A stretch of DNA of 64,000 bases from Mariniblastus fucicola (GTDB lineage: Bacteria; Planctomycetota; Planctomycetia; Pirellulales; Pirellulaceae), in contig NZ_CP042912.1 in assembly GCF_008087665.1 (NCBI RefSeq), positions 1-64,000 of the forward strand, written 5' to 3'. Within the stretch, counting starts at the first letter, position 1. Each line of letters opens with the position of its first letter. The position numbers and the translations under genes are program-made. The notes under the pieces were generated by a model that was not told the origin of the DNA, searched no databases, and worked only from the letters and a program-made list of their open reading frames with translations. Positions 1-64,000 of this stretch are shown in pieces.

Positions 1-1272
1 ATGTCCATCGGCACCGCCAATTCCGGACTCGAATCATCGGACTCTTCCGTTTTTGGAATCCCGTTGAATCACCTGAATCGATCGCGATTCGAGGACTGGG
101 GACAATCCGTTGACAAAGCGGATTCGGTGTCTGTGTTCGTTGGTGGACTGGATGAGTTTATTGGTGACGCGAACAACCGGATGTTGCGTTGCCTGACGAA
201 AGCAGAACAGTTCTTTGCGGCGGCGTTGTTGGTGACGCAAAGCCAAAGCGATCCCGACGCGGACGAACCGGCTCGAACACTTTCGCCGATGGTGCTGTAT
301 GGCGAAACGGGAACGGGGAAAACATCATTGGCACTTTCTTTGGTCTCCCGGATTTGTGCTTCGATGGACCATCCCGAAGACGCAACCAGCGACAGACCTG
401 TTTGCTTTGCTGGCAGCGAATTCTTCCGACGCTACGTGGCAGCGATGGACCGTCAGTCACTGGGTGAGTTTCGACAACGAATTTTCGATAGCCCTGGAAT
501 TCTGATCGACAACATTGGGCAACTGGAAGGAAAGCTGGGTGCTCAGCGCGAGTTGGTATTCCTGATCGACCAGTTGGATCGACTGGGCAAACCGGTCGTT
601 ATCACGATGCAGTCATCTCCTTTGGAGGCCAATCATCTTTTGCCTCAACTGCTGTCGCGACTTGGCGGTGGAATCGCACTTCCAGTCTTGCCGCCAGGAA
701 TTGATGCTCGACGCAAAATCATTTCTCGTCTCTCGGAAATTCATCGTACGCCGCTCGACTCGGAAGCCGCTGAGTGGGTTGCCAGACGAATGACCGTATC
801 GGTGCCAAAACTGAATCACTTTTTCATCCAGCTGAAAACTGAACTGAAGTCGAATGGCGATTCGTTGCCGAATGGCAAACCGATTGATATGTCGACGCTG
901 GGTTTGCTGTTTCGCCAGGACGAAAGCACGATCGATGCGATGGCGTGTCGCATCATTGAAACCGTCGCCGATGAATTTGACATGACGACGACTGTGCTGT
1001 GCAGCAATTCGCGAAAGCAGACGGTCGTGATGGCCCGTGGCGTAGCGATTTGGTTGTTGCGAACAATGCTGGGTCTGAGCTACCACGCGATTGGAACGCT
1101 GTTCGGTAACCGTGACCACACGACGATCTTGCATGCCTTCCAGAAATACGACTCACTGATTGAAACAGAAACTGACTCTGCGGAGTCAAACGCGTCGCTA
1201 TGTAACCTTGTGCGGACTTTGCAGCTTCGGCTGAACGATACCTTTGCGGGCCAAATGACACTGATCCCGTAA
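1..1272 (+). CDS. dnaA: Chromosomal replication initiator DnaA (divergent)
   Basis: AAA+ initiator that binds DnaA boxes at oriC and opens the origin. 423 aa. Walker A GETGTGKT lies at residues 101-108, and the C-terminal domain IV helix-turn-helix carries the DnaA signature with FGNRDHTTILH near residues 367-377. The N-terminus is short and has no clear domain I. The Walker B region reads LIDNI (about 168-172) where most DnaA proteins have LIDDI. The sensor II helix reads SVPKLN where NVRELE is usual, so the sensor arginine appears replaced (Pro at 269). The ATG is the first base of the window, so an upstream start cannot be excluded, although numbering from dnaA is conventional. Followed by a possible origin and dnaN. 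The family call is secure; how the altered residues affect ATP control is unknown. Confidence 0.93.
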   Translation: MSIGTANSGLESSDSSVFGIPLNHLNRSRFEDWGQSVDKADSVSVFVGGLDEFIGDANNRMLRCLTKAEQFFAAALLVTQSQSDPDADEPARTLSPMVLYGETGTGKTSLALSLVSRICASMDHPEDATSDRPVCFAGSEFFRRYVAAMDRQSLGEFRQRIFDSPGILIDNIGQLEGKLGAQRELVFLIDQLDRLGKPVVITMQSSPLEANHLLPQLLSRLGGGIALPVLPPGIDARRKIISRLSEIHRTPLDSEAAEWVARRMTVSVPKLNHFFIQLKTELKSNGDSLPNGKPIDMSTLGLLFRQDESTIDAMACRIIETVADEFDMTTTVLCSNSRKQTVVMARGVAIWLLRTMLGLSYHAIGTLFGNRDHTTILHAFQKYDSLIETETDSAESNASLCNLVRTLQLRLNDTFAGQMTLIP

Positions 1273-1626
1273 AGAATGCCGCGGGACAAATTACCTGATA
1301 CTAAAAAGGAAAACCTGTTTGCATTTTGTCAAACTGTTTCCTGAGAGCCTGGTTTTGAACTTCAAAGTTTGATTCCCGGTTTACTGACTTTATTTGATAC
1401 TGACTAACAACCATTACAGTGACGCGTATATGACTACTTTTCCACTACGCTTCCGGCGACACAAGTTACCGGCTGTCGGTTAGTTGCGGCTGACGAAGAC
1501 CAGTTACTGACAGTTTCGGCCGACACTACAATACTGATACAAAAGAATAAACTAACAATCATTTACGCTCACGCGTTCAAAACAGCTTCCTAGAAATCTC
1601 CCCTAGATCTCCTTTAGAGAATCAAC
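1273..1626. other. Possible oriC between dnaA and dnaN
   Basis: This 354-base gap has no convincing ORF and is AT-richer than its surroundings. It has one DnaA-box-like 9-mer, TTTTCCACT at 1438-1446, with two differences from TTATCCACA. It also has four copies of TACTGA (1382-1387, 1398-1403, 1505-1510, 1532-1537), plus GATACT at 1297-1302, some within AT-rich stretches. The dnaA-dnaN gap is a common origin site in bacteria. No cluster of consensus DnaA boxes is visible, so this is a positional inference. The dnaN promoter must also lie here. Confidence 0.35.
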
Positions 1627-2748
1627 GTGAAAATCAAGATCAACCGAGAAAGCTTCTTTAAGACTTTTCAGATTGCTGCCGCTGTTGCACCGGTTCGCAG
1701 CCCCAAAACAATCTTGCAAAACATTAAACTGAAAGTCGACAAAGACGGCGGCGAACTTTCTGCCACCGATATGGAAGTCGGCGTACGTTTGCAGGTACCC
1801 GATATCGAAGTCAGCACACCAGGCAGCGCGGTCATCCCGGTACAGCGACTCAGCATGATCCTGCGTGAGTCCAATGACGAGTTCCTTGAGATCGAGGCCG
1901 ACGGTGAAAAGACCACGGTCACTGGTCAGAGCAGTCGTTTCGAGTTGCAGGCTCAGAACCCGGACGAGTTTCCGGAAGTCGCCGAGTTCACGGGCAAGGA
2001 CTACTACGAGGTATCTGGGACGGTGCTTCGCGAACTGATCAAGCGAACTTTGTTTGCGACCGATGCTGAAAGTGCTCGTTATGCACTTGGTGGTGTTTTG
2101 TTGGAGATCGATGGCGAGACGTTGACGGCTGTCGGCACCGATGGTCGCAGGCTGGCCAAGATGAGCGGAGCGATCAGCAAGACAGGTTCGCCCAAGGACA
2201 CTGGGGCGGCCACGATCGTACCGTCACGAGCCATGCAGTTGATGGAACGTATTCTTCCACAGGGCGACGAGAAAGTTCATTTCTTGCCACAGGCCAATGA
2301 ACTGTTGGTGCGTGACGGCAATGGCGTATTCTATACCCGATTGGTCGAAGGCCGTTTTCCACCATGGCAGGATGTCATTCCAAAGCGGGATGAAACGAAC
2401 AAGATCGACATTCCGGTCGGGCCGATGTATTCGGCGCTTCGCCAGGCAGCGATCGTGTCGAGCGATGAAAGTCGCGGAGTCGATTTTACGTTCGGTGGTG
2501 GATCGTTGGTGATGAGCAACAGCACGGCCGAAGTCGGTCAGTCTCGCGTTGAAATCCCGATCCCCTTTGACGAAAAAGAAGAACTGACGATCACGCTGGA
2601 CCACCGCTACGTCGCGGATTTTTTGAAAGTGCTTCAGGCGGACCGCACGTTCACGTTTGATATTCAGAGCGGCGATCAGGCGGCTTACTGCCACACCGAT
2701 GATGACTATGGATACGTCATCATGCCGCTGTCGAAGGATCGGAAATAA
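1627..2748 (+). CDS. dnaN: DNA polymerase III beta sliding clamp
   Basis: Ring-shaped clamp that tethers DNA polymerase III to the template. 373 aa, the usual family length, with three clamp folds in tandem. The N-terminal part (MKIKINRESFFKTFQIAAAV) and the motif YALGGVLLEIDGETLTAVGTDGRRLA are typical of beta clamps, as is the C-terminal YVIMPLSK-type end that forms part of the partner-binding pocket. The start is GTG, fixed by this conserved N-terminus. The gene sits between dnaA and the DciA-like gene, which begins 2 bases after the stop, so dnaN, the DciA-like gene and gyrB are probably one transcript. Confidence 0.97.
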   Translation: MKIKINRESFFKTFQIAAAVAPVRSPKTILQNIKLKVDKDGGELSATDMEVGVRLQVPDIEVSTPGSAVIPVQRLSMILRESNDEFLEIEADGEKTTVTGQSSRFELQAQNPDEFPEVAEFTGKDYYEVSGTVLRELIKRTLFATDAESARYALGGVLLEIDGETLTAVGTDGRRLAKMSGAISKTGSPKDTGAATIVPSRAMQLMERILPQGDEKVHFLPQANELLVRDGNGVFYTRLVEGRFPPWQDVIPKRDETNKIDIPVGPMYSALRQAAIVSSDESRGVDFTFGGGSLVMSNSTAEVGQSRVEIPIPFDEKEELTITLDHRYVADFLKVLQADRTFTFDIQSGDQAAYCHTDDDYGYVIMPLSKDRK

Positions 2749-2750
2749 CG

Positions 2751-5605
<2,855 letters not shown>

Positions 5606-5609
5606 TCTT

Positions 5610-5628
5610 CGACGGCAAAGCGCCGTCG
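5610..5628 (+). terminator. Hairpin after gyrB, weak terminator candidate
   Basis: CGACGGC at 5610-5616 pairs perfectly with GCCGTCG at 5622-5628 around a 5-base loop, 4 bases past the gyrB stop. No T-run follows, so termination is uncertain; it may only stabilise the mRNA end. Confidence 0.35.
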
Positions 5629-5658
5629 CCAACGTAAACTCAATGCAGGAAGAAACTG

Positions 5659-5973
5659 ATGGAGAACCAGGCCTCAAACCAGTTTTCCATTCAACGTCTG
5701 TTCTGGACGCTGATCGTCGCATCGGTCATTTTTAAGCTGGCCGATATGACGGGCATCGTCGACGCGTTTTCATCCAGTTGGAAGTTTGCTCGCGGGAATG
5801 GCCAGGTCGGCGTCATCATTTCCGTTATCATTCTGTCGCTGGTGGTGATGGTCTATATTGGCTGGATCGGTTTGCGTTTGCCGTGGCTGATTGAACAAAG
5901 CAGCGAAATCAGAAAGAAGCGTGCGCAACGTCGCAAACAGTTGTTGCGGGAACTTGAATCCCGCCAGAAGTAG
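5659..5973 (+). CDS. Small membrane protein of unknown function
   Basis: 104 aa with two hydrophobic segments (about residues 13-30 and 49-74) and a strongly basic C-terminal tail (EIRKKRAQRRKQLLREL), which suggests an inner-membrane protein with a cytoplasmic tail. A good Shine-Dalgarno-like AGGAAG lies upstream of the ATG. It follows gyrB by about 50 bases on the same strand and may be read through from it. I recognise no family. Confidence 0.65.
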   Translation: MENQASNQFSIQRLFWTLIVASVIFKLADMTGIVDAFSSSWKFARGNGQVGVIISVIILSLVVMVYIGWIGLRLPWLIEQSSEIRKKRAQRRKQLLRELESRQK

Positions 5974-6466
5974 CCAATCCAGTCGCGGCGGCGATCGACG
6001 AAATTGACTATTCAAAGTTTTGGAATGCCGTTTCCCCTCAGACGATTCGCACCCAGACGATAGATTCGTTGCTTCCTTCACGCTCAAGGGTTGTCCCTCG
6101 TTCAACGTATAACCGGCGAATACGGTTCGAGCGAGACGTTCCAGACCTCTTATCGCTTGACTTCTATATAAGTAAACGTCACTCCGCAGCATAGGCTCGC
6201 GCCGAACGGTAAATCGCGAGTCAGCGTTGTTTGCGTGGGAGCGATGTTGCAGGATTGACGTTCGGCAAAGGCATCTTTCGATCCATTGATTCCGATGATG
6301 CTTTCGAAATGCATAGTGCTGACCCTCAACGGTACAGGCGGCGACAGTCGCGCTACGGACATCTGGCCGTTTTCTCTACCGAAGCCCATGGTTTTCATTA
6401 CCAGGAACCTAGGGTTTTAAGAACAAAACGGAATCGAAAGAATCTGCTTTCAATTTGGGATAAGCG
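5974..6466. other. Intergenic stretch with no recognisable gene
   Basis: 493 bases between the small membrane protein and the HDOD-GGDEF gene. Short ORFs on both strands have no recognisable features. I see no tRNA, riboswitch or repeat. The promoter of the downstream gene presumably lies toward the right end. Confidence 0.5.
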
Positions 6467-7975
6467 ATGAGCAATATACTTTTGGAAAATCTTCCATCTC
6501 CACCCGAGGTAGCGATCAAGCTTCTGGATCAGTTTGCGGAAGCGGACGTGAATCTCAACGAACTGGAGAAAACGATTAGCGCTGGCCCGACGTTGGCGGC
6601 TCGAATTGTTCAGTTTGCAAACTCGGCCAGTTTTGCAAGGCAACGTGCAGCCACGTCGCTCAAGCAAGCGATGATGGTCATTGGGATCAAAGGTGTCAAA
6701 GTTTTGGCACTGTCATTTTCACTCACGGAAATGGGCGAATCGAAACAGGAAGGGCGACGATTCTGTTTCAACGAATACTGGCGTTTTTCACTTGCTTGTG
6801 CCGTTTCTTCCAAGACGCTCTATCGCGAGATGTCCAAAGACGAAGAAACCGGGTTCCTGTTCGGACTGTTGATGAATATCGGACAACTCGCGCTTGCATG
6901 CAGCCAACCCGACCAATACGAAGAGATGCTTGGCGAGACGTCGATGAATGATCCGTCCCTGATTGAAAAAGAAATTAGCACTTTCGGGCTCAGTCGTTAC
7001 GAACTGGCCCAAGCTGCGATGGAGTCGCTCGGATTTCCACCGTCGATCACGGCCGCTTTCAAAGAAATGAATGCGGGAAACCGAGACCGACCAGAGGCGA
7101 AAATCATCGAGGTCACGCACGCGATGAGCTGTCTGTTCCTCAACGAAGATCTTGACGGCAACGCCGTTCGGGACTTTTCGGAAAAGCTTGCGGAACTCAC
7201 TCAGAATGGACTGGAAGAGAATCGCCAATCCTACGATACCGCGTTGGAGGAGTACAAAGAAATCGCCAGTGTCCTGTCTTACAAGAGTCCGTCACCGAAG
7301 AGTTTGAAGGAAATAGAAAACGAAGCCAAGCACTCGATCATCCAGATGACGATGGCGCTTCATCTTGACAAAGCCCAAGTCGAAAAAGAGAACGACGAGC
7401 TGAAAGATTTGGCGATGCTGGATGAACTGACGGGGCTTGGGAACCGGCGGCAGTACGAGCAAATGATTCAGTCAGAGATTTCGAGGTGCAATCGCCTGAA
7501 TCGTCAGTTAGTGCTTTGGATTATTGACATCGATAACTTTAAATCGATCAATGACACCTACGGACATGCCACGGGCGACGCGATTTTGATTGAGGTAGCG
7601 TCTCGAATGGGCAGATCCACACGCGGATATGACTTTCTGTTCCGCATCGGTGGTGAAGAGTTCGTGGTCATTCAATCCGAATCGACCGTCGATACGTGCG
7701 AAGTTGTTGCGGAACGCCTCCGCAGCGAAGTCGCCAATCGTCCGTTCGTAGTCGACGATCTGGAGATACCGATCACGATCAGTTTGGGAGGAGCGATCTT
7801 TGGTTACGGTTCAGCAACGACGAAAGAGCAGTTGTTTGAATTGGCGGACAAGAATCTCTACGCGGCGAAAAACGGAGGTCGGAACCAGTTCGTGATCGAT
7901 CGCGATACGGAGTTGAATGTACCGACAGGTCCCACGAACCAGTTTTTTACAGCACTTCATGCAGAAAACAGCTGA
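6467..7975 (+). CDS. HDOD-GGDEF protein, probable diguanylate cyclase
   Basis: 502 aa. The N-terminal half is an HDOD domain (LPSPPEVAIKLLDQF, then ISAGPTLAARIVQFANSASF), a non-catalytic HD-related signalling module. A helical linker leads to a C-terminal GGDEF domain. The active-site motif is intact as GGEEF near residues 395-399, with the upstream LTGLGNRRQYE start of the domain. An RxxD inhibitory site (RGYD) lies exactly five residues before GGEEF, so product feedback by c-di-GMP is likely. Soluble, with no signal peptide or membrane segment. It stands alone, with convergent genes downstream. The c-di-GMP synthesis role is inferred from intact motifs; the signal sensed by HDOD is unknown. 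Confidence 0.88.
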   Translation: MSNILLENLPSPPEVAIKLLDQFAEADVNLNELEKTISAGPTLAARIVQFANSASFARQRAATSLKQAMMVIGIKGVKVLALSFSLTEMGESKQEGRRFCFNEYWRFSLACAVSSKTLYREMSKDEETGFLFGLLMNIGQLALACSQPDQYEEMLGETSMNDPSLIEKEISTFGLSRYELAQAAMESLGFPPSITAAFKEMNAGNRDRPEAKIIEVTHAMSCLFLNEDLDGNAVRDFSEKLAELTQNGLEENRQSYDTALEEYKEIASVLSYKSPSPKSLKEIENEAKHSIIQMTMALHLDKAQVEKENDELKDLAMLDELTGLGNRRQYEQMIQSEISRCNRLNRQLVLWIIDIDNFKSINDTYGHATGDAILIEVASRMGRSTRGYDFLFRIGGEEFVVIQSESTVDTCEVVAERLRSEVANRPFVVDDLEIPITISLGGAIFGYGSATTKEQLFELADKNLYAAKNGGRNQFVIDRDTELNVPTGPTNQFFTALHAENS

Positions 7976-8014
7976 CGTCAGCGCGTGTCGTTTGAGTTTC
8001 AAACGTCCTGACGT
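7975..8014. terminator. Nested hairpin between convergent genes
   Basis: ACGTCAG at 7975-7981 pairs with CTGACGT at 8008-8014, and inside it CGTTTGA at 7989-7995 pairs with TCAAACG at 7999-8005. It starts on the last base of the HDOD-GGDEF gene and lies before the end of the opposing gene. Possible bidirectional transcription stop, though there is no long T-run. Confidence 0.4.
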
Positions 8015-8076
8015 GCTACTTTGTGACTTGCAGGATCGCTCGCGTTTTCTCGCTGGTATCTGGTTTGTGCCAGCGG

Positions 8077-8979
8077 CTATCTGATCTTGGTCAGATCGAT
8101 TGCCTGAACGCCTTTCGGCTGCGGCATCGACCACATCTGAGCGGGATCTCCGTAGAGCGAATCAAACTGAAAGTCACTCGCTTCGATCACCATCTTCGCT
8201 TCCTGTCCGTTTTGAAACAGGTGCATTTCGATCTTCTCCGGCAGCGACACACCCTGCTTTGGAAACGATTTATAGTCTTTCGAATCGGTGTACGCGATCA
8301 AGTTCTCCTGACTGTCGTACAACGCCTGCTGCAATACCGTACCGTTCACAGCATGGATCAAAGTGACTCGAAAGTTTGGCCCGTTGGGAGTGCGGCGGAT
8401 TGTGAAAAGTTTCAAATATCCTTCTGGCGTAACGTCTGGACCTTTGTGAACATCGCCCGGTTCGAACTGTAGCAAGCCAAGACCTTCCAAAAGCCAAACT
8501 GGTTCCAAAGGAATCGCCTGACGAACGGAAGACTGAGCATACCGGAAACCTTCGTGGCTGGCGTGAAAGATCGCTGGCCTCTGGTTTGGCAAATTGACTT
8601 TCGTCCAAACCCAAAAATCCTGATTGTTGCTTCCAACGTCGACGCCGAACTGGCTAACGCCCATCACACCGGCTTTAATTCGTAGCCGCCGTGGCAATTC
8701 CAGTTGCATTGTGCCGCGAAGCTTCGGAGTACCGTCGAGGGAAATGCGAAGGTCGCTGCTGAGCTGTTTGAATTTTGAGTTGATGCTGTTGAGATGCTGA
8801 AGCAGTTCGGCCTGGGTGGGCTTTCGATTGAAGACCACTGGCATCGGGTCCGCTTTTTTGCCAAAGCGAAACAGTTGAGCCGACGCAGTCCCGCAACAAA
8901 CCTTGCTAACGGCGACAGCAATGATGAAACCCAGAAACAGGCGAAGGTGCGAGCCACGGTAGATTCGATTTGAAATCAC
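8077..8979 (-). CDS. Exported LolA-like protein of unknown function
   Basis: 300 aa. An N-terminal signal peptide (hydrophobic LFLGFIIAVAVSKVCCG, cleavage probable after TASAQ) points to export. The mature part starts with a helix (QAELLQHLNSINSKFKQLSSDLRI) followed by alternating beta segments such as LRGTMQLELPRRLRIKAG. This resembles the LolA/LppX half-barrel lipoprotein-carrier fold common in planctomycete secreted proteins, but I assign only the fold type. The start is GTG and its first bases overlap the stop of the upstream gene (GTGA), so the two genes are translationally coupled. Function unknown. Confidence 0.7.
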   Translation of the reverse strand: MISNRIYRGSHLRLFLGFIIAVAVSKVCCGTASAQLFRFGKKADPMPVVFNRKPTQAELLQHLNSINSKFKQLSSDLRISLDGTPKLRGTMQLELPRRLRIKAGVMGVSQFGVDVGSNNQDFWVWTKVNLPNQRPAIFHASHEGFRYAQSSVRQAIPLEPVWLLEGLGLLQFEPGDVHKGPDVTPEGYLKLFTIRRTPNGPNFRVTLIHAVNGTVLQQALYDSQENLIAYTDSKDYKSFPKQGVSLPEKIEMHLFQNGQEAKMVIEASDFQFDSLYGDPAQMWSMPQPKGVQAIDLTKIR

Positions 8980-9491
8980 GATTCAGTCTCGTCTTCCGCT
9001 GGGATGGGTTGATTGGAGAACAGATGCTCTGCCAGTTCGTTCTGGATGGACTCGATTTGTTGGTCGGCTACATCCATGTCGACGACTTCGTAAGTTTCCG
9101 AAGTCTTTCGATCCACCAGGATAGAAGCAGTCCCGTCTTCTGTTTCGATCGAATCCTTCAGGCTCAGGATTCTCTTTTGCAACAACAACAGGCTCATCAC
9201 AAACGCAAACTCCGGACGATTCTTTTCCAGTTGATGCCTGAAGTAGGCCAACAAAACACTTCGCGGCGCCCAATAGACTTTCCCGGTGTCCAGGTCCGGA
9301 ACCTGTTGCTTCCAAAATCCAATGCAATCATCGCCCGGGCCTTCCCACGCGTCGGTTGAAAAATCCAGCCGCGTCGTCTGACCATCAGCCAGTTCAATCA
9401 GTGCTGACCAGTAGATTTCTCCGGGATCAAGCAATCGTTCCGTCGCAGAGCACTTCTTTCCTCCGCGTCGAAAGTCGTATTGCTGCATCAT
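8976..9491 (-). CDS. Conserved-looking cytoplasmic protein, function unknown
   Basis: 171 aa, acidic, with no signal peptide or membrane segment. The sequence includes a DPGEIYWSALIELADGQ segment and a charged C-terminal tail (PAEDETES). It is the first gene of a two-gene unit; its stop overlaps the GTG start of the exported LolA-like protein. The composition and coupling argue that it is real. I recognise no family. A second in-frame ATG directly follows the first, so the start could shift by one codon. Confidence 0.65.
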   Translation of the reverse strand: MMQQYDFRRGGKKCSATERLLDPGEIYWSALIELADGQTTRLDFSTDAWEGPGDDCIGFWKQQVPDLDTGKVYWAPRSVLLAYFRHQLEKNRPEFAFVMSLLLLQKRILSLKDSIETEDGTASILVDRKTSETYEVVDMDVADQQIESIQNELAEHLFSNQPIPAEDETES

Positions 9492-9708
9492 TGAACTGCT
9501 ACCACAAAAAGAAAATGGTGGGGGACTTTAGAGTTTTCCCTGAACCGCAGCAAGTGTTCTTACCGATTAAACCGTTGGCTTCTGCCCAACAGGAAAAGTT
9601 TTCAGCTAGCATCCGCACGTTGGCTGGAACACGGAAGCCAGACCCGGACTTCGACAGCTCTGTCACACAACCCGCTTTCCCGCAAATCGCTGAATCAAGG
9701 AAGATATC

Positions 9709-12162
9709 ATGCGCTCAAAATCAAACGGTACCAAAAGCAAACGCCGCGCCCGTTCGCAGAAATCAGCAATGAGCTACGGTGCTCTGGAAGCCAGAAACCT
9801 GCTGGCAACTTTGGTCGAATTCAACGCCGTTGACAGCCAAATCTCTGTCAACATGGACGCCAACAACGACATCGCCGTGATTGGCATCGCTGATAATGGA
9901 AACGTGACCGTCAACGGAAGTCAGGACCTTGATGGGAAAACTTCTGGGGTGCAATCCGTCGAAGCCGGTTCCTTGAAGCACATTTTCGTTTCAGGTGATG
10001 TGAATCGGACGGCTCAGGAATTTTCGTTCGTCAACGACTTCACACCAGAGCGAGCTTTGTACTCGGTTCAACTACAAAACGTCAGCCAGATCACGATCAA
10101 TGGTCAGTTGAACGTTCGCGAAAACTTCCTCGTATCCATGAACGGCCAGGGCGGTCGCATCGGTGACTCAACCAGCGGTCAACTGGTTGTTGGAGGCCTG
10201 ACAAAGATTGATGCCGGCGCCAATACAGTCGGTCTCAACAACGCAAACAACGACTTCAGCGAACTTTATGTCGGGACTTCTGGCAAACTTCACAACGCGG
10301 TCATCACAGACATCAACGATGTCATGCTAACCGGAGTTGAGACATCAGGGAACTTTACGCTGACAGCCGGTGGCGATGTTGAAGATGTTGCGAACGCAAA
10401 GATCGAAGTTGCGGAGGACGCATTCTTCACCGCCAAATCGATTACGCTTGGCGACCACGAAGGAGACAGTACCAACTTCTTCCGTTCATCGTTCAATGCA
10501 TCAGGCCATGTCGAAGTCCAGGAAGACTCCAACATGATCTTGATCGACAGTGAGGCCGGTTCAATGACGCTCCGCTCGGTCGGAGTCATTCAGGACGGAC
10601 TTCGAACAACGATCAACGTCAGCGGACTGGCTCAGTTCTTCGGCAACAATCGTGTTCGCATCGGCGAGGGTGGACTCGATACCTTCAACGCCGGATCGAT
10701 CCAGTTTCAGTCCAACGGGCACGTTCATATCTCGGAGAACAGTGACACGGTCATAACTGGCGACAACAGCGCATCGTCGCTGAACATCAAATCGTGGGGT
10801 CGCGTTGGCGATTTCGTAGGCACCACAATCAATGTTGCCAATGAAACAGGCCTGGAAGGGATCAGCGTCGTGCTTGGCGATTCCGCAACCGACGTCTTCA
10901 ACACCGGATCGATGTACTTTTGGACTTCTGAACTGTTCTCGGTCAACGAAGACTCCAACAGTCACATCATCGAAACCAAAAACCGCGCAGGTGACTTCCA
11001 GTTGCAATCCGCCGGATCGATTACCGATGCGGACGATTCCAGAATCACTGTTGATGGTGTCGCCAATTTCAAGGCCAACAATGTTAACGTCGGGGATTCG
11101 CAGGACGACTGGTTTGTAGCCGGTTCAGTAAGCTTCGAAACATCGGGCCAGTTCAAGCTTTCAGAGAACAGCGACTTGCAAATCGTTGGCGAAAACTCGG
11201 CTGCCAAGTCCGTGATCAACTCCAGCGGTAACATCACCAACGATGTGAACGCCAAAGTCGACGTACGAAATTCAGCAGCGTTCTTTGCGGATAACATTGT
11301 GCTTGGAAACCGAAGTGGCGACCAGTTCAACGCTGGCACGATCGGCTTCCGCACCGCTGACGACGCCAACGGGCTGGTTCAGATTGAAGAAGACAGTCAT
11401 ACCAACGTTGGCGGCAATAACGTCGCGAAAACACTGCAGATCGATTCTGCAGGCGACATTACCGATGGTCCAAAATCGATTATCAACGTCTCGGGAAACA
11501 CCCGTTTCACGACCGCCAACAATGGTCGAATCGTCGTTGGTGATTCCGGGTACATGAGTGATGGCACAAGATATGACGCCGCATTCGAAACACGAACGCT
11601 GACGGTACAGAGTGACGGAACGGGCAATGTTGTCGTCGAGGAAGACGGCGACATTGTGCTCAAGGGCGACAACCGTGCGAACTCAATGTCTCTTATGACT
11701 CTTGGAGCAGAAGGCAAAATTCTGGACACGCCAGAAACAACGCTGGCCGTGCGTTACAACCTGAACGTCGAAGGCAGCTTGATCAATCTTGGTACTGACG
11801 TGCTACCAAACGGTTCATCGACGGACCGGCTTGAGTTCGCATCGCTGACTTTCAATTCGACAGGCAATGTGAAACTTTCCGCGGACGATTCGTTCTTCCT
11901 CACTGGCAGCAGTACGACCGGAGGTTTCCTGACGCTGGAATCTGAAGGCGACATTCGCTCAACGAGCGGATCTGAGCTGCTCACCGAAGCTGGTGCCCAA
12001 TTCGATGGCATGGATATCCTGGTCGGCAACCTTGCCGATGACTGTTTCGATATCATCGACTCGTTCGAGGACGGTACCAAGCGACTGCTGGTCAATGGCG
12101 AAGGAATCGAAAACGTTCAACTCGGTTGCTCGGCTGGCGGCGATTCAGGCGTGGATTCATAG
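9709..12162 (+). CDS. Large repeat-built surface protein with LEPRxLL-type N-terminus
   Basis: 817 aa. The N-terminus is very basic (KSKRRARSQK) and contains ALEARNLLA, a variant of the LEPRxLLA motif found at the start of many large planctomycete surface proteins. From about residue 180 to 778 there are eight diverged tandem units of about 70-85 residues. Each has the pattern F-x-x-G-S-x-x-F, then an E-(D/N)-S turn, then S-x-G-x-I-x-D, then a V-x-G-D stretch. This layout resembles right-handed beta-helix adhesins. The protein is acidic, with a short Asp/Gly/Ser-rich C-terminal end and no visible membrane anchor, sorting motif or autotransporter barrel. Probably cell-surface or secreted; ligand unknown. 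A clear terminator follows. Confidence 0.78.
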   Translation: MRSKSNGTKSKRRARSQKSAMSYGALEARNLLATLVEFNAVDSQISVNMDANNDIAVIGIADNGNVTVNGSQDLDGKTSGVQSVEAGSLKHIFVSGDVNRTAQEFSFVNDFTPERALYSVQLQNVSQITINGQLNVRENFLVSMNGQGGRIGDSTSGQLVVGGLTKIDAGANTVGLNNANNDFSELYVGTSGKLHNAVITDINDVMLTGVETSGNFTLTAGGDVEDVANAKIEVAEDAFFTAKSITLGDHEGDSTNFFRSSFNASGHVEVQEDSNMILIDSEAGSMTLRSVGVIQDGLRTTINVSGLAQFFGNNRVRIGEGGLDTFNAGSIQFQSNGHVHISENSDTVITGDNSASSLNIKSWGRVGDFVGTTINVANETGLEGISVVLGDSATDVFNTGSMYFWTSELFSVNEDSNSHIIETKNRAGDFQLQSAGSITDADDSRITVDGVANFKANNVNVGDSQDDWFVAGSVSFETSGQFKLSENSDLQIVGENSAAKSVINSSGNITNDVNAKVDVRNSAAFFADNIVLGNRSGDQFNAGTIGFRTADDANGLVQIEEDSHTNVGGNNVAKTLQIDSAGDITDGPKSIINVSGNTRFTTANNGRIVVGDSGYMSDGTRYDAAFETRTLTVQSDGTGNVVVEEDGDIVLKGDNRANSMSLMTLGAEGKILDTPETTLAVRYNLNVEGSLINLGTDVLPNGSSTDRLEFASLTFNSTGNVKLSADDSFFLTGSSTTGGFLTLESEGDIRSTSGSELLTEAGAQFDGMDILVGNLADDCFDIIDSFEDGTKRLLVNGEGIENVQLGCSAGGDSGVDS

Positions 12163-12195
12163 TCCGCGTTGGCTGATTTGCGACACAAGGAAGCG

Positions 12196-12227
12196 AAGGG
12201 ATGTCACGGAAATGGCATCCCTTTTTT
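12196..12227 (+). terminator. Rho-independent terminator after the repeat protein
   Basis: AAGGGATG at 12196-12203 pairs with CATCCCTT at 12216-12223, and the run of six T at 12222-12227 completes a standard terminator 33 bases past the stop codon. It ends transcription of the large repeat protein before the convergent gene. Confidence 0.8.
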
Positions 12228-12245
12228 CTGACAGCCATTGAGACG

Positions 12246-12557
12246 TCAGTCCTTTTTGGCCTTCTTGAAGTTGATTTTGACGAACTCTGAATAGCCATCG
12301 ACAACGGCCGTACCGTTGTCGATTTCGGCCGCGCGGAGTGCCTTGAGTTCGCTGTTCCTGGTGTCGTACTCGTCGGAAAACTTGTACTTTGGCCGTTTGT
12401 AGCTGCGAATCACGAAGGTTTCCTTGTCGACTTCTTCGCCCTGGCTGTCGACAGTTTTGAAGACTTCGTCCTTGAGGCTATCCATCTCGTCCTCGAGCCT
12501 GGAAACTTCCTGTTTGAGCCATGCGTACAGCTCGATCGGATCGGTTGGGCGTGTCAT
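12246..12557 (-). CDS. Small coiled-coil protein of unknown function
   Basis: 103 aa from the ATG at 12557. An upstream in-frame start would add 58 residues that do not look protein-like, so the internal ATG is preferred. The N-terminal part is a predicted coiled coil (LKQEVSRLEDEMDSLKDEV). It is followed by a basic, aromatic stretch (SYKRPKYKFSDEYDTR) and a lysine-rich end (NFKKAKKD). Cytoplasmic by composition. It is divergent from the SecA-like gene and faces the terminator of the repeat protein. No family recognised. Confidence 0.6.
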   Translation of the reverse strand: MTRPTDPIELYAWLKQEVSRLEDEMDSLKDEVFKTVDSQGEEVDKETFVIRSYKRPKYKFSDEYDTRNSELKALRAAEIDNGTAVVDGYSEFVKINFKKAKKD

Positions 12558-12725
12558 ATCGGGTCTTTCAGAAAATGTGAGGTCTCCAATTCTACACTGA
12601 CAAAGAGTCGAGTGAACCGACGTGGCACCTGCTTTGCCGTCCGGGCAAACGATCTGTGTATGAAAACCTGGCTGCAACGAATACGATACAGCAACCGAAC
12701 AAGTGAATTTCAGGACTAAAGTTCC

Positions 12726-14603
12726 GTGCAAGCCCGACTACTGATCCCCAAAATCAAAAAGCTGTACGACAAGTACATGGAGTACGACGCGGATCAGCTG
12801 AAGAAAGAAACGCTTGATCTGGGTTTCGAATCGCGGACGCACGGAAACATCGAAGCTCTGGTCGCAAGAGGATTTGCTCTGGTCCGCGCCGCTTCGATGC
12901 GGGAACTGCAGATGGCGCACTACGATGTGCAGTTGACCGGGGGATTGGCGATGTGCCGCGGGCACGTTGCCGAAATGAGAACGGGCGAAGGAAAGACTCT
13001 CACAGCAACGCTGCCAATGTTCGTTCGTGCTCTCGCCGGCGAAGGTGCCTTGCTCGCGACCAGCAACGACTACCTGGCCTATCGCGATGCGATGTGGATG
13101 AAGCCAGTCTACAATCTGCTCGGTCTGAGTATCGGCGTGATTCAAACGGAGATGTCACGCGAGCAACGTCGCGAATCCTACAAATGCGACATTACGTACG
13201 GCACGATGAAAGAGTTTGGTTTCGACTTTCTTCGAGACCATGCGGCTCGCCGTGAGCAACAGCAGCGAGATTTCTACTACGGCGGCGCATCCGGTGGAGT
13301 CGCCCAGTCGCCGATGGCGGTATCTGTTCATCGCAAACCTCACTTCATACTGATTGACGAAGCTGACAGTATCCTGATCGATGACGCGAGAACGCCGTTG
13401 ATCATTTCATCAGCCGGCGACGATTCCAGCCAGCAACAGGAGACCAGCCTCTATCAATGGTCGGCTGATTCGGCGCCGAAGTTCGAAGAGGATCTTCACT
13501 ACTGGTATGATCGCGAACGCCGCAAAGTTGACCTGACTCCGGAAGGAACGGCGCTGGTTCGGGAAACCGTGAAGCCACGCGATCTTGCGGGTATTGGGCT
13601 GTTGCAAATGTACGATTTCATCGAGCGAGCGATTCAGGTTTATCGTGACTACAAAACGGATCGAGACTATGTCGTGAGAGACGGTGAGATCGTGATCGTA
13701 GACGAAGCCACGGGTCGGATCTCGGAAGGTCGTCGTTGGAGTCGCGGCATCCATCAGGCGATCGAAGCCAAGGAACACGTCAAGGTTTCGGTCGATACGG
13801 CAACGCATGCCAAGATCACGGTGCAGTCTTTTGTCAGTCGCTTTCCGCACATGGCCGGGATGACAGGGACGGCGTGGACGTCGGTTCGCGAGTTCAAGAA
13901 AATCTACGGCATGGGTGTTTCAGTGATTCCAACGAATCGCAAGCCGCAACGAATAGAGTTGCCGATCAAATACGCACCGACCGAGGAAGAAAAGCTACAG
14001 CAGATTGCTGTCGACGTTAAAGAAATTCACGAACTCGGTCGCCCGATTTTGATTGGTACTCGATCGATCGCCAAATCGGAGATCGTATCGAACGTGCTGC
14101 GACAGATCGGCGTTCAACATGACGTGCTCAATGCCCGGCAGATTGAACGCGAAGCCGAGATCGTCGAAAACGCTGGCCAGAAAAGTCGTGTTACCGTCGC
14201 TACAAACATGGCGGGTCGAGGTACGGATATCAAAATCGATGACGAAGTACGCGAGCTTGGCGGACTTCATGTGATCGGCACCGAGATGCATGAATCGAGT
14301 CGAATCGATCAGCAACTTTTTGGGCGCTGTGGTCGACAGGGAGATCCGGGTTCGGTCCAGCTATATATATGTGCCGAAGACAAACTGTTAGAGTCCGCGT
14401 TCGGGAAACAGAAAGCCGATCGAATTCGCAAGACGGCAAAGATTCGCGGTCGCCGATATTGGATTCGGCTATTTGAAAAAGCACAGAACAAAGTCGAGAG
14501 CCAGCACTATCGCTCTCGCAAAATACTGATGTTCAACGAAAAACAGCTGGCGAAAAGCCAACGAGAAATGGGACTCGACCCAATTCTGGACAATTTTGAA
14601 TAA
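12726..14603 (+). CDS. SecA-like ATPase, short form
   Basis: 625 aa against about 850-950 for a housekeeping SecA. Nucleotide-binding motifs are intact: Walker A MRTGEGKT (about residue 84), DEAD box LIDEADSILIDDARTPLIIS (about 209-228) and the second-domain motif TNMAGRGTDIK. The preprotein cross-linking region is partly present. The protein stops soon after the second nucleotide-binding domain, with no helical wing or C-terminal zinc tail. The start is GTG (12726). Best read as an accessory or paralogous SecA motor rather than the main translocase, but only a genome search for a second full-length secA would settle that. It lies directly upstream of an exported lipoprotein gene; any substrate link is a guess. 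Confidence 0.85.
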   Translation: MQARLLIPKIKKLYDKYMEYDADQLKKETLDLGFESRTHGNIEALVARGFALVRAASMRELQMAHYDVQLTGGLAMCRGHVAEMRTGEGKTLTATLPMFVRALAGEGALLATSNDYLAYRDAMWMKPVYNLLGLSIGVIQTEMSREQRRESYKCDITYGTMKEFGFDFLRDHAARREQQQRDFYYGGASGGVAQSPMAVSVHRKPHFILIDEADSILIDDARTPLIISSAGDDSSQQQETSLYQWSADSAPKFEEDLHYWYDRERRKVDLTPEGTALVRETVKPRDLAGIGLLQMYDFIERAIQVYRDYKTDRDYVVRDGEIVIVDEATGRISEGRRWSRGIHQAIEAKEHVKVSVDTATHAKITVQSFVSRFPHMAGMTGTAWTSVREFKKIYGMGVSVIPTNRKPQRIELPIKYAPTEEEKLQQIAVDVKEIHELGRPILIGTRSIAKSEIVSNVLRQIGVQHDVLNARQIEREAEIVENAGQKSRVTVATNMAGRGTDIKIDDEVRELGGLHVIGTEMHESSRIDQQLFGRCGRQGDPGSVQLYICAEDKLLESAFGKQKADRIRKTAKIRGRRYWIRLFEKAQNKVESQHYRSRKILMFNEKQLAKSQREMGLDPILDNFE

Positions 14604-14739
14604 CTACCGACGCTGGTGACGGTATCATTAGCAGGTAGCGAAACATACAGTTCAGCGCTGACAACAAATCTCGGAAGTCACCGACTTCTGTAACAAAGGA
14701 CATCATACCACCCATCTGAACCGCTTCCTGGCCAAGAAA

Positions 14740-17271
14740 ATGTACTTGTACGATATAACTTTAAAAACGGCGTTGCTGTTATTGATCACGTTGCACGTAG
14801 GATGTAGCAAGCCACCGCCTCCGACACCCCCGCCGTTTGTTGATTTGTCGGATTCGCTAACCGGAGAAGAAAAGCGTATTGCGGAGCTGATCACCAGCGA
14901 AGACTTGCTGTTGGATCTGACGAAAGACCTCCAGTCGATTGCAAGCCAGCTTCAAGGCGATGACGAATCGGTAGATCATTTTGCTACGCTGGACCATCTC
15001 ACAGGTATCGCTGGCAGCCCGTCCTTCCATACCGATCAAAACATGCCTTCTCATGTTCAGGTCGCAAGCCTCAGCGTGGCTCAATTGCCGATTGGAAGTT
15101 CTCCGTGGAGTGCTATCTCCGACATGGGCGTAAAATGGTCGACGTTGAAGTTCGGTGTGCTCGATGCCGAGTTTTCCAATGAGGAACGGACCGAGTTTAC
15201 GCTCGAAACCAAATCGGAAGCTCGTGGCTCAGGCAATGATGAACTTTACGGGCTCAAAGGTCATCAGCAACTGGTTTTTGCCTGGAAGAAAGATAGCTGG
15301 CGATTGTCAGAATGGATTCAGGAAGACTTGAAGTTGATGAAGTCTTCTCATCAACTGTTTCGCGACGTGCTTCCAGATGTGATCTCCGACCCGGAAGCGC
15401 TTGATAAAGCCACCCGCAGCCACAAAGATGAAATCATTATCGACTGGTCGAAGCGGGGTCAAATCAAGCTTCCGCGGATGGACGTCACCAGTTGGGCATG
15501 GATCGGATCGAATCATATTTTCCCATCCGTGTCAGCGGTGGACTACAACACCGACGGCTACGATGACCTGTTCCTGACGTCACGTTGGGGACCGACTCAA
15601 ATGTTGAAGAACAACGGGGACGGGACTTTCGATGATGTGACCGAAGAAGTCGGGCTGAGCGAACCGTACATGGTGAACACAGTGCTGTTCGTCGATCTGG
15701 ACAACGATGGCGACAAAGACGCTTTCATCGGTCGTCCGATGGAGAAAGCCAGGTATATGCGAAACGACGACGGCAAGTTCGTCGATGTCACTGAAAGCCA
15801 CTCGGACCTGGGCGATCAATACTTTGTCAGCAGTATCACGGCCTCAGACGTAAACCGCGACGGTCTGCTGGATCTGTACCTGACCAGTTACGTGCCGCTG
15901 CAAAGTAAAACCGTTCGATTTGAGGATCGCTTTCTGACAGAAGAAGAGCGGGAGCAATACAACCTGCGAGTCGCCACAACTGACTTTTGGGTTGAGATGT
16001 CGGGTGCATCAAACGTGTTGCTGATGAATCGTGGCGGTGGAAAACTCGAACGCGTCCCGTACGACAATTTGCTGTCTCAATGGCGTCGCTCGTTTCAGGC
16101 CACGTGGGCTGACTACGACAACGATGGAGACGACGACCTGTATGTCTGCACCGATTTTGCGCCCAATGCGTTGTTAAGAAACGACACTCCCAAAGGTGCC
16201 GCACAACCGGTGTTTAGTGCTGCCGATGATGTGTTTCCCAAAGACCTGCAGGGATTTTCCATGGGTGGATCGTGGGGAGACTATGACTCTGATGGTGACC
16301 TCGATTTGTACGTATCGAATATGTACTCCAAAGCCGGTCGTAGGATACTTTCCCGGTTGGGAACCGAGGACGGGCGACTGATCGCGTCAGCGGCCGGAAA
16401 CTTTCTGTTCGAGAATGAAGATGGCCGATTCTCTCAGGTCGCCGGTGACGGAAAACAGGCTGTCGATAAAGTTGGCTGGTCGTGGGGAGGTCAATGGTCG
16501 GACTTTGATAACGATGGAGACCTGGATCTTTATGTTCCCAGTGGATATCACACGGCGCCGAAAGAGATTGCCGGTGTTGATACGTGAAGTTGCCTCTGGC
16601 GTACGGTCGTACGCAAAGACATGACTCAAACAGACGGCTTTCGCGAAGCCGAGGTGTGGAAAAAACAAAGGTATACACCGAAGCTAAAAGTAGAAAACAA
16701 GATCGATCCGCTAACGGGCAAAAGGCCGGACTTCAACTTCACCAGCAACTCGCTCAGCGGCAACGAACGCAACCGAATGTTCCTGCAGCATGATCAAGGG
16801 AACTTTAGCGACGTTTCGCTTGTCAGCGGTGCCGACGATACCGCTGACGGACGCTCCTTCGCGTTGCTTGATTTCGATCGCGATGGCTGGACAGATATCG
16901 CCATGATGGGTCTCAACGCGCCCCGATTCCGGCTTTATCGCAACGAAATTGGCGATCTCTATCCGGATCGAAAAGCGTATCGATTCCGCCTGGTCGGAGG
17001 ACTTACCGGTTCCGAAGCTTCGACGGATCAACTCAGTAACCGTGACGCAATCGGTGCAAAGGTTAAAATCACCTTTAGTTCCGGGCGCGTCTACAGCCTC
17101 CACAAACAGGCCGGCGAAGGGTTTGCGAGTCAGAACTCGGAGGTGCTTTCCATTGGTGTCAGGCCGGGCGAAGAAGTTGAAAAACTGGAAGTCAGTTGGC
17201 CGGGTGGAACCAAAACGGAAGTTGGCAAAATCGACATGTCTGGCATCCAGGTCATTCAAGAGATCGATTAA
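14740..17271 (+). CDS. FG-GAP/ASPIC-UnbV lipoprotein, probable selenoprotein (TGA at 16585 read as Sec)
   Basis: One frame of 843 residues interrupted by a single in-frame TGA at 16585-16587 (residue 616). Residues 1-22 form a lipoprotein signal with lipobox LHVGC (Cys 22), followed by a proline-rich spacer. From about residue 265 there are repeated calcium-loop FG-GAP/VCBS motifs (DYNTDGYDDL, DLDNDGDKDA, DVNRDGLLDL, DYDNDGDDDL, DYDSDGDLDL, DFDNDGDLDL), and one more after the TGA (DFDRDGWTDI). The C-terminus is an ASPIC/UnbV domain (SNRDAIGAKVKITFSSGR, VSWPGG). The frame is open and family-like on both sides, and reads AGVDT-U-SCLWRTVV across the stop. A SECIS-like hairpin follows at the right spacing. 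The alternatives are a nonsense mutation or a sequencing error, giving separate pieces of 615 and 216 aa. Extracytoplasmic; the role is unknown, possibly redox through Sec616-Ser-Cys618. Confidence 0.75.
16585..16614 (+). promoter_or_regulatory. Putative bacterial SECIS element after in-frame TGA
   Basis: After TGA (16585-16587) the perfect stem GCGTAC (16599-16604) / GTACGC (16609-16614) closes a GGTC tetraloop at 16605-16608. Seventeen bases separate the TGA from the loop. The bacterial SECIS model wants an apical loop 16-37 bases from the UGA with a G in the first two loop positions, and both hold. Escherichia coli fdhF uses the same GGUC loop. An additional TCT/AGA pairing may extend the lower stem. 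Confidence 0.72.
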
Positions 17272-17322
17272 GCCAAAGAATTTGCTTGCCAGACGCGTCT
17301 TTAAGACGAACAATAACAGACC

Positions 17323-18198
17323 ATGGCAAAAATTCTGATAGTCGAAGATTCGCCCGTCGATCAGCTCTTGATCAAGAGGCTGCTGGTGCGGCCCGATTGG
17401 GTTTCGCAAATCGCCAGCAACGGAAAAGAAGCTCTCGAGCTCATTGGAAAACTCCGTCCGGACATCGTTGTGACCGATCTACAGATGCCGGTGATGGACG
17501 GGCTGGAACTGGTGAAAGCCGTGCGTGAGAACGACGCCGGATTACCGATCGTATTGGTTACCGCCAAGGGTTCTGAGCAAACAGCGGTTGACGCACTTCG
17601 CGATGGAGCAACTTCCTATTCGCCAAAATCAAAACTCAGTACCGATCTTGTTTCCACGATCGAACAGGTTCTGGAAATGTCGCGGCGAATGCGATATTCG
17701 CATGATTCGGAATTCTTTCCCACGCCGAAATCACACGCCGTTGTGCTGAAAAACGATTTGAAACTGATCGGCCCGACGATCGAAAACATGCAATCGCAAC
17801 TTCCGGCCTGGAGCGATCGCGACCGGTTACAGATCGGCATGGCGCTCGATGAAGCACTCGTCAACGCGATGCATCACGGCAATCTGGAAGTCGATTCGAC
17901 CATGCGTGAGGGTGACGAAACGAATTACTACGAGTTGATCCGCGTTCGCCAGGGCAAGCCACCGTGGAACGACCGAAAGGTCCGCGTCGAGTTCGAGTTT
18001 TCCGACCAGCATATTTGCATTCAGGTATCCGACGAAGGCAGCGGCTTCGATCCGGCAACGATTCCCGACCCGCGAACTCCCGAAAATTTGCATCGCGTTT
18101 GTGGACGCGGCCTGTTCTTGATTCGCAACTTTATGGATCAGGTTGCTCACAACGCGACCGGCAATCAGATCACGATGACCAAGCTGCGTGAAAAATAG
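17323..18198 (+). CDS. Response regulator receiver fused to HATPase (anti-sigma-type kinase)
   Basis: 291 aa. The N-terminal receiver domain (residues 1-120) has the acidic pocket (LIVEDS), the phospho-acceptor Asp in VVTDLQMPVMDGL, the switch Thr in VLVTAKG and the conserved Lys in SPKSK. The C-terminal half is an RsbW-like GHKL ATPase, with ALDEALVNAMHHGN (N box) and VSDEGSGFDP (G1 box), then GRGLFLIRNFMD. Such fusions usually control partner-switching modules with anti-anti-sigma STAS proteins. No STAS or PP2C gene is adjacent, so the partner is unknown. It lies 51 bases past the FG-GAP/ASPIC gene and could be co-transcribed with it. Soluble. Confidence 0.87.
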   Translation: MAKILIVEDSPVDQLLIKRLLVRPDWVSQIASNGKEALELIGKLRPDIVVTDLQMPVMDGLELVKAVRENDAGLPIVLVTAKGSEQTAVDALRDGATSYSPKSKLSTDLVSTIEQVLEMSRRMRYSHDSEFFPTPKSHAVVLKNDLKLIGPTIENMQSQLPAWSDRDRLQIGMALDEALVNAMHHGNLEVDSTMREGDETNYYELIRVRQGKPPWNDRKVRVEFEFSDQHICIQVSDEGSGFDPATIPDPRTPENLHRVCGRGLFLIRNFMDQVAHNATGNQITMTKLREK

Positions 18199-18205
18199 CT
18201 GACAG

Positions 18206-19675
18206 CTACAGACCGAAGTACTCGTTCAGAAACGCTTTCCGATCCCCTTCATGTCGCGCGTACTGCACGATCGCCAACAGCTTTTCCTGATCGCGTTTAA
18301 GTTTGTCATCGATGAACGTGGCATCAAACTTGTCATCTGGAAAATCGGAAATTCGTTCCAGCTGCAGCGGTTCGATTGTGCCGCGAAAAACGTCCCAACG
18401 AATTAGCATCGAGAGTGCTGTTTCCAGGCGTCGATCATGTTTTTGGCGATGGTGAAGTTTCTCGCGCAACCACTCCAGTCCAAACGCGTTGCACTGTTCC
18501 AGATCGTTATCCAGAAAGTCAAACACGCGACGATAGAATTCCGCGTCCGGATTGCTCCAACGGATGAACTCCATCTGCGTCGCCAGATCGCGTTGGTCAT
18601 AAAGCAGCAAACACTTCGAAGGCTGACCGTCGCGTCCGGCGCGGCCAATTTCCTGATAGTAGCTCTCCATCGAACCAGGCAAATCCGCGTGTAGCACATA
18701 GCGGATGTCCTCCTTGTCGATTCCCATGCCGAACGCATTGGTGGCCAAAACCAGAAAGTTATCGCCGCCCATAAACTGTTCCTGCAACTGCCGCCGTCGA
18801 TTGCGAGGCAGATCGCCATGATAGATTAGATGGTCCACGCCCTGAGCCAACAGTCGATCGCTGAACTCGACCAGCTTGCGAATCAGCGTGAAGTAAACGA
18901 TGCCGGGCCCGCTAACGGATGATCGCATCTCAACAATCCGATCCAGTTTCATGTCGTCGTCCCAAACTTCGTCGACCTCAAGTGACAGGTTCGGTCGATC
19001 GATGCCTTGATGAAACAGCAGCATCGACGCCGGAGTCTGGTCATCCGCATCTGCACCCCGAACCAGTTCCAGTCCCAACTGCCGCGCGATATCGTTCTGC
19101 ACATCCACCGTCGCGGTTGCCGTCAAAGCGATTGTTGTTGGCGAGCCGAGAGACTTGCGAATGTCGCCGACTCGGGTGTAGTCCGGGCGAAAATCGTGGC
19201 CCCACTGGCTGATGCAATGAGCCTCATCGATCGCCAGAAGCTGAATCGTTCTCTGGTCGAGCACTTCCAGAAATTCTGGCTTTTGAAAACGCTCTGGAGT
19301 CACGTACAGCAAATCCCATTTGCCTTCTGCGATTCCCAGATAACGATGCTCTCGCTGACCGCGCTCCAACGACGAGTTGATAAACGTCGCGGAAACGCCT
19401 TTGCGGACCAAAGAGTCCACCTGGTCTTTCATCAATGCGATCAAAGGAGAAATGACCAGCGTCAAACCTCGCCGCTCTGTTTGCCGACTGGCCAGGGAAA
19501 TCGCAGGTACCTGAAAACAGAGGCTCTTGCCCATTCCCGTCGGCATGATGACCAGGGAGTGTTGGTCGCGCAGCGTTCGTTCGACAATCGCTTCCTGAAA
19601 TCCGCGAAACGAGTCATAGCCAAAAGTGCGTTTCAGGATCTGTTGAGGAGACTGGACTGCGGAATCTTCAGACAA
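18206..19675 (-). CDS. recQ: RecQ-family ATP-dependent DNA helicase, short form
   Basis: 489 aa. A superfamily 2 helicase with Walker A MPTGMGKSLCF, the DEAH box LAIDEAHCISQWGHDFRPDY (RecQ type, including the aromatic-rich loop), SAT-like ALTATAT and motif VI EIGRAGRDG. The start is TTG, as no nearer ATG gives a full N-terminus. The protein ends at NEYFGL, exactly where RecQ proteins continue into the zinc-binding cysteines, and the first zinc Cys appears replaced by Asp (GDRK). Zinc, RQC winged-helix and HRDC parts are therefore missing. It ends 8 bases from the convergent response-regulator gene. DNA repair or recombination is the family role. Confidence 0.88.
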   Translation of the reverse strand: MSEDSAVQSPQQILKRTFGYDSFRGFQEAIVERTLRDQHSLVIMPTGMGKSLCFQVPAISLASRQTERRGLTLVISPLIALMKDQVDSLVRKGVSATFINSSLERGQREHRYLGIAEGKWDLLYVTPERFQKPEFLEVLDQRTIQLLAIDEAHCISQWGHDFRPDYTRVGDIRKSLGSPTTIALTATATVDVQNDIARQLGLELVRGADADDQTPASMLLFHQGIDRPNLSLEVDEVWDDDMKLDRIVEMRSSVSGPGIVYFTLIRKLVEFSDRLLAQGVDHLIYHGDLPRNRRRQLQEQFMGGDNFLVLATNAFGMGIDKEDIRYVLHADLPGSMESYYQEIGRAGRDGQPSKCLLLYDQRDLATQMEFIRWSNPDAEFYRRVFDFLDNDLEQCNAFGLEWLREKLHHRQKHDRRLETALSMLIRWDVFRGTIEPLQLERISDFPDDKFDATFIDDKLKRDQEKLLAIVQYARHEGDRKAFLNEYFGL

Positions 19676-19857
19676 AGTTTACTTTCAAAAACGGGGCCTT
19701 GGGCCGTTGAACGTCCGGTGCTAGCATCCAAATGGCCCACGTTACCATTTTGCCTATCCAGACACCGTAGTTTACATACAATTTCCGGTGGCTCGGAAGC
19801 CAATGGAATCATCATGACTACTGCAGCAGTGAGCATCGTCACTGAAAGGACTCGTCA

Positions 19858-20469
19858 ATGACTCGCAGCAACTATCGCTTCATTTGCATCGCTCTGTTCA
19901 CTTTCGCCCTCGTCGTATCCACGTCGGTGAGCACAGGGCAGTCGCAGGAAACAGCGAAACCATTCGAAGCCAGATTTTGGCAGTTCTTGATGGGTAACAA
20001 CTACAAGAACTGGGCTCCGGCTCCTGGTCAGGATGGTGACTTTTACAGTGGACAGGTGCCGCACGGTGCCCTGCTGAAAATGTACATCAATCGAGCTGCA
20101 GCCAGCGATGTCGATGGGCTCAGAATTGGCAGCGTGGTAGTCCTTGAGAACTATCGATCGGATCGATCACTCAAAACTATTTCAGTCATGTATCGAACCG
20201 AAGGCTTCAATCCATCGGCCAACGATTGGTACTGGGTCGAATACAATCCAGACGGCACCGTTGTCAAAGAAAGCTCTACCGGACAGCCACAGGGCCAATC
20301 GGGAACTGCGATGCTTGTTTCGTCGAAATCGACCAAGCTGCTGGGCAAGTCCAGTCGTTGCATTTCCTGCCACGATCAAGCTGAAGGGTCCGATTTTGCT
20401 TTCTTCAACGATCGTGAAGATTCCAGCGTCGCAGGCAGCCAAAAAGCCGAAACCCTTTCGCTACGTTAA
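19858..20469 (+). CDS. Cytochrome P460-like c-type haem protein
   Basis: 203 aa. A signal peptide (RFICIALFTFALVVSTSVS, cleavage near TGQSQ) directs export. The body matches the cytochrome P460 fold (FWQFLMGNNYKNWAPAPG, then PHGALLKMYIN, then YWVEYNPDG). A single haem-attachment motif CISCH is near the C-terminus. P460 proteins carry one c-haem that may be cross-linked to a lysine and act in oxidation of nitrogen compounds or other redox stress responses. Here the substrate is unknown. A good Shine-Dalgarno sequence (GAAAGGA) precedes the ATG. A protein kinase gene follows about 195 bases later on the same strand. Confidence 0.78.
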   Translation: MTRSNYRFICIALFTFALVVSTSVSTGQSQETAKPFEARFWQFLMGNNYKNWAPAPGQDGDFYSGQVPHGALLKMYINRAAASDVDGLRIGSVVVLENYRSDRSLKTISVMYRTEGFNPSANDWYWVEYNPDGTVVKESSTGQPQGQSGTAMLVSSKSTKLLGKSSRCISCHDQAEGSDFAFFNDREDSSVAGSQKAETLSLR

Positions 20470-20664
20470 GCTCGCTGCGACAGAACGGGGTGAGAAACAG
20501 GACAAAGCCGTGCCAGGATCACAACTGGTGGTTAACGTTCTTCGGTATGCCCCGACGTGGCTGTTTGCTTTGTCAGATGTCCGACAATGGACTATCTTGG
20601 AAGGGACCGCCCCGGTACAGCAATCGAGTTGTGACGGCGAACCCAATTCCATCTGAAGCGTTCC

Positions 20665-22254
20665 ATGTCGCAAGAATCGGCTCTGAAAGTACTCCATGAA
20701 CTGACCGCCGCCGGTCTGCTTTCGTCGGACGCGGTGACGCGGTTCAGCACCGAAATAGAATCCGGCGCTGATGCGCTGCTGGATAAACTGTTGGCTGAAA
20801 ACGTAATCACGCAATGGCAAGCCGACAAGTTTCGTGCTGGTCAGGCGAGCGACATTTTCCTCGGCGAGTATCTTGTCCTTCGAGAGCTTGGACGCGGCGG
20901 CATGGGCACGGTTTTGCTGGCTCGGCATCGTCGCATGGATCGCGAAGTCGCCATCAAGGTTTTGCCCGTGACCGCGATGGAATCGGAGTCAGCAGTGGCT
21001 CGTTTTTATCAGGAAGTCAAAGTCGCCGCCAAGCTGATTCATCCGAACATCGTTCACGCTTACGATGCCGGCGAACATCATGGATTTCACTATCTGGTGA
21101 TGGAATTCGTCGAAGGCCACGACCTCGCGCACGTGGTTCACGAGATCGGACCGCTGCCGCTTTCGATGGCGTTGGACTATCTCCGTCAGGCTGCCGTAGG
21201 ACTCAAATGGGCTCATGGTGAACAGGTCATCCATCGGGATATCAAACCTTCGAATCTGTTGCTCGACAGTAAAGGCAACATCAAAATCTTGGACATGGGA
21301 CTGGCGAGAGGCACCGGCAGCAACGGTACGCTTGACGGGAAATCAATTCATCTGACGACCACTGGCCAGGTAATGGGAACCGTAGAGTTCATGTCGCCTG
21401 AGCAAGCCGAAGACACGCGGCTTGCGGACGAACGTTCCGATATCTATTCGCTCGGTTGCACCTTCTATCGATTGCTCAACAACGTCGGTCCGTACTCGCG
21501 GGACACCGTTGTCAAAACCATTCTGGCGCACCGCAACGAACCGATTCCGCGGCTTCCTCAAACTGGCGATCCGCTGCAGGACGGGGCGCAATTGATCTTT
21601 GAGAAAATGGTGGCCAAGCGACCTGAAGATCGATACCAGGACATGGAACAATTGATTTCAGACATCGACCAAATCGATGAGCTTGAGAATCAGGACGAAC
21701 CGGTGACAGAACTTCGAGACGACGAAGTCATTGAGGTTCCGGAGCCGTCGATGAAAGTAGCGACGAAACCAGTAGCCTCGGAACCCATCGCATCAGAACC
21801 TGTTTCGACTTCCAGAGAGTTTCCGACCACCGCGGTGGCGATTCGGATTGAAGACGATGGCTCGATTACGAATCTACCGTCGTCCAGCAACGTTATCGAT
21901 TTGTCGAACAACGATCTGGCTCATATCGCGCCAACGCTTGCCACTCCGGGTTCAGCATCGGCAAATACGAAACCATCCCAAGCCAACGTTTTTCGTATCG
22001 AAGAAGACAAACCATCGCGGGGACTGCAGTTGATCATCGGCGCCATTGTCGCCTTTGTGTTGGCTGTTGCATTGCCCTATGGAATCGCAGGACTATTCGT
22101 CGGCACCGCCGTGTGGTGGATTTCACGGCGTCATCAAAAAGAAATGAGAACCTGTATTCGCGCAGTCGATAGAATCTGGATGACCAGAGCTGCCAAGTTC
22201 GCTGCTCTTGCATCGGTGATCATCGGCGTCTTCCGACTTGTTTTCTTCTTCTAA
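20665..22254 (+). CDS. Ser/Thr protein kinase with C-terminal membrane segments
   Basis: 529 aa. An N-terminal helical region of about 60 residues (LLAENVITQWQADKFRAGQ), typical of planctomycete kinases, precedes a kinase domain. The domain has the glycine loop GRGGMGTV, VAIK lysine, catalytic loop HRDIKPSN (about 190-197), the magnesium loop as DMG rather than DFG, and MSPEQA at the activation segment. After a linker, two hydrophobic segments near the C-terminus (LQLIIGAIVAFVLAVALPYG and a last segment ending VFRLVFFF) anchor it in the membrane, so the kinase domain should be cytoplasmic. Substrates unknown. Confidence 0.92.
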   Translation: MSQESALKVLHELTAAGLLSSDAVTRFSTEIESGADALLDKLLAENVITQWQADKFRAGQASDIFLGEYLVLRELGRGGMGTVLLARHRRMDREVAIKVLPVTAMESESAVARFYQEVKVAAKLIHPNIVHAYDAGEHHGFHYLVMEFVEGHDLAHVVHEIGPLPLSMALDYLRQAAVGLKWAHGEQVIHRDIKPSNLLLDSKGNIKILDMGLARGTGSNGTLDGKSIHLTTTGQVMGTVEFMSPEQAEDTRLADERSDIYSLGCTFYRLLNNVGPYSRDTVVKTILAHRNEPIPRLPQTGDPLQDGAQLIFEKMVAKRPEDRYQDMEQLISDIDQIDELENQDEPVTELRDDEVIEVPEPSMKVATKPVASEPIASEPVSTSREFPTTAVAIRIEDDGSITNLPSSSNVIDLSNNDLAHIAPTLATPGSASANTKPSQANVFRIEEDKPSRGLQLIIGAIVAFVLAVALPYGIAGLFVGTAVWWISRRHQKEMRTCIRAVDRIWMTRAAKFAALASVIIGVFRLVFFF

Positions 22255-22421
22255 ACCAAGTTCAAAGTGAGCTCGTCTACTGTAAAAGGCGGTTCAACGT
22301 CGAGACAACAAAAAACGAAAAACTGACTACCCAGTTCATATAACCGGCAGAGTCTTTTTGCACTTGGGGATATGTGTGGTTACAGTGAAGGCATCCACCG
22401 CGTCCACTTATCCCACCAATT

Positions 22422-23441
22422 ATGTCTGACATTCGCTTTGATCCGATTTCGGGGCAATGGGTTACTATCGCGCCCAATCGCAATGATCGCCCCGTTGAAT
22501 TTATCCCGGCGGAACGCGTTATCAAACGTTTGCTCTGTCCTTTCTGCGCCGGAAATGAACTGGAAACTCCAGCCACGCTGGCCTCCTATGACGCGTCAGG
22601 CAACAAAGTCGAAGACGAAGACCCCTGGCTTGTTCGCGTCGTTCCCAACAAGTTCCCCTCCTTTTCCGTTGCCAATGGACGCAACTGCGAGCCTTCCGCT
22701 GCAAACGCACAGGCTCCGGGCAACGGGCTCTACGAATCTTTTTGTACTCATGGAATTCAGGAATTGGTGGTCCCCAGTTCAAAGCACATCCAGAGTTTTT
22801 CGGATCTAACAAAAAACGAAACGCGAGTGACTCACTTTGCTTACCGAGATCGAATTCGATCGGCTGCCGAACAGGACCTGGCGCACGCCATGCTGTTTAC
22901 AAACTGTCGGTCAGCTGCGGGTGCTTCGTTGGAACACATTCACAGCCAGTTAATCGTTTCGCCGATCGTGAGCGCGGCCGTTAGCCAACGGATTGAACGC
23001 AACAGGACGTATCACAGCGACCATGGTCGACATCTGATTCATGCACTCAACGAATGGGAGTTGGATCAGCAACATCGTGTCGTCGAAAGGACAGAGAATT
23101 TCTCCGTGATCTGTCCATACGCCAGCCGGTTCGCGTTTCAGGTGTGGATCGTGCCAAACGCGGAGCTTCCAACGTTCCAAAAATGCTCTGACTCTGCGCT
23201 CGAAGAGCTGGGAGAGCTTACGCGAAAGCAAGTCACTCGACTCGAATCGGTATTGGACGCGCCAGCCTACAACGTGCTGTATCACTTGCCTCCATTTTCA
23301 GAGATGGAGAATCAGCCTTGGTACGTCGAGATCTTTCCTCGCATAACGACGCCAGCCGGTTTCGAGTTGGGCACCGATTTTTGGGTCAATCCGGTTTCAC
23401 CCGAAGTCGCCACACGTCGTCTCCGCCAGGTGACCGCCTGA
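22422..23441 (+). CDS. galT: Galactose-1-phosphate uridylyltransferase
   Basis: 339 aa enzyme of the HIT superfamily that exchanges UMP between UDP-glucose and galactose-1-phosphate in the Leloir pathway. The N-terminus (DPISGQWVTIAPNRNDRP) and zinc-binding CPFCAGNE are typical. The active-site segment reads EHIHSQ where most GalT proteins have HPHxQ, so the nucleophilic histidine motif is H-I-H-S-Q. The C-terminal half has the second HIT-like repeat. Cytoplasmic. It stands alone, with a glycogen synthase gene 1.8 kb downstream. The changed HPH motif leaves room for a related nucleotidyltransferase, but GalT is the best call. Confidence 0.88.
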   Translation: MSDIRFDPISGQWVTIAPNRNDRPVEFIPAERVIKRLLCPFCAGNELETPATLASYDASGNKVEDEDPWLVRVVPNKFPSFSVANGRNCEPSAANAQAPGNGLYESFCTHGIQELVVPSSKHIQSFSDLTKNETRVTHFAYRDRIRSAAEQDLAHAMLFTNCRSAAGASLEHIHSQLIVSPIVSAAVSQRIERNRTYHSDHGRHLIHALNEWELDQQHRVVERTENFSVICPYASRFAFQVWIVPNAELPTFQKCSDSALEELGELTRKQVTRLESVLDAPAYNVLYHLPPFSEMENQPWYVEIFPRITTPAGFELGTDFWVNPVSPEVATRRLRQVTA

Positions 23442-23534
23442 GTAGCGAGCACAATCCTTGGGTCAGGCCAGCGTTGCGATCGTCGCATTCGTCTGAAAGG
23501 AAGCTTGACCCATGTATGTTTTGCCTGAACCCTG

Positions 23535-25049
23535 TCAGGTTGCTTCGGCAACTCGTCGGCGACGCTGTTTCACTTCTGTCGTCGCGACGCGGCCGGCAAC
23601 ATTGGGTCGGAAAATGACCAGCAAGGCCAGCGGTAAATACCACGCTACGTAGAGCCCGCCACCGAATCCGTGCCAGAACTGAACGGCCGCCATCACCGCC
23701 GCTGAATAGGCAACCAAGGTTCCGATGTTCTTCTCTGAAGGCCACCCGACGAATGAAACGCTAAGTGCGATAAAGCCCACCAGCAGCGGATGCCGCCAGA
23801 TTTGATTGATACCCAACGACCAGATGCCTTCCAGGTTTTCCATCAACGGAAACCAGAACGCAAACATCGCCTGAAGTTGACGAACGAAATCCACCAGGTC
23901 AGCTGACGTGAAAAAAAGCCCGCAAATACAGACGCCGATGGAGCTGAAAAAGCCGATCAGAAACGTTCTCCAGCCACGTTCCCAATAATAGCTGATCCAC
24001 AACGGCAACAGGAACAGTGGATAGTAGGAAACGCCAGTCGCCAGCCCGATGAAGATTCCAGCTAACACGGGAATGCGATAACAGAACAATGCCCATATCA
24101 ATAGCGCAGCGGGGACCGTGTGCATTACATTGCCTGTGTAGATCACCGTGTAGGGCAATAGCATATAGATCGTCGCGATGCCGACTCCTGCGTGAAAGTT
24201 GCCGAAGTGGTAGTGGCAAAACAGAATCAACCCCAGCACAATCAAAACCTGGCTGGTGATCGCGACGGTCTTGGCGGCAACAATGTAGCGACCCTGATTT
24301 GACGCCGCATCGGATCCACTTTCGCGGATCTCGTTACTGTTTTCATAAGTCGAAAGGACGGGCAGCAAATACAGCAAACGATAGCCAGGCCCGCGTTGAA
24401 TCAGTTGCACGTCTTCGCTGTCGCTGGCGGCTTCGAGTCGAAGCATTTTGACAGCGTTGCGGGCGCCTTCGATGTCTTCCTCGCCCGGAGCGTAGGTCGC
24501 GATGTTGGCCAGCACAAAAATCAACAGACTTAGCCCAACAAAAACCATTCCTCCGATCGAAAGGTTCGGATCCAGCACGGGTCGGCGCACGAACACGGGA
24601 TCGATCAGCATCCGTATCATGATCAGGCCACCGATGATGAACATCCAGAAGTAGCCGTAGCGTTGCCTCGCCATCCCGGGCTCATCGAAGCCCAGTTCCG
24701 ACGCACCCGGTTTCGCGACCGGAAGATCCGAACGTTCCACGCCGGATTCTGATTCCTGTATCGATTTGCGAAAGCCAGCCTGGTTAACGATGGGTCTTCG
24801 CTGCGAATCAGATTCGCTTTCGACCTCAGGCGCCATCTGCTCAATCGCCTGTTGTTCGAGGAATCGAGCGTGTTCCAGTCGTCCCGATTGAATCAGCAGC
24901 AAACCCGGAGCCAGCAAAATGATCAGAAACAGATCGAGATTGCGAATGCTCCACGCCCGATTAAATTTGAAAAAGAACGAAAGGATCAGAAACGTCGACA
25001 CGTACATCCACGTCGTTTCGTTGATTCGTTCGTAGGCAAATGGTTGCAT
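23535..25049 (-). CDS. Multi-spanning membrane protein, possible glycosyltransferase-like
   Basis: 504 aa from the ATG at 25049; an in-frame TTG at 25076 would add nine residues. At least ten hydrophobic segments (for example TFLILSFFFKFN, LFLIILLAPGLLLIQ, FVGLSLLIFVLANIA), with a long charged loop at about residues 60-110. The architecture resembles polytopic sugar-transfer or polymerisation proteins of the GT-C type, but no catalytic Asp/Glu motif is obvious, so I do not assign an enzyme. Convergent with galT. Confidence 0.6.
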   Translation of the reverse strand: MQPFAYERINETTWMYVSTFLILSFFFKFNRAWSIRNLDLFLIILLAPGLLLIQSGRLEHARFLEQQAIEQMAPEVESESDSQRRPIVNQAGFRKSIQESESGVERSDLPVAKPGASELGFDEPGMARQRYGYFWMFIIGGLIMIRMLIDPVFVRRPVLDPNLSIGGMVFVGLSLLIFVLANIATYAPGEEDIEGARNAVKMLRLEAASDSEDVQLIQRGPGYRLLYLLPVLSTYENSNEIRESGSDAASNQGRYIVAAKTVAITSQVLIVLGLILFCHYHFGNFHAGVGIATIYMLLPYTVIYTGNVMHTVPAALLIWALFCYRIPVLAGIFIGLATGVSYYPLFLLPLWISYYWERGWRTFLIGFFSSIGVCICGLFFTSADLVDFVRQLQAMFAFWFPLMENLEGIWSLGINQIWRHPLLVGFIALSVSFVGWPSEKNIGTLVAYSAAVMAAVQFWHGFGGGLYVAWYLPLALLVIFRPNVAGRVATTEVKQRRRRVAEAT

Positions 25050-25288
25050 GACAGAGCAGGCAGGACGCGCGGGCAAAAACCGATTTTAGTCGCAGTTTCG
25101 CAAATCAGGATAGACGAATTCGAGCCTGCTGCCGTGTCGGAGCCTGTTTTTGCGAGTATATTGCCCACTCGTTCCCAAACTTGCCATTCACCGCCATTGG
25201 TTGGTGTTTGCCGGCATCGCCGGAGCGAATGAACCTCTTATCAACCTCGAATTGATACTCGTACAGCAATCTTTTAAGTCAAAGCTCC

Positions 25289-26770
25289 ATGAAAATCATT
25301 CTTGCCAGCAGCGAAGTCGTTCCTTTCGCAAAAACCGGTGGTTTGGCTGACGTCTGCGGTGCCCTGCCCCGGGAACTCGAGAATCTGGGCCATGAAGTCA
25401 ATGTCTTCATGCCGTACTATCGCTGCGTCAAAGAAAAAGCTGACAAGTTTCAAATCGAAGACACCCGACAAAAACTGGAGATCCCGGTCGGCAGTCTGGT
25501 AGAAGACGGCCAACTGTTGCGAACTACTGTCCCGAACAGCAACGTACCGGTTTGGCTGGTCGGTCACGACGAGTATTTCAATCGCGATGGCCTGTACGGC
25601 GAAAACGGACAGGACTATCAGGATAACTGCGAACGGTTCACTTTCTTTTGCCGCAGCGTGATGGAGTCCATTCGCATACTCGATCTGCAACCCGATTTGA
25701 TTCACGTCAACGATTGGCAAACAGGGTTGATTCCGGCGCTGCTCAAGTGCGAGTATCACCAGAATCCGATTTACGAAAACGTGGCCTCGTTGATGACGGT
25801 TCACAACCTCGCGTACCAGGGAACTTTCGTGGCCGACAAAATGGCGATCACGGGATTGGACTGGAAACATTTCAACTATGAAGAGATGGAGTTTTACGGT
25901 CGGCTAAATCTGCTCAAGACCGGATTGGTCTATGCCGACGCGATCAACACTGTCAGTCCGACCTACGCAAAAGAGATTCAATCGCCGGCTCAGGGATGCG
26001 GGCTCGAAACCGTGTTGCAACATCGATCCGCGGACGTATCGGGCATCATCAACGGCATCGACGACACCGCCTGGAATCCGGCTGTGGACGAATTGATTTC
26101 GCAAAAGTTCGATCGCGATTCGTGGCCGGTAGGAAAGGCAGCTTGCAAAGCCGAAGTGCAGAAGCTGGGCCAACTTCACCAGAATCCGGACGTCCCGATG
26201 ATCGGAATCGTGGGGCGCCTGGCGACTCAAAAAGGCTGGTCGCTGATCCTTCCCGTGATGCGTCGCTGGCTGGAAGACCCCAACAACCATGCTCAATGGG
26301 TTGTGCTTGGAACCGGCGATCCGGATTTTCATGTCGTGCTGTCGACATTGCAACAACAGTTTGCCGGACAGCTGTCGGTCACGCTGGATTTTTCAAACCA
26401 GTTGGCTCATCAGATTGAAGCGGGCAGCGACATTTTCGTCATGCCGAGCGAATACGAACCCTGCGGTTTGAACCAGATGTACAGCATGGCTTATGGAACC
26501 GTTCCGGTTGTTCGCAGCACGGGCGGGCTGGCGGACACGGTCGTCGATGCCAGCCTCGAAACACTGGGCAACGGAACCGCGAACGGATTCTCGTTTGCAG
26601 ACTTCTCGGCGGACGCCCTCGAGCACACACTTCACCGCGCAGCGCGGATGTACTATGAGGACAAAGAGTGTTGGAGGCAGTTGGTGAATCAGGGCATGAG
26701 CCAGGATTGGTCGTGGACGGCAAGTGCAAAAGCCTACGAGGCACTCTACGGTCGACTGACAAAGAAATAG
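25289..26770 (+). CDS. glgA: Glycogen synthase, ADP-glucose type
   Basis: 493 aa GT5-family enzyme that extends alpha-1,4-glucan chains from ADP-glucose. The N-terminal substrate-binding motif is KTGGLAD (from residue 15), followed by HVNDWQTG. The C-terminal catalytic motifs are PSEYEPCGLNQMYSM and STGGLADTV. Length and domain layout (two Rossmann domains) match bacterial GlgA. Cytoplasmic. No branching enzyme or glgC is adjacent, so the pathway genes must be elsewhere. Expressed as a single gene; the galT gene upstream is on the same strand but separated by a convergent gene. Confidence 0.95.
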   Translation: MKIILASSEVVPFAKTGGLADVCGALPRELENLGHEVNVFMPYYRCVKEKADKFQIEDTRQKLEIPVGSLVEDGQLLRTTVPNSNVPVWLVGHDEYFNRDGLYGENGQDYQDNCERFTFFCRSVMESIRILDLQPDLIHVNDWQTGLIPALLKCEYHQNPIYENVASLMTVHNLAYQGTFVADKMAITGLDWKHFNYEEMEFYGRLNLLKTGLVYADAINTVSPTYAKEIQSPAQGCGLETVLQHRSADVSGIINGIDDTAWNPAVDELISQKFDRDSWPVGKAACKAEVQKLGQLHQNPDVPMIGIVGRLATQKGWSLILPVMRRWLEDPNNHAQWVVLGTGDPDFHVVLSTLQQQFAGQLSVTLDFSNQLAHQIEAGSDIFVMPSEYEPCGLNQMYSMAYGTVPVVRSTGGLADTVVDASLETLGNGTANGFSFADFSADALEHTLHRAARMYYEDKECWRQLVNQGMSQDWSWTASAKAYEALYGRLTKK

Positions 26771-26847
26771 CGGACGGATCGCCAAAGCGAGACTTAAAAT
26801 TCAAATCAAAACGTGAACCGGGAGTTTGATCTGTTCGTAGCAACAGA

Positions 26848-27564
26848 ATGCAGGAAGCCAAATCAGTTCGAACGACATCGAAACCAAATCAGTGGCAGTG
26901 GCGCGTCGTTCGTAGAGGAAAACGGATCTTCAAGTGGTTTTGCTTCGTCGTGTTAGCCTATGTCGCGATCGTTCTGCTGGGCCTCATTCCAGTAAACAAC
27001 GATTTCGTCCTGGCCGAAAAAGGAATCACGCTGCACGTTGTCTCGAACGAAGTGCATGCCGATATCATCGTGCCCGTGGTTACGAACGTCATCGATTGGT
27101 CCGTTGAGTTTCAGAACGCAGCCATCACGGATGATGTTTCCGCGGCGACACATGTTGCAATCGGTTGGGGAGACAAAGGCTTCTTTCTACACACCGAAAC
27201 GTGGGATGATTTCAAATTATCGATCGCAGCCAACGCGTTGTTGCTTCCTTCAGAGAGCTGCGTTCACGCAAAATTTACGCATCCCGAACACCATCCGGAC
27301 GCCGCATCGGTTACGATTTCGCAAGATCAATATCGCCAGCTGGTGGACTTTATCAAGCAAACGCTACGGCGAGATTCTGAGGGCAAGGCCATCCAAATTC
27401 CGGGCTACGCCTACTCGACAACCGATGCGTTTTTCGAAGCCAAAGGGCGCTACCACTTGCTCAACACGTGCAACTCCTGGGTCGGTCGTGGCTTAAGAAC
27501 GGCTGGCGTCAAAGTGCCGTGGATGTCTCCGCTGCCAAAAACGCCAATGCTGTATTTTGAATAA
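26848..27564 (+). CDS. DUF2459-family membrane-anchored protein
   Basis: 238 aa. One N-terminal transmembrane segment (FKWFCFVVLAYVAIVLLGLI) anchors an extracytoplasmic domain. The core matches the DUF2459 (TIGR02117) family: VHADIIVPV near the start of the domain, HVAIGWGDKGFFLHTETW, then NTCNSWVGRGLRTAGV with a conserved Cys-Asn pair that suggests a papain-like fold. Biochemical role unproven. It is 77 bases past glgA on the same strand, and no obvious link is apparent. Confidence 0.8.
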   Translation: MQEAKSVRTTSKPNQWQWRVVRRGKRIFKWFCFVVLAYVAIVLLGLIPVNNDFVLAEKGITLHVVSNEVHADIIVPVVTNVIDWSVEFQNAAITDDVSAATHVAIGWGDKGFFLHTETWDDFKLSIAANALLLPSESCVHAKFTHPEHHPDAASVTISQDQYRQLVDFIKQTLRRDSEGKAIQIPGYAYSTTDAFFEAKGRYHLLNTCNSWVGRGLRTAGVKVPWMSPLPKTPMLYFE

Positions 27565-27618
27565 CGCTCGATCATGAATAGCCGCGGCACCCGGTCCTGA
27601 CTGAAACTGGCGCTAACC

Positions 27619-28929
27619 TCAGCCACTGTTTCTGGTGGACCAAACTTCGCCGTCGGGAAAGCGAAACTTTTCAATCGTTTCAGGTTTCATCGTTGCGCTA
27701 TATCCCGCAGCAGTCGGTGGCATGTAAGCCGCATTCTTGATCACGCAAGGATCTACAAAGTGCTCATGCAAGTGATCGACAAACTCAGCCACATGCGAAT
27801 CCGTTGACGCCCCAATACGAATGTAGTCGATCATGATCAGATGGTTCACGTATTCGCACAAACCAACGCCACCCGCGTGAGGACACACAGGTACGCCGAA
27901 TTTTTTGGCCAACAACAATACGGATAACACCTCGTTCACTCCGCCCAAACGGCAGCTGTCGATCTGACAGAATTGAATCGCTCCGGCCTGAAGAAACTGT
28001 TTGAACATGACCCGGTTCTGACACTGCTCACCCGTCGCGATGCCGATCGGATGCACGCCTTCTCCGATCGCTTTATGAGCCAGGACATCGTCCGGACAGG
28101 TCGGTTCCTCGATCCACCACGGATTGAACTCAGCCAGAGTATTCGTCCAGTCGATCGCTTGCTGAACATCCCATCGCTGATTCGCGTCGAGCATCATCTT
28201 TCGATCCGGGCCGATCGTGTTCCGCATGATTCCGGCGCGGCGTCGATCATCTTCGAGGTTGTCGCCAACCTTCAGTTTGAAATGGCTCCAACCATCCGCG
28301 ATGCCTTCGTTACAGAGCCGCACGATTTTTTCGTCGCTGTAGCCCAACCATCCAGCGGAAGTCGTGTAGGCGGGAAATCCGCTTTCCAGCATCTCTTTCT
28401 CGCGAACCGCCGCGGTCGAGTCGTTGGCTTTGAGAATTTCGATCGCTTCCTCAGGAGTCAGCGCATCGGTCAGGTAGCGAAAATCAATACAGCTGACCAT
28501 TTCCTCCGCCGACATGTCGCAAACCAGTTTCCAAAGCGGTTTGTTTTCGACTTTGGCGTACAGATCCCAAATCGCATTGATCACACCACCGGTCGCCAGG
28601 TGAATGACTCCTTTTTCGGGTCCGACCCAACGGAATTGCGGTTCGCTGGTGAGTTTTCTCCACAGCCCGGCAAAGTCGCCCCGGATTTCATCCAGCGTCA
28701 TGCCTACGATGAATTGACAGAGATATTTTGCGGCTTCGACACAAAGCTCCGTCCCGCGTCCGAGCGTAAACGTCAAACCATGGCCTTCAAAATCCGAGTC
28801 TGTTTTGAGCACGATGTAGGCTGCTGAATAATCGGGTGAACCGTGCATCGCGTCCGAGCCATCAGCATCGTCAGAAGTTGGGAATCGAACGTCGTCGACA
28901 GTGAATGAAATGATTTTTGGATTCGGCAT
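27619..28929 (-). CDS. L-fuconate dehydratase (enolase superfamily)
   Basis: 436 aa, mandelate racemase/enolase superfamily. Catalyses water removal from L-fuconate to 2-keto-3-deoxy-L-fuconate in oxidative L-fucose breakdown. The family signature is strong: general-base lysines in HFKLKVGDN, metal ligands in MMLDANQRW, IEEPTCPDD and ATGEQCQ, and the late His in VCPHAGG. Length agrees with characterised L-fuconate dehydratases. Cytoplasmic. No other fucose genes are adjacent. Fucose-rich algal polysaccharides are typical food for marine planctomycetes, which fits but is inference. Confidence 0.9.
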   Translation of the reverse strand: MPNPKIISFTVDDVRFPTSDDADGSDAMHGSPDYSAAYIVLKTDSDFEGHGLTFTLGRGTELCVEAAKYLCQFIVGMTLDEIRGDFAGLWRKLTSEPQFRWVGPEKGVIHLATGGVINAIWDLYAKVENKPLWKLVCDMSAEEMVSCIDFRYLTDALTPEEAIEILKANDSTAAVREKEMLESGFPAYTTSAGWLGYSDEKIVRLCNEGIADGWSHFKLKVGDNLEDDRRRAGIMRNTIGPDRKMMLDANQRWDVQQAIDWTNTLAEFNPWWIEEPTCPDDVLAHKAIGEGVHPIGIATGEQCQNRVMFKQFLQAGAIQFCQIDSCRLGGVNEVLSVLLLAKKFGVPVCPHAGGVGLCEYVNHLIMIDYIRIGASTDSHVAEFVDHLHEHFVDPCVIKNAAYMPPTAAGYSATMKPETIEKFRFPDGEVWSTRNSG

Positions 28930-29072
28930 GACTGGTCACGGGGTTCGAATTGGAAGCTTACATCGTAGTCGGCCGGGCCGAAGTTCGGGACCGTGGTTTG
29001 CCGTCGTTGAAGAAAACTGTTGGCCAAAATGGGATATAATCCGAGCCAGATTTTGTCTACCTGGAAAACGGA

Positions 29073-30530
29073 ATGATCACCACCATCTTTATTGTCATCG
29101 CAGTTATCGTGCTTCTCGGCGTTGCTGCTCTCGCGATTCATGATTTGCTGCAAACCAAGGATCCAATCTGTCGAAACTATCCCGTCGTTGGCCACGGCAG
29201 GCACTTTCTTTCGGAACTTGGACCGAAACTGCGGCAGTACATCGTCGCAGACAATAACGAGGAACGTCCTTTCAATCGCGACGATCGCGAATGGATCTAT
29301 CGCTCGGCCGACAAAAGCAATAACTACTTTGGGTTTGGAACCGACAACGATATCGAACAGTCTCCAGGCTATTTGATTATCAAACAAAGCACTTTTCCAC
29401 TGTTCGATCCGCAGCCCGAAGACGAGGGCTACGATCCGGACTACATAATCCCGTCGACCAAAGTGATCGGCGAAGCACGCAATCGCAAAGGCGCATTTCG
29501 ACCGAACTCGATCATCAACATTTCCGCCATGAGCTACGGCTCGCTGAGTGCTCCGGCGGTGGAAGCGATGAGTCGTGGCGCTGCGCTATGCGGTTGCCTA
29601 CAGAACACGGGTGAAGGAGGCGTTTCTCCGCATCACGATCATGGTTCGGATCTCGTTTGGCAACTGGGGACCGGCTACTACGGAGCCCGCGATGCTGACG
29701 GTACTTTCGACGAGAAGCGTTTCGTCGAAACTTGTGATCGCTTCAACGTCAAAGCCATCGAAGTCAAAATCAGTCAGGGTGCCAAACCGGGTCGCGGCGG
29801 CGTCCTTCCCGGCAGCAAAGTTACTCCGGAAATCGCCAACATTCGCGGCATCCCGGTTGGCAAAAGCTGTCTCAGTCCCAACGCCCATCGCATGTTCAAC
29901 GACGCTGACGGGATGCTGGATTTCGTCGAGCGGTTGGCGGACCTTTCCGGATTACCCGTCGGAATCAAGTCCGCCGTTGGCCAGCTGGATTTTTGGAATG
30001 AGTTGGTCAGGCACATGGAAACGGGCGACCGCGGCATCGACTTTCTTTCTATCGACGGCGGCGAAGGAGGCACTGGCGCCGCGCCGCTGGTTTTTTCAGA
30101 CCACGTGGCGCTTCCGTTTCGAATTGGCTTTGATCGCGTGCATCGAATTTTTACTGACGCCGGCATTCAGGATCGCTTGACGTTCATCGGTTCGGGGAAA
30201 CTTGGATTCCCGGAAGAGACCTTGCTGGCAATGGCGATGGGTTGCGACATGATCAACGTGGCTCGCACGGCGATGATGGCGATCGGTTGCATTCAGGCGC
30301 AGATCTGTCACACCGGAAAATGTCCGACCGGAGTCGCGACTCAGGACAAGTGGCTGATGCGAGGCCTGGACCCGACTGACAAATCGGCCCGTTTGGCGAA
30401 CTACATCACGACGCTACGAAAAGAAGTCCTGCAGCTGTGTCGTGCTTGTGGTGAAGCGCATCCGTCGGACATGTCGCTGGACCATTTCGAAGTTCTGGAA
30501 GACCGTTTTCAGGCACGGCCCATCGGCTAA
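29073..30530 (+). CDS. FMN-binding glutamate synthase-family protein
   Basis: 485 aa. An N-terminal transmembrane segment (TTIFIVIAVIVLLGVAALAI) is followed by a glutamate-synthase-like FMN barrel. Diagnostic parts are SAMSYGSLSAPAVEAMSRGA, QNTGEGGVSPHH and the glycine-rich FMN-phosphate region (IDGGEGGTGAAP). The 3Fe-4S cluster cysteines are spaced C-x5-C-x4-C in GCIQAQICHTGKCPTG. It lacks the glutaminase and central domains of full GltB, so it is not ordinary glutamate synthase; related proteins are membrane-bound and of uncertain substrate. Electron-transfer or amino-donor chemistry is possible. Confidence 0.87.
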   Translation: MITTIFIVIAVIVLLGVAALAIHDLLQTKDPICRNYPVVGHGRHFLSELGPKLRQYIVADNNEERPFNRDDREWIYRSADKSNNYFGFGTDNDIEQSPGYLIIKQSTFPLFDPQPEDEGYDPDYIIPSTKVIGEARNRKGAFRPNSIINISAMSYGSLSAPAVEAMSRGAALCGCLQNTGEGGVSPHHDHGSDLVWQLGTGYYGARDADGTFDEKRFVETCDRFNVKAIEVKISQGAKPGRGGVLPGSKVTPEIANIRGIPVGKSCLSPNAHRMFNDADGMLDFVERLADLSGLPVGIKSAVGQLDFWNELVRHMETGDRGIDFLSIDGGEGGTGAAPLVFSDHVALPFRIGFDRVHRIFTDAGIQDRLTFIGSGKLGFPEETLLAMAMGCDMINVARTAMMAIGCIQAQICHTGKCPTGVATQDKWLMRGLDPTDKSARLANYITTLRKEVLQLCRACGEAHPSDMSLDHFEVLEDRFQARPIG

Positions 30531-30578
30531 AGCAGCCGAGTCTGCCCCAGAACCGCATCCGCCCAATATCTCAGTAGC

Positions 30579-30597
30579 CGAGTCTGTCCCAGACTCG
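30579..30597. repeat. Short hairpin repeat downstream of the FMN protein
   Basis: CGAGTCTG (30579-30586) and CAGACTCG (30590-30597) form a perfect 8-bp stem with a TCC loop. A partial copy of the same unit lies just upstream, from about 30534. These look like dispersed palindromic repeat units after a stop codon. No T-run. Confidence 0.5.
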
Positions 30598-30750
30598 TAT
30601 CAATAAGTCAGCAACTCACTGAGCCCATTGGCAAGAAACTTGAACTGCGATTTGATGTTAAACTGAACGAAGGGCCGCTTCCCCGCGTAAGCTGCGCACT
30701 CCGAACTTCCTCATCACCCCATTTTTAGTTTGAACACAGGCAACAAGTCC

Positions 30751-32652
30751 ATGTGCATTTTGACTCGCTTTGTTTTTCTGGTTGCCTTTGCATTGGCAAC
30801 GTCTTTTGCAGGCCACGCCAGCGCCCAACAGTTTCCTGGCGCCGAACGCATTATCGCGGCCTACCAAAAAACCGAAGTCGACATTCCGATGCGGGACGGA
30901 ATCAAGCTACACACAACGATCTATTCGCCGCGCGACACGAGCAAAAAATATCCAATCATGCTCAACCGCACGCCCTACAGCACCGGACCGTACGGGGAAG
31001 GACGTTACTCGCCGCGAGTCGGACCGTCCGCGATCATGGAAGACCAGGGCTACATTTTCGTCCATCAGGACGTTCGCGGTCGATTCATGTCCGAAGGCAG
31101 CTACGACAACATGCGTCCCAACGTGGACGATGAAAAAGTCGTCGACGAAAGCTCGGATACCTATGACACGATCGACTTCCTTGTCAAACGAGTCCGGAAC
31201 AACAACGGCAAAGTCGGCATGTGGGGCATCTCCTACCCCGGTTTTTACTGTGCCGCAGCATTGCCCAATCACCACCCTGCCCTCGTTGCTTCCACGCCTC
31301 AGGCGCCGATTTCGGATTTCTTCTTCGACGATTTCCACCACCACGGCGCGTACCTGCTCAGCTACCTCTCCGCTACGAACACTTTTGGCTATCAACATAA
31401 CGGACCGACGCAACGAAAATGGTACCCGGAAGTCGCGATGGGAACCAAAGACGCGTGGCAGTTCTATCTGAACATGGGCTCGCTCAAAAATGCGGATCAA
31501 CTGTTCGAAGAAAAAAACGAATTCTGGCAACAGCTTTCCAATCATCCCAATTACGATTCGTTTTGGCAGAAGCGATCGATTCTCCCGCACCTGAAAGACA
31601 TCAAGACCAACGTACTGGTGGTCGGTGGCTTTTATGATGCCGAAGATCTCTACGGTCCGTTGAACATCTATCGTAGTATCGAAAAGAACAACGACACTTT
31701 CAATGCGATCATCATGGGACCGTGGGAGCACGGCGAATGGGCAAGGCGCGGAGTCCGACCGGATCAGATCTACACGGTTGGAAAGCTCGGGATCGACAAG
31801 GGGTTGCAGGAGTTCTACCAACGTCAGGTGGAAGCGCCTTTCTTCGCGCACTTTCTTAAAGGCGAAGGTGCTGCACCCGAATTCGAAGCCATGATGTATG
31901 ACACCGGGGCTCGGAGTTGGAAAAAGTTCAGCAAGTGGCCACCAGCAGAATCGAAAACCATCAAGCAGTATTTTGGTGCCGGTGGAAAGCTTGGCTCCGA
32001 AGCTCCACAATCCAATGCCAATGCCGACGATGCGTTCACTGAGTTCATCAGCGATCCTGCCAATCCGGTCCCCTATCGGCAGCAGTCAGACATCAAGTTC
32101 CGCTTCACGCCACGCGAGTTCATGACCGACGATCAGCGCTTCGCGACTGCCCGACCGGATGTATTGTCTTTCGTTTCAGATCCTTTGGAAAAACCGATGA
32201 CGCTGACCGGTGACATGTTGGCTCACTTGCAGGTTTCAACTTCCCAATCGGCGGCGGACTGGATCGTGAAACTGATCGATGTCTATCCGGATGACCATCC
32301 GTTTGTCGAAGGCTCAGATGCAGGGATCAAGTTCGGTGGCTTTCAGGGACTGGTTCGCAGCGAGACGATTCGCGGCCGGTTTCGCAACAGCTATGAAAAA
32401 CCCGAACCATTCGTGCCGGACGAAGTCGCAACGGTGGATCTGCCGCTGCAGGACGTTTGCTACACCTTCAAACCCGGTCATCGGATCATGATCCACGTGC
32501 AAAGTACGTTTTTCCCTTACATCGATCGCAATCCGCAGAAGTACGTGCCGAATATTTTCGACGCGGACGACGCGGACTTCGTTCCGGCCACACATCGCGT
32601 TTATCACAACGCAGATAACGCGAGCTGGATCGAGATGAAAGTGCTCGAGTGA
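30751..32652 (+). CDS. CocE/NonD-family hydrolase (X-Pro dipeptidase-like)
   Basis: 633 aa. Signal peptide MCILTRFVFLVAFALATSFA, with cleavage after HASAQ, directs export. An upstream TTG at 30730 is less likely because the signal begins at this ATG. The alpha/beta hydrolase domain has the nucleophile motif GMWGISYPGF (Gly-x-Ser-Tyr-x-Gly) and VNRTPYSTGPYGEG-like N-terminal elements. The C-terminal jelly-roll ends with FKPGHRIMIHVQ and FFPYIDRNP, typical of cocaine-esterase and X-Pro dipeptidyl-peptidase relatives. The stop overlaps the ATG of the next gene, so the two are translationally coupled. An exported hydrolase or peptidase; the substrate is not known. Confidence 0.9.
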   Translation: MCILTRFVFLVAFALATSFAGHASAQQFPGAERIIAAYQKTEVDIPMRDGIKLHTTIYSPRDTSKKYPIMLNRTPYSTGPYGEGRYSPRVGPSAIMEDQGYIFVHQDVRGRFMSEGSYDNMRPNVDDEKVVDESSDTYDTIDFLVKRVRNNNGKVGMWGISYPGFYCAAALPNHHPALVASTPQAPISDFFFDDFHHHGAYLLSYLSATNTFGYQHNGPTQRKWYPEVAMGTKDAWQFYLNMGSLKNADQLFEEKNEFWQQLSNHPNYDSFWQKRSILPHLKDIKTNVLVVGGFYDAEDLYGPLNIYRSIEKNNDTFNAIIMGPWEHGEWARRGVRPDQIYTVGKLGIDKGLQEFYQRQVEAPFFAHFLKGEGAAPEFEAMMYDTGARSWKKFSKWPPAESKTIKQYFGAGGKLGSEAPQSNANADDAFTEFISDPANPVPYRQQSDIKFRFTPREFMTDDQRFATARPDVLSFVSDPLEKPMTLTGDMLAHLQVSTSQSAADWIVKLIDVYPDDHPFVEGSDAGIKFGGFQGLVRSETIRGRFRNSYEKPEPFVPDEVATVDLPLQDVCYTFKPGHRIMIHVQSTFFPYIDRNPQKYVPNIFDADDADFVPATHRVYHNADNASWIEMKVLE

Positions 32653-34016
32653 TGCAACTTCATCGGTTCACAAAATTTTGCTGCGTAGTTGTTATCGGGC
32701 TGTGGGCAGTTTCAGCAGCGAACGCGCAAACGATGCAGGACATCAATCCTCGCATGGGCGATCCGATGAAGATCGATGAGCGCCGTGTTGCCGATGCCGG
32801 AATTCGCAGCATCGAGGGTCGGTACGTTACGATCTACACCGATGCTCCAGAAAGTGATGCTGTCGAAGAGCTTCCTGTCATCTTCGACGCCGCCGTACCG
32901 CAATGGTGTGAGTACTTTGGTGTCGACGTTGCTGAAACGGAGCCGTGGAAGATGAAAGCGTTTTTGATTCGTGACAAATCGCGATTCGAAACTGCCGGGC
33001 TGATTCCGGCCGATCTACCGAAGTTTCCTGCCGGTATCAATCGCGGCCACGAGCTGTGGTTTTTCGTTCAGCCAGACGACTACTACACGCGGCACCTGCT
33101 GTTGCACGAAGGCACACACGCGTTCATGCAGTGGTTTGGCAGCGGGCTTGGTGCACCGTGGTACGCTGAAGGAATGGCGGAGCTGTTGGGTTTGCATCGC
33201 TGGACCGATGGAAAGCTGACGATCCACCACCGAGTAAAAGATCCTGGCGAGTCCGAAGGCTGGGGTCGCCCAAAGCTGATCAAGCAATGGGTTGCTGCGA
33301 ACCGCGAAGGCCAACAGGACAAATCACTGCAGGATGTTTTGCTGACTCCGAATCGAGCCTACGGCGATGTTGAAAACTACGCCTGGAGCTGGGCAGCCTG
33401 CGAGTTCCTTAGCGAGCATCCGCTGAGCAAGGACCTGTTTCCGGAATTGCAAAAACACGTCCAGCGATCACCAGATTCTTTCAATCGAAAATTTGAGAGC
33501 CTGTTTGGGGAAGTTCTGGCATTGTTGGAGCGGGATTGGGCCTGGTTCATCCGGGAGCTGGACTACGGCTATTCTGTTTCGCGCGGGGCGATGAGCGAGC
33601 TTCGCATCGGTGACGAAGACAACCTGTTTGAGCTACAGTCCGATCGGTCTTGGCAGTTCCTCAACCGTCAGATCAAGGCTGGTCAAAAGTTCCGCATCAC
33701 CGCGACCGGCCGATTCGAAATCGGTAGCTCGACGGTTGATGGCAAACGCAAGCCATGGCAGAGCGAAGCCAGTGGCATCACGATCGATTACTATCGCGGT
33801 CGTCCAATCGGCGAAGTTCAGGCCATGATGTTGCCATTGCAATCGAACACGGGGCTGTTGCCGAAAATCTGCGAAGCGAATCCTGTATCGCTTGGCGCTG
33901 GCAGCGTGTTCACGGCGGACGTTGACGGGCTGCTGTGCTTTCGGATTAACGAATCGCCAGCGAATTTGGGCGACAATCGTGGCGAGCTAAAATTAGCCAT
34001 CGAAAAAGTCGAATAG
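32652..34016 (+). CDS. Exported gluzincin-type metallopeptidase-like protein
   Basis: 454 aa. An N-terminal signal peptide ([21 protein letters not shown]) directs export. The central region has [15 protein letters not shown], an HExxH zinc motif, followed by [15 protein letters not shown], whose glutamate provides the third ligand. This arrangement is typical of MA-clan metallopeptidases. The C-terminal part looks like a beta-sandwich. The ATG overlaps the stop of the CocE-like gene (TGATG), implying co-translation. A GTG one codon upstream is possible. The pair may process the same extracellular peptides or esters, which is inference. Confidence 0.8.
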
Positions 34017-34108
34017 TTGGTGATAATCAAGTGGCCGCGGTCTTCCATTCGCGGCGAGAAATAACGCAAGCCTGGGGACAGACTTGTCTACCTGAACCAT
34101 CAACGAAC

Positions 34109-35368
34109 ATGCCAAACATGAACCTGCAATCACAAGACCCGGAAATCTTTGACCTGATCCAAGCCGAAGCCGTGCGGCAGCAGGACGGCCTGGAAATGAT
34201 CGCCAGCGAAAACTACACCAGCGTGGCCATCATGGAAGCCGCGGGAAGCGTGCTGACCAACAAGTATGCCGAGGGCTATCCGGGACGTCGCTACTACGGC
34301 GGGTGTGAGCATGTTGATGTGCTGGAGAATGTGGCTCGCAATCGCGCGAAAGAACTCTTCGGCGCAGAAGCCGCAAACGTGCAACCGAACTCCGGTTCCC
34401 AGGCCAACCAGGCGGTCTACCTCGCGGCCCTCGATGTTGGCGACACCGTGCTTGGCCTGGACCTGGCTCATGGAGGCCATCTGACGCACGGCATGCGTTT
34501 GAACCTTTCGGGAAAGCTCTACAACTTCATTAACTACGGTGTCAAGAAAGACGACCATCGAATCGATTTCGATCAGGTTGCGGCGTTGGCCAAAGAGCAC
34601 AAGCCAAAGATGATCGTGGCCGGCGCAAGTGCTTACCCGCGAGAGATTCCCCACGAGAAGTTCCGCGAAATCGCTGACGATGTCGGTGCACTTTTGTTTG
34701 TCGACATGGCTCACTATTCCGGACTGGTAGCCGGCGGAGTTCACAACAGCCCGGTTCCGCATGCCGATTTCGTGACTTCGACAACGCACAAGACGCTTCG
34801 CGGTCCGCGATCGGGAATGATTTTGTGTAAGAAGCCGTGGATCAAAAAAATCAACTCTGCGGTTTTCCCGGGCATGCAAGGTGGCCCACTGATGCACATC
34901 GTGGCAGGCAAAGCGGTTTGCTATGGCGAGTGTCTCAAACCGGAGTTCAAAACCTACGCCCAGAACATTGTCGACAACTCAAAAGCGCTTGCCGAAACGC
35001 TAATGGCCGGCGGTTTGACGCTCGTCAGCGGTGGAACAGACAATCATCTGTGCCTGGTCGATGTCGCGACGTCGCTCGATCTTGGCGGGAAAGACGCAGA
35101 AGAGGCCTTGGGGCGTTGCGAAATTACAGTCAACAAAAACATGATCCCGTTTGACCCACGAACTCCGATGGACCCAAGCGGTGTGCGAATTGGAACTCCG
35201 GCGTTGACGACTCGCGGGATGGGCGTCGATCAGATGAAACAGATCGGTCAGTGGATCGTGGAAGCGCTTAAAAACGCGAACGACGAATCGGTTCACGCCT
35301 CGATCAAGAGCGGCGTCAAGGAAATGTGCGACAGCTTCCCGGTACCCGCGGCTTCGCAACTGGTTTAG
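34109..35368 (+). CDS. glyA: Serine hydroxymethyltransferase
   Basis: 419 aa PLP enzyme that interconverts serine and glycine and supplies one-carbon units to tetrahydrofolate. Starting at this ATG the length matches the family; the upstream GTG at 34031 would add 26 unlikely residues. Recognisable motifs are [12 protein letters not shown] at the N-terminus, the tetrahydrofolate/active-site region [15 protein letters not shown], and the PLP-binding lysine in [14 protein letters not shown]. Cytoplasmic, housekeeping. The region just upstream has no identifiable glycine riboswitch. Confidence 0.97.
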
Positions 35369-35501
35369 CGGAATCGATATGGATTCTGGAGTTGGCGAAC
35401 GGAAGAAACGTTGAACGGCAAAATGGCAAGCGGAGAAACGAACGGCGTCCTTGCCATGAGCTTGTGCGATCACATCCTCAACGCCATTGCCGCCTCAAAG
35501 C

Positions 35502-36083
35502 CTAGGCCACCTCGGGTGAGAGAAACTCCAGAAATTCCTTGTCGTCGCGGATCGCATCAAAGTCGCTTTCCGAATCGACTTCCTGGCGGAACGACGGTCG
35601 TAACTCGAAAGCCTGAGCAAGGTACTCGATCGCATTCGCTGTGCGACCAGCGAGCGCGTAGTAGCAAGCCAGGTTGTAGTGGCAGATCGCCTGGTCTGGT
35701 TCGAACTCGATCGCAATTTGCATCGACTCGATCGATTCATCGATACGGCCGACCCGTTTGAAGCACCACGCGATCGCCAACAGGCCGTGAATGCTATCCG
35801 GTTCCATTTCCAACGACTTGCGAAAGTGGACGATGGCTTCTTCGAAACGGTTTGCGAATCGGCAAGCTTCACCTTTGAGATGCATCACGTAACAGCGATG
35901 CTCGGCAGTGGGCTCGATGTTCTCAAGCAACCGAAGCATCCGGTCGGCGATCGGCTGAGCGAGCGCTTCGTCCATCGAAAGGCCAGACTCGAAAGTCGAC
36001 ATCAATTCAAGATAGCCCTCGGCAGTACGAATTGCCCGTCGCTGACTCTTGATCCCGCCCGGTTTTTTTGGTCCGTCGCTCAT
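35502..36083 (-). CDS. Tetratricopeptide repeat protein
   Basis: 193 aa from the ATG at 36083; an upstream start at 36245 would add 54 residues with no protein-like features. Two to three TPR units are visible, for example GEACRFANRFEEAIVHFRKS, GLLAIAWCFKRVGRIDESIE and CHYNLACYYALAGRTANAIE, ending with a short acidic tail. TPRs are protein-binding scaffolds. No signal peptide, so cytoplasmic. Partner unknown. Divergent from the small membrane protein at 36288. Confidence 0.72.
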   Translation of the reverse strand: MSDGPKKPGGIKSQRRAIRTAEGYLELMSTFESGLSMDEALAQPIADRMLRLLENIEPTAEHRCYVMHLKGEACRFANRFEEAIVHFRKSLEMEPDSIHGLLAIAWCFKRVGRIDESIESMQIAIEFEPDQAICHYNLACYYALAGRTANAIEYLAQAFELRPSFRQEVDSESDFDAIRDDKEFLEFLSPEVA

Positions 36084-36287
36084 GCCACCATTATGGACAG
36101 AGCTCGGCGATATCCCAGTCCGGTTTCGGATTGAAATCTGGCACGTCGGCCCCAAGGTCGGGTTTTGGCGGTTACAACAGCTTTGAATCCGTTTAGCGGT
36201 GAGGTTTCCTGACGAACTGGACTTTTGGATTGCAATTCGACGCACTCAAATAATTCTGGAGCCTCACCTCATCCTGACTATCCTGCC

Positions 36288-36626
36288 ATGATCGAACGAA
36301 TTTTCATTCCCTTTGTCGCCACGCTGATGGCTATCGTGCTGATCAGCATGAGCCTGATTCGCAGCGACGATCCTGCCTCCCGCCAGCCCGCAAGTTCACC
36401 TCCGTGGACGAAAGCGACTGCAGAAAACCCAACGGGAAGCTATCGATTTACCGTCAACGGATGGGAAGACACAGTCCATTGGCGAATCGACGGCGAAGAA
36501 ACGAAAGTGGAATTCATCGACAACATTCACCCGCTGATCATGATGCTGTTGGTTGTCCTTGTCGCATTCGGTTTGGCGATTCTTGCTTCGGACGAAGAAA
36601 GCATCAAAAGTCTCTGGCCAAAGTAG
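36288..36626 (+). CDS. Small two-span membrane protein of unknown function
   Basis: 112 aa from the ATG at 36288 (a start at 36225 would add 21 polar residues). Two hydrophobic segments: IFIPFVATLMAIVLISMSLI near the N-terminus and IMMLLVVLVAFGLAILA near the C-terminus. The 50-residue loop between them (SYRFTVNGWEDTVHWRID) is probably outside the membrane, with a short cytoplasmic tail. No family recognised. Convergent with pepD. Confidence 0.6.
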   Translation: MIERIFIPFVATLMAIVLISMSLIRSDDPASRQPASSPPWTKATAENPTGSYRFTVNGWEDTVHWRIDGEETKVEFIDNIHPLIMMLLVVLVAFGLAILASDEESIKSLWPK

Positions 36627-36706
36627 CTGTGAAATGAATTCGCTGAACTCGCCAGTTCTCGATCGACGTCTTCGCCATGTTCAGCCATCGATTTGACACG
36701 GTCGAA

Positions 36707-38155
36707 CTACTCGATGCGCTTGAGAACTTCCAACAGGAACTGCCAATACTTTTCTACGCTTTGGATGTGGCACATCTCATCGGGAGAGTGCGGATTTTTG
36801 ATCGTCGGACCAAACGAAACCATGTCCAGCCCGGGATAGTGGCTGCCGATAATGCCGCATTCAAGCCCGGCGTGAACGGCGTTGACGATCGCTTGCTCGC
36901 CGAACATTTCTTCATAGATGCCTTTCATCAGAGCAACCATTTCGGAATCAGCGTTTGGTTCCCAGCCCGGATAGTTTCCGTTGTGAGTGACGTTGGCGGA
37001 AGCGACTGCAAACGCTGCTTCGATTTGATTTGTGACATCTGTCTTTGCTGACTCAACACTGCTGCGAGTCAGAAATTCGATCGATGCTTTTTCCGAATCG
37101 ATCCCAACGAGCGACAGACTGGTCGAAGTTTCGACAAGCCCATCAACTTGATCGCTCATTCGAATCACGCCACACGGCGCCGCGTAAATTCCAGCCAACA
37201 GGTTTTTCTGCAGCGAAGCCTCAAGGACTCTCTCAACCGCATCGGTCGCTTCGAACTCTACTTTCAAATCCGGTTCGGTCTTTGAAAGTTCTGCCTGAAT
37301 CGTTGCGACGATCGTTGATGCCGTCGTCTTAAAAGTTGTTTCATCGCGAACGTTGAGGACCGCAAACGATTCGCGTGGAATCGCATTTCTCAGGCTGCCA
37401 CCGTTGATCGACGCGACTTCGAAATCGGCCCCAGCCTGTTGGCAGGTCCACAGGATCCGATTCATGATTTTGTTCGCGTTTCCCCGTCCCAAATGGATCT
37501 CGCAACCCGAATGGCCCCCTCGCAATCCGGTGATCGAAACCTTCAACCAGGTGCCTGCCGACGGAGTCTGACTGGTGCAGCGAACGGTAACCGATGTGTC
37601 GATGCCTCCGGCGCATCCGATCGTCAATTCGCCTTCGTCTTCGGTGTCGGTGTTGAGCAGGATTTTTCCTTGCAGCAATCCGGGTTGCAGCTCAAACGCG
37701 CCGGTCATCCCGGTTTCTTCATCGATCGTAAACAGCGCTTCGACAGATCCGTGTTCGATCGAGTCGGACGCCAGAACTGCGAGGATCGAAGCCACGCCCA
37801 TTCCGTTGTCAGCGCCCAACGTTGTACCTTTGGCTTTGACCCAATCGCCGTCGATCTTGGACTCAATGCCCTGTGACGAGAAATCGAAATCGGTGTCGGC
37901 GTTTTTCTGATGCACCATGTCGAGGTGCGCCTGCAGGATCACAGGCGTCACGCCTTCTTTGCCCGCCGTCGCCGGTTTTCGAATGATGACATTCCCTGCA
38001 TCGTCAGTGATGGTTTCCAATCCCAATTCGGCGCCGACGCTCTGAATGAAAGCGATGACCCGTTCTTCCTGTTTTGATGGACGGGGCACTTCGTTCAGTT
38101 TTTCAAACCACGTCCAAACCTCTGCAGGCGCGAGTTGCGCAACCTTGTCGTTCAT
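36707..38155 (-). CDS. pepD: Aminoacyl-histidine dipeptidase (PepD/M20)
   Basis: 482 aa. M20-family metallodipeptidase that cleaves Xaa-His dipeptides and related small peptides. Zinc-site motifs are VILQAHLDMVHQKN (first His and Asp), GADNGMGVA and DEETGMTGAFEL. The central lid domain has GLRGGHSGCEIHLGRGN. C-terminal CGIIGSHYPGLDMVSFGPTI supplies the last ligand. Full length for the family. Cytoplasmic peptide turnover. Single gene, convergent with the small membrane protein. Confidence 0.95.
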   Translation of the reverse strand: MNDKVAQLAPAEVWTWFEKLNEVPRPSKQEERVIAFIQSVGAELGLETITDDAGNVIIRKPATAGKEGVTPVILQAHLDMVHQKNADTDFDFSSQGIESKIDGDWVKAKGTTLGADNGMGVASILAVLASDSIEHGSVEALFTIDEETGMTGAFELQPGLLQGKILLNTDTEDEGELTIGCAGGIDTSVTVRCTSQTPSAGTWLKVSITGLRGGHSGCEIHLGRGNANKIMNRILWTCQQAGADFEVASINGGSLRNAIPRESFAVLNVRDETTFKTTASTIVATIQAELSKTEPDLKVEFEATDAVERVLEASLQKNLLAGIYAAPCGVIRMSDQVDGLVETSTSLSLVGIDSEKASIEFLTRSSVESAKTDVTNQIEAAFAVASANVTHNGNYPGWEPNADSEMVALMKGIYEEMFGEQAIVNAVHAGLECGIIGSHYPGLDMVSFGPTIKNPHSPDEMCHIQSVEKYWQFLLEVLKRIE

Positions 38156-38260
38156 AATTTTCCCAATTGGTGGTCTCTTGGCCGAAAGAATGCGAACGGT
38201 GAGTTCACATCAGAATCCCCGATCTTTGGCCGCGAGTGTGCTTGTGTATAGCCAAATGAT

Positions 38261-38869
38261 TTAGCGATCTACTTCGACCGCTTTGCCGTCTTTGAATTCG
38301 CAATAGTACGTTGCCCGATCATGGGTCGGGCGCCGCGCGTAAATTCTGACGGACTTGAGTGGGTTGTACTGCAGACTGAAACGCGCCCCGGCACGGCTGA
38401 CAAATCGATCTAGCTTGTAGATTTTCGAAGTCCCAGCCGGAATCGGTTCGCGATCGTAGACCTGATAGTTTGAGTTGACCTGAATGTTCAGGTGCGTCCA
38501 ATCCTGGTCTTCGAGATTGCTGACAATTAGCTCGCCAAGTTCGTACTCGCTTCGTTTCCAGTATTCGATCTCGTAAAAATCAGCGTCCGGAAGATCCTTT
38601 GCCGTGAACTGGCAATTAAGCTGTCCCTCCGAAACCGGCGGCATGATGTACCATAACGTCATGATCGTGATGACGGGCAACAGGCACATGCCAATCAGCA
38701 GTCGCGTCAATGCCACACTGCTCAACTGAGGTGACTTTTGCATCACGGTCGAGCGAGGAAATGGACCTTCGGTGTTCATCGTCGACGGAGCGGATGCCGA
38801 AGTCGAAGACGGTGCCGACGTCGAGGGCGGTGCCGAATAGGGAGTTTCTGAATTGGAACCAGTAGTCAT
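38261..38869 (-). CDS. Membrane-anchored protein with Pro/Ser/Thr-rich N-terminus, function unknown
   Basis: 202 aa from the ATG at 38869; a start at 39001 would overlap the divergent kinase gene. The N-terminal 30 residues are rich in Ala, Pro, Ser and Thr. One transmembrane segment (ALTRLLIGMCLLPVITIMTLWYI) is followed by an extracytoplasmic domain of about 130 residues with alternating beta-like segments (YEIEYWKRSEYELGELIV, TYYCEFKDGKAVEV). No enzymatic motif recognised. Divergently transcribed from the RegB-like histidine kinase and might relate to its signal, which is only a guess. Confidence 0.6.
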   Translation of the reverse strand: MTTGSNSETPYSAPPSTSAPSSTSASAPSTMNTEGPFPRSTVMQKSPQLSSVALTRLLIGMCLLPVITIMTLWYIMPPVSEGQLNCQFTAKDLPDADFYEIEYWKRSEYELGELIVSNLEDQDWTHLNIQVNSNYQVYDREPIPAGTSKIYKLDRFVSRAGARFSLQYNPLKSVRIYARRPTHDRATYYCEFKDGKAVEVDR

Positions 38870-38994
38870 GATTGACAGGATTCGGTTGGTTTGCGCGGGC
38901 GAAAGTCCGTAGCCGCAACTTACTATACTTTGATCTGGCCCATGATTAAATTCCCCAAGAAACCAAATGGGCCATTTGGGACGATACAACGCAG

Positions 38995-40311
38995 ATGACA
39001 ATGGATGCCAGTTCAGATCGACACCTCATCAATGCCAGCTGGCTGATCAAACTACGTTGGGTCGCGGTGGTCGGTCAGGTGGTCACGATCATGATCACGA
39101 TCGGACTGTTCAAAATTAAGCTTCCTTCGGTTTGGCTGTTGGCCGTGGCGATCTCGCTGACCGCCGTGTCGAACCTCATGCTGATGCACTGGTATTTGTC
39201 GCTGGCAAAAAAAGAAGTCAAACCAAAGCCATCGAATCGCGTCATGGGCGTGATTCTGTTGATGGACCTGTTTTCACTGACGACCCTGCTGTACGCGACG
39301 GGCGGCCCCAACAATCCGTTTTCATTGTTCTTCTTTGTCAACGTGAGCCTCTCGGCTCTGGTTCTGAACCGAAAGTGGGCTTGGGGACTTAACGTGATGT
39401 CAATCCTTTGTTTTGCCGGGCTGCTGTTCGACCATCACCAGATCGAACAACTGGACATGGGGCTGGATTCGATTACCGACCACGGGATCGCGACGCTTCG
39501 GCACGTAGGTCTGTTAGTCGCTTTCACAGCCTGCTCAAGCGTTATCGTTTACTTCATGACACGGCTCACGGACGAACTTCGTCAGCAGCAAGTTACTGTC
39601 CGCAGAGCTGAAGAGTCGCGAGCACGCTATGAGAAAATCGAAGCACTCGGAACGCTTGCCGCCGGCGCGGCACACGAACTGGCGACACCGCTGTCAACCA
39701 TCGCCATCGTTGCCAAGGATGTCGAGAAAGCTTTCGAGCAGCATCCGCCAAACTTTCCCGGTGCCAATGATGTCGTGGAGGACGTCAGTCTGATTCGCAG
39801 CCAGCTGGATCGCTGCCGAGGTATTCTCGATCGCATGTCCAGCCACGCCGGCGAAAGCATTGGCGAACAAATGCAATCTGTTTCCATGGAGGAACTAATC
39901 GATAGCTGCCTCGAAGGCCTGATCGGTGCCAGTCGCGTCGAGGTGAGCTTGCCGCCAGACGCAGATTCCTGGATGGTCGATGTTCCTCTCGATGCTTTAA
40001 GCCAGGCAATTCGAGGCCTGATAAAGAACGCGATCGACGCCGACGAGTCCGGTCGTTCGGTGCGGCTCGCCGTTACGCATCGCGGTGACAAAGCAGAGGT
40101 AGAGATTACCGATTGGGGTTCGGGCATGCCGGAAGAAATTCTGCAACGTGTCAGCGAACCTTTCTTTACCACCAAACCGCCGGGAAAAGGCATGGGGCTG
40201 GGTGTGTTCCTGGCGATCAACGTGCTGCGGGGTGTTGATGGCGATGTCGTTTATCGATCGGCACCAGGCGAAGGCACGACCGCAACGGTTTCGTTTCGCG
40301 GTCAGAAATAG
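38995..40311 (+). CDS. RegB/PrrB-like sensor histidine kinase
   Basis: 438 aa. Five or six N-terminal transmembrane segments include the GGPNNPFSLFFF segment, which matches the quinone-binding GGxxNPF heptad region of RegB/PrrB redox sensors. The histidine box reads GTLAAGAAHELATPLSTI, the RegB-type form of the phosphorylation site. The GHKL ATPase domain has the N box near LIKNAIDADESG and a G2 box GMGLGVFLAINVL. The redox cysteine of RegB in the cytoplasmic linker is not obvious here. No response regulator (RegA) lies beside it, so its partner must be elsewhere. A role in redox or respiratory control follows from family, not from data here. Confidence 0.87.
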   Translation: MTMDASSDRHLINASWLIKLRWVAVVGQVVTIMITIGLFKIKLPSVWLLAVAISLTAVSNLMLMHWYLSLAKKEVKPKPSNRVMGVILLMDLFSLTTLLYATGGPNNPFSLFFFVNVSLSALVLNRKWAWGLNVMSILCFAGLLFDHHQIEQLDMGLDSITDHGIATLRHVGLLVAFTACSSVIVYFMTRLTDELRQQQVTVRRAEESRARYEKIEALGTLAAGAAHELATPLSTIAIVAKDVEKAFEQHPPNFPGANDVVEDVSLIRSQLDRCRGILDRMSSHAGESIGEQMQSVSMEELIDSCLEGLIGASRVEVSLPPDADSWMVDVPLDALSQAIRGLIKNAIDADESGRSVRLAVTHRGDKAEVEITDWGSGMPEEILQRVSEPFFTTKPPGKGMGLGVFLAINVLRGVDGDVVYRSAPGEGTTATVSFRGQK

Positions 40312-40336
40312 TTCGCCACCTGTTCACGATTGACCA

Positions 40337-41308
40337 CTACGAAAGTACGTCACCAACGTTCGGTTGATGGCCTCGCAAAAAGTCCGAGATCGGCATCATG
40401 CGTTTGCCCGAAGGCTGAATTTCCAGAATTGAAATTAGCCCTACGCCGGTCTGAATCCACAATCGATTTGAATCGCAGAGCGCGACCGCGCCCGGATCAA
40501 CATCAGTCAGCGTTTCTTCCGCCATGTCAGCTTCGTCGACGACCGATGTTCTTCCAACAATTAAACGAATGGGACTTTTTCCTTGCGGAGTCCAGTTCAT
40601 GAACGAGCGAGGCCAAGGTACGAAGGCACGGACCTGATTGAAAATTTGCGTCGCTGTTCGACTGAAATCAATTTTCCCATCAGACTTTTTCAGCCGTGGC
40701 GCTTTCGTTGCCATCGCGGGATCCTGAATTTCACCCAGCGTCGATTCACCGTCCCATGACTCAAGCATGGCGATGGCTTTTTCAATCGCAGCGTGTCCGA
40801 GATTCGACAAACGTGGCTCAAGCTCTTCCGCAGTTTCATCGGCACCGATCGTCAGCTCAGATTTCACAATGCATGGGCCACCATCGAGTTTTGCCGTCAT
40901 GTGAATTACCGTAACACCGGTGACCGTGTCGCCGTTGTAGACGCACCACTGGATCGGGGCTGCACCACGGTAAAGCGGCAGAAGCGAACCGTGCAAATTG
41001 ATTCCACCCAGTCGTGCCGCTGCCAAACAGTCTCGCGAAAGTATCTGGCCGTAGTCGCAAACAACGAACAGATCCGCGTTGAAGGCCTCGAGCTGTTTTA
41101 CGAAATCCGCTTCATTGCAGTTGGGCGGATCCAGGATTTTCAATCCTTTGGCTTCACCCAAATCACGCGTCGGATTTTCAGCAGTCTTGCGACGCTTGCC
41201 ACCGTCTTCGATCGGACGCGTCACCATGGCGACTACTTCGTGCTGATCAATCAGCGCTTCATAGGAAGGCACCGCAAAGGGCCCAGTTCCAAATAGAATC
41301 AAACGCAT
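40337..41308 (-). CDS. fmt: Methionyl-tRNA formyltransferase
   Basis: 323 aa. Transfers a formyl group from 10-formyl-tetrahydrofolate to initiator Met-tRNA. The N-terminal formyltransferase domain has ILFGTGPFAVPSYEAL and the catalytic region INLHGSLLPLYRGAAPIQW with GVTVIHMTAKLDGGP. The C-terminal OB-like domain (IFNQVRAFVPWPRSF) binds tRNA. It lies 46 bases downstream of def on the same strand, the classic def-fmt pair that formylates and later deformylates initiator methionine. Confidence 0.96.
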   Translation of the reverse strand: MRLILFGTGPFAVPSYEALIDQHEVVAMVTRPIEDGGKRRKTAENPTRDLGEAKGLKILDPPNCNEADFVKQLEAFNADLFVVCDYGQILSRDCLAAARLGGINLHGSLLPLYRGAAPIQWCVYNGDTVTGVTVIHMTAKLDGGPCIVKSELTIGADETAEELEPRLSNLGHAAIEKAIAMLESWDGESTLGEIQDPAMATKAPRLKKSDGKIDFSRTATQIFNQVRAFVPWPRSFMNWTPQGKSPIRLIVGRTSVVDEADMAEETLTDVDPGAVALCDSNRLWIQTGVGLISILEIQPSGKRMMPISDFLRGHQPNVGDVLS

Positions 41309-41354
41309 GCTCGGAAACCGCTTTCAATCAAAATGCCTTGTTCGGCTTGTTGTA

Positions 41355-41936
41355 TTAAACGCAAAACTTCGCTTCGATTTCAGCGAGTTGCTTGATGTTG
41401 GTTTCGACATCAGGAATCTCCCCTGATTTAACCAGTGCCTGGTGATGGTTTTCGAACTCGTACAGTTGTCCATCGATGTTCTTCTTCACCGATTCCGACA
41501 GTCGATCGATAAACAGGATACTGTTGAGATGGTCATGTTCGTGCTGAATGGCTCGAGCCAACAGTCCGTCCACGGTTTCATCGATTTCGTTTCCGGCAAG
41601 ATCGAAAGCAGACACGTGCACCTTCTCCGGGCGCAGCACCATACCGTTGACTTCGGGGATGCTCAGACAACCTTCTTCCGCTTCGGACTGGCCTCCAGGT
41701 TTGCTGATCACCGGATTGATGAAGACCCGCTCATCGCCTTCATCGGGGTTGCCCGCAAGATTGATAACAAACAGTTGCAACGGAAGTCCCACCTGATTCG
41801 CAGCCAACCCGATGCCCTTCGCGGCGTACATCAGTACGAACATTTCGCGAACGATCTCTTTGAGTTCACGATTGATGACGGTTACCGGTTTTGATTTGTA
41901 ACGCAGCGTTGGATGAGGATAGTGAATGATTTTCAA
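41355..41936 (-). CDS. def: Peptide deformylase
   Basis: 193 aa iron/zinc hydrolase that removes the formyl group from nascent proteins. All three motifs are intact: GIGLAANQVG, EEGCLSIP (Cys ligand) and QHEHDHLNSILFIDRL (His ligands). The start is TTG; the standard N-terminus MKIIHYPHPTLRYKSKPV begins there. First gene of the def-fmt unit. The C-terminus extends some residues past the usual helix. Cytoplasmic, housekeeping. Confidence 0.96.
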   Translation of the reverse strand: MKIIHYPHPTLRYKSKPVTVINRELKEIVREMFVLMYAAKGIGLAANQVGLPLQLFVINLAGNPDEGDERVFINPVISKPGGQSEAEEGCLSIPEVNGMVLRPEKVHVSAFDLAGNEIDETVDGLLARAIQHEHDHLNSILFIDRLSESVKKNIDGQLYEFENHHQALVKSGEIPDVETNIKQLAEIEAKFCV

Positions 41937-42094
41937 GGAACTTGCTCGGTGGTTTTTAGCTCAGAATTCATCGGAGTTTCGACCCGCTTCGGGGTGTCAC
42001 CATGATAACGTCAAACAGAAATGGATGCCGCGCGATCCGATTTGCGTGCGCGAAATCTTTTGACTCGTCAATCAATCGGAGAGAATTTTTTTGG

Positions 42095-42250
42095 ATGATG
42101 GCATCGAAAAAAATTGGTGATTTGCTTGACAGAGATTCATCGATGCTTAACATTGGCCGCACCAACAACGGTAAGGAAGTGAAAAGTTGTCCGCAGGAAT
42201 TGGATCAAGAATTTTTGCTTATGAATCGCTGCTGTTGTTGGTGGGACTGA
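42095..42250 (+). CDS. Possible small protein ending in CCCWWD
   Basis: 51 aa open frame in the gap between def and folK, preceded by a Shine-Dalgarno-like CGGAGAG (42077-42083) 11 bases before the ATG. The peptide is charged and helical at first (KKIGDLLDRDSSMLNIG), then ends with NRCCCWWD. A TTGACA box inside it (about 42125) could also be a promoter for what follows. The three adjacent cysteines and two tryptophans are unusual but may be chance. No family recognised. Weakly supported. Confidence 0.25.
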   Translation: MMASKKIGDLLDRDSSMLNIGRTNNGKEVKSCPQELDQEFLLMNRCCCWWD

Positions 42251-42561
42251 AGGGGTAAGGATGGCCCAGAACGTTACGACGATTAAATAAGGATGGAGAC
42301 AGTCGCGCTCATGGACGGGCGCCAATGAGACGGGGGGGCGACCAAGGACACAAGTCGGTGGTGAACAGCTATGGACACGGAGTCCCAACCCTTTAACGCA
42401 TCGTGGAATCGATTCTGGGCTATGGATTGGCCATAATGAATCGAGAAAGCGACGGTTGCCTTCGGGTAGCTTTATAATCCAGTCTTCATTCGGTTGGATA
42501 AAAACGGCGATCGAGCAGGATGTTCTTTCGTCGTTTTTTCTTTTCCTCGTTGAACCTGACC
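42251..42561 (+). other. Structured leader or unknown ncRNA upstream of folK
   Basis: The rest of the 625-base def-folK gap (41937-42561). TCGATTC (42409-42415) pairs with GAATCGA (42438-42444), and nested inside it TATGG (42421-42425) pairs with CCATA (42431-42435). Then GTTGCC-TTCG-GGTAGC (42455-42470) forms a UUCG tetraloop hairpin, allowing G-U pairs. I recognise no known RNA class: the RNase P and tmRNA conserved blocks are absent. It may be a 5' leader of folK or a separate RNA. Confidence 0.3.
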
Positions 42562-43350
42562 ATGAATCAATCTTCTCCCAAAAAAGCCGAAGCTTTAATC
42601 GCGTTCGGCGCCAATCAGGGAGACGCCGAATCAACGCTGCGAAAAACAGTTGAATCGTTGCAGAACGCGCCGCAAATTTTGGAACTGAAGTGTTCTCAAG
42701 CTGTGCGAACCAAAGCCATCACCGGGCAATCTACAGACGATTCGGCGTCGCAGAGCGAGTACCTTAACGCCGCAATTCGCGTGCTCACGACGTGGAACCC
42801 TGGCGAACTTCATCGCGCGATGATCGAAATCGAGAAAGAGTTTGGACGTGAACGCGACGAACACTGGGCGCCACGAACCATTGATCTTGATCTGCTTATC
42901 TTCGGCGACCAACAAATTCGCAGCAAAGAGCTGACGGTTCCGCACCCAAGGATGTCGTTTCGGCGTTTTGTACTGGAGCCAGCCCTCGACGTGGCCGCTG
43001 ATATGGTGCACCCGGAGTCGGGGATGACGCTGCAACAATTGGTGGACCATCTGGAGAAACCAACACAGAATATCGTTCTCGCTACCAATGATGCGAGCTT
43101 TGCGGATGCCGTTGTCGCAAACGTTCCTTCTACGGTACATGTAGCGAGTACTGTCAACGCCTTTATGACGGAAGCCGTGAACGCGAAACTGGTCGTGGCT
43201 TACTTCAATCAAACGAATTTGGACGAAGAGACCGAAAAGCTGACTCGTTTCGCATACAATTTTGCTGGGCCAACGCTTCGGTTGGATGAGACACTTGGCG
43301 ATGTTCATGCCACCAGAGAGATTCTCGCTGCAATCGACGCCATGCAATAA
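42562..43350 (+). CDS. folK: HPPK (folate pathway) with extra C-terminal domain
   Basis: 262 aa; family members are usually about 160. The N-terminal 165 residues are 6-hydroxymethyl-7,8-dihydropterin pyrophosphokinase: ALIAFGANQGDAESTL at the start and the HPPK signature WAPRTIDLDLLIFG, with VPHPRMSFRRFVLEP following. It makes the pterin pyrophosphate for dihydropteroate synthesis. The last 95 residues (TNDASFADAVVANVPSTVHV onward) form an additional domain I do not recognise. The start at 42562 is preferred to 42520, which would add hydrophobic residues not seen in the family. Confidence 0.88.
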   Translation: MNQSSPKKAEALIAFGANQGDAESTLRKTVESLQNAPQILELKCSQAVRTKAITGQSTDDSASQSEYLNAAIRVLTTWNPGELHRAMIEIEKEFGRERDEHWAPRTIDLDLLIFGDQQIRSKELTVPHPRMSFRRFVLEPALDVAADMVHPESGMTLQQLVDHLEKPTQNIVLATNDASFADAVVANVPSTVHVASTVNAFMTEAVNAKLVVAYFNQTNLDEETEKLTRFAYNFAGPTLRLDETLGDVHATREILAAIDAMQ

Positions 43351-43550
43351 AGCTTGAGCCAAAGCCCCGCAATCCCAGCCAACGCTCGACGAAAACCGAT
43401 CCACCGAACGCTTCTGCGAGAAACCAAACCAATGACAACCAATAGTGGCCTTGGCGTTGACTCTCGAACGTACCTGGAATTAAGATATTGCCAAGCGACT
43501 GGAATTGGCCACAAAGAATTTCCAGCCGTGGCACAAACATGATGTTATTT

Positions 43551-43596
43551 TGAGCCTGACTTGAGACCTTATTTTCTCAGTCAGGCTCATTTTTTT
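43551..43596 (+). terminator. Strong Rho-independent terminator
   Basis: TGAGCCTGACT (43551-43561) pairs perfectly with AGTCAGGCTCA (43579-43589), followed by seven T (43590-43596). It lies about 200 bases after folK and directly before the DUF255 gene, and should end transcripts arriving from folK. Confidence 0.85.
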
Positions 43597-43641
43597 GCGC
43601 CCAGAAAATTGTCCATCCACCAACCCGACGCGAACCAGAAC

Positions 43642-45627
43642 ATGAAACCCAGCCCTGGATATCTTTGCTTCATCCGGACGTTCCTGATGCCACTTTTGAT
43701 TTTGGCCGTCGGTTGCTCATCGCCCAACGAAGACCTGGTGAAGACTTCGCAAGCTCAGGAGCAGGCTGCCGAAAAATCTCTGGACGAAGACGCCAAAAAA
43801 CACACCAACGCGTTGGCAAAAGAAAGCAGTCCCTATCTTCTGATGCACGCTCACAATCCGGTGAACTGGTATCCATGGAGCGAGGAGTCGCTGCAGAAAG
43901 CTCGCGATGAGGGAAAACCAATTTTTCTTTCGGTTGGCTATTCCAGTTGTCACTGGTGTCACGTGATGGAGCGTGAATCATTTTTGGATGAAGAGATTGC
44001 CTCGTTTCTCAATGAGAATTTCATTTGCATCAAAGTCGATCGCGAAGAACGGCCGGACGTCGATCAGATCTATATGGAAAGCCTCAATGTTTACAACCAG
44101 TTGACTCGAAACGGTCAGGGTGGCGGATGGCCGCTGTCGATGTTTTTGACTTCTGAAGGAAAACCGTTTTTCGGCGGAACCTATTTTCCTGCCCGTGATG
44201 GAGACCGTGGAGTAAGAGTCGGGTTCCTTTCGGTGGTGAAACGAATTCGCGATAGCTGGAACGACAATCGCGACGGCGTTACCAAAATGGCTGATCAGCT
44301 GACGGAAATCACCCGGTCGCAACTCGAAGGCAGTCCGCCATTGGCGGCGAAGAAGATCAAGGGTTCGTGGACCAAGCGAGCTTTGCAGCAATTGAAGCGA
44401 TCTTTCGATCCGGAATGGGGAGGATTCGGATTCGTTGCGGCAACTCCTGATCGTCCCAAATTTCCAGAGCCCTCAAATTTGCTGCTGTTGCAAGAGTGGA
44501 TTCGCCAACAACCCGACGGCGAAGAAAAGGAAAATGCCAAAAACATGTTGGCGAAAACGCTCAGCAAAATGGCGCTCGGCGGAATGTACGATCACCTCGG
44601 CGGTGGCTTTCATCGCTACAGTGTCGATCGATTCTGGGCCATTCCTCACTTCGAGAAAATGCTCTACGACAACGGTCAACTCGCATCGGTTTATGCCGAA
44701 GCCTATAAACTGGATCCAAAACCTGAATACAAAAGGACTGTCGAAGGATTGCTCGCGTTTGTCGAACGCGAGATGACTTCGCCAGAGGGCGGGTTTTATT
44801 CAGCGCTCGATGCTGAATCAGAAGGCGTCGAAGGAAAGTTCTATCGCTGGGAGAAAGATGAAGTCCAGAAAATTCTGGGCGACGACGCGTTCAAACTTTT
44901 CGCGGAAACCTATCGACTGAATGAAGCACCGAACTTCGAAAGCGAATACTACGCGCCGCAACTGAAATCAGCACTCGATGCGGAAACCGATGCAAAACTT
45001 GTCGACTCACGGAAAAAGCTGTTTGACGTTCGAGCCAAACGACCTCGCCCTCTGCTGGACAACAAAATCCTGACCGGTTGGAACGGAATGATGATTCGAG
45101 GCTTTGCCGACGCAGGACGCGTCTTCGAGAATGCTCACTACGTCGACGTTGCATCGCGAGCCGCTGATTTTGCATTGACGAAACTGACCGACGAAGAAGG
45201 CCGGCTATGGCGGACGAATACTGATGGCGAGTCAAAACTCAACGCCTACCTCGAAGACTACGCCTGTCTGATCGAAGGTCTGCTGGCTTTGCACAAGGCG
45301 ACCGACGACAAAAAGTGGATCGATGCTGCGGTGAAGTTGCAGGCGAAACAGGACGAGCTGTTTTGGGATGAAAAGAACGGCGGATACTTTTACACCTCGA
45401 AAGATCACGAGACGCTGATCATCCGGACCAAACGCGCTGCCGATGGAGCCCAACCGTCTGGATCGAGTGTGTCTGCCAATAACTTGATCTATCTGGCCAA
45501 CGCAACCAAGGACGATTCCTTCAAAGACAAAGCACTCGCGACCGTGCTATCGGCGTCCGGGCTGATGGACAAATATCCCACGATTGCTCCACGGATGCTC
45601 ATTGCCGCGTTGAAGCTGAAAAAGTAG
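43642..45627 (+). CDS. DUF255/YyaL-type thioredoxin-domain lipoprotein
   Basis: 661 aa from the ATG at 43642, where a lipoprotein signal begins (LMPLLILAVGCSS; lipobox LAVGC). The N-terminal thioredoxin-like domain carries the CHWC motif in GYSSCHWCHVMERESF, then KVDREERPDVDQIYM and GGTYFPARDGD. The remainder is an (alpha/alpha)6 barrel with GGFHRYSVDRFWAIPHFEKMLYDNGQ, as in SSP411/YyaL proteins. Most relatives are cytoplasmic; a lipid-anchored version suggests periplasmic thiol or sugar-related chemistry. Biochemical function is not established. Confidence 0.9.
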   Translation: MKPSPGYLCFIRTFLMPLLILAVGCSSPNEDLVKTSQAQEQAAEKSLDEDAKKHTNALAKESSPYLLMHAHNPVNWYPWSEESLQKARDEGKPIFLSVGYSSCHWCHVMERESFLDEEIASFLNENFICIKVDREERPDVDQIYMESLNVYNQLTRNGQGGGWPLSMFLTSEGKPFFGGTYFPARDGDRGVRVGFLSVVKRIRDSWNDNRDGVTKMADQLTEITRSQLEGSPPLAAKKIKGSWTKRALQQLKRSFDPEWGGFGFVAATPDRPKFPEPSNLLLLQEWIRQQPDGEEKENAKNMLAKTLSKMALGGMYDHLGGGFHRYSVDRFWAIPHFEKMLYDNGQLASVYAEAYKLDPKPEYKRTVEGLLAFVEREMTSPEGGFYSALDAESEGVEGKFYRWEKDEVQKILGDDAFKLFAETYRLNEAPNFESEYYAPQLKSALDAETDAKLVDSRKKLFDVRAKRPRPLLDNKILTGWNGMMIRGFADAGRVFENAHYVDVASRAADFALTKLTDEEGRLWRTNTDGESKLNAYLEDYACLIEGLLALHKATDDKKWIDAAVKLQAKQDELFWDEKNGGYFYTSKDHETLIIRTKRAADGAQPSGSSVSANNLIYLANATKDDSFKDKALATVLSASGLMDKYPTIAPRMLIAALKLKK

Positions 45628-45976
45628 TCAGCCGCTAGCAAATCGACCGATCGAAATTCCTGGCGTGCCCTGATTTGAGGCACCAAGAATCGGCAAATTT
45701 GCCCGTATCGGCACCGAAGATCGGTTTCAGAAAGCTCGTTCCCCCAAAACCTGCTTTGGGGTCAGGCTTCGGACTTACCGATGCAACTTCTTTCAGCAGT
45801 CCCCGCTGGTACTGTCTCGCTCCAAATCGTGCGGTTGTGATTTAACCCCTGCTTGGCGTCGTAGGGGTTGAAAACTTCAATGGTTATTTATGGCACTTTG
45901 GCATGGCAAATGCTCGTGTATTGGATAGTGCAATGGCACTCATCTAAACATTAAGAGTTTGTGAAAGTTTACCAAT
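45628..45976. other. Intergenic region with possible sigma-54 promoter
   Basis: 349 bases without a gene. A hairpin AACCCCT/AGGGGTT (45844-45850 and 45863-45869) lies mid-region. TGGCAT-N5-ATGCT at 45899-45914 resembles the -24/-12 consensus TGGCAC-N5-TTGCT, 63 bases before the next ATG. A single match of this quality is weak, but a sigma-54 activator is encoded at 49136. Confidence 0.3.
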
Positions 45977-46444
45977 ATGTCTTCCATTACGATCCCCCAA
46001 GGATGCCGGTATCGTCAAGCTTGGTCGATGCCGAAAGCGTTTTTTACCACTGGCCGAGTCGTCCGAGCGTTTTGCTATTCCGTGATCGCAGCGATATCGA
46101 GCGTTGATATCTGGTTCGCGGTTGCCAACAGCGAAATCAGTACGGTCGAGAAGAACCCCATTTGCATGGCGTTGATCAATCTGGATCCCAGCGGGTTCTC
46201 GTTCTTCATTGTCGGCAAAGCATTGGGAACGGTTTGCGTTCTGGCTTCGCTGATGTGGATGTTTCGCACTCGGTACCGACACGCCAAAACAGTCTTGGTG
46301 GCAATCACGCTCTTTCAGCTTGGCTTGTTGATGTACCTGACGCTTTCGGATCCGCTGACCTACAACTTGCCAAACTTCAGTTTGTTGTTCAGTGACGCAC
46401 CCGAGTCGATTTGGCACATCACGGATGTTAACGGACGATACTAA
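45977..46444 (+). CDS. Multi-spanning membrane protein (DUF5658-like)
   Basis: 155 aa with three to four hydrophobic segments: AFCYSVIAAISSVDIWFAVA, FSFFIVGKALGTVCVLASLMW and TVLVAITLFQLGLLMYLTL. The pattern ENPICMALINL between the first two spans resembles small DUF5658-type membrane proteins (motif E-x-NP near helix 1). Function unknown. It overlaps the end of the convergent L,D-transpeptidase gene by 17 bases. A possible sigma-54 promoter lies upstream. Confidence 0.62.
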   Translation: MSSITIPQGCRYRQAWSMPKAFFTTGRVVRAFCYSVIAAISSVDIWFAVANSEISTVEKNPICMALINLDPSGFSFFIVGKALGTVCVLASLMWMFRTRYRHAKTVLVAITLFQLGLLMYLTLSDPLTYNLPNFSLLFSDAPESIWHITDVNGRY

Positions 46445-47870
46445 TTTGCGATTCTTTGGACAGGATGCCGTAGACGTCTTTTGCGTCTTTCTCGCTCAGT
46501 CCGATGCAGCCGCGATGTCCATGCGGAGTACCCGATGGCACCGCGTGGATGCACAGGCTGCCGGTGAGCCCGATCCAATAAGGCCCGTACCCATTTCCTG
46601 GCGACGACGGTGGATACTCTTTGCCTGCCGCATCTCTCCAGGTGAACCCGTTGGGTGACTTGATCATTACTTTGTGATTGCCCGCATCCGGTTTGCCGGA
46701 GATGCCTACAGCGACTGGAAAGCGACCGGCATACAGGTTCTTCACGAACAGCGTCAACATTTTTTCTTCCAGATCAACTTCCGCGTGGAACGGTCCGTTG
46801 ACGATCTTCAGTTCCATGCCCGGGGTGACTTCGTTGGTGAGGCCGAATTGTGCGCGGTTGATGTTGTAGATCACTTCGCCTGGCACTTTAAACTGACGCG
46901 AGATCGATTCAAGGGTCTCGCCTCGTTTGACCAGATAGGGCTTTCGAACAAAGTGATGCTCGGTAGAGTAAATTACTTTTCCAGCGAGAGCGTCCAGCCA
47001 ACCTTGCAGCTTCTGCTCTTGCGGACCCGTCAGTCCTTTGCGTCCGTAGTGCTTGGACAGCACGCCGAGAGCTTTGCGATATTCATCCGCCGCAATCAGT
47101 CGATCAACTTCGGTCCAAACACTTGCGATGGAAACCGGTACTGGATTGGTTGAAAGTTCCCGTTTGAAATCGGGCATCGAAAGAGAGCCAAGGGTGCCGT
47201 CCGCACTTTTTACCGTGTTGGCTTCTTCGTCTTTGGCCACTGCCGACGCTTGAGAGTTAAACGAATTGTCACTGGTAAGCGGAGAGTTTGTGGAAGCCGG
47301 TGGGTTGGTTTTGAATCCGTTGTCGTTCGAAGCAATCGCGTTGCGTGGATTGAAATCGTTGGTCTTCAGAGCGTCAATCAGTCCGTCATCCCGAGTCGTC
47401 GGCGCGGTGCTGACAGGTTGTCGCGTGGCGATCTCCGGAAGTAAAAGCTGGTTGCCCGGATTTGACTGGCTTTGAGAACCGGAAAATGAAGGAAGCGTTG
47501 GCGATTGTGGTTTGTTTGTCGAGGGCGACGCCGGTGAGCTGTTGGAAAACTGGTTCGTCGGCAGATTCAGGTTTGGCGTCTGGAGCTTTGGCAGTTCGGG
47601 AGTGGAAAGCGATGGCAAACTTCCGCCAGATCCGTTGCTCGCAAGGTTTGCATTGCCACCGGTCGAGATTTGCATCGGAGCGGTCTGGCTGTTGAGATCG
47701 TACGAGGGCATCGTCATCGATCCCTGTTGGGCGGTCGACAGACTGGAGTCGATCTTGATCAGATCATCCTGCACGGTTTCGGGCGCCGTGTTGTCGCTGG
47801 AAACAAAGTAGAGTCCGGAAGCGATGGCCAACAGTGTGACTGCGAATGCGGTACTTTTGAGCGATTGCAC
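46428..47870 (-). CDS. LysM and L,D-transpeptidase (YkuD) protein
   Basis: 480 aa. An N-terminal membrane or signal segment (STAFAVTLLAIASGLYFV) is followed by a long low-complexity stretch rich in Ser, Pro, Asn and Thr. A LysM domain follows (YLVKRGETLESISRQFKVP, then GMELKIV), and then a C-terminal YkuD domain with IHAVPSGTPHGHRGCIGLS. The catalytic Cys is in RGCIG; the usual arginine after CI is replaced by Gly. L,D-transpeptidases form 3-3 peptidoglycan cross-links or attach proteins to the wall. The start is GTG. Probably periplasmic, membrane-anchored. Confidence 0.87.
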   Translation of the reverse strand: MQSLKSTAFAVTLLAIASGLYFVSSDNTAPETVQDDLIKIDSSLSTAQQGSMTMPSYDLNSQTAPMQISTGGNANLASNGSGGSLPSLSTPELPKLQTPNLNLPTNQFSNSSPASPSTNKPQSPTLPSFSGSQSQSNPGNQLLLPEIATRQPVSTAPTTRDDGLIDALKTNDFNPRNAIASNDNGFKTNPPASTNSPLTSDNSFNSQASAVAKDEEANTVKSADGTLGSLSMPDFKRELSTNPVPVSIASVWTEVDRLIAADEYRKALGVLSKHYGRKGLTGPQEQKLQGWLDALAGKVIYSTEHHFVRKPYLVKRGETLESISRQFKVPGEVIYNINRAQFGLTNEVTPGMELKIVNGPFHAEVDLEEKMLTLFVKNLYAGRFPVAVGISGKPDAGNHKVMIKSPNGFTWRDAAGKEYPPSSPGNGYGPYWIGLTGSLCIHAVPSGTPHGHRGCIGLSEKDAKDVYGILSKESQISIVR

Positions 47871-47991
47871 GTCGATTCTCCTTGAGCTAAACCGCTATGG
47901 AAATAGCGCAGCGGTCCCTTGGTATCGTTAAATTCCGCGGGAGATTAGCAGGATCAGAAACGCGAGCCCAGATCGAATTTGCAAGCACTTT

Positions 47992-48138
47992 CGTTTAACG
48001 GCAAGCCGAAGGCGACGGTGTTTCTGTATGACGCGCAGTCTGTGTTATTGAGCGCGTCGCGCACTATCGAACGCGGCACGTACCATCAAACACAGGCCGC
48101 ACTATCGAACGCAGTCGCCTGCGGCTTGCCGTTAAACG
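47992..48138. repeat. MITE-like element: 25-bp inverted repeat with internal direct repeats
   Basis: 47992-48016 and 48114-48138 are inverted repeats of each other with one mismatch in 25. The 97 bases between them contain CGCACTATCGAACGC twice, at 48060-48074 and 48098-48112. No protein is encoded. It lies in the gap between the L,D-transpeptidase and fabI genes (47871-48182). Confidence 0.7.
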
Positions 48139-48182
48139 ATTGCAGTCAACGTATAGAAGGCAATGAACTTGCCAGCAGACGC

Positions 48183-49013
48183 TTAGTCTTTTGGGATGAA
48201 CTCAACCAATCGGCCAGGAGAACCCATCGCGTTGTAGCCGCCGTCAACGTGCATGACTTCGCCCGAAATTCCGCCAGCCATTTCTGATAGCAGAAACGCG
48301 CCCGAATCGCCGACTTCCGATAGGGTAATGTTGCGGCACATCGGCGCCACGTGTTCGTACATCTTCATCATCGGACCGACGCCCGCGCCGACGCCGGAAA
48401 TCGTCTTCACCGGTCCGGCACTCAACGCGTTAACGCGGACTCCGGCCGGACCCAGATCGTAAGCCATGTAGCGCATCGACGCTTCCAACGCCGCTTTGCA
48501 AATTCCCATCACGTTGTAGCCGGGAACGATTTTCTCGCCGCCGAAATAGCTCATGCACAATACCGAAGCGTTTTCGCTCAGGATCGATTTGGCTGCGTTG
48601 CAAACTGCGATCAGCGAGTAGGCGCTGATGTCCATCGCCATCTTGAAACCGTCGCGACTGGTTTCGATCGTGTCGCCATTGAGGTCGTTCGGATGCGCGA
48701 AAGCCATCGAGTGCAACAGGAAGTCAATCTTGCCGAACTTGTCCGCGGCAACTTTCATGATGGCTTCGATTTGCTCATCGCTTTGCACGTCCAGCGGCTC
48801 AAGGAAAGCTGGCTGGTAACCGTCGCCGAGCTTCTTCAAAGCTTTCTCAACACGGCCTTTGTTACGTTTCTTTTCATCGTCCTCACGGTCAGGTAGGTGG
48901 GAAAAACCGCACTCGCCGCCTTCGTCGATGATTCGTTTCGCAATTGCCCAGGCGATCGAGCGGTCGTTGGCGACGCCGAGAATCAAACCTTTTTTGCCTT
49001 CAAAGAAGCCCAT
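48183..49013 (-). CDS. fabI: Enoyl-ACP reductase I
   Basis: 276 aa short-chain dehydrogenase that reduces the enoyl-ACP double bond in fatty acid elongation, using NADH. The N-terminus at 49013 gives GKKGLILGVANDRSIAWAIA, the FabI cofactor motif; the earlier start at 49055 adds unlikely residues. HSMAFA and the active site in PGYNVMGICKAAL (Tyr-x6-Lys) are intact, followed by LGPAGVRVNALSAGPVKT. A good Shine-Dalgarno (AGGA) precedes this ATG. Cytoplasmic. This is the target of triclosan-type inhibitors in other bacteria. Confidence 0.95.
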   Translation of the reverse strand: MGFFEGKKGLILGVANDRSIAWAIAKRIIDEGGECGFSHLPDREDDEKKRNKGRVEKALKKLGDGYQPAFLEPLDVQSDEQIEAIMKVAADKFGKIDFLLHSMAFAHPNDLNGDTIETSRDGFKMAMDISAYSLIAVCNAAKSILSENASVLCMSYFGGEKIVPGYNVMGICKAALEASMRYMAYDLGPAGVRVNALSAGPVKTISGVGAGVGPMMKMYEHVAPMCRNITLSEVGDSGAFLLSEMAGGISGEVMHVDGGYNAMGSPGRLVEFIPKD

Positions 49014-49135
49014 CAAAATATCCTGAAATTGGTGATCATTAGTGCGGGTTCGCATCGGACACTAATCGCCGAAAGCGGACTGTGTTACTATAGCCGTTTC
49101 CCGAAAACCAACAATTGCACCGCCCCGACAGCTGT

Positions 49136-51079
49136 ATGAACCCGTCCGCCAACACCCAGCGACTCGACCCCGGAGCCGGAACTTCCGGTGGCGAAAGCGC
49201 AAAACTACTGGCGGATTTGATTTACCTTTCGGCAGCCAACGATTCGTCCCGCAGCTTCCTTCAAGCCGCCAGCGGCGAACTCAATTCGTTTTCAAAATCC
49301 AAACAGACGGTTGTCGTCCAGGGCGTCAAAGGCCAGTGGCGAATTCTGGCCGCAACGGATGGAAAGCTCAAACCAGAAGCCCTGCCGGTGGAATTGCTCG
49401 CCGAAGTTCTCGATACCGAGCGATGTCAAAGCGGCGGTGGCTGGATCGCGTCACCGCTAAATCGTCCGATGGATTCCGGGCAACTGTTGGTGCAGCAAAC
49501 GGACAAGACGGACGAAATCGCGTTCGACGTTCTCGCCGCGGCGTTGGGTGTCGGGCTCAAAGCGTACCGTGTCCGTTCGGGAGCCAACAAACGGGTCCAA
49601 CAGCTGGAAGCACTTTTGCAGATGACTGCCGGCTGGAATCAGTCGCGCGAAACGGATGCGTTGCTGATTGAAATCGCAGAAGCCTCGACGCGGCTGGTCG
49701 GTGCCGAACGAGCCACAATCTTCTTGCCCAACTCGAACAATACAGAACTGATCGGCAAGCCAGCGCTCGGCGTGGAAGACGGGACGTTGCGAATTCCGAT
49801 CAACGCCGGCGTCGTGGGCCAGGTGATGTCGACGGGCGAACCGGCGCGGGTCGATGAGGATATTTCCAGCGAGCAAAAACAGATCGACCGCAGCGTTGAC
49901 GAACAGCTGGGCTTTCAAACGCGAACGTTGCTGTGCGTTCCAATGAAGAACGCCGAAGGCAAAACGATTGGCGCTTTTGAGTTGATCAACCGCAACGAAG
50001 GCAACTTCACCGACCGCGACCAGGCGGCGCTGGAAGAGTTGGCATCGCATGCCACGATTGCGATCGACACGACACAACACGTCGAGCACCTGGAAACGGT
50101 CCGACGGACGGTCGCTACCCAAGCCGCCGACGAAGTGAATTTGATCGGCGAGTCGGAAGGGATCAAGAAACTGAAGTCGACGGTTGAGCGGGTTGCCGAT
50201 ACCGAGTTGGCGATTCTGATCACGGGCGAAAACGGCACGGGTAAGGAAGTCGTCGCCCAGATGATTCATTATCTTAGCGGCCGCCGCGACGAAGTTTTGG
50301 TCGCAGTGAATTGTGCGGCGATCAGCGAAACGTTGCTCGAAAGCGAGCTCTTCGGTCACGAGAAAGGTGCCTTCACCGATGCGCATCAGGCACGAGAAGG
50401 GAAGTTCGAACTGGCCAACGGCGGGACGCTTTTCCTTGACGAAATCGGCGACATGAGCCTCGGCGGGCAAGCAAAACTGCTTCGCGTTCTGGAGGAGAAA
50501 GTCGTCGTTCGCGTTGGTGGCAGCGTGCCGATCCCGACCACGGCTCGTGTCGTTGCGGCGACGAATCAGGATTTGGCGGCGCTCGTTGGCGAGAAGAAGT
50601 TTCGCGAGGATTTGTTCTTTCGGCTTAACGTGGTGATGATCGAGATTCCTCCGCTGCGCGAGCGTGGGGACGATGTGATTCTGCTGGCCGAACATTTTCT
50701 GTCGAACTTTTGCGCCAAAGCTCGTCGCGAAACGCCAAAGATCAGTGCTGCGGCGCGAAACAGGTTGCTGACGCATCGCTGGCCTGGCAACGTCCGTGAA
50801 CTACGCAACATGATGGAGCGACTTGCGTATCTTTCCGAAGGCGATCAGATTCGTCCCGACGATTTGGCGTTCGTGAATGCTCCGCAAAAGGAAAACGCGG
50901 ACTCCGGCATCGCGATGGATTTGCCGCTGACCGACGCGACGAAGGAGTTTCAGATCGACTACATTCAGCGACACATCGATCATTGTGGTGGCAACGTGAC
51001 CGAAGCCGCACAGCGGATGGGCCTGCATCGCAGTAACCTTTATCGCAAGATGAAGCAGCTGGGCATGAGCGACGATTAA
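49136..51079 (+). CDS. GAF-domain sigma-54-dependent transcription activator
   Basis: 647 aa. The N-terminal region contains a GAF domain (about residues 160-320: EASTRLVGAERATIFLPN, VGQVMSTGEP, LLCVPMKN). The central AAA+ domain has GENGTGKE (about 363-370) and the sigma-54-contacting loop as GAFTDA rather than GAFTGA (about 412-417). Walker B is GTLFLDEIGDM, and RLNVVMIEIPPLRER is conserved. A C-terminal Fis-type HTH (GNVTEAAQRMGLHRSNLYRKMKQL) binds DNA. There is no receiver domain, so the signal is probably a small molecule sensed by GAF, as in NifA or NorR. Start at 49136; a TTG at 49115 is less likely. Confidence 0.92.
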   Translation: MNPSANTQRLDPGAGTSGGESAKLLADLIYLSAANDSSRSFLQAASGELNSFSKSKQTVVVQGVKGQWRILAATDGKLKPEALPVELLAEVLDTERCQSGGGWIASPLNRPMDSGQLLVQQTDKTDEIAFDVLAAALGVGLKAYRVRSGANKRVQQLEALLQMTAGWNQSRETDALLIEIAEASTRLVGAERATIFLPNSNNTELIGKPALGVEDGTLRIPINAGVVGQVMSTGEPARVDEDISSEQKQIDRSVDEQLGFQTRTLLCVPMKNAEGKTIGAFELINRNEGNFTDRDQAALEELASHATIAIDTTQHVEHLETVRRTVATQAADEVNLIGESEGIKKLKSTVERVADTELAILITGENGTGKEVVAQMIHYLSGRRDEVLVAVNCAAISETLLESELFGHEKGAFTDAHQAREGKFELANGGTLFLDEIGDMSLGGQAKLLRVLEEKVVVRVGGSVPIPTTARVVAATNQDLAALVGEKKFREDLFFRLNVVMIEIPPLRERGDDVILLAEHFLSNFCAKARRETPKISAAARNRLLTHRWPGNVRELRNMMERLAYLSEGDQIRPDDLAFVNAPQKENADSGIAMDLPLTDATKEFQIDYIQRHIDHCGGNVTEAAQRMGLHRSNLYRKMKQLGMSDD

Positions 51080-51212
51080 ATTCGTGGCATGGTGGCGTGC
51101 TTGATCGAGCAGGACGTTCTTCGTAGCGGCCGCGATTCGTTGTTAAACAGTACCCAACCGAACGCCTGATTCGTATACTTTCCAAAACACAAATTCCTTT
51201 AAAGCGATCGTT

Positions 51213-52241
51213 ATGCCACTGCCCTCCCCTCTCTCCGATTTGGTTTCCTACTGCGAAAAGCTGTGCGTGAAAGAATGCTGCGGCATCGAAGCTTTCGATT
51301 TCTCTCCGGTGCATATCGCTTCCTGGCTGCATCAATCTCGCGGCGAACCGACAGACAAAACGGTTGGGTTGCTCAACGATCAGCTGGAAGATCTTCGCAT
51401 TCGTTTCGGAACGGGATCATCTGAGGAAGGTTACGAATCAGACGAAAACGAAATGAACCAGTTCTTTTCGACGGCTCAAGTCGATCAGTTGGCGGATCAG
51501 ATCGAGACGAATCTGAAGCACGCTTTGGAGTTGAATCAGCAGAGCAATCTGGTGGAGTGGAAACCGGAAGGGACGCCTTCGACGACTTCCCATCAGCCAG
51601 AACTTGGCAACGATTTCGTCCGGGCTCTGTCATGGCGATACGCGACCAAGAAGTTTGATGCGACGAAAGCTGTGAGTGCTGAGGACATCGAGACGATTCT
51701 GAGTGCGACGAATCTGTCGGCTTCTTCTTACGGTCTGCAGCCCTATCAGTTTTTGCTGATACAGGACAAATCGCTTCAGGAGAAACTGGTCGATGCATCC
51801 TACGGCCAGAATCAGGTTGCGGACGCGTCAGCTGTTTTGGTGTTTGTGATTCGCACCGACATCGACGCGGACTACATCAAACAGAGCGCGGCGGAAACGG
51901 AAGCGGCCCGCGGCCTTGAGCCAGGGCAACTCGATGGCTACGCGAGGCAAATGATTGGTTCGATCATGAGCTTTGATGACAACGACCGAAAATCATGGGC
52001 GACCAAGCAGGCTTACATTGCGTTGGGAACCGCGATGGCAGCCTGTGCGATGCTGGGCATTGACGCCTGTCCGATGGAAGGGTTCCAGCCGGCGAAGTAC
52101 GACGAAATTCTTGGCCTCGAATCGAAGAATCTGCATTCCGTTCTTGTGCTGCCAATCGGCTATCGTGCCGAAGATGACATCAACAGCAAGTACGCCAAAG
52201 TCCGCAAACCGTTGGGTGAAATGGTTGTTCGCGTCGGCTGA
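51213..52241 (+). CDS. Nitroreductase with N-terminal DUF6331-like domain
   Basis: 342 aa fusion. Residues 1-110 resemble DUF6331: a Cys-rich start (YCEKLCVKECCGIEAFDFSP) then HIASWLHQ. The rest, from about 133, is a nitroreductase/NfsB-type FMN oxidoreductase (ALSWRYATKKFD, SSYGLQPYQFLLI, then GIDACPMEGFQP and VLPIGYRAEDD). The nitroreductase half alone would match an oxygen-insensitive NAD(P)H nitroreductase of about 210 aa. Cytoplasmic. The fused Cys-rich domain is unusual. A GxxExxY cassette lies immediately downstream. Confidence 0.85.
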   Translation: MPLPSPLSDLVSYCEKLCVKECCGIEAFDFSPVHIASWLHQSRGEPTDKTVGLLNDQLEDLRIRFGTGSSEEGYESDENEMNQFFSTAQVDQLADQIETNLKHALELNQQSNLVEWKPEGTPSTTSHQPELGNDFVRALSWRYATKKFDATKAVSAEDIETILSATNLSASSYGLQPYQFLLIQDKSLQEKLVDASYGQNQVADASAVLVFVIRTDIDADYIKQSAAETEAARGLEPGQLDGYARQMIGSIMSFDDNDRKSWATKQAYIALGTAMAACAMLGIDACPMEGFQPAKYDEILGLESKNLHSVLVLPIGYRAEDDINSKYAKVRKPLGEMVVRVG

Positions 52242-52248
52242 TTTCTAT

Positions 52249-52276
52249 CCACGAATCACACCAATCTTCACGAATG
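52249..52276. repeat. Left arm of 28-bp inverted repeat flanking the GxxExxY gene
   Basis: The bases 52249-52276 are perfectly complementary to 52671-52698 read backwards (28 of 28). The core of this arm reads CACACCAATCTTCACGAATG. The arm begins 7 bases after the nitroreductase stop codon. Together the arms delimit a 450-bp cassette. Confidence 0.9.
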
Positions 52277-52284
52277 TCATGCAA

Positions 52285-52662
52285 CTATTTGACAATGCGC
52301 TCCCATTCGAGATCGGGATGTGAGCCAAAATTGATTAGTATCCCGAGTCGAAAACCGGTGGCTTTCAGGTAATTGAGAAGTTGAGCACGGTGATTGTCGT
52401 TCAAGTGTTCAACGGCCTTGATTTCTACAACGATTTCTTCAAAACAAATGAAGTCGGGTATGTATTTTTGTTTTAATTCCTGGCCGCGATAAGTCAGTTT
52501 GAGCTCTTGTTGGCTGTTAGCAGGGAGCCCCAGAAAAGCGAATTCAATTTCAAGGCACTCTTGATAAACGGGTTCGAAAAATCCACAGCCTTTGTCGTTG
52601 TAAACCGCAAACGCCCCACCAACAATTTTGTAGCATTCATCTTTAAATATGATCTCTTTCAT
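52285..52662 (-). CDS. GxxExxY-family protein
   Basis: 125 aa with the family motif in GCGFFEPVYQECLEIEF (G-x-x-E-x-x-Y). The central part IPDFICFEEIVVEIKA resembles a PD-(D/E)xK nuclease core, with the Glu-x-Lys in VEIKA. Members are common in planctomycetes and other environmental bacteria but have no agreed function. The gene fills the space between two perfect 28-bp inverted repeat arms; the right arm begins only 8 bases upstream of the ATG. This layout suggests a mobile or repeat-linked unit, but no transposase is present. Confidence 0.85.
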   Translation of the reverse strand: MKEIIFKDECYKIVGGAFAVYNDKGCGFFEPVYQECLEIEFAFLGLPANSQQELKLTYRGQELKQKYIPDFICFEEIVVEIKAVEHLNDNHRAQLLNYLKATGFRLGILINFGSHPDLEWERIVK

Positions 52663-52670
52663 CCGCTTGT

Positions 52671-52698
52671 CATTCGTGAAGATTGGTGTGATTCGTGG
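52671..52698. repeat. Right arm of 28-bp inverted repeat flanking the GxxExxY gene
   Basis: Perfect reverse complement of 52249-52276. It begins with CATTCGTGAAGATTGGTGTG and lies 8 bases upstream of the GxxExxY start codon, so it may also influence its expression. Confidence 0.9.
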
Positions 52699-52761
52699 AC
52701 AAAAACGAGCATGTTGTAGCCTGCCCTAAACCTGTGAGCCAGCGGCAAAAACAAGCATGTC

Positions 52762-54279
52762 CTATCCGAACTGAATTCCTTGAGCCAACGGCAAATCCTC
52801 CGACCAGTTGATCGTGTTTGTCTGACGACGCATGTAAACCTTCCAGGAATCACTCCCCGATTCACGTCCTCCACCCGTTTCCTTTTCGCCCCCGAAAGCT
52901 CCGCCGATTTCGGCGCCGCTGGTGCCGATGTTGACGTTCGCGATGCCGCAGTCGGATCCCGTCGCGGATAAAAATCTCTCCGCGGTCAGTAGATTGGTGG
53001 TGAAGATGGAACTGGAAAGCCCCTGCGGAACGGAGTTCTGAATTTGAATCGCGTGGCCGATGTTTTGATACGGAATCACGTAAAGAATCGGCGCAAAAGT
53101 CTCCTCGATCACCTGATCCGTTTGCACCGGCATGCGAATGATCGTCGGCTGCACAAAATTGCCCTGCCCCTCGATCGTGTCGCCGCCGCAAACAAGACTT
53201 CCGCCCTCGGAAATGGCTTGCTCGATTACGCCGGTCATTTTTTCAACTGACTCCGGTGTGATAAGCGGACCCATCAGCGTCGAAGAAGCAAGCGGATCGC
53301 CGATTGAAACCTGAGCATACGCTTTCTTCAATCGTTCAATCACCTCATCGATGCAGCTTTCATGCACCAGCAACCGGCGCGTGGAAGTGCAGCGTTGTCC
53401 TGCCGTTCCAACAGCGCCAAACACGATGCCACGGATCGCAAGATCAAGGTTCGCGTCGGGCTCCACAATAATCGCGTTGTTACCGCCGAGTTCCAACAGC
53501 GTTTTGCCGAATCGCCCCGCGACGCGCGACGCCACCATCCGTCCGACTTTTGAAGAGCCCGTGAAACTGATCAAAGGCAATCGCTCGTCGTCCAGAATTC
53601 GGCCGCCCACAGTTTCGTTGTCACCGATCGTCAAGCTGAACAGACCCGACACGCCATGATCTGCCGTGACGCGATTGCAAATATGCTGAGTCGCGACGGC
53701 CGTCAGCGGAGTCAACGGCGAGGGCTTCCAAACCATCGTGTCACCGCAAACTGCAGCCAGCGCCGCGTTCCAGGACCAAACCGCGACGGGAAAATTGAAA
53801 GCCGAAATGATGCCGACCGGCCCCAGCGGATGCCACTGTTCGTACATCCGATGCCCGGGCCTTTCGGAGTGCATTGTCGATCCGCAAAGCTGCCGCGAAA
53901 GTCCGACTGCGAAATCGCAGATGTCGATCATCTCCTGAACTTCACCAATCCCTTCGGCTCGGATCTTTCCCATCTCCAACGACACCAATTCGCCCAACGG
54001 TTCGAGATTTTCGCGAAGTGCATTGCCAAGATCACGAATCAGGGCTCCGCGTTTCGGTGCCGGAACCGATCGCCACGTTTTGAAGGACTCGGCCGTTTCA
54101 TCGATGACACGATCGTAGGTCGCTGTCGAGCACAGTTGAACCTGAGCAATCGTTTCGCCGGTCGAAGGGTTGATCGAATCCAGCAGCTCCGCGGTTGAAT
54201 CCTCAATCCAGCCATCGTGACCGAAGCAGGCTCCAGCGTTGACGGTTTCGATGTTGAGCTTGGTTAGAAGTGGATTCAT
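52762..54279 (-). CDS. ALDH7-type aldehyde dehydrogenase
   Basis: 505 aa NAD(P)-dependent aldehyde dehydrogenase. The segment GPVGIISAFNFPVAVWSWN is distinctive of the ALDH7/antiquitin group, whose members oxidise alpha-aminoadipate semialdehyde or piperideine-6-carboxylate in lysine breakdown. The catalytic Cys is in GTAGQRCTSTRR and the general-base Glu is in LLELGGNNAII. Cytoplasmic. No other lysine-degradation gene is adjacent, so the substrate is inferred from subfamily only. Confidence 0.92.
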   Translation of the reverse strand: MNPLLTKLNIETVNAGACFGHDGWIEDSTAELLDSINPSTGETIAQVQLCSTATYDRVIDETAESFKTWRSVPAPKRGALIRDLGNALRENLEPLGELVSLEMGKIRAEGIGEVQEMIDICDFAVGLSRQLCGSTMHSERPGHRMYEQWHPLGPVGIISAFNFPVAVWSWNAALAAVCGDTMVWKPSPLTPLTAVATQHICNRVTADHGVSGLFSLTIGDNETVGGRILDDERLPLISFTGSSKVGRMVASRVAGRFGKTLLELGGNNAIIVEPDANLDLAIRGIVFGAVGTAGQRCTSTRRLLVHESCIDEVIERLKKAYAQVSIGDPLASSTLMGPLITPESVEKMTGVIEQAISEGGSLVCGGDTIEGQGNFVQPTIIRMPVQTDQVIEETFAPILYVIPYQNIGHAIQIQNSVPQGLSSSIFTTNLLTAERFLSATGSDCGIANVNIGTSGAEIGGAFGGEKETGGGRESGSDSWKVYMRRQTNTINWSEDLPLAQGIQFG

Positions 54280-54373
54280 TTCGGTTGCCTATAAAAGTAT
54301 GTCGTATCGCCTTCAACAGAAGCAGCGAAAGCAGCGCTTTGAACGCGGAGTTTAGTTCGAGTGAAACGTGCGG

Positions 54374-54739
54374 CTATTCTTGAATCGGGACTTCGGTCCA
54401 GACACCCAATTCGTTGCCGCTTGGATCGAGGAAGTGAAATCGTCGCCCGCCAGGAAAGTCGATCGGAGCCATCGAAATCTCCCCGCCGCATTCGACAACC
54501 GTCTTTTCGCTTTGCACCAGATCGTCGGAGTAGATGATCACCAGAGCTCCCTGATTGGAAGGTCCACGTTCTTCCGTCGCCAACGCAAATCCGCCGTGCA
54601 CGCCCGATTCCTGGATCTCAACGTAGGCATCGCCCCAGTCTTTAAATTTCCATCCAAAAGCGGCGCCGTAGAAATCTTTCATCGCGGCCAAGTCGGTTGC
54701 GGGGAATTCGAGGTAGTGAAATTTGTGATGGTTGCTCAT
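54374..54739 (-). CDS. VOC (glyoxalase/dioxygenase-fold) family protein
   Basis: 121 aa with the paired beta-alpha-beta-beta-beta units of the vicinal oxygen chelate fold: FHYLEFPATDLAAMKDFYGAAF at the start and FHFLDPSGNELGVW near the end. Single-domain VOC proteins bind metal as dimers and range from glyoxalase-like enzymes to resistance proteins. The metal ligands fit, but the substrate is not predictable. A second VOC protein is encoded at 59080. Confidence 0.8.
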   Translation of the reverse strand: MSNHHKFHYLEFPATDLAAMKDFYGAAFGWKFKDWGDAYVEIQESGVHGGFALATEERGPSNQGALVIIYSDDLVQSEKTVVECGGEISMAPIDFPGGRRFHFLDPSGNELGVWTEVPIQE

Positions 54740-54771
54740 GAGTTTTGCTCGTCGATTGGTTCAGTAGAATT

Positions 54772-54828
54772 GTGGCACGGTGGTCTCCACCGTGTGCTTT
54801 ATTTCTACGGTGGAGACCACCGTGCCAC
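54772..54828. repeat. 21-bp inverted repeat (REP-like hairpin)
   Basis: 54772-54792 and 54808-54828 are perfect reverse complements (21 of 21) around a 15-base spacer. Each arm is itself nearly palindromic (CGGTGG-TCT-CCACCG in the left arm). The hairpin lies 32 bases upstream of the VOC gene start and 7 bases past the end of the YjjX-like gene. Confidence 0.85.
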
Positions 54829-54835
54829 GTATGTT

Positions 54836-55378
54836 TTAGTTGTCCGGTTGGTAGAACTGAGGCGCGACAAACGGAGCCAGTCCATAGGCCACCGCCATTT
54901 CGAATTTATCCTGCCGCATCACCAATCCAGCCGTCAACGCGCCCGATGCTCCGCCTTTTTTCGCCGTTCCGGTGACCTTTAAAACGTCGTCCATCACGGG
55001 CCCAAGTTCCTCACCCGCCAAAATTCGATCGGCCAGCATCTTCGGCAGCGGGATCTTCGAAGTGCACGAAACGCTCTCGGTTCCGTCGCGGTGAATGATC
55101 ACCACCCAGCCCAACAACATCAAGCCGGTGGCTTCCAGATTCACGCCTCCTTCGAGCCCGACTCCGAAGTCCGAATCGTTCGCTTCCCGAGCCAGTTTCG
55201 CTCGGTTCCGAGCACCCGCCAGGCACTCTTCGTCGCTCATCGGCATCTCGGAAACGCCGGTATCGACTTCCGCGCCGACGACCGAAGCATCGGGCCATTG
55301 CCGAACAAACGCACCGCGGACGGCATTGATTTTGACGGGATTGAGCGAACCAACCGCGACGGAAACGGATTCAGACAT
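54836..55378 (-). CDS. Inosine/xanthosine triphosphatase (YjjX/DUF84)
   Basis: 180 aa from the ATG at 55378; a start at 55414 would add 12 unlikely residues. N-terminal VAVGSLNPVKINAVRGAF and then VGAEVDTGVSEMPMSDEE are hallmarks of the DUF84 NTPase family, which cleans the nucleotide pool of deaminated purines (ITP, XTP). EGGVN follows in the middle. Length matches the Escherichia coli YjjX protein (about 170 aa). Cytoplasmic. Confidence 0.88.
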   Translation of the reverse strand: MSESVSVAVGSLNPVKINAVRGAFVRQWPDASVVGAEVDTGVSEMPMSDEECLAGARNRAKLAREANDSDFGVGLEGGVNLEATGLMLLGWVVIIHRDGTESVSCTSKIPLPKMLADRILAGEELGPVMDDVLKVTGTAKKGGASGALTAGLVMRQDKFEMAVAYGLAPFVAPQFYQPDN

Positions 55379-55505
55379 TGGATTTACTTGGAAATGAGAG
55401 TCATCGAGCCACACATCCTAGCAATTTTGGTGGCGTCGTTATGCCGCAGCAATTTGAGCGGTTACGTTCGAGCCAGTCTGCACCAATCCATATTTGAAAA
55501 CCGCC

Positions 55506-56771
55506 ATGAAACGCCAATTGCCTATTCTGATCGTTGCCATTTCATTTCTGACGGCTCAAGCCGCATTCGCGCAGAGCAGCGCCGACGATTGGACTCAGTG
55601 GAGAGGCCAAAATCGCGACGGCATCGCGGAAGTCCTCTGGCCCGACACGCTTTCCGTTGACAAGCTGGTCGAAGAGCGGTCAATCGCGCTGCAACCTGGA
55701 TACAGCGGTCCGATCGTGGTCGGCGACACGGTCTTTGTTACCGAAACGCAAGATAAGAAGAACGAAGTCGTCAAAGCGATTCGCATTTCCGATGGCAGCG
55801 AACTTTGGAGCGCCAGTTGGGAGGGTTCGATGCGAGTCCCTTTCTTCGCGTCCGCCAACGGAAGCTGGATTCGCGCGACCCCAGCCTGGGACGAAGGACG
55901 ACTTTACGTCGCCGGCATGAAAGACGTGCTGGTTTGTCTCGATGCGGAAACCGGCAAGCAGATCTGGAAGCGTGACTTCCCAGCGGATTCGGGCACGAAG
56001 GTTCCGGACTTTGGTTTCGTGTCTTCGCCGCTGATCGATGGCGAATATGTTTACGTGCAAGCTGGCGGTTGCTTTCAAAAACTGAACAAGAAAACAGGCG
56101 ACACGGTCTGGAAATCGCTCGACGACGGCGGCGGAATGAACGGCAGTGCATTTTCCTCACCAAGCATCGCAACTTTCGCTGGCAAGCGTCAGGCTGTTGT
56201 GCTGACACGAACCACGCTCAATGGCGTCGACCTCGAGTCCGGACAAAAACTCTGGTCGCAGGAAATTCCGGCTTTCCGTGGAATGAATATCGTGACGCCG
56301 ACTGTGTTCGAAGACGGAATCTTCCTATCGACTTATGGTGGCACTTCGCAGTTCTTCGAGGTGTCTCAAAGCGGCGGAGTTTTTCAGCTGACCGAAAAAT
56401 GGAAAGCTGCGATGCAGGGCTACATGACGACTCCGGTTGTCGTCGATGGGCATGCGTATTTGCGTTTGAGGAACCAGCGTTTTGTCTGCTTCGATTTGAA
56501 AACTGGCGAAGTCAAATGGCGCACAAAGCCTTACGGAAAGTATGCCAGTTTGATTGCGGCCGGCGACCGGATTATGGCGCTCGACGAACGAGGCGACTTG
56601 ATCTTGTTCCGTGCGAATCCTGAAAAGTTCGAAGTCGTTGACCAACGGAAAGTCGCAGACGATAGCTGGGCTCATCTCGCCGCGACCTCGGACCGCTTGT
56701 TCGTGCGAGATTTGAACGCGTTGAAAATTTTCCGCTGGAAGAAGACGTCTGGCGAAGTGTCGTTGAAGTAA
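55506..56771 (+). CDS. Exported PQQ-type beta-propeller protein
   Basis: 421 aa from the ATG at 55506, where a signal peptide begins (QLPILIVAISFLTAQAAFA); an in-frame TTG at 55494 is weaker. The mature protein has repeated WxxxL/I blades of the PQQ/BamB kind, for example SADDWTQWRGQNRDGIAE, RISDGSELWSASWEG and DAETGKQIWKRDF. No enzyme motif is visible; such planctomycete proteins are probably periplasmic binding or scaffold proteins. Convergent with a second propeller gene (56921-58243), with repeat copies between them. Confidence 0.87.
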   Translation: MKRQLPILIVAISFLTAQAAFAQSSADDWTQWRGQNRDGIAEVLWPDTLSVDKLVEERSIALQPGYSGPIVVGDTVFVTETQDKKNEVVKAIRISDGSELWSASWEGSMRVPFFASANGSWIRATPAWDEGRLYVAGMKDVLVCLDAETGKQIWKRDFPADSGTKVPDFGFVSSPLIDGEYVYVQAGGCFQKLNKKTGDTVWKSLDDGGGMNGSAFSSPSIATFAGKRQAVVLTRTTLNGVDLESGQKLWSQEIPAFRGMNIVTPTVFEDGIFLSTYGGTSQFFEVSQSGGVFQLTEKWKAAMQGYMTTPVVVDGHAYLRLRNQRFVCFDLKTGEVKWRTKPYGKYASLIAAGDRIMALDERGDLILFRANPEKFEVVDQRKVADDSWAHLAATSDRLFVRDLNALKIFRWKKTSGEVSLK

Positions 56772-56772
56772 G

Positions 56773-56796
56773 GTGGCATAGGCTTCCAGCCTGTGA
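56773..56796. repeat. 24-bp dispersed repeat, copy 1
   Basis: GGTGGCATAGGCTTCCAGCC and four more bases, just 1 base past the stop of the propeller gene. Its perfect reverse complement lies at 56891-56914, and a third copy (same orientation as copy 2) is at 61317-61340. Planctomycete intergenic repeat. Confidence 0.85.
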
Positions 56797-56890
56797 ATGC
56801 ATGGGCGGAGCGTCTATTTATTGTTCCACGTTTTACGGTTTGGTGTTTCTCGCCTTAAGTCTTCACTTACTTCACCTCTTAAATCGCGTC

Positions 56891-56914
56891 CACAGGCTGG
56901 AAGCCTATGCCACC
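56891..56914. repeat. 24-bp dispersed repeat, copy 2 (inverted)
   Basis: Exact reverse complement of 56773-56796; with it, a 142-bp hairpin-capable unit fills the gap between two convergent propeller genes. Confidence 0.85.
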
Positions 56915-56920
56915 TGTTGG

Positions 56921-58243
56921 CTACTTCTCGCCTAGCGTCCAGGCTTTCATTTCTTTGTCATTGCGTACGATGATCTGACCATCGACAAATGCGGGATGCG
57001 ACCAGCAAACCCCGCCGCGTTGACGAAGTTGTCCGCGGGTCGGATCGATGATCTTGTACCGTGAAAGCTCTTCAAAGCCATCCGGTGTCAGTTTGCCAAG
57101 CATGATTTCGCCGCGTTCGTTGAACATCCAGATCGTGTCGCCTTCGGATCCGTTTCGCACAAAGTGAATCGTGCTCCAGCGAGCTTTCGGCACCGCGTCG
57201 AGGTTCTCCCAAATCCGCTCGCCCGTCTTCGCGTCCAGGCAACGCAGCTGACCATAGCTGTCGACGCCGTAGATGTAATCGCCCAGCCAAATCGGCGTGC
57301 TGATGATTGACTGTAGTGACTTCGTCATTTTTTCGTTCGGACCAACCGCCGACCAGACTTTGGAAACGCTGTCGCCATCGTCGCCAACCTCCAACACCAG
57401 CGAGCCATCATAAAACGACGTTACGAAGATTTGATTGTCCTTGATCACCGGCGTCGCGACACCGATCGGCATGTTCTTGGGAGTGAACTCGTAGCGCCAA
57501 CGGATCTCGCCGGTTTCCGGTTTCAAACTGGCCACCGAGTCGCCAGTCCAGCAAATGATCGACGAACTCATGGCGTGCTTCATCACGACCGGCGCCGAAT
57601 ACTGAGCCCGATCTTCGAGCGAACGCCACGCTTCCTTGCCGGTTTCGCGATCGATCGCCACGACGCAGGCTCCATCGCTTCCACCGACGTGAAAGATCAC
57701 ATTGCTGCCCACGATCAGCGGACTGGCAGAAATACCCCAGATCGGCATTCGCTTGTTGGCGACGATCTTGTAGTCCTTGTTAAAGTCGACTGTCCAAATC
57801 ACGTTTCCGTTCACGGCGTCGAAACAGAAAGCATGCCCCATCGATCCGACCGAGTACGCTTTGCCGTCTTCCACGATGACCGAAGCCCGCGGTCCGGCGG
57901 GATAGCCGATGCCTTGGTAGGTCGCGTCGTATTGGTGCGTCCAAACGTTTTTTCCAGTCGCCAAATCGAAACAGTGAACGCGTTCGATCTGTTTCGGATC
58001 GGTAACGCGATCCATCACGTAGACTTTGCCATCAACAACGGTCGGGCCAGAATAGCCGCCAGCGATTTCAGCAGTCCAATCGTGCTTGGGTCCGTCGGCA
58101 GACGGTTTGATCGGAGTCGCGAGAACTCCGTCGCGATCAACGCCTCGCCACTGAGGCCAGTCTTGTGCGTTGGCGTCCAGAATCGCCGACGTTGCGAGGG
58201 CGATGAACAAGAGAGAAGCGGCTGCGAATTTTTGGCAAGGCAT
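56921..58243 (-). CDS. Second exported PQQ-type beta-propeller protein
   Basis: 440 aa from the ATG at 58243, the start of a signal peptide (CQKFAAASLLFIALATSAIL, cleavage near DANAQ). The start at 58303 would add 20 residues lacking signal features. Blades are typical PQQ-like repeats: DWPQWRGVDRDGVLATP, TGKNVWTHQYDATYQG, ETGKEAWRSLEDRAQ and AKTGERIWENLDAV. A paralogue of the protein at 55506, with the same QWRG start. Periplasmic; function unknown. Confidence 0.87.
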   Translation of the reverse strand: MPCQKFAAASLLFIALATSAILDANAQDWPQWRGVDRDGVLATPIKPSADGPKHDWTAEIAGGYSGPTVVDGKVYVMDRVTDPKQIERVHCFDLATGKNVWTHQYDATYQGIGYPAGPRASVIVEDGKAYSVGSMGHAFCFDAVNGNVIWTVDFNKDYKIVANKRMPIWGISASPLIVGSNVIFHVGGSDGACVVAIDRETGKEAWRSLEDRAQYSAPVVMKHAMSSSIICWTGDSVASLKPETGEIRWRYEFTPKNMPIGVATPVIKDNQIFVTSFYDGSLVLEVGDDGDSVSKVWSAVGPNEKMTKSLQSIISTPIWLGDYIYGVDSYGQLRCLDAKTGERIWENLDAVPKARWSTIHFVRNGSEGDTIWMFNERGEIMLGKLTPDGFEELSRYKIIDPTRGQLRQRGGVCWSHPAFVDGQIIVRNDKEMKAWTLGEK

Positions 58244-58399
58244 TGAGGCACCAAAGGATGAATGGGGACGGCCAAATCGTAGCAGCATTGGGTGCGGATT
58301 CATAACAGCGAGGCCAACGAGGGCAAAGACTTGCTTGCCAGAGACTCACTCACTCGCTGGCGCATCGAGCTTGTATTTTCATTTCACGCAACGCCCGGC

Positions 58400-58942
58400 T
58401 TACGACAAAATCGATTCTGCCATCAAGATCGCCACACAACTCGGAGCGTGAGTGATCTCACCGTTTGCAACCATCTTCGCGGCGTCCGCGAGCGGAATGA
58501 CCACGTGTTCAATCTGCTCGGTTCCTTCCGGGTTGGTGGCGACTTCCGAGAGTCCGGTTGCCAAATAGAGTCGCGTTGGCGATTCCATGATCGTGGTAAA
58601 GGGATCGACGGTGGTAAGAAACTTCCAGGATTCGGCTTCCAGTCCAAGTTCTTCCTGAAGCTCGCGCTGCGCCGTCAAGTCCGCGTCTTCGTCAGGCTCG
58701 ACTCCACCTGAAACCGCTTCGACCGAATCGCGACCCACCGCGTAGTGAAACTCTTTGGTCAGATGCACGTTGCGATCTTCGTCGACCGCGACCACACATA
58801 CGCCGGGCTTGATTTTGACGACCACGTGTTGGCCGTCGTTGCCATCGGGCCGAATGACCTGATCGAGAGTCAATTCCACAAACGGATCGCGATAAATTTG
58901 CTCGGTGCTTTTGATGGTCCAGGGACCGTGCGGGGTAGGCAT
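58400..58942 (-). CDS. Nudix hydrolase (ADP-ribose pyrophosphatase-like)
   Basis: 180 aa. The Nudix box is complete, G-x5-E-x7-R-E-x2-E-E-x-G-L, in GGVEPDEDADLTAQRELQEE followed by LGL. The upstream AVGRDSVEAVSGG and the substrate-side region FLTTVDPFTTIMESPTRLYL match the ADP-ribose/NDP-sugar subgroup. Hydrolyses nucleoside diphosphate derivatives; the exact substrate is unproven. Cytoplasmic. Confidence 0.88.
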   Translation of the reverse strand: MPTPHGPWTIKSTEQIYRDPFVELTLDQVIRPDGNDGQHVVVKIKPGVCVVAVDEDRNVHLTKEFHYAVGRDSVEAVSGGVEPDEDADLTAQRELQEELGLEAESWKFLTTVDPFTTIMESPTRLYLATGLSEVATNPEGTEQIEHVVIPLADAAKMVANGEITHAPSCVAILMAESILS

Positions 58943-59079
58943 GTGGGATCAATAAAATGAAGCGTCAGGAAGGGCGAACTTCAATCATAACCCCAACCGC
59001 ACGCGAGATGCGACTGGTCGATTGTTCACGCTTTCGTTTATAATTTGGAATCATTTGAAAAAATCATCAGGAAGGATTC

Positions 59080-59505
59080 ATGCCCAACCCATTCCATATC
59101 GCGTTTCCGGTAGACGACCTCGCAGCAGCCCGTGAATTCTACGGCGGACTTCTCGCCTGCCCGGAGGGTCGAAGTAGCGACACATGGATCGATTTTGACC
59201 TCTATGGTCACCAGATCGTTGCTCACTACAAAGCGCCGGTTGAATCTGCAGACGATGCCGCGCATTCCAACGCGGTCGACGGACACGATGTTCCAGTACC
59301 CCATTTCGGCGTGGTGCTTGACTGGGATCAATGGCAGCAACTTGCCGAACGACTCAAGGCCAACAAAGTCGAATTCGTAATCGAACCCTATGTTCGTTTT
59401 GAAGGCGAAACCGGAGAGCAAGCCACGATGTTCTTTCTCGATCCGGCAGGAAATGCTTTGGAGTTCAAAGCGTTCAAAGACATGTCGCAACTGTTTGCGA
59501 AGTAG
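59080..59505 (+). CDS. VOC family protein (glyoxalase-like)
   Basis: 141 aa, single VOC domain with [21 protein letters not shown] at the start, a His/Glu metal-ligand pattern, and [17 protein letters not shown] at the end. A good Shine-Dalgarno (AGGAAGG) precedes the ATG. Similar proteins act as glyoxalases or dioxygenases, and the substrate cannot be inferred. Cytoplasmic. Stands alone. Confidence 0.85.
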
Positions 59506-59650
59506 CAGCACTCACGAATCGCGATCCGAGACGTGAGTGTGTTCGGCGGGTCAATCTATCGCCAGGATAGCTTGAGAATTGGACGACCGTTTCGCCGAAG
59601 TTTGAGCCAGCCACGGAGAGGCTTTCGCCAATCATCGTGCCGCTCGATTT

Positions 59651-60013
59651 CTAGCCCATCTGATCGAATAATCGATCAACGGCCTGCATCAATTGACGCC
59701 ACTGACCAAAGATATCTTCGGTGTGCAGCAAACCGGCTTCATCGCGACCGACGCCAATTTCGCTGATCATGATCATCTCGCCGAAATCGGCCAGACCTTC
59801 GAGCATCGCTTCGTAAGGCACGGCTTGCGGAACGCCGTCGATCGGCTCTTCATCGACTTCATCTTCGAACCACATGTCGAGCAATCGCTGCTCTTCATAG
59901 TCGCAGATCTTCTCATCGATGACCCGGTGCATCGCCCAAAGAGCAGCGCCTTCAGCGTCATTCGCACATACAACAAATGAAACGCTACCTGATTGAATGT
60001 AATACTTTGCCAT
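59651..60013 (-). CDS. Small acidic protein of unknown function
   Basis: 120 aa from the ATG at 60013 (a TTG directly upstream would add one residue). The sequence is strongly acidic with AKYYIQSGSVSFVVCANDAE at the start, then ALWAMHRVIDEKICDY. No signal or membrane segment. Conserved-looking but not recognised. It faces the VOC gene. Confidence 0.6.
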   Translation of the reverse strand: MAKYYIQSGSVSFVVCANDAEGAALWAMHRVIDEKICDYEEQRLLDMWFEDEVDEEPIDGVPQAVPYEAMLEGLADFGEMIMISEIGVGRDEAGLLHTEDIFGQWRQLMQAVDRLFDQMG

Positions 60014-60330
60014 CAACGGATCTCCTAAAAGTACAAACTCGTTTCGTACTTTTATCTTCGCGGGTTGGCGGACTCAGCTGGTCCACGCCCTATGAAAAAT
60101 CTGCTATCAATCCGTCGCAGCAGGGTCAAAGGAAGACTACCACCTTTGATCAACGATGCCGTAGATCGCTGCCAAAGAGCCAGTTTTTTCGAGAATTTGC
60201 GGGGCCGATTGTTCGGCCTGGTCTGGCGAGGTTGAGCTTTCGGATTTCGGAGAAATCACGGCCTTGGGGCGAAATTTTTGATGCCCAGAGCCCATTTTTG
60301 ACTTGGCATTTCCGCGATTTTCAGGCCTGA
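60014..60330. other. Intergenic stretch with no gene
   Basis: 317 bases between two genes on the minus strand. I see no RNA gene, repeat or convincing ORF. The right end contains the presumed 3' end of the DUF72 transcript. Confidence 0.5.
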
Positions 60331-61224
60331 CTAGAACAGCTGTTGCTGAACCTCAACCGAATGAGGCCACGAATCGATGGGCTCAAGCGAATGAATCTTT
60401 TCGGCAAGCGCGTTGTGAAAACGCATCGCCAGTTGTGGCGCGAAAGCATCATCGGGAGCATGCAGAAAAACGTAAGGCTGCAGCCCGTCGCGAATCCATG
60501 TCGCGACTTTGGGAACCCATTCTTCGATCCACGGATCCGCCGCCGAAAGATCGTTGCGGCCCACCAACCGCAGCATCGGACGCGGACCGGTCACGAAATC
60601 GCGGATCGGAGAACGTGGCTTTCGCGATTGCGATTTGATCTCGGACTCGTCCTTTGGCGGCGAGGCAAACAGCGGGCGTGAATCAAACATCACGCGGTCG
60701 ATGTCGTGGAACTCAAGCAGCTGATTCAGCTCCTTCTCAAGCCCGCCTTCAAACCAGGCCGGATGGCGAACTTCAACGGCGAAAGGAAACTCACTCGGAA
60801 GTCGATCAAGATAAAGTTGCAGCGCGGCCAAACCGCTGGGCCCGAACCGCGGGCCGAGTTGCAGGAAGCTGGTACCAAGCCGCTTCGCATCGTGAAGGAT
60901 TTGGAGCCCGTCAAGAAACAGCCCGGTTTCCGTTTCGGCGCCCACAAGTTCCCGCTCATGCGAGACGACGCGAGGGAACTTCAGTGCAAACCGGAATCCA
61001 TCGGCGGATTGATCTGCCCAGCGACGAAACGTGTCCGGACCGGGAATGCCGTAGAACGTGCTGTTACCTTCGACGGTGTTGAAAGTCTTGGTGTAGTGCG
61101 ACAGCCAGCGATCTTTCGCTGCCGTGGCCGGATAGACGGATCCCTTCCACGCGTCGCAGTTCCAAACCGGACAGCCAAGCCGGTAGAGCGAGTTGTGCGT
61201 GGTTTGGATCGGTGTCGGTGGCAT
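60331..61224 (-). CDS. DUF72 domain protein
   Basis: 297 aa from the ATG at 61224; the upstream start at 61311 is less likely because the DUF72 core begins right here (SLYRLGCPVWNCDAWKGSVYP). Other family parts are FNTVEGNSTFYGIPG and FRFALKFPRVVSHE, followed by SFLQLGPRFGPSGLAALQLY. DUF72 (YecE) proteins have a TIM-barrel fold and unknown function, sometimes linked to nucleic acid or sugar chemistry. Cytoplasmic. Divergent from nothing nearby; the Fpg/Nei gene lies upstream on the same strand. Confidence 0.88.
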   Translation of the reverse strand: MPPTPIQTTHNSLYRLGCPVWNCDAWKGSVYPATAAKDRWLSHYTKTFNTVEGNSTFYGIPGPDTFRRWADQSADGFRFALKFPRVVSHERELVGAETETGLFLDGLQILHDAKRLGTSFLQLGPRFGPSGLAALQLYLDRLPSEFPFAVEVRHPAWFEGGLEKELNQLLEFHDIDRVMFDSRPLFASPPKDESEIKSQSRKPRSPIRDFVTGPRPMLRLVGRNDLSAADPWIEEWVPKVATWIRDGLQPYVFLHAPDDAFAPQLAMRFHNALAEKIHSLEPIDSWPHSVEVQQQLF

Positions 61225-61316
61225 GGACTTTTTGCAGAGAATGAATGTTTGGGATCGTTTGAGGGCTTGCGGCAAATGTGATTGCGGCGGCGAATCATGC
61301 AATCTAACCATGCAAA

Positions 61317-61340
61317 CACAGGCTGGAAGCCTATGCCACC
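61317..61340. repeat. 24-bp dispersed repeat, copy 3
   Basis: Identical to 56891-56914. It overlaps the last codons and stop of the Fpg/Nei gene, showing that this repeat can lie at a gene 3' end. Confidence 0.85.
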
Positions 61341-62161
61341 CTTCGCTGACACTTCTCGCAGGCGTACATTTTCCGCGCCGCGACTTCCCACTGACGCACG
61401 CGGTTGCCGCAATTCGAACACCGACTCTTTTTATAAACCAGCAACCGTTCGGCTCGCGTCAGCCGACTGAGCGGTTTGTCGATATCGCTTCGGTCCACCG
61501 TGATGATGCGATTGTACTTCAATCCGATCTGCAATAGCTCAACCGATAGCGCCCAAAGTTCGTCAAACGTTTCGCGACTCAGCTCGCAACCTTTCGTTTC
61601 CGGATGGATGCCCAGCTTGAACAGGATTTCGGCTCGATAGATGTTACCGATGCCGGCAACGACGCTCTGGTCCAGCAGCAACGCCCCGATGGCCTTTCGC
61701 GATTTCGTGATCTTCTGCCATGCAAGCTCCGGGTCGGCGTCGGCGCGCAGCGGGTCAGCGCCGATGCGATTTTTTAGCGTCCTGAACTCTTCTTTCGAAA
61801 GCAGCCGGCAAGTATTGGGGCCGTTGAGATCGAAAGCTTTCTCGTAGCCGATCATCCGCACGCGAACCGCGCCGCGAGGATCCGGCGGCGGGTTCTTGTG
61901 TAAGCGGAACTTTCCGTACAGCCCCAGATGAACGTGCATGATGGCCGCGGGTTTGGCGTCGACTTTGGGAGCACGCGTTTTGGTACCCCATAAGTAAACC
62001 AGATGCTTGCCGAAGGCTTCGGCGCCGATTAAGTGCCGCCCGGAGATCTTTTTGGCTTCTGCCTCGAATCTTCCTTGCGGCGAGAGCACGATCATTTTCT
62101 GATTGGCAAATGCAAGGCAGTGGTCGCGAGCGACGCGGTGAACGGAATGTCCTTCAGGCAT
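61331..62161 (-). CDS. Fpg/Nei-family DNA glycosylase
   Basis: 276 aa base-excision repair enzyme. Begins MPEGHSVHR, where Pro2 and Glu3 are the catalytic residues of the family. The H2TH region is LLLDQSVVAGIGNIYRAEILF, and the C-terminal zinc finger is CSNCGNRVRQWEVAA followed by CEKCQ. The MPEGH start is more typical of endonuclease VIII (Nei) than MutM (MPELPE), so oxidised pyrimidines are the probable substrates. A 24-bp repeat overlaps its 3' end. Confidence 0.93.
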   Translation of the reverse strand: MPEGHSVHRVARDHCLAFANQKMIVLSPQGRFEAEAKKISGRHLIGAEAFGKHLVYLWGTKTRAPKVDAKPAAIMHVHLGLYGKFRLHKNPPPDPRGAVRVRMIGYEKAFDLNGPNTCRLLSKEEFRTLKNRIGADPLRADADPELAWQKITKSRKAIGALLLDQSVVAGIGNIYRAEILFKLGIHPETKGCELSRETFDELWALSVELLQIGLKYNRIITVDRSDIDKPLSRLTRAERLLVYKKSRCSNCGNRVRQWEVAARKMYACEKCQRRVA

Positions 62162-62537
62162 ATTGGATTCGGTAAAACGAACTTGGTGGCTTCGAGTCGA
62201 GCTTGTAACGAACGCTGGCGATCCCGGATCGAAAGGTACTCATGGAAACCAGCGGCAGCGATTCGAGATGCTTCGGGTGGGGATACGCCGCCCTTATCTT
62301 CCACCAAACCGCCTGGCTTGTATCGTCAAAACGGGAATTCTGTGAATTGGGTTCCAATTTGGCCTCTCGACCTGATAATTGCCTTGCAGAAACCGGTTTC
62401 AGGAGCGATCGTATGTCCAACCAAACCACCACTCCGGCACGATACCGTTGGGACGGGGAAAGCGAACTGGCCACCGCTACCTCCGTCGAAATTTACCAGC
62501 GATATCCAGAGGAGAAAGTGACGAAAGGCAGTTGTTG
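62162..62537. other. Intergenic region upstream of the transporter
   Basis: 376 bases without a convincing gene; a short in-frame ORF across it has no recognisable features. The promoters of the divergent Fpg/Nei gene and the transporter must lie here. No operator identified. Confidence 0.5.
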
Positions 62538-64000
62538 ATGAGCGAAGAAATAAATCCTTACGCAGCCGGTCCCGGCAATAAAGTAACCCCGTCGACGCCT
62601 CCAGAAGATCGCATCCCGTTTCAGCAAAAAGCCGCCTACGCGGTCGGCATGTTGGTCAACAATCTTCAGGCGGCCGCGCTGCCAGCGATGATGATCGTGC
62701 TAAACCTTGGTCTGGGCATCAACCCGATTCTGGTCGGCATCATCGGCTTCATCCCACGGATCTTTGATGCGGTTTCCGATCCACTGATGGGATACATCTC
62801 GGACAACACGCGATCTCGCTGGGGTCGCCGGCGTCCATACATTCTGATCGGAGCCCTGATTTCCGGTTTGGTGTTCGCGGCGATGTGGCAGGTGCCGACC
62901 GGCTGGCCGGTGAACTATGAACGCGACGCGGATGCCGATGGCGTCATCGATCGCATGGAGTTGAGAGCCGGTTCGGATCCGAACAATGTGAACAGCCCGG
63001 TCGTCGACGGAGGTCAGGACACGAACGATTCGACGGGACCCGCCGATGACGGGATCTCCGACGCGCTCGAACAGACCATGATCACGCTGGGCTCGACGGC
63101 CCCGATCACGACCGAACTGGATGCTGACGGCGATGAAGTGCCGGACTATGACCAGTCAAGACAGTCGTACTACTTCTGGGCATTTCTGATCGCGCTGGTG
63201 ATCTACTTTCTGACTTACACGATGTACGCGACTCCGTTCGTTGCGTTCGGCTACGAGATGACGCCGGACTATCACGAAAGGACGCGACTGCATGCTTTCG
63301 CCAACGCCGCCGGTCAATTGGCCTGGTTGGGAGCGCCGTGGATCTGGTACTTCATGTCGCTCTATGAAAACAAAGTCGACGGTGCCAGCCAGTTGGGCAT
63401 GATCTTCGGCATCTCGATCATGATCCTGGGCATGGTTCCCGCGATCTTCTGTCGGGAACGAATGAGCGAACTCAAACCGGTCGAATCGAAAGGCGATGGC
63501 GCTTCCGGACTGTTGAATAACTTCAAGGAGTTCTTCAAAAACCTGACTTCGTCTCTTAAGTGTTCACCGTTTGTGAAACTGTGTCTGGCAACGTTTCTGG
63601 TGTTCAACGGATTTCAACTGGGAATTTCGTTTTCGCTTTACGTGATGATTTATTACGTCTTCCAGGGCGGAGAGAACCCGGACGCTTTGGCCGGTGACCT
63701 CAATGGATGGTGGGGATCGTTGACCGCGATTTGCACGATGGCGGTGATTCCGCTGACGGCTGTTATTTCGGAGTGGCTTGGCAGCAAACGTAAGGCCTTT
63801 ATGGTCACGATCGGCCTGTCGATTATCGGCTACGCGTTGAAGTGGATCGGCTACAACCCTGCGTTTCCGTATCTATTACTGATTTCTTGCCCGTTTGTGG
63901 CGTTTGGGACCGGTTCCCTGTTCACGTTGATGGGTTCAATGATTTCAGACGTCTGTGATTACGACGAACTACAGTCGCATCAGCGCCGCGAAGGCGTTTT
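62538..64000 (+). CDS. GPH-type MFS sugar transporter, 3' end beyond window
   Basis: At least 487 aa; no stop before base 64000. The hallmark GPH/SGL sequence is DAVSDPLMGYISDNTRSRWG followed by RRRPYILIG. Multiple membrane spans occur (LVNNLQAAALPAMMIVLNLG, ILIGALISGLVFAAMW, FLIALVIYFLTYTMYAT). Between about residues 127 and 210, in the loop after TM3, there are Asp-rich calcium-loop-like sequences (DADADGVIDRMELRAGSDPN, then ELDADGDEVPDYDQS), resembling thrombospondin type-3 or dockerin-like motifs. GPH transporters co-transport sugars with cations. The substrate is unknown; sugar or oligosaccharide import fits the fucose and galactose enzymes in the window. Confidence 0.85.
   Translation, partial: MSEEINPYAAGPGNKVTPSTPPEDRIPFQQKAAYAVGMLVNNLQAAALPAMMIVLNLGLGINPILVGIIGFIPRIFDAVSDPLMGYISDNTRSRWGRRRPYILIGALISGLVFAAMWQVPTGWPVNYERDADADGVIDRMELRAGSDPNNVNSPVVDGGQDTNDSTGPADDGISDALEQTMITLGSTAPITTELDADGDEVPDYDQSRQSYYFWAFLIALVIYFLTYTMYATPFVAFGYEMTPDYHERTRLHAFANAAGQLAWLGAPWIWYFMSLYENKVDGASQLGMIFGISIMILGMVPAIFCRERMSELKPVESKGDGASGLLNNFKEFFKNLTSSLKCSPFVKLCLATFLVFNGFQLGISFSLYVMIYYVFQGGENPDALAGDLNGWWGSLTAICTMAVIPLTAVISEWLGSKRKAFMVTIGLSIIGYALKWIGYNPAFPYLLLISCPFVAFGTGSLFTLMGSMISDVCDYDELQSHQRREGV

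Follow-up and report, generated by a model that had tools for sequence, protein, structure and literature searches.

An FG-GAP/ASPIC gene of Mariniblastus fucicola predicted to encode a selenoprotein of an apparently uncatalogued family

The best known SECIS elements are those of the formate dehydrogenases of Escherichia coli. To our knowledge, no biochemical function has been described for the exported FG-GAP/ASPIC proteins. According to the accessible portion of PMC13188914, the model of a bacterial SECIS comprises a loop of 3–9 nt, a stem of 4–16 bp, a G in the first two loop positions, a spacing of 16–37 nt and a minimum free energy of −7.5 kcal/mol or lower. The accessible portion of a 2025 paper (PMC12013277) states that Cys homologues now appear to exist for every known selenoprotein. 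Methods of selenoprotein discovery lean largely on such homologues, and the usual Cys-based searches would miss the FG-GAP/ASPIC family described here. No report of this family was found in the accessible literature on selenoproteins with ASPIC, UnbV, FG-GAP or CRTAC1; an earlier mention may be present in the supplement of PMC4807772, which, judging from the accessible part of that paper on planctomycetes, lists selenoprotein candidates. The family is not named in the accessible portions of PMC12013277, PMC9312934 and PMC8318568, and that of PMC3909097 (on Poribacteria) mentions ASPIC domains and no selenium. In addition, a scan of the 27 aligned members and four others gave no NCBIfam model above its cut-off.

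The gene is located in the window, which is the whole stretch of 64,000 nucleotides that was analysed (contig NZ_CP042912.1 of M. fucicola, assembly GCF_008087665.1, positions 1 to 64,000 of the forward strand). It forms a single frame of 844 codons (843 residues and a stop), and its sole internal stop is a TGA followed by codons for Ser and Cys. Re-reading of the frame agreed with a preliminary description of this DNA, in which a lone TGA splits an otherwise open frame and the ASPIC domain continues in the same frame beyond it. In the Pfam analysis, FG-GAP repeats and, past the TGA, an UnbV_ASPIC domain exceeded the curated cut-offs. The features of the locus are collected in Table 1.

Table 1. 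Coordinates of the features of the selenoprotein gene in the window
Feature	Position	Strand	Basis
Selenoprotein frame, FG-GAP/ASPIC (CRTAC1-like) probable lipoprotein	14740..17271	+	Frame reading, Pfam, homologues
N-terminal signal sequence to Cys22, probable lipoprotein signal with imperfect lipobox HVGC	14740..14805	+	Sequence read by eye
Top-scoring FG-GAP_3 stretch, residues 268–329, one of six in the protein	15541..15726	+	Pfam
In-frame TGA, predicted selenocysteine 616	16585..16587	+	Aligned site is TGA in 113 of the 130 homologous frames
SECIS-type hairpin, 6-bp stem, apical loop GGTC (16605–16608), loop 17 nt past the TGA	16599..16614	+	Folding, conservation
UnbV_ASPIC domain, residues 770–831, in frame past the TGA	17047..17232	+	Pfam

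The M. fucicola genome contains a second TGA-bearing copy (4045392–4047497) and five more ASPIC genes without the TGA motif. The lipobox of the second copy was read by eye as LAGC. This sequence and the imperfect HVGC of the window protein may be parts of lipoprotein signals, and the window protein is probably exported as a lipoprotein. Directly upstream of the gene there is an ORF for a SecA-like ATPase of 625 residues (12726–14603, +), which is shorter than a full SecA and may be a second SecA. Directly downstream, a response regulator receiver is fused to a HATPase_c_2 domain (17323–18198, +), and an ORF of 817 residues with DUF5649 repeats is located at 9709–12162 (+). No constant gene partner was found among the flanking ORFs: 100 were collected from part of the loci, and no Pfam family occurred in more than five of the 74 that were scanned.

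Relatives of the gene were searched for in 60 genomes (that of M. fucicola and 59 relatives) at E ≤ 1e-40. A match was obtained in 32 genomes, and among the matches listed, every one covering residue 616 had one TGA; the five listed without a stop do not reach that residue. A scan of GTDB contigs, in which the best 80 of 253 relatives were taken, yielded 78 loci. The record titles of the homologue loci include Planctomycetota, Verrucomicrobiota, Myxococcota and Acidobacteriota. The site was spanned by 130 homologous frames, some of them duplicates, in which it was occupied by TGA in 113 and by Glu in 17 (13 GAA and 4 GAG). In addition, 392 Planctomycetota genomes drawn evenly from the phylum were searched at E ≤ 1e-18, with up to nine candidates scored per genome, and at least 93 of them had a match. 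By hand count, 134 (89%) of the 150 matches listed carried an in-frame TGA, one of them three, and the site residues of the other 16, all of which were fetched, were E (5), N (3), A (3), R (3), D (1) and H (1). The TGA was present at the site in all 30 loci taken from this search, one of which is the window.

Glu was thus the commonest non-Sec residue in both samples (17/17 and 5/16). No Cys was observed at the Sec site among the 130 frames, the aligned loci of a second subfamily and the 16 listed matches without TGA; since up to nine candidates were scored per genome, distant Cys forms could exist. One Cys tallied in the second subfamily turned out to lie in another repeat. A single base change turns TGA into a Cys codon and at least two are needed for Glu, a difference that points to selection against Cys. 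Of the two residues that the preliminary description had proposed to look for at position 616 of homologues, the predicted Sec was found and Cys was not, its place being taken by Glu and others.

A tree of 61 rows was constructed with the site masked, for which the Sec rows were reduced at a threshold of 70% identity around the site and 16 of the 17 Glu frames were used. The Glu rows formed one group (100/99) nested within the Sec rows, and the neighbour of this group was a Sec-bearing sequence of Verrucomicrobiales. With the root at the midpoint, this nesting suggests that the direction of the change was from Sec to Glu. Glu may have replaced Sec more than once. In the second subfamily, the frames are approximately 800 to 1,600 residues long and the TGA is within the motif DLUSFFWRQVV. 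Five of its loci (L205, L206, L207, L216 and L218) have Glu at the Sec site, perhaps as independent replacements of Sec. The non-Sec residues of this subfamily overall were E, D, N, H, R, A, Q, G or V, with no Cys seen among the loci listed; four loci unaligned at the site (L150, L152, L153 and L172) were left out of this count. The M. fucicola genome itself encodes a member of this subfamily, a giant FG-GAP/ASPIC protein of 1400 residues (L143, C1:2123722–2127921) with Gln in place of Sec; within the genus, its relatives carry Gln, Gly, Glu, Asp or Val at this position. In a sample from the phylum of the Verrucomicrobiales genome G093, the motif was present in one of 288 genomes, namely G093 itself, which has six TGA copies. 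This result warns that the family is patchy in that phylum; it was not taken as the distribution, since many loci of the GTDB scan have Verrucomicrobiota titles.

The hairpin following the TGA consists of a stem of GCGTAC (16599–16604) and GTACGC (16609–16614), and 11 bases separate the TGA from the stem. Its geometry, which the preliminary description had recognized as that of a bacterial SECIS with a perfect 6-bp stem, is within the model given in the accessible portion of PMC13188914. The predicted energy was −10.2 kcal/mol for a 36-nt stretch surrounding it and −7.4 kcal/mol for the bare hairpin, the latter being just short of the limit of that model. An Rfam scan of the gene gave no relevant match.

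The conservation of the hairpin, proposed earlier as a check, was apparent in the loop G, the stem pairing and the folding energy. Among 112 distinct downstream segments (96 TGA and 16 Glu; some frames are the same gene from two sources), the second loop base, which is the first base of codon +7, was G in 96/96 TGA segments and A in 16/16 Glu segments. The base preceding it in the TGA segments was G in 81, A in 13 and C in 2. In the 80 distinct TGA segments of the short subfamily, 424 of 480 stem cells pair, compared with at most 317 in six slid registers, and the loops were GGTC (61), AGCA (9), GGCC (6), AGCG (3) and GGCA (1). The third-base pair 18–27 was pairable in 69 of these 80 members with five pair types (C-G 55, T-G 6, T-A 5, A-T 2 and G-T 1) and in 8 of 15 Glu members, and 17 of the 80 had a T-T mismatch at one stem pair. 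Over the whole stem, the Glu members pair at 74 of 90 cells, so that part of the stem pairing follows from the peptide. When the energies were compared with a synonymous null, for which codons were drawn from the usage of each gene and related sequences were counted as separate, the mean z was −1.63 for 97 TGA and −0.66 for 16 Glu segments (p = 1.7e-4 between the sets); the Glu set was also somewhat below the null (p = 0.012). A SECIS-like hairpin was defined by an uninterrupted stem of at least 4 bp, a loop of 3–9 nt, G in the first two positions, a spacing of 16–37 nt and an energy of −5 kcal/mol or lower, which is looser than the −7.5 kcal/mol published (PMC13188914, accessible portion). 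With related sequences again counted as separate, such a hairpin was present in 65 of 95 TGA members, where 31.2 were expected, and absent from the remaining 30; of 15 Glu members, one had it, against an expectation of 2.4. The hairpin is conserved beyond the synonymous-codon expectation in TGA members.

The sel genes, whose presence in the genome had also been proposed as a check, were all found. The genome of M. fucicola, a single contig of 6.57 Mb, contains selA (462.5 bits), selB (355.7 bits), selD (265.1 bits) and tRNA-Sec (selC; 70.1 bits, likewise called tRNA-SeC by ARAGORN) at loci far apart from one another. In the window, a weak match to the SelA model at 34643–34858 (+), with 19.5 bits and thus under the cut-off, probably belongs to another PLP enzyme and not to selA. 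In the 60 genomes, a tRNA-Sec of at least 60 bits was present in 28 of the 31 with a TGA homologue and in 12 of the 29 others (both 28, TGA only 3, tRNA only 12 and neither 17; Fisher p = 6e-5, with relatedness uncorrected and homologues weaker than E 1e-40 scored as absent). In a survey of 49 genomes covering 50 of 52 chosen loci, selB exceeded the cut-off in 28 of the 33 genomes with TGA members and in 11 of the 16 with Glu members. The absence of a selB match in 5/33 TGA genomes and of a strong tRNA-Sec in 3/31, including G039 (94% complete), is likely due to genome incompleteness. The occurrence of selB in 11 of the 16 Glu genomes indicates that Glu is not simply the result of loss of the machinery; the Glu members are often in genomes that still read Sec.

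Among 38 diverse sequences, Asp at −2, Ser at +1 and Trp at +4 relative to the Sec site were invariant and Arg at +5 was nearly so; the same degree of conservation was seen farther on for Gly and Glu in an SG-x-E-x-N motif and for a D...D-x-R motif. Ser was at +1 in 85/85 distinct contexts, and three giant members outside this set (L154, L156 and L157) have Thr. The Sec616-Ser-Cys618 arrangement pointed out in the preliminary description is present in the window protein and is not general: Cys was at +2 in 50 of the 85 contexts, that of the window protein included, and another residue in 35. The variable +2 position ruled out Sec-Ser-Cys as a general redox motif. When the window protein was modelled together with 26 relatives by AlphaFold2 (pLDDT 87.8, pTM 0.90), the predicted fold was an FG-GAP propeller like that of CRTAC1, in which Sec, modelled as Cys, is model residue 595, the first residue of a helix (595–604).

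The gene very probably encodes a genuine selenoprotein of a large, apparently uncatalogued family, a probably exported propeller whose UGA is predicted to be decoded via SelB and the hairpin. SelB with Sec-tRNA would read the UGA, assisted by the hairpin that closely follows it, and the ribosome would insert Sec616 and continue through the ASPIC domain. The product would then be exported as a probable lipoprotein and fold as a CRTAC1-like FG-GAP propeller, with Sec predicted at the start of a helix in the conserved setting described above. If the TGA were instead an ordinary stop, the gene would specify a truncated protein of 615 residues or be a pseudogene, in keeping with a standard ORF listing, in which the frame ends at 16587 and a second ORF begins at 16621. 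This is very improbable, because 113 of 130 homologous frames share the TGA and stay open after it, the ASPIC domain and several invariant residues are encoded past this codon, and the hairpin exceeds the synonymous null. The identical TGA in so many frames also ruled out a pseudogene, a sequencing error and a frameshift, the last of which the preliminary description had already dismissed, and upheld its view that the TGA and hairpin were unlikely to coincide by chance. There is likewise scant likelihood that a near-cognate tRNA reads the UGA independently of Sec, for example as Trp. The three of 31 TGA genomes without a strong tRNA-Sec would fit such readthrough, the identity of the residue as Sec being a prediction, but the TGA homologue is associated with tRNA-Sec, TGA members retain the loop G, which Glu members have lost, and no Trp occurs at the site among the resolved non-TGA members. 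The selenoprotein reading is strongly supported and is about as firm as sequence alone allows.

The chemical role of Sec is a separate question, which was considered from conservation. Sec might act, we tentatively propose, as an anionic selenolate that binds a metal or a substrate or serves as a nucleophile, and not as half of a Cys/Sec redox pair. That Sec is a conventional redox centre of the peroxidase or disulfide-reductase kind, working with Cys618 or an outside thiol, appears rather less likely, yet is a real contender; this alternative bears on the role alone and does not conflict with the insertion of Sec. Many selenoproteins are homologues of thiol oxidoreductases or carry redox motifs (PMC13188914, accessible portion), and the window protein is among the contexts with Cys at +2, so that a Sec-Cys pair is possible in its own clade. 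On the other hand, 35 of the 85 contexts are without the +2 Cys, every Cys column apart from that of Sec itself holds at most 14 in an alignment of 27 sequences, and the clade in which Glu, not Cys, replaces Sec has retained the other motif residues.

The largest bacterial selenoprotein gene sets given in the accessible portion of PMC13188914 number 57 and 63. In one draft genome (G031; 8.3 Mb, 95% complete), to which loci L037, L162 and L171 belong, 24 of 44 matched FG-GAP/ASPIC stretches bore a TGA, and the corresponding values were 10/13 in G057, 5/8 in G039 and 7/7 in both G017 and G018; these counts refer to a TGA anywhere in the matched stretch, the Sec site itself having been inspected in some. 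The pattern of Sec, Glu and no Cys is the most surprising part of these results, and the family departs from the apparent rule, stated in the accessible portion of PMC12013277, that all known selenoproteins have Cys homologues. It could be, although we would not yet lean on it, that the family is the first widespread group of selenoproteins to be devoid of Cys counterparts, in which a strongly acidic selenolate takes the part of a carboxylate, as ligand or nucleophile of an exported propeller enzyme, a role that Glu can fill and a thiol cannot; much of the planctomycete selenoproteome, as exemplified by 24 paralogues in one genome, would then be hidden from searches for Cys/TGA pairs. A family present in at least 93 of 392 genomes of the phylum with Glu and no Cys would show that the Cys filter hides families, and selenium would be brought to exported FG-GAP/ASPIC proteins. 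Sec without a Cys counterpart raises the question of what selenium achieves at this site that is beyond sulfur, and the natural Sec/Glu pair offers a clean test.

The locus resembles bacterial SelB/SECIS selenoproteins in its in-frame UGA, in a hairpin with a loop G at 16–37 nt and in the accompanying sel genes (PMC13188914, accessible portion). It differs from the catalogued bacterial selenoproteins in that Table 1 of the same source, as far as accessible, contains no FG-GAP/ASPIC family, and in that no Cys homologue was seen, the product is probably an exported propeller and 24 TGA-bearing paralogues occur in G031. The other ASPIC/FG-GAP proteins of M. fucicola share its domains but are without the TGA motif, L143 having Gln. 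Aldos-2-ulose dehydratase (PDB 4a7y), the title of whose entry mentions an active-site metal, was the second structural match to the model (E = 3.2e-7); the resemblance is weak (TM approximately 0.3, rmsd 14) and is no more than a lead for an enzymatic role. The top Foldseek match was CRTAC1 (cartilage acidic protein 1, PDB 9etn; E = 3.1e-21, TM by target 0.71). Although the identity to 9etn is 13% and the profile-matched stretches omit the Sec helix, both the FG-GAP and the ASPIC parts of CRTAC1 are matched by profile.
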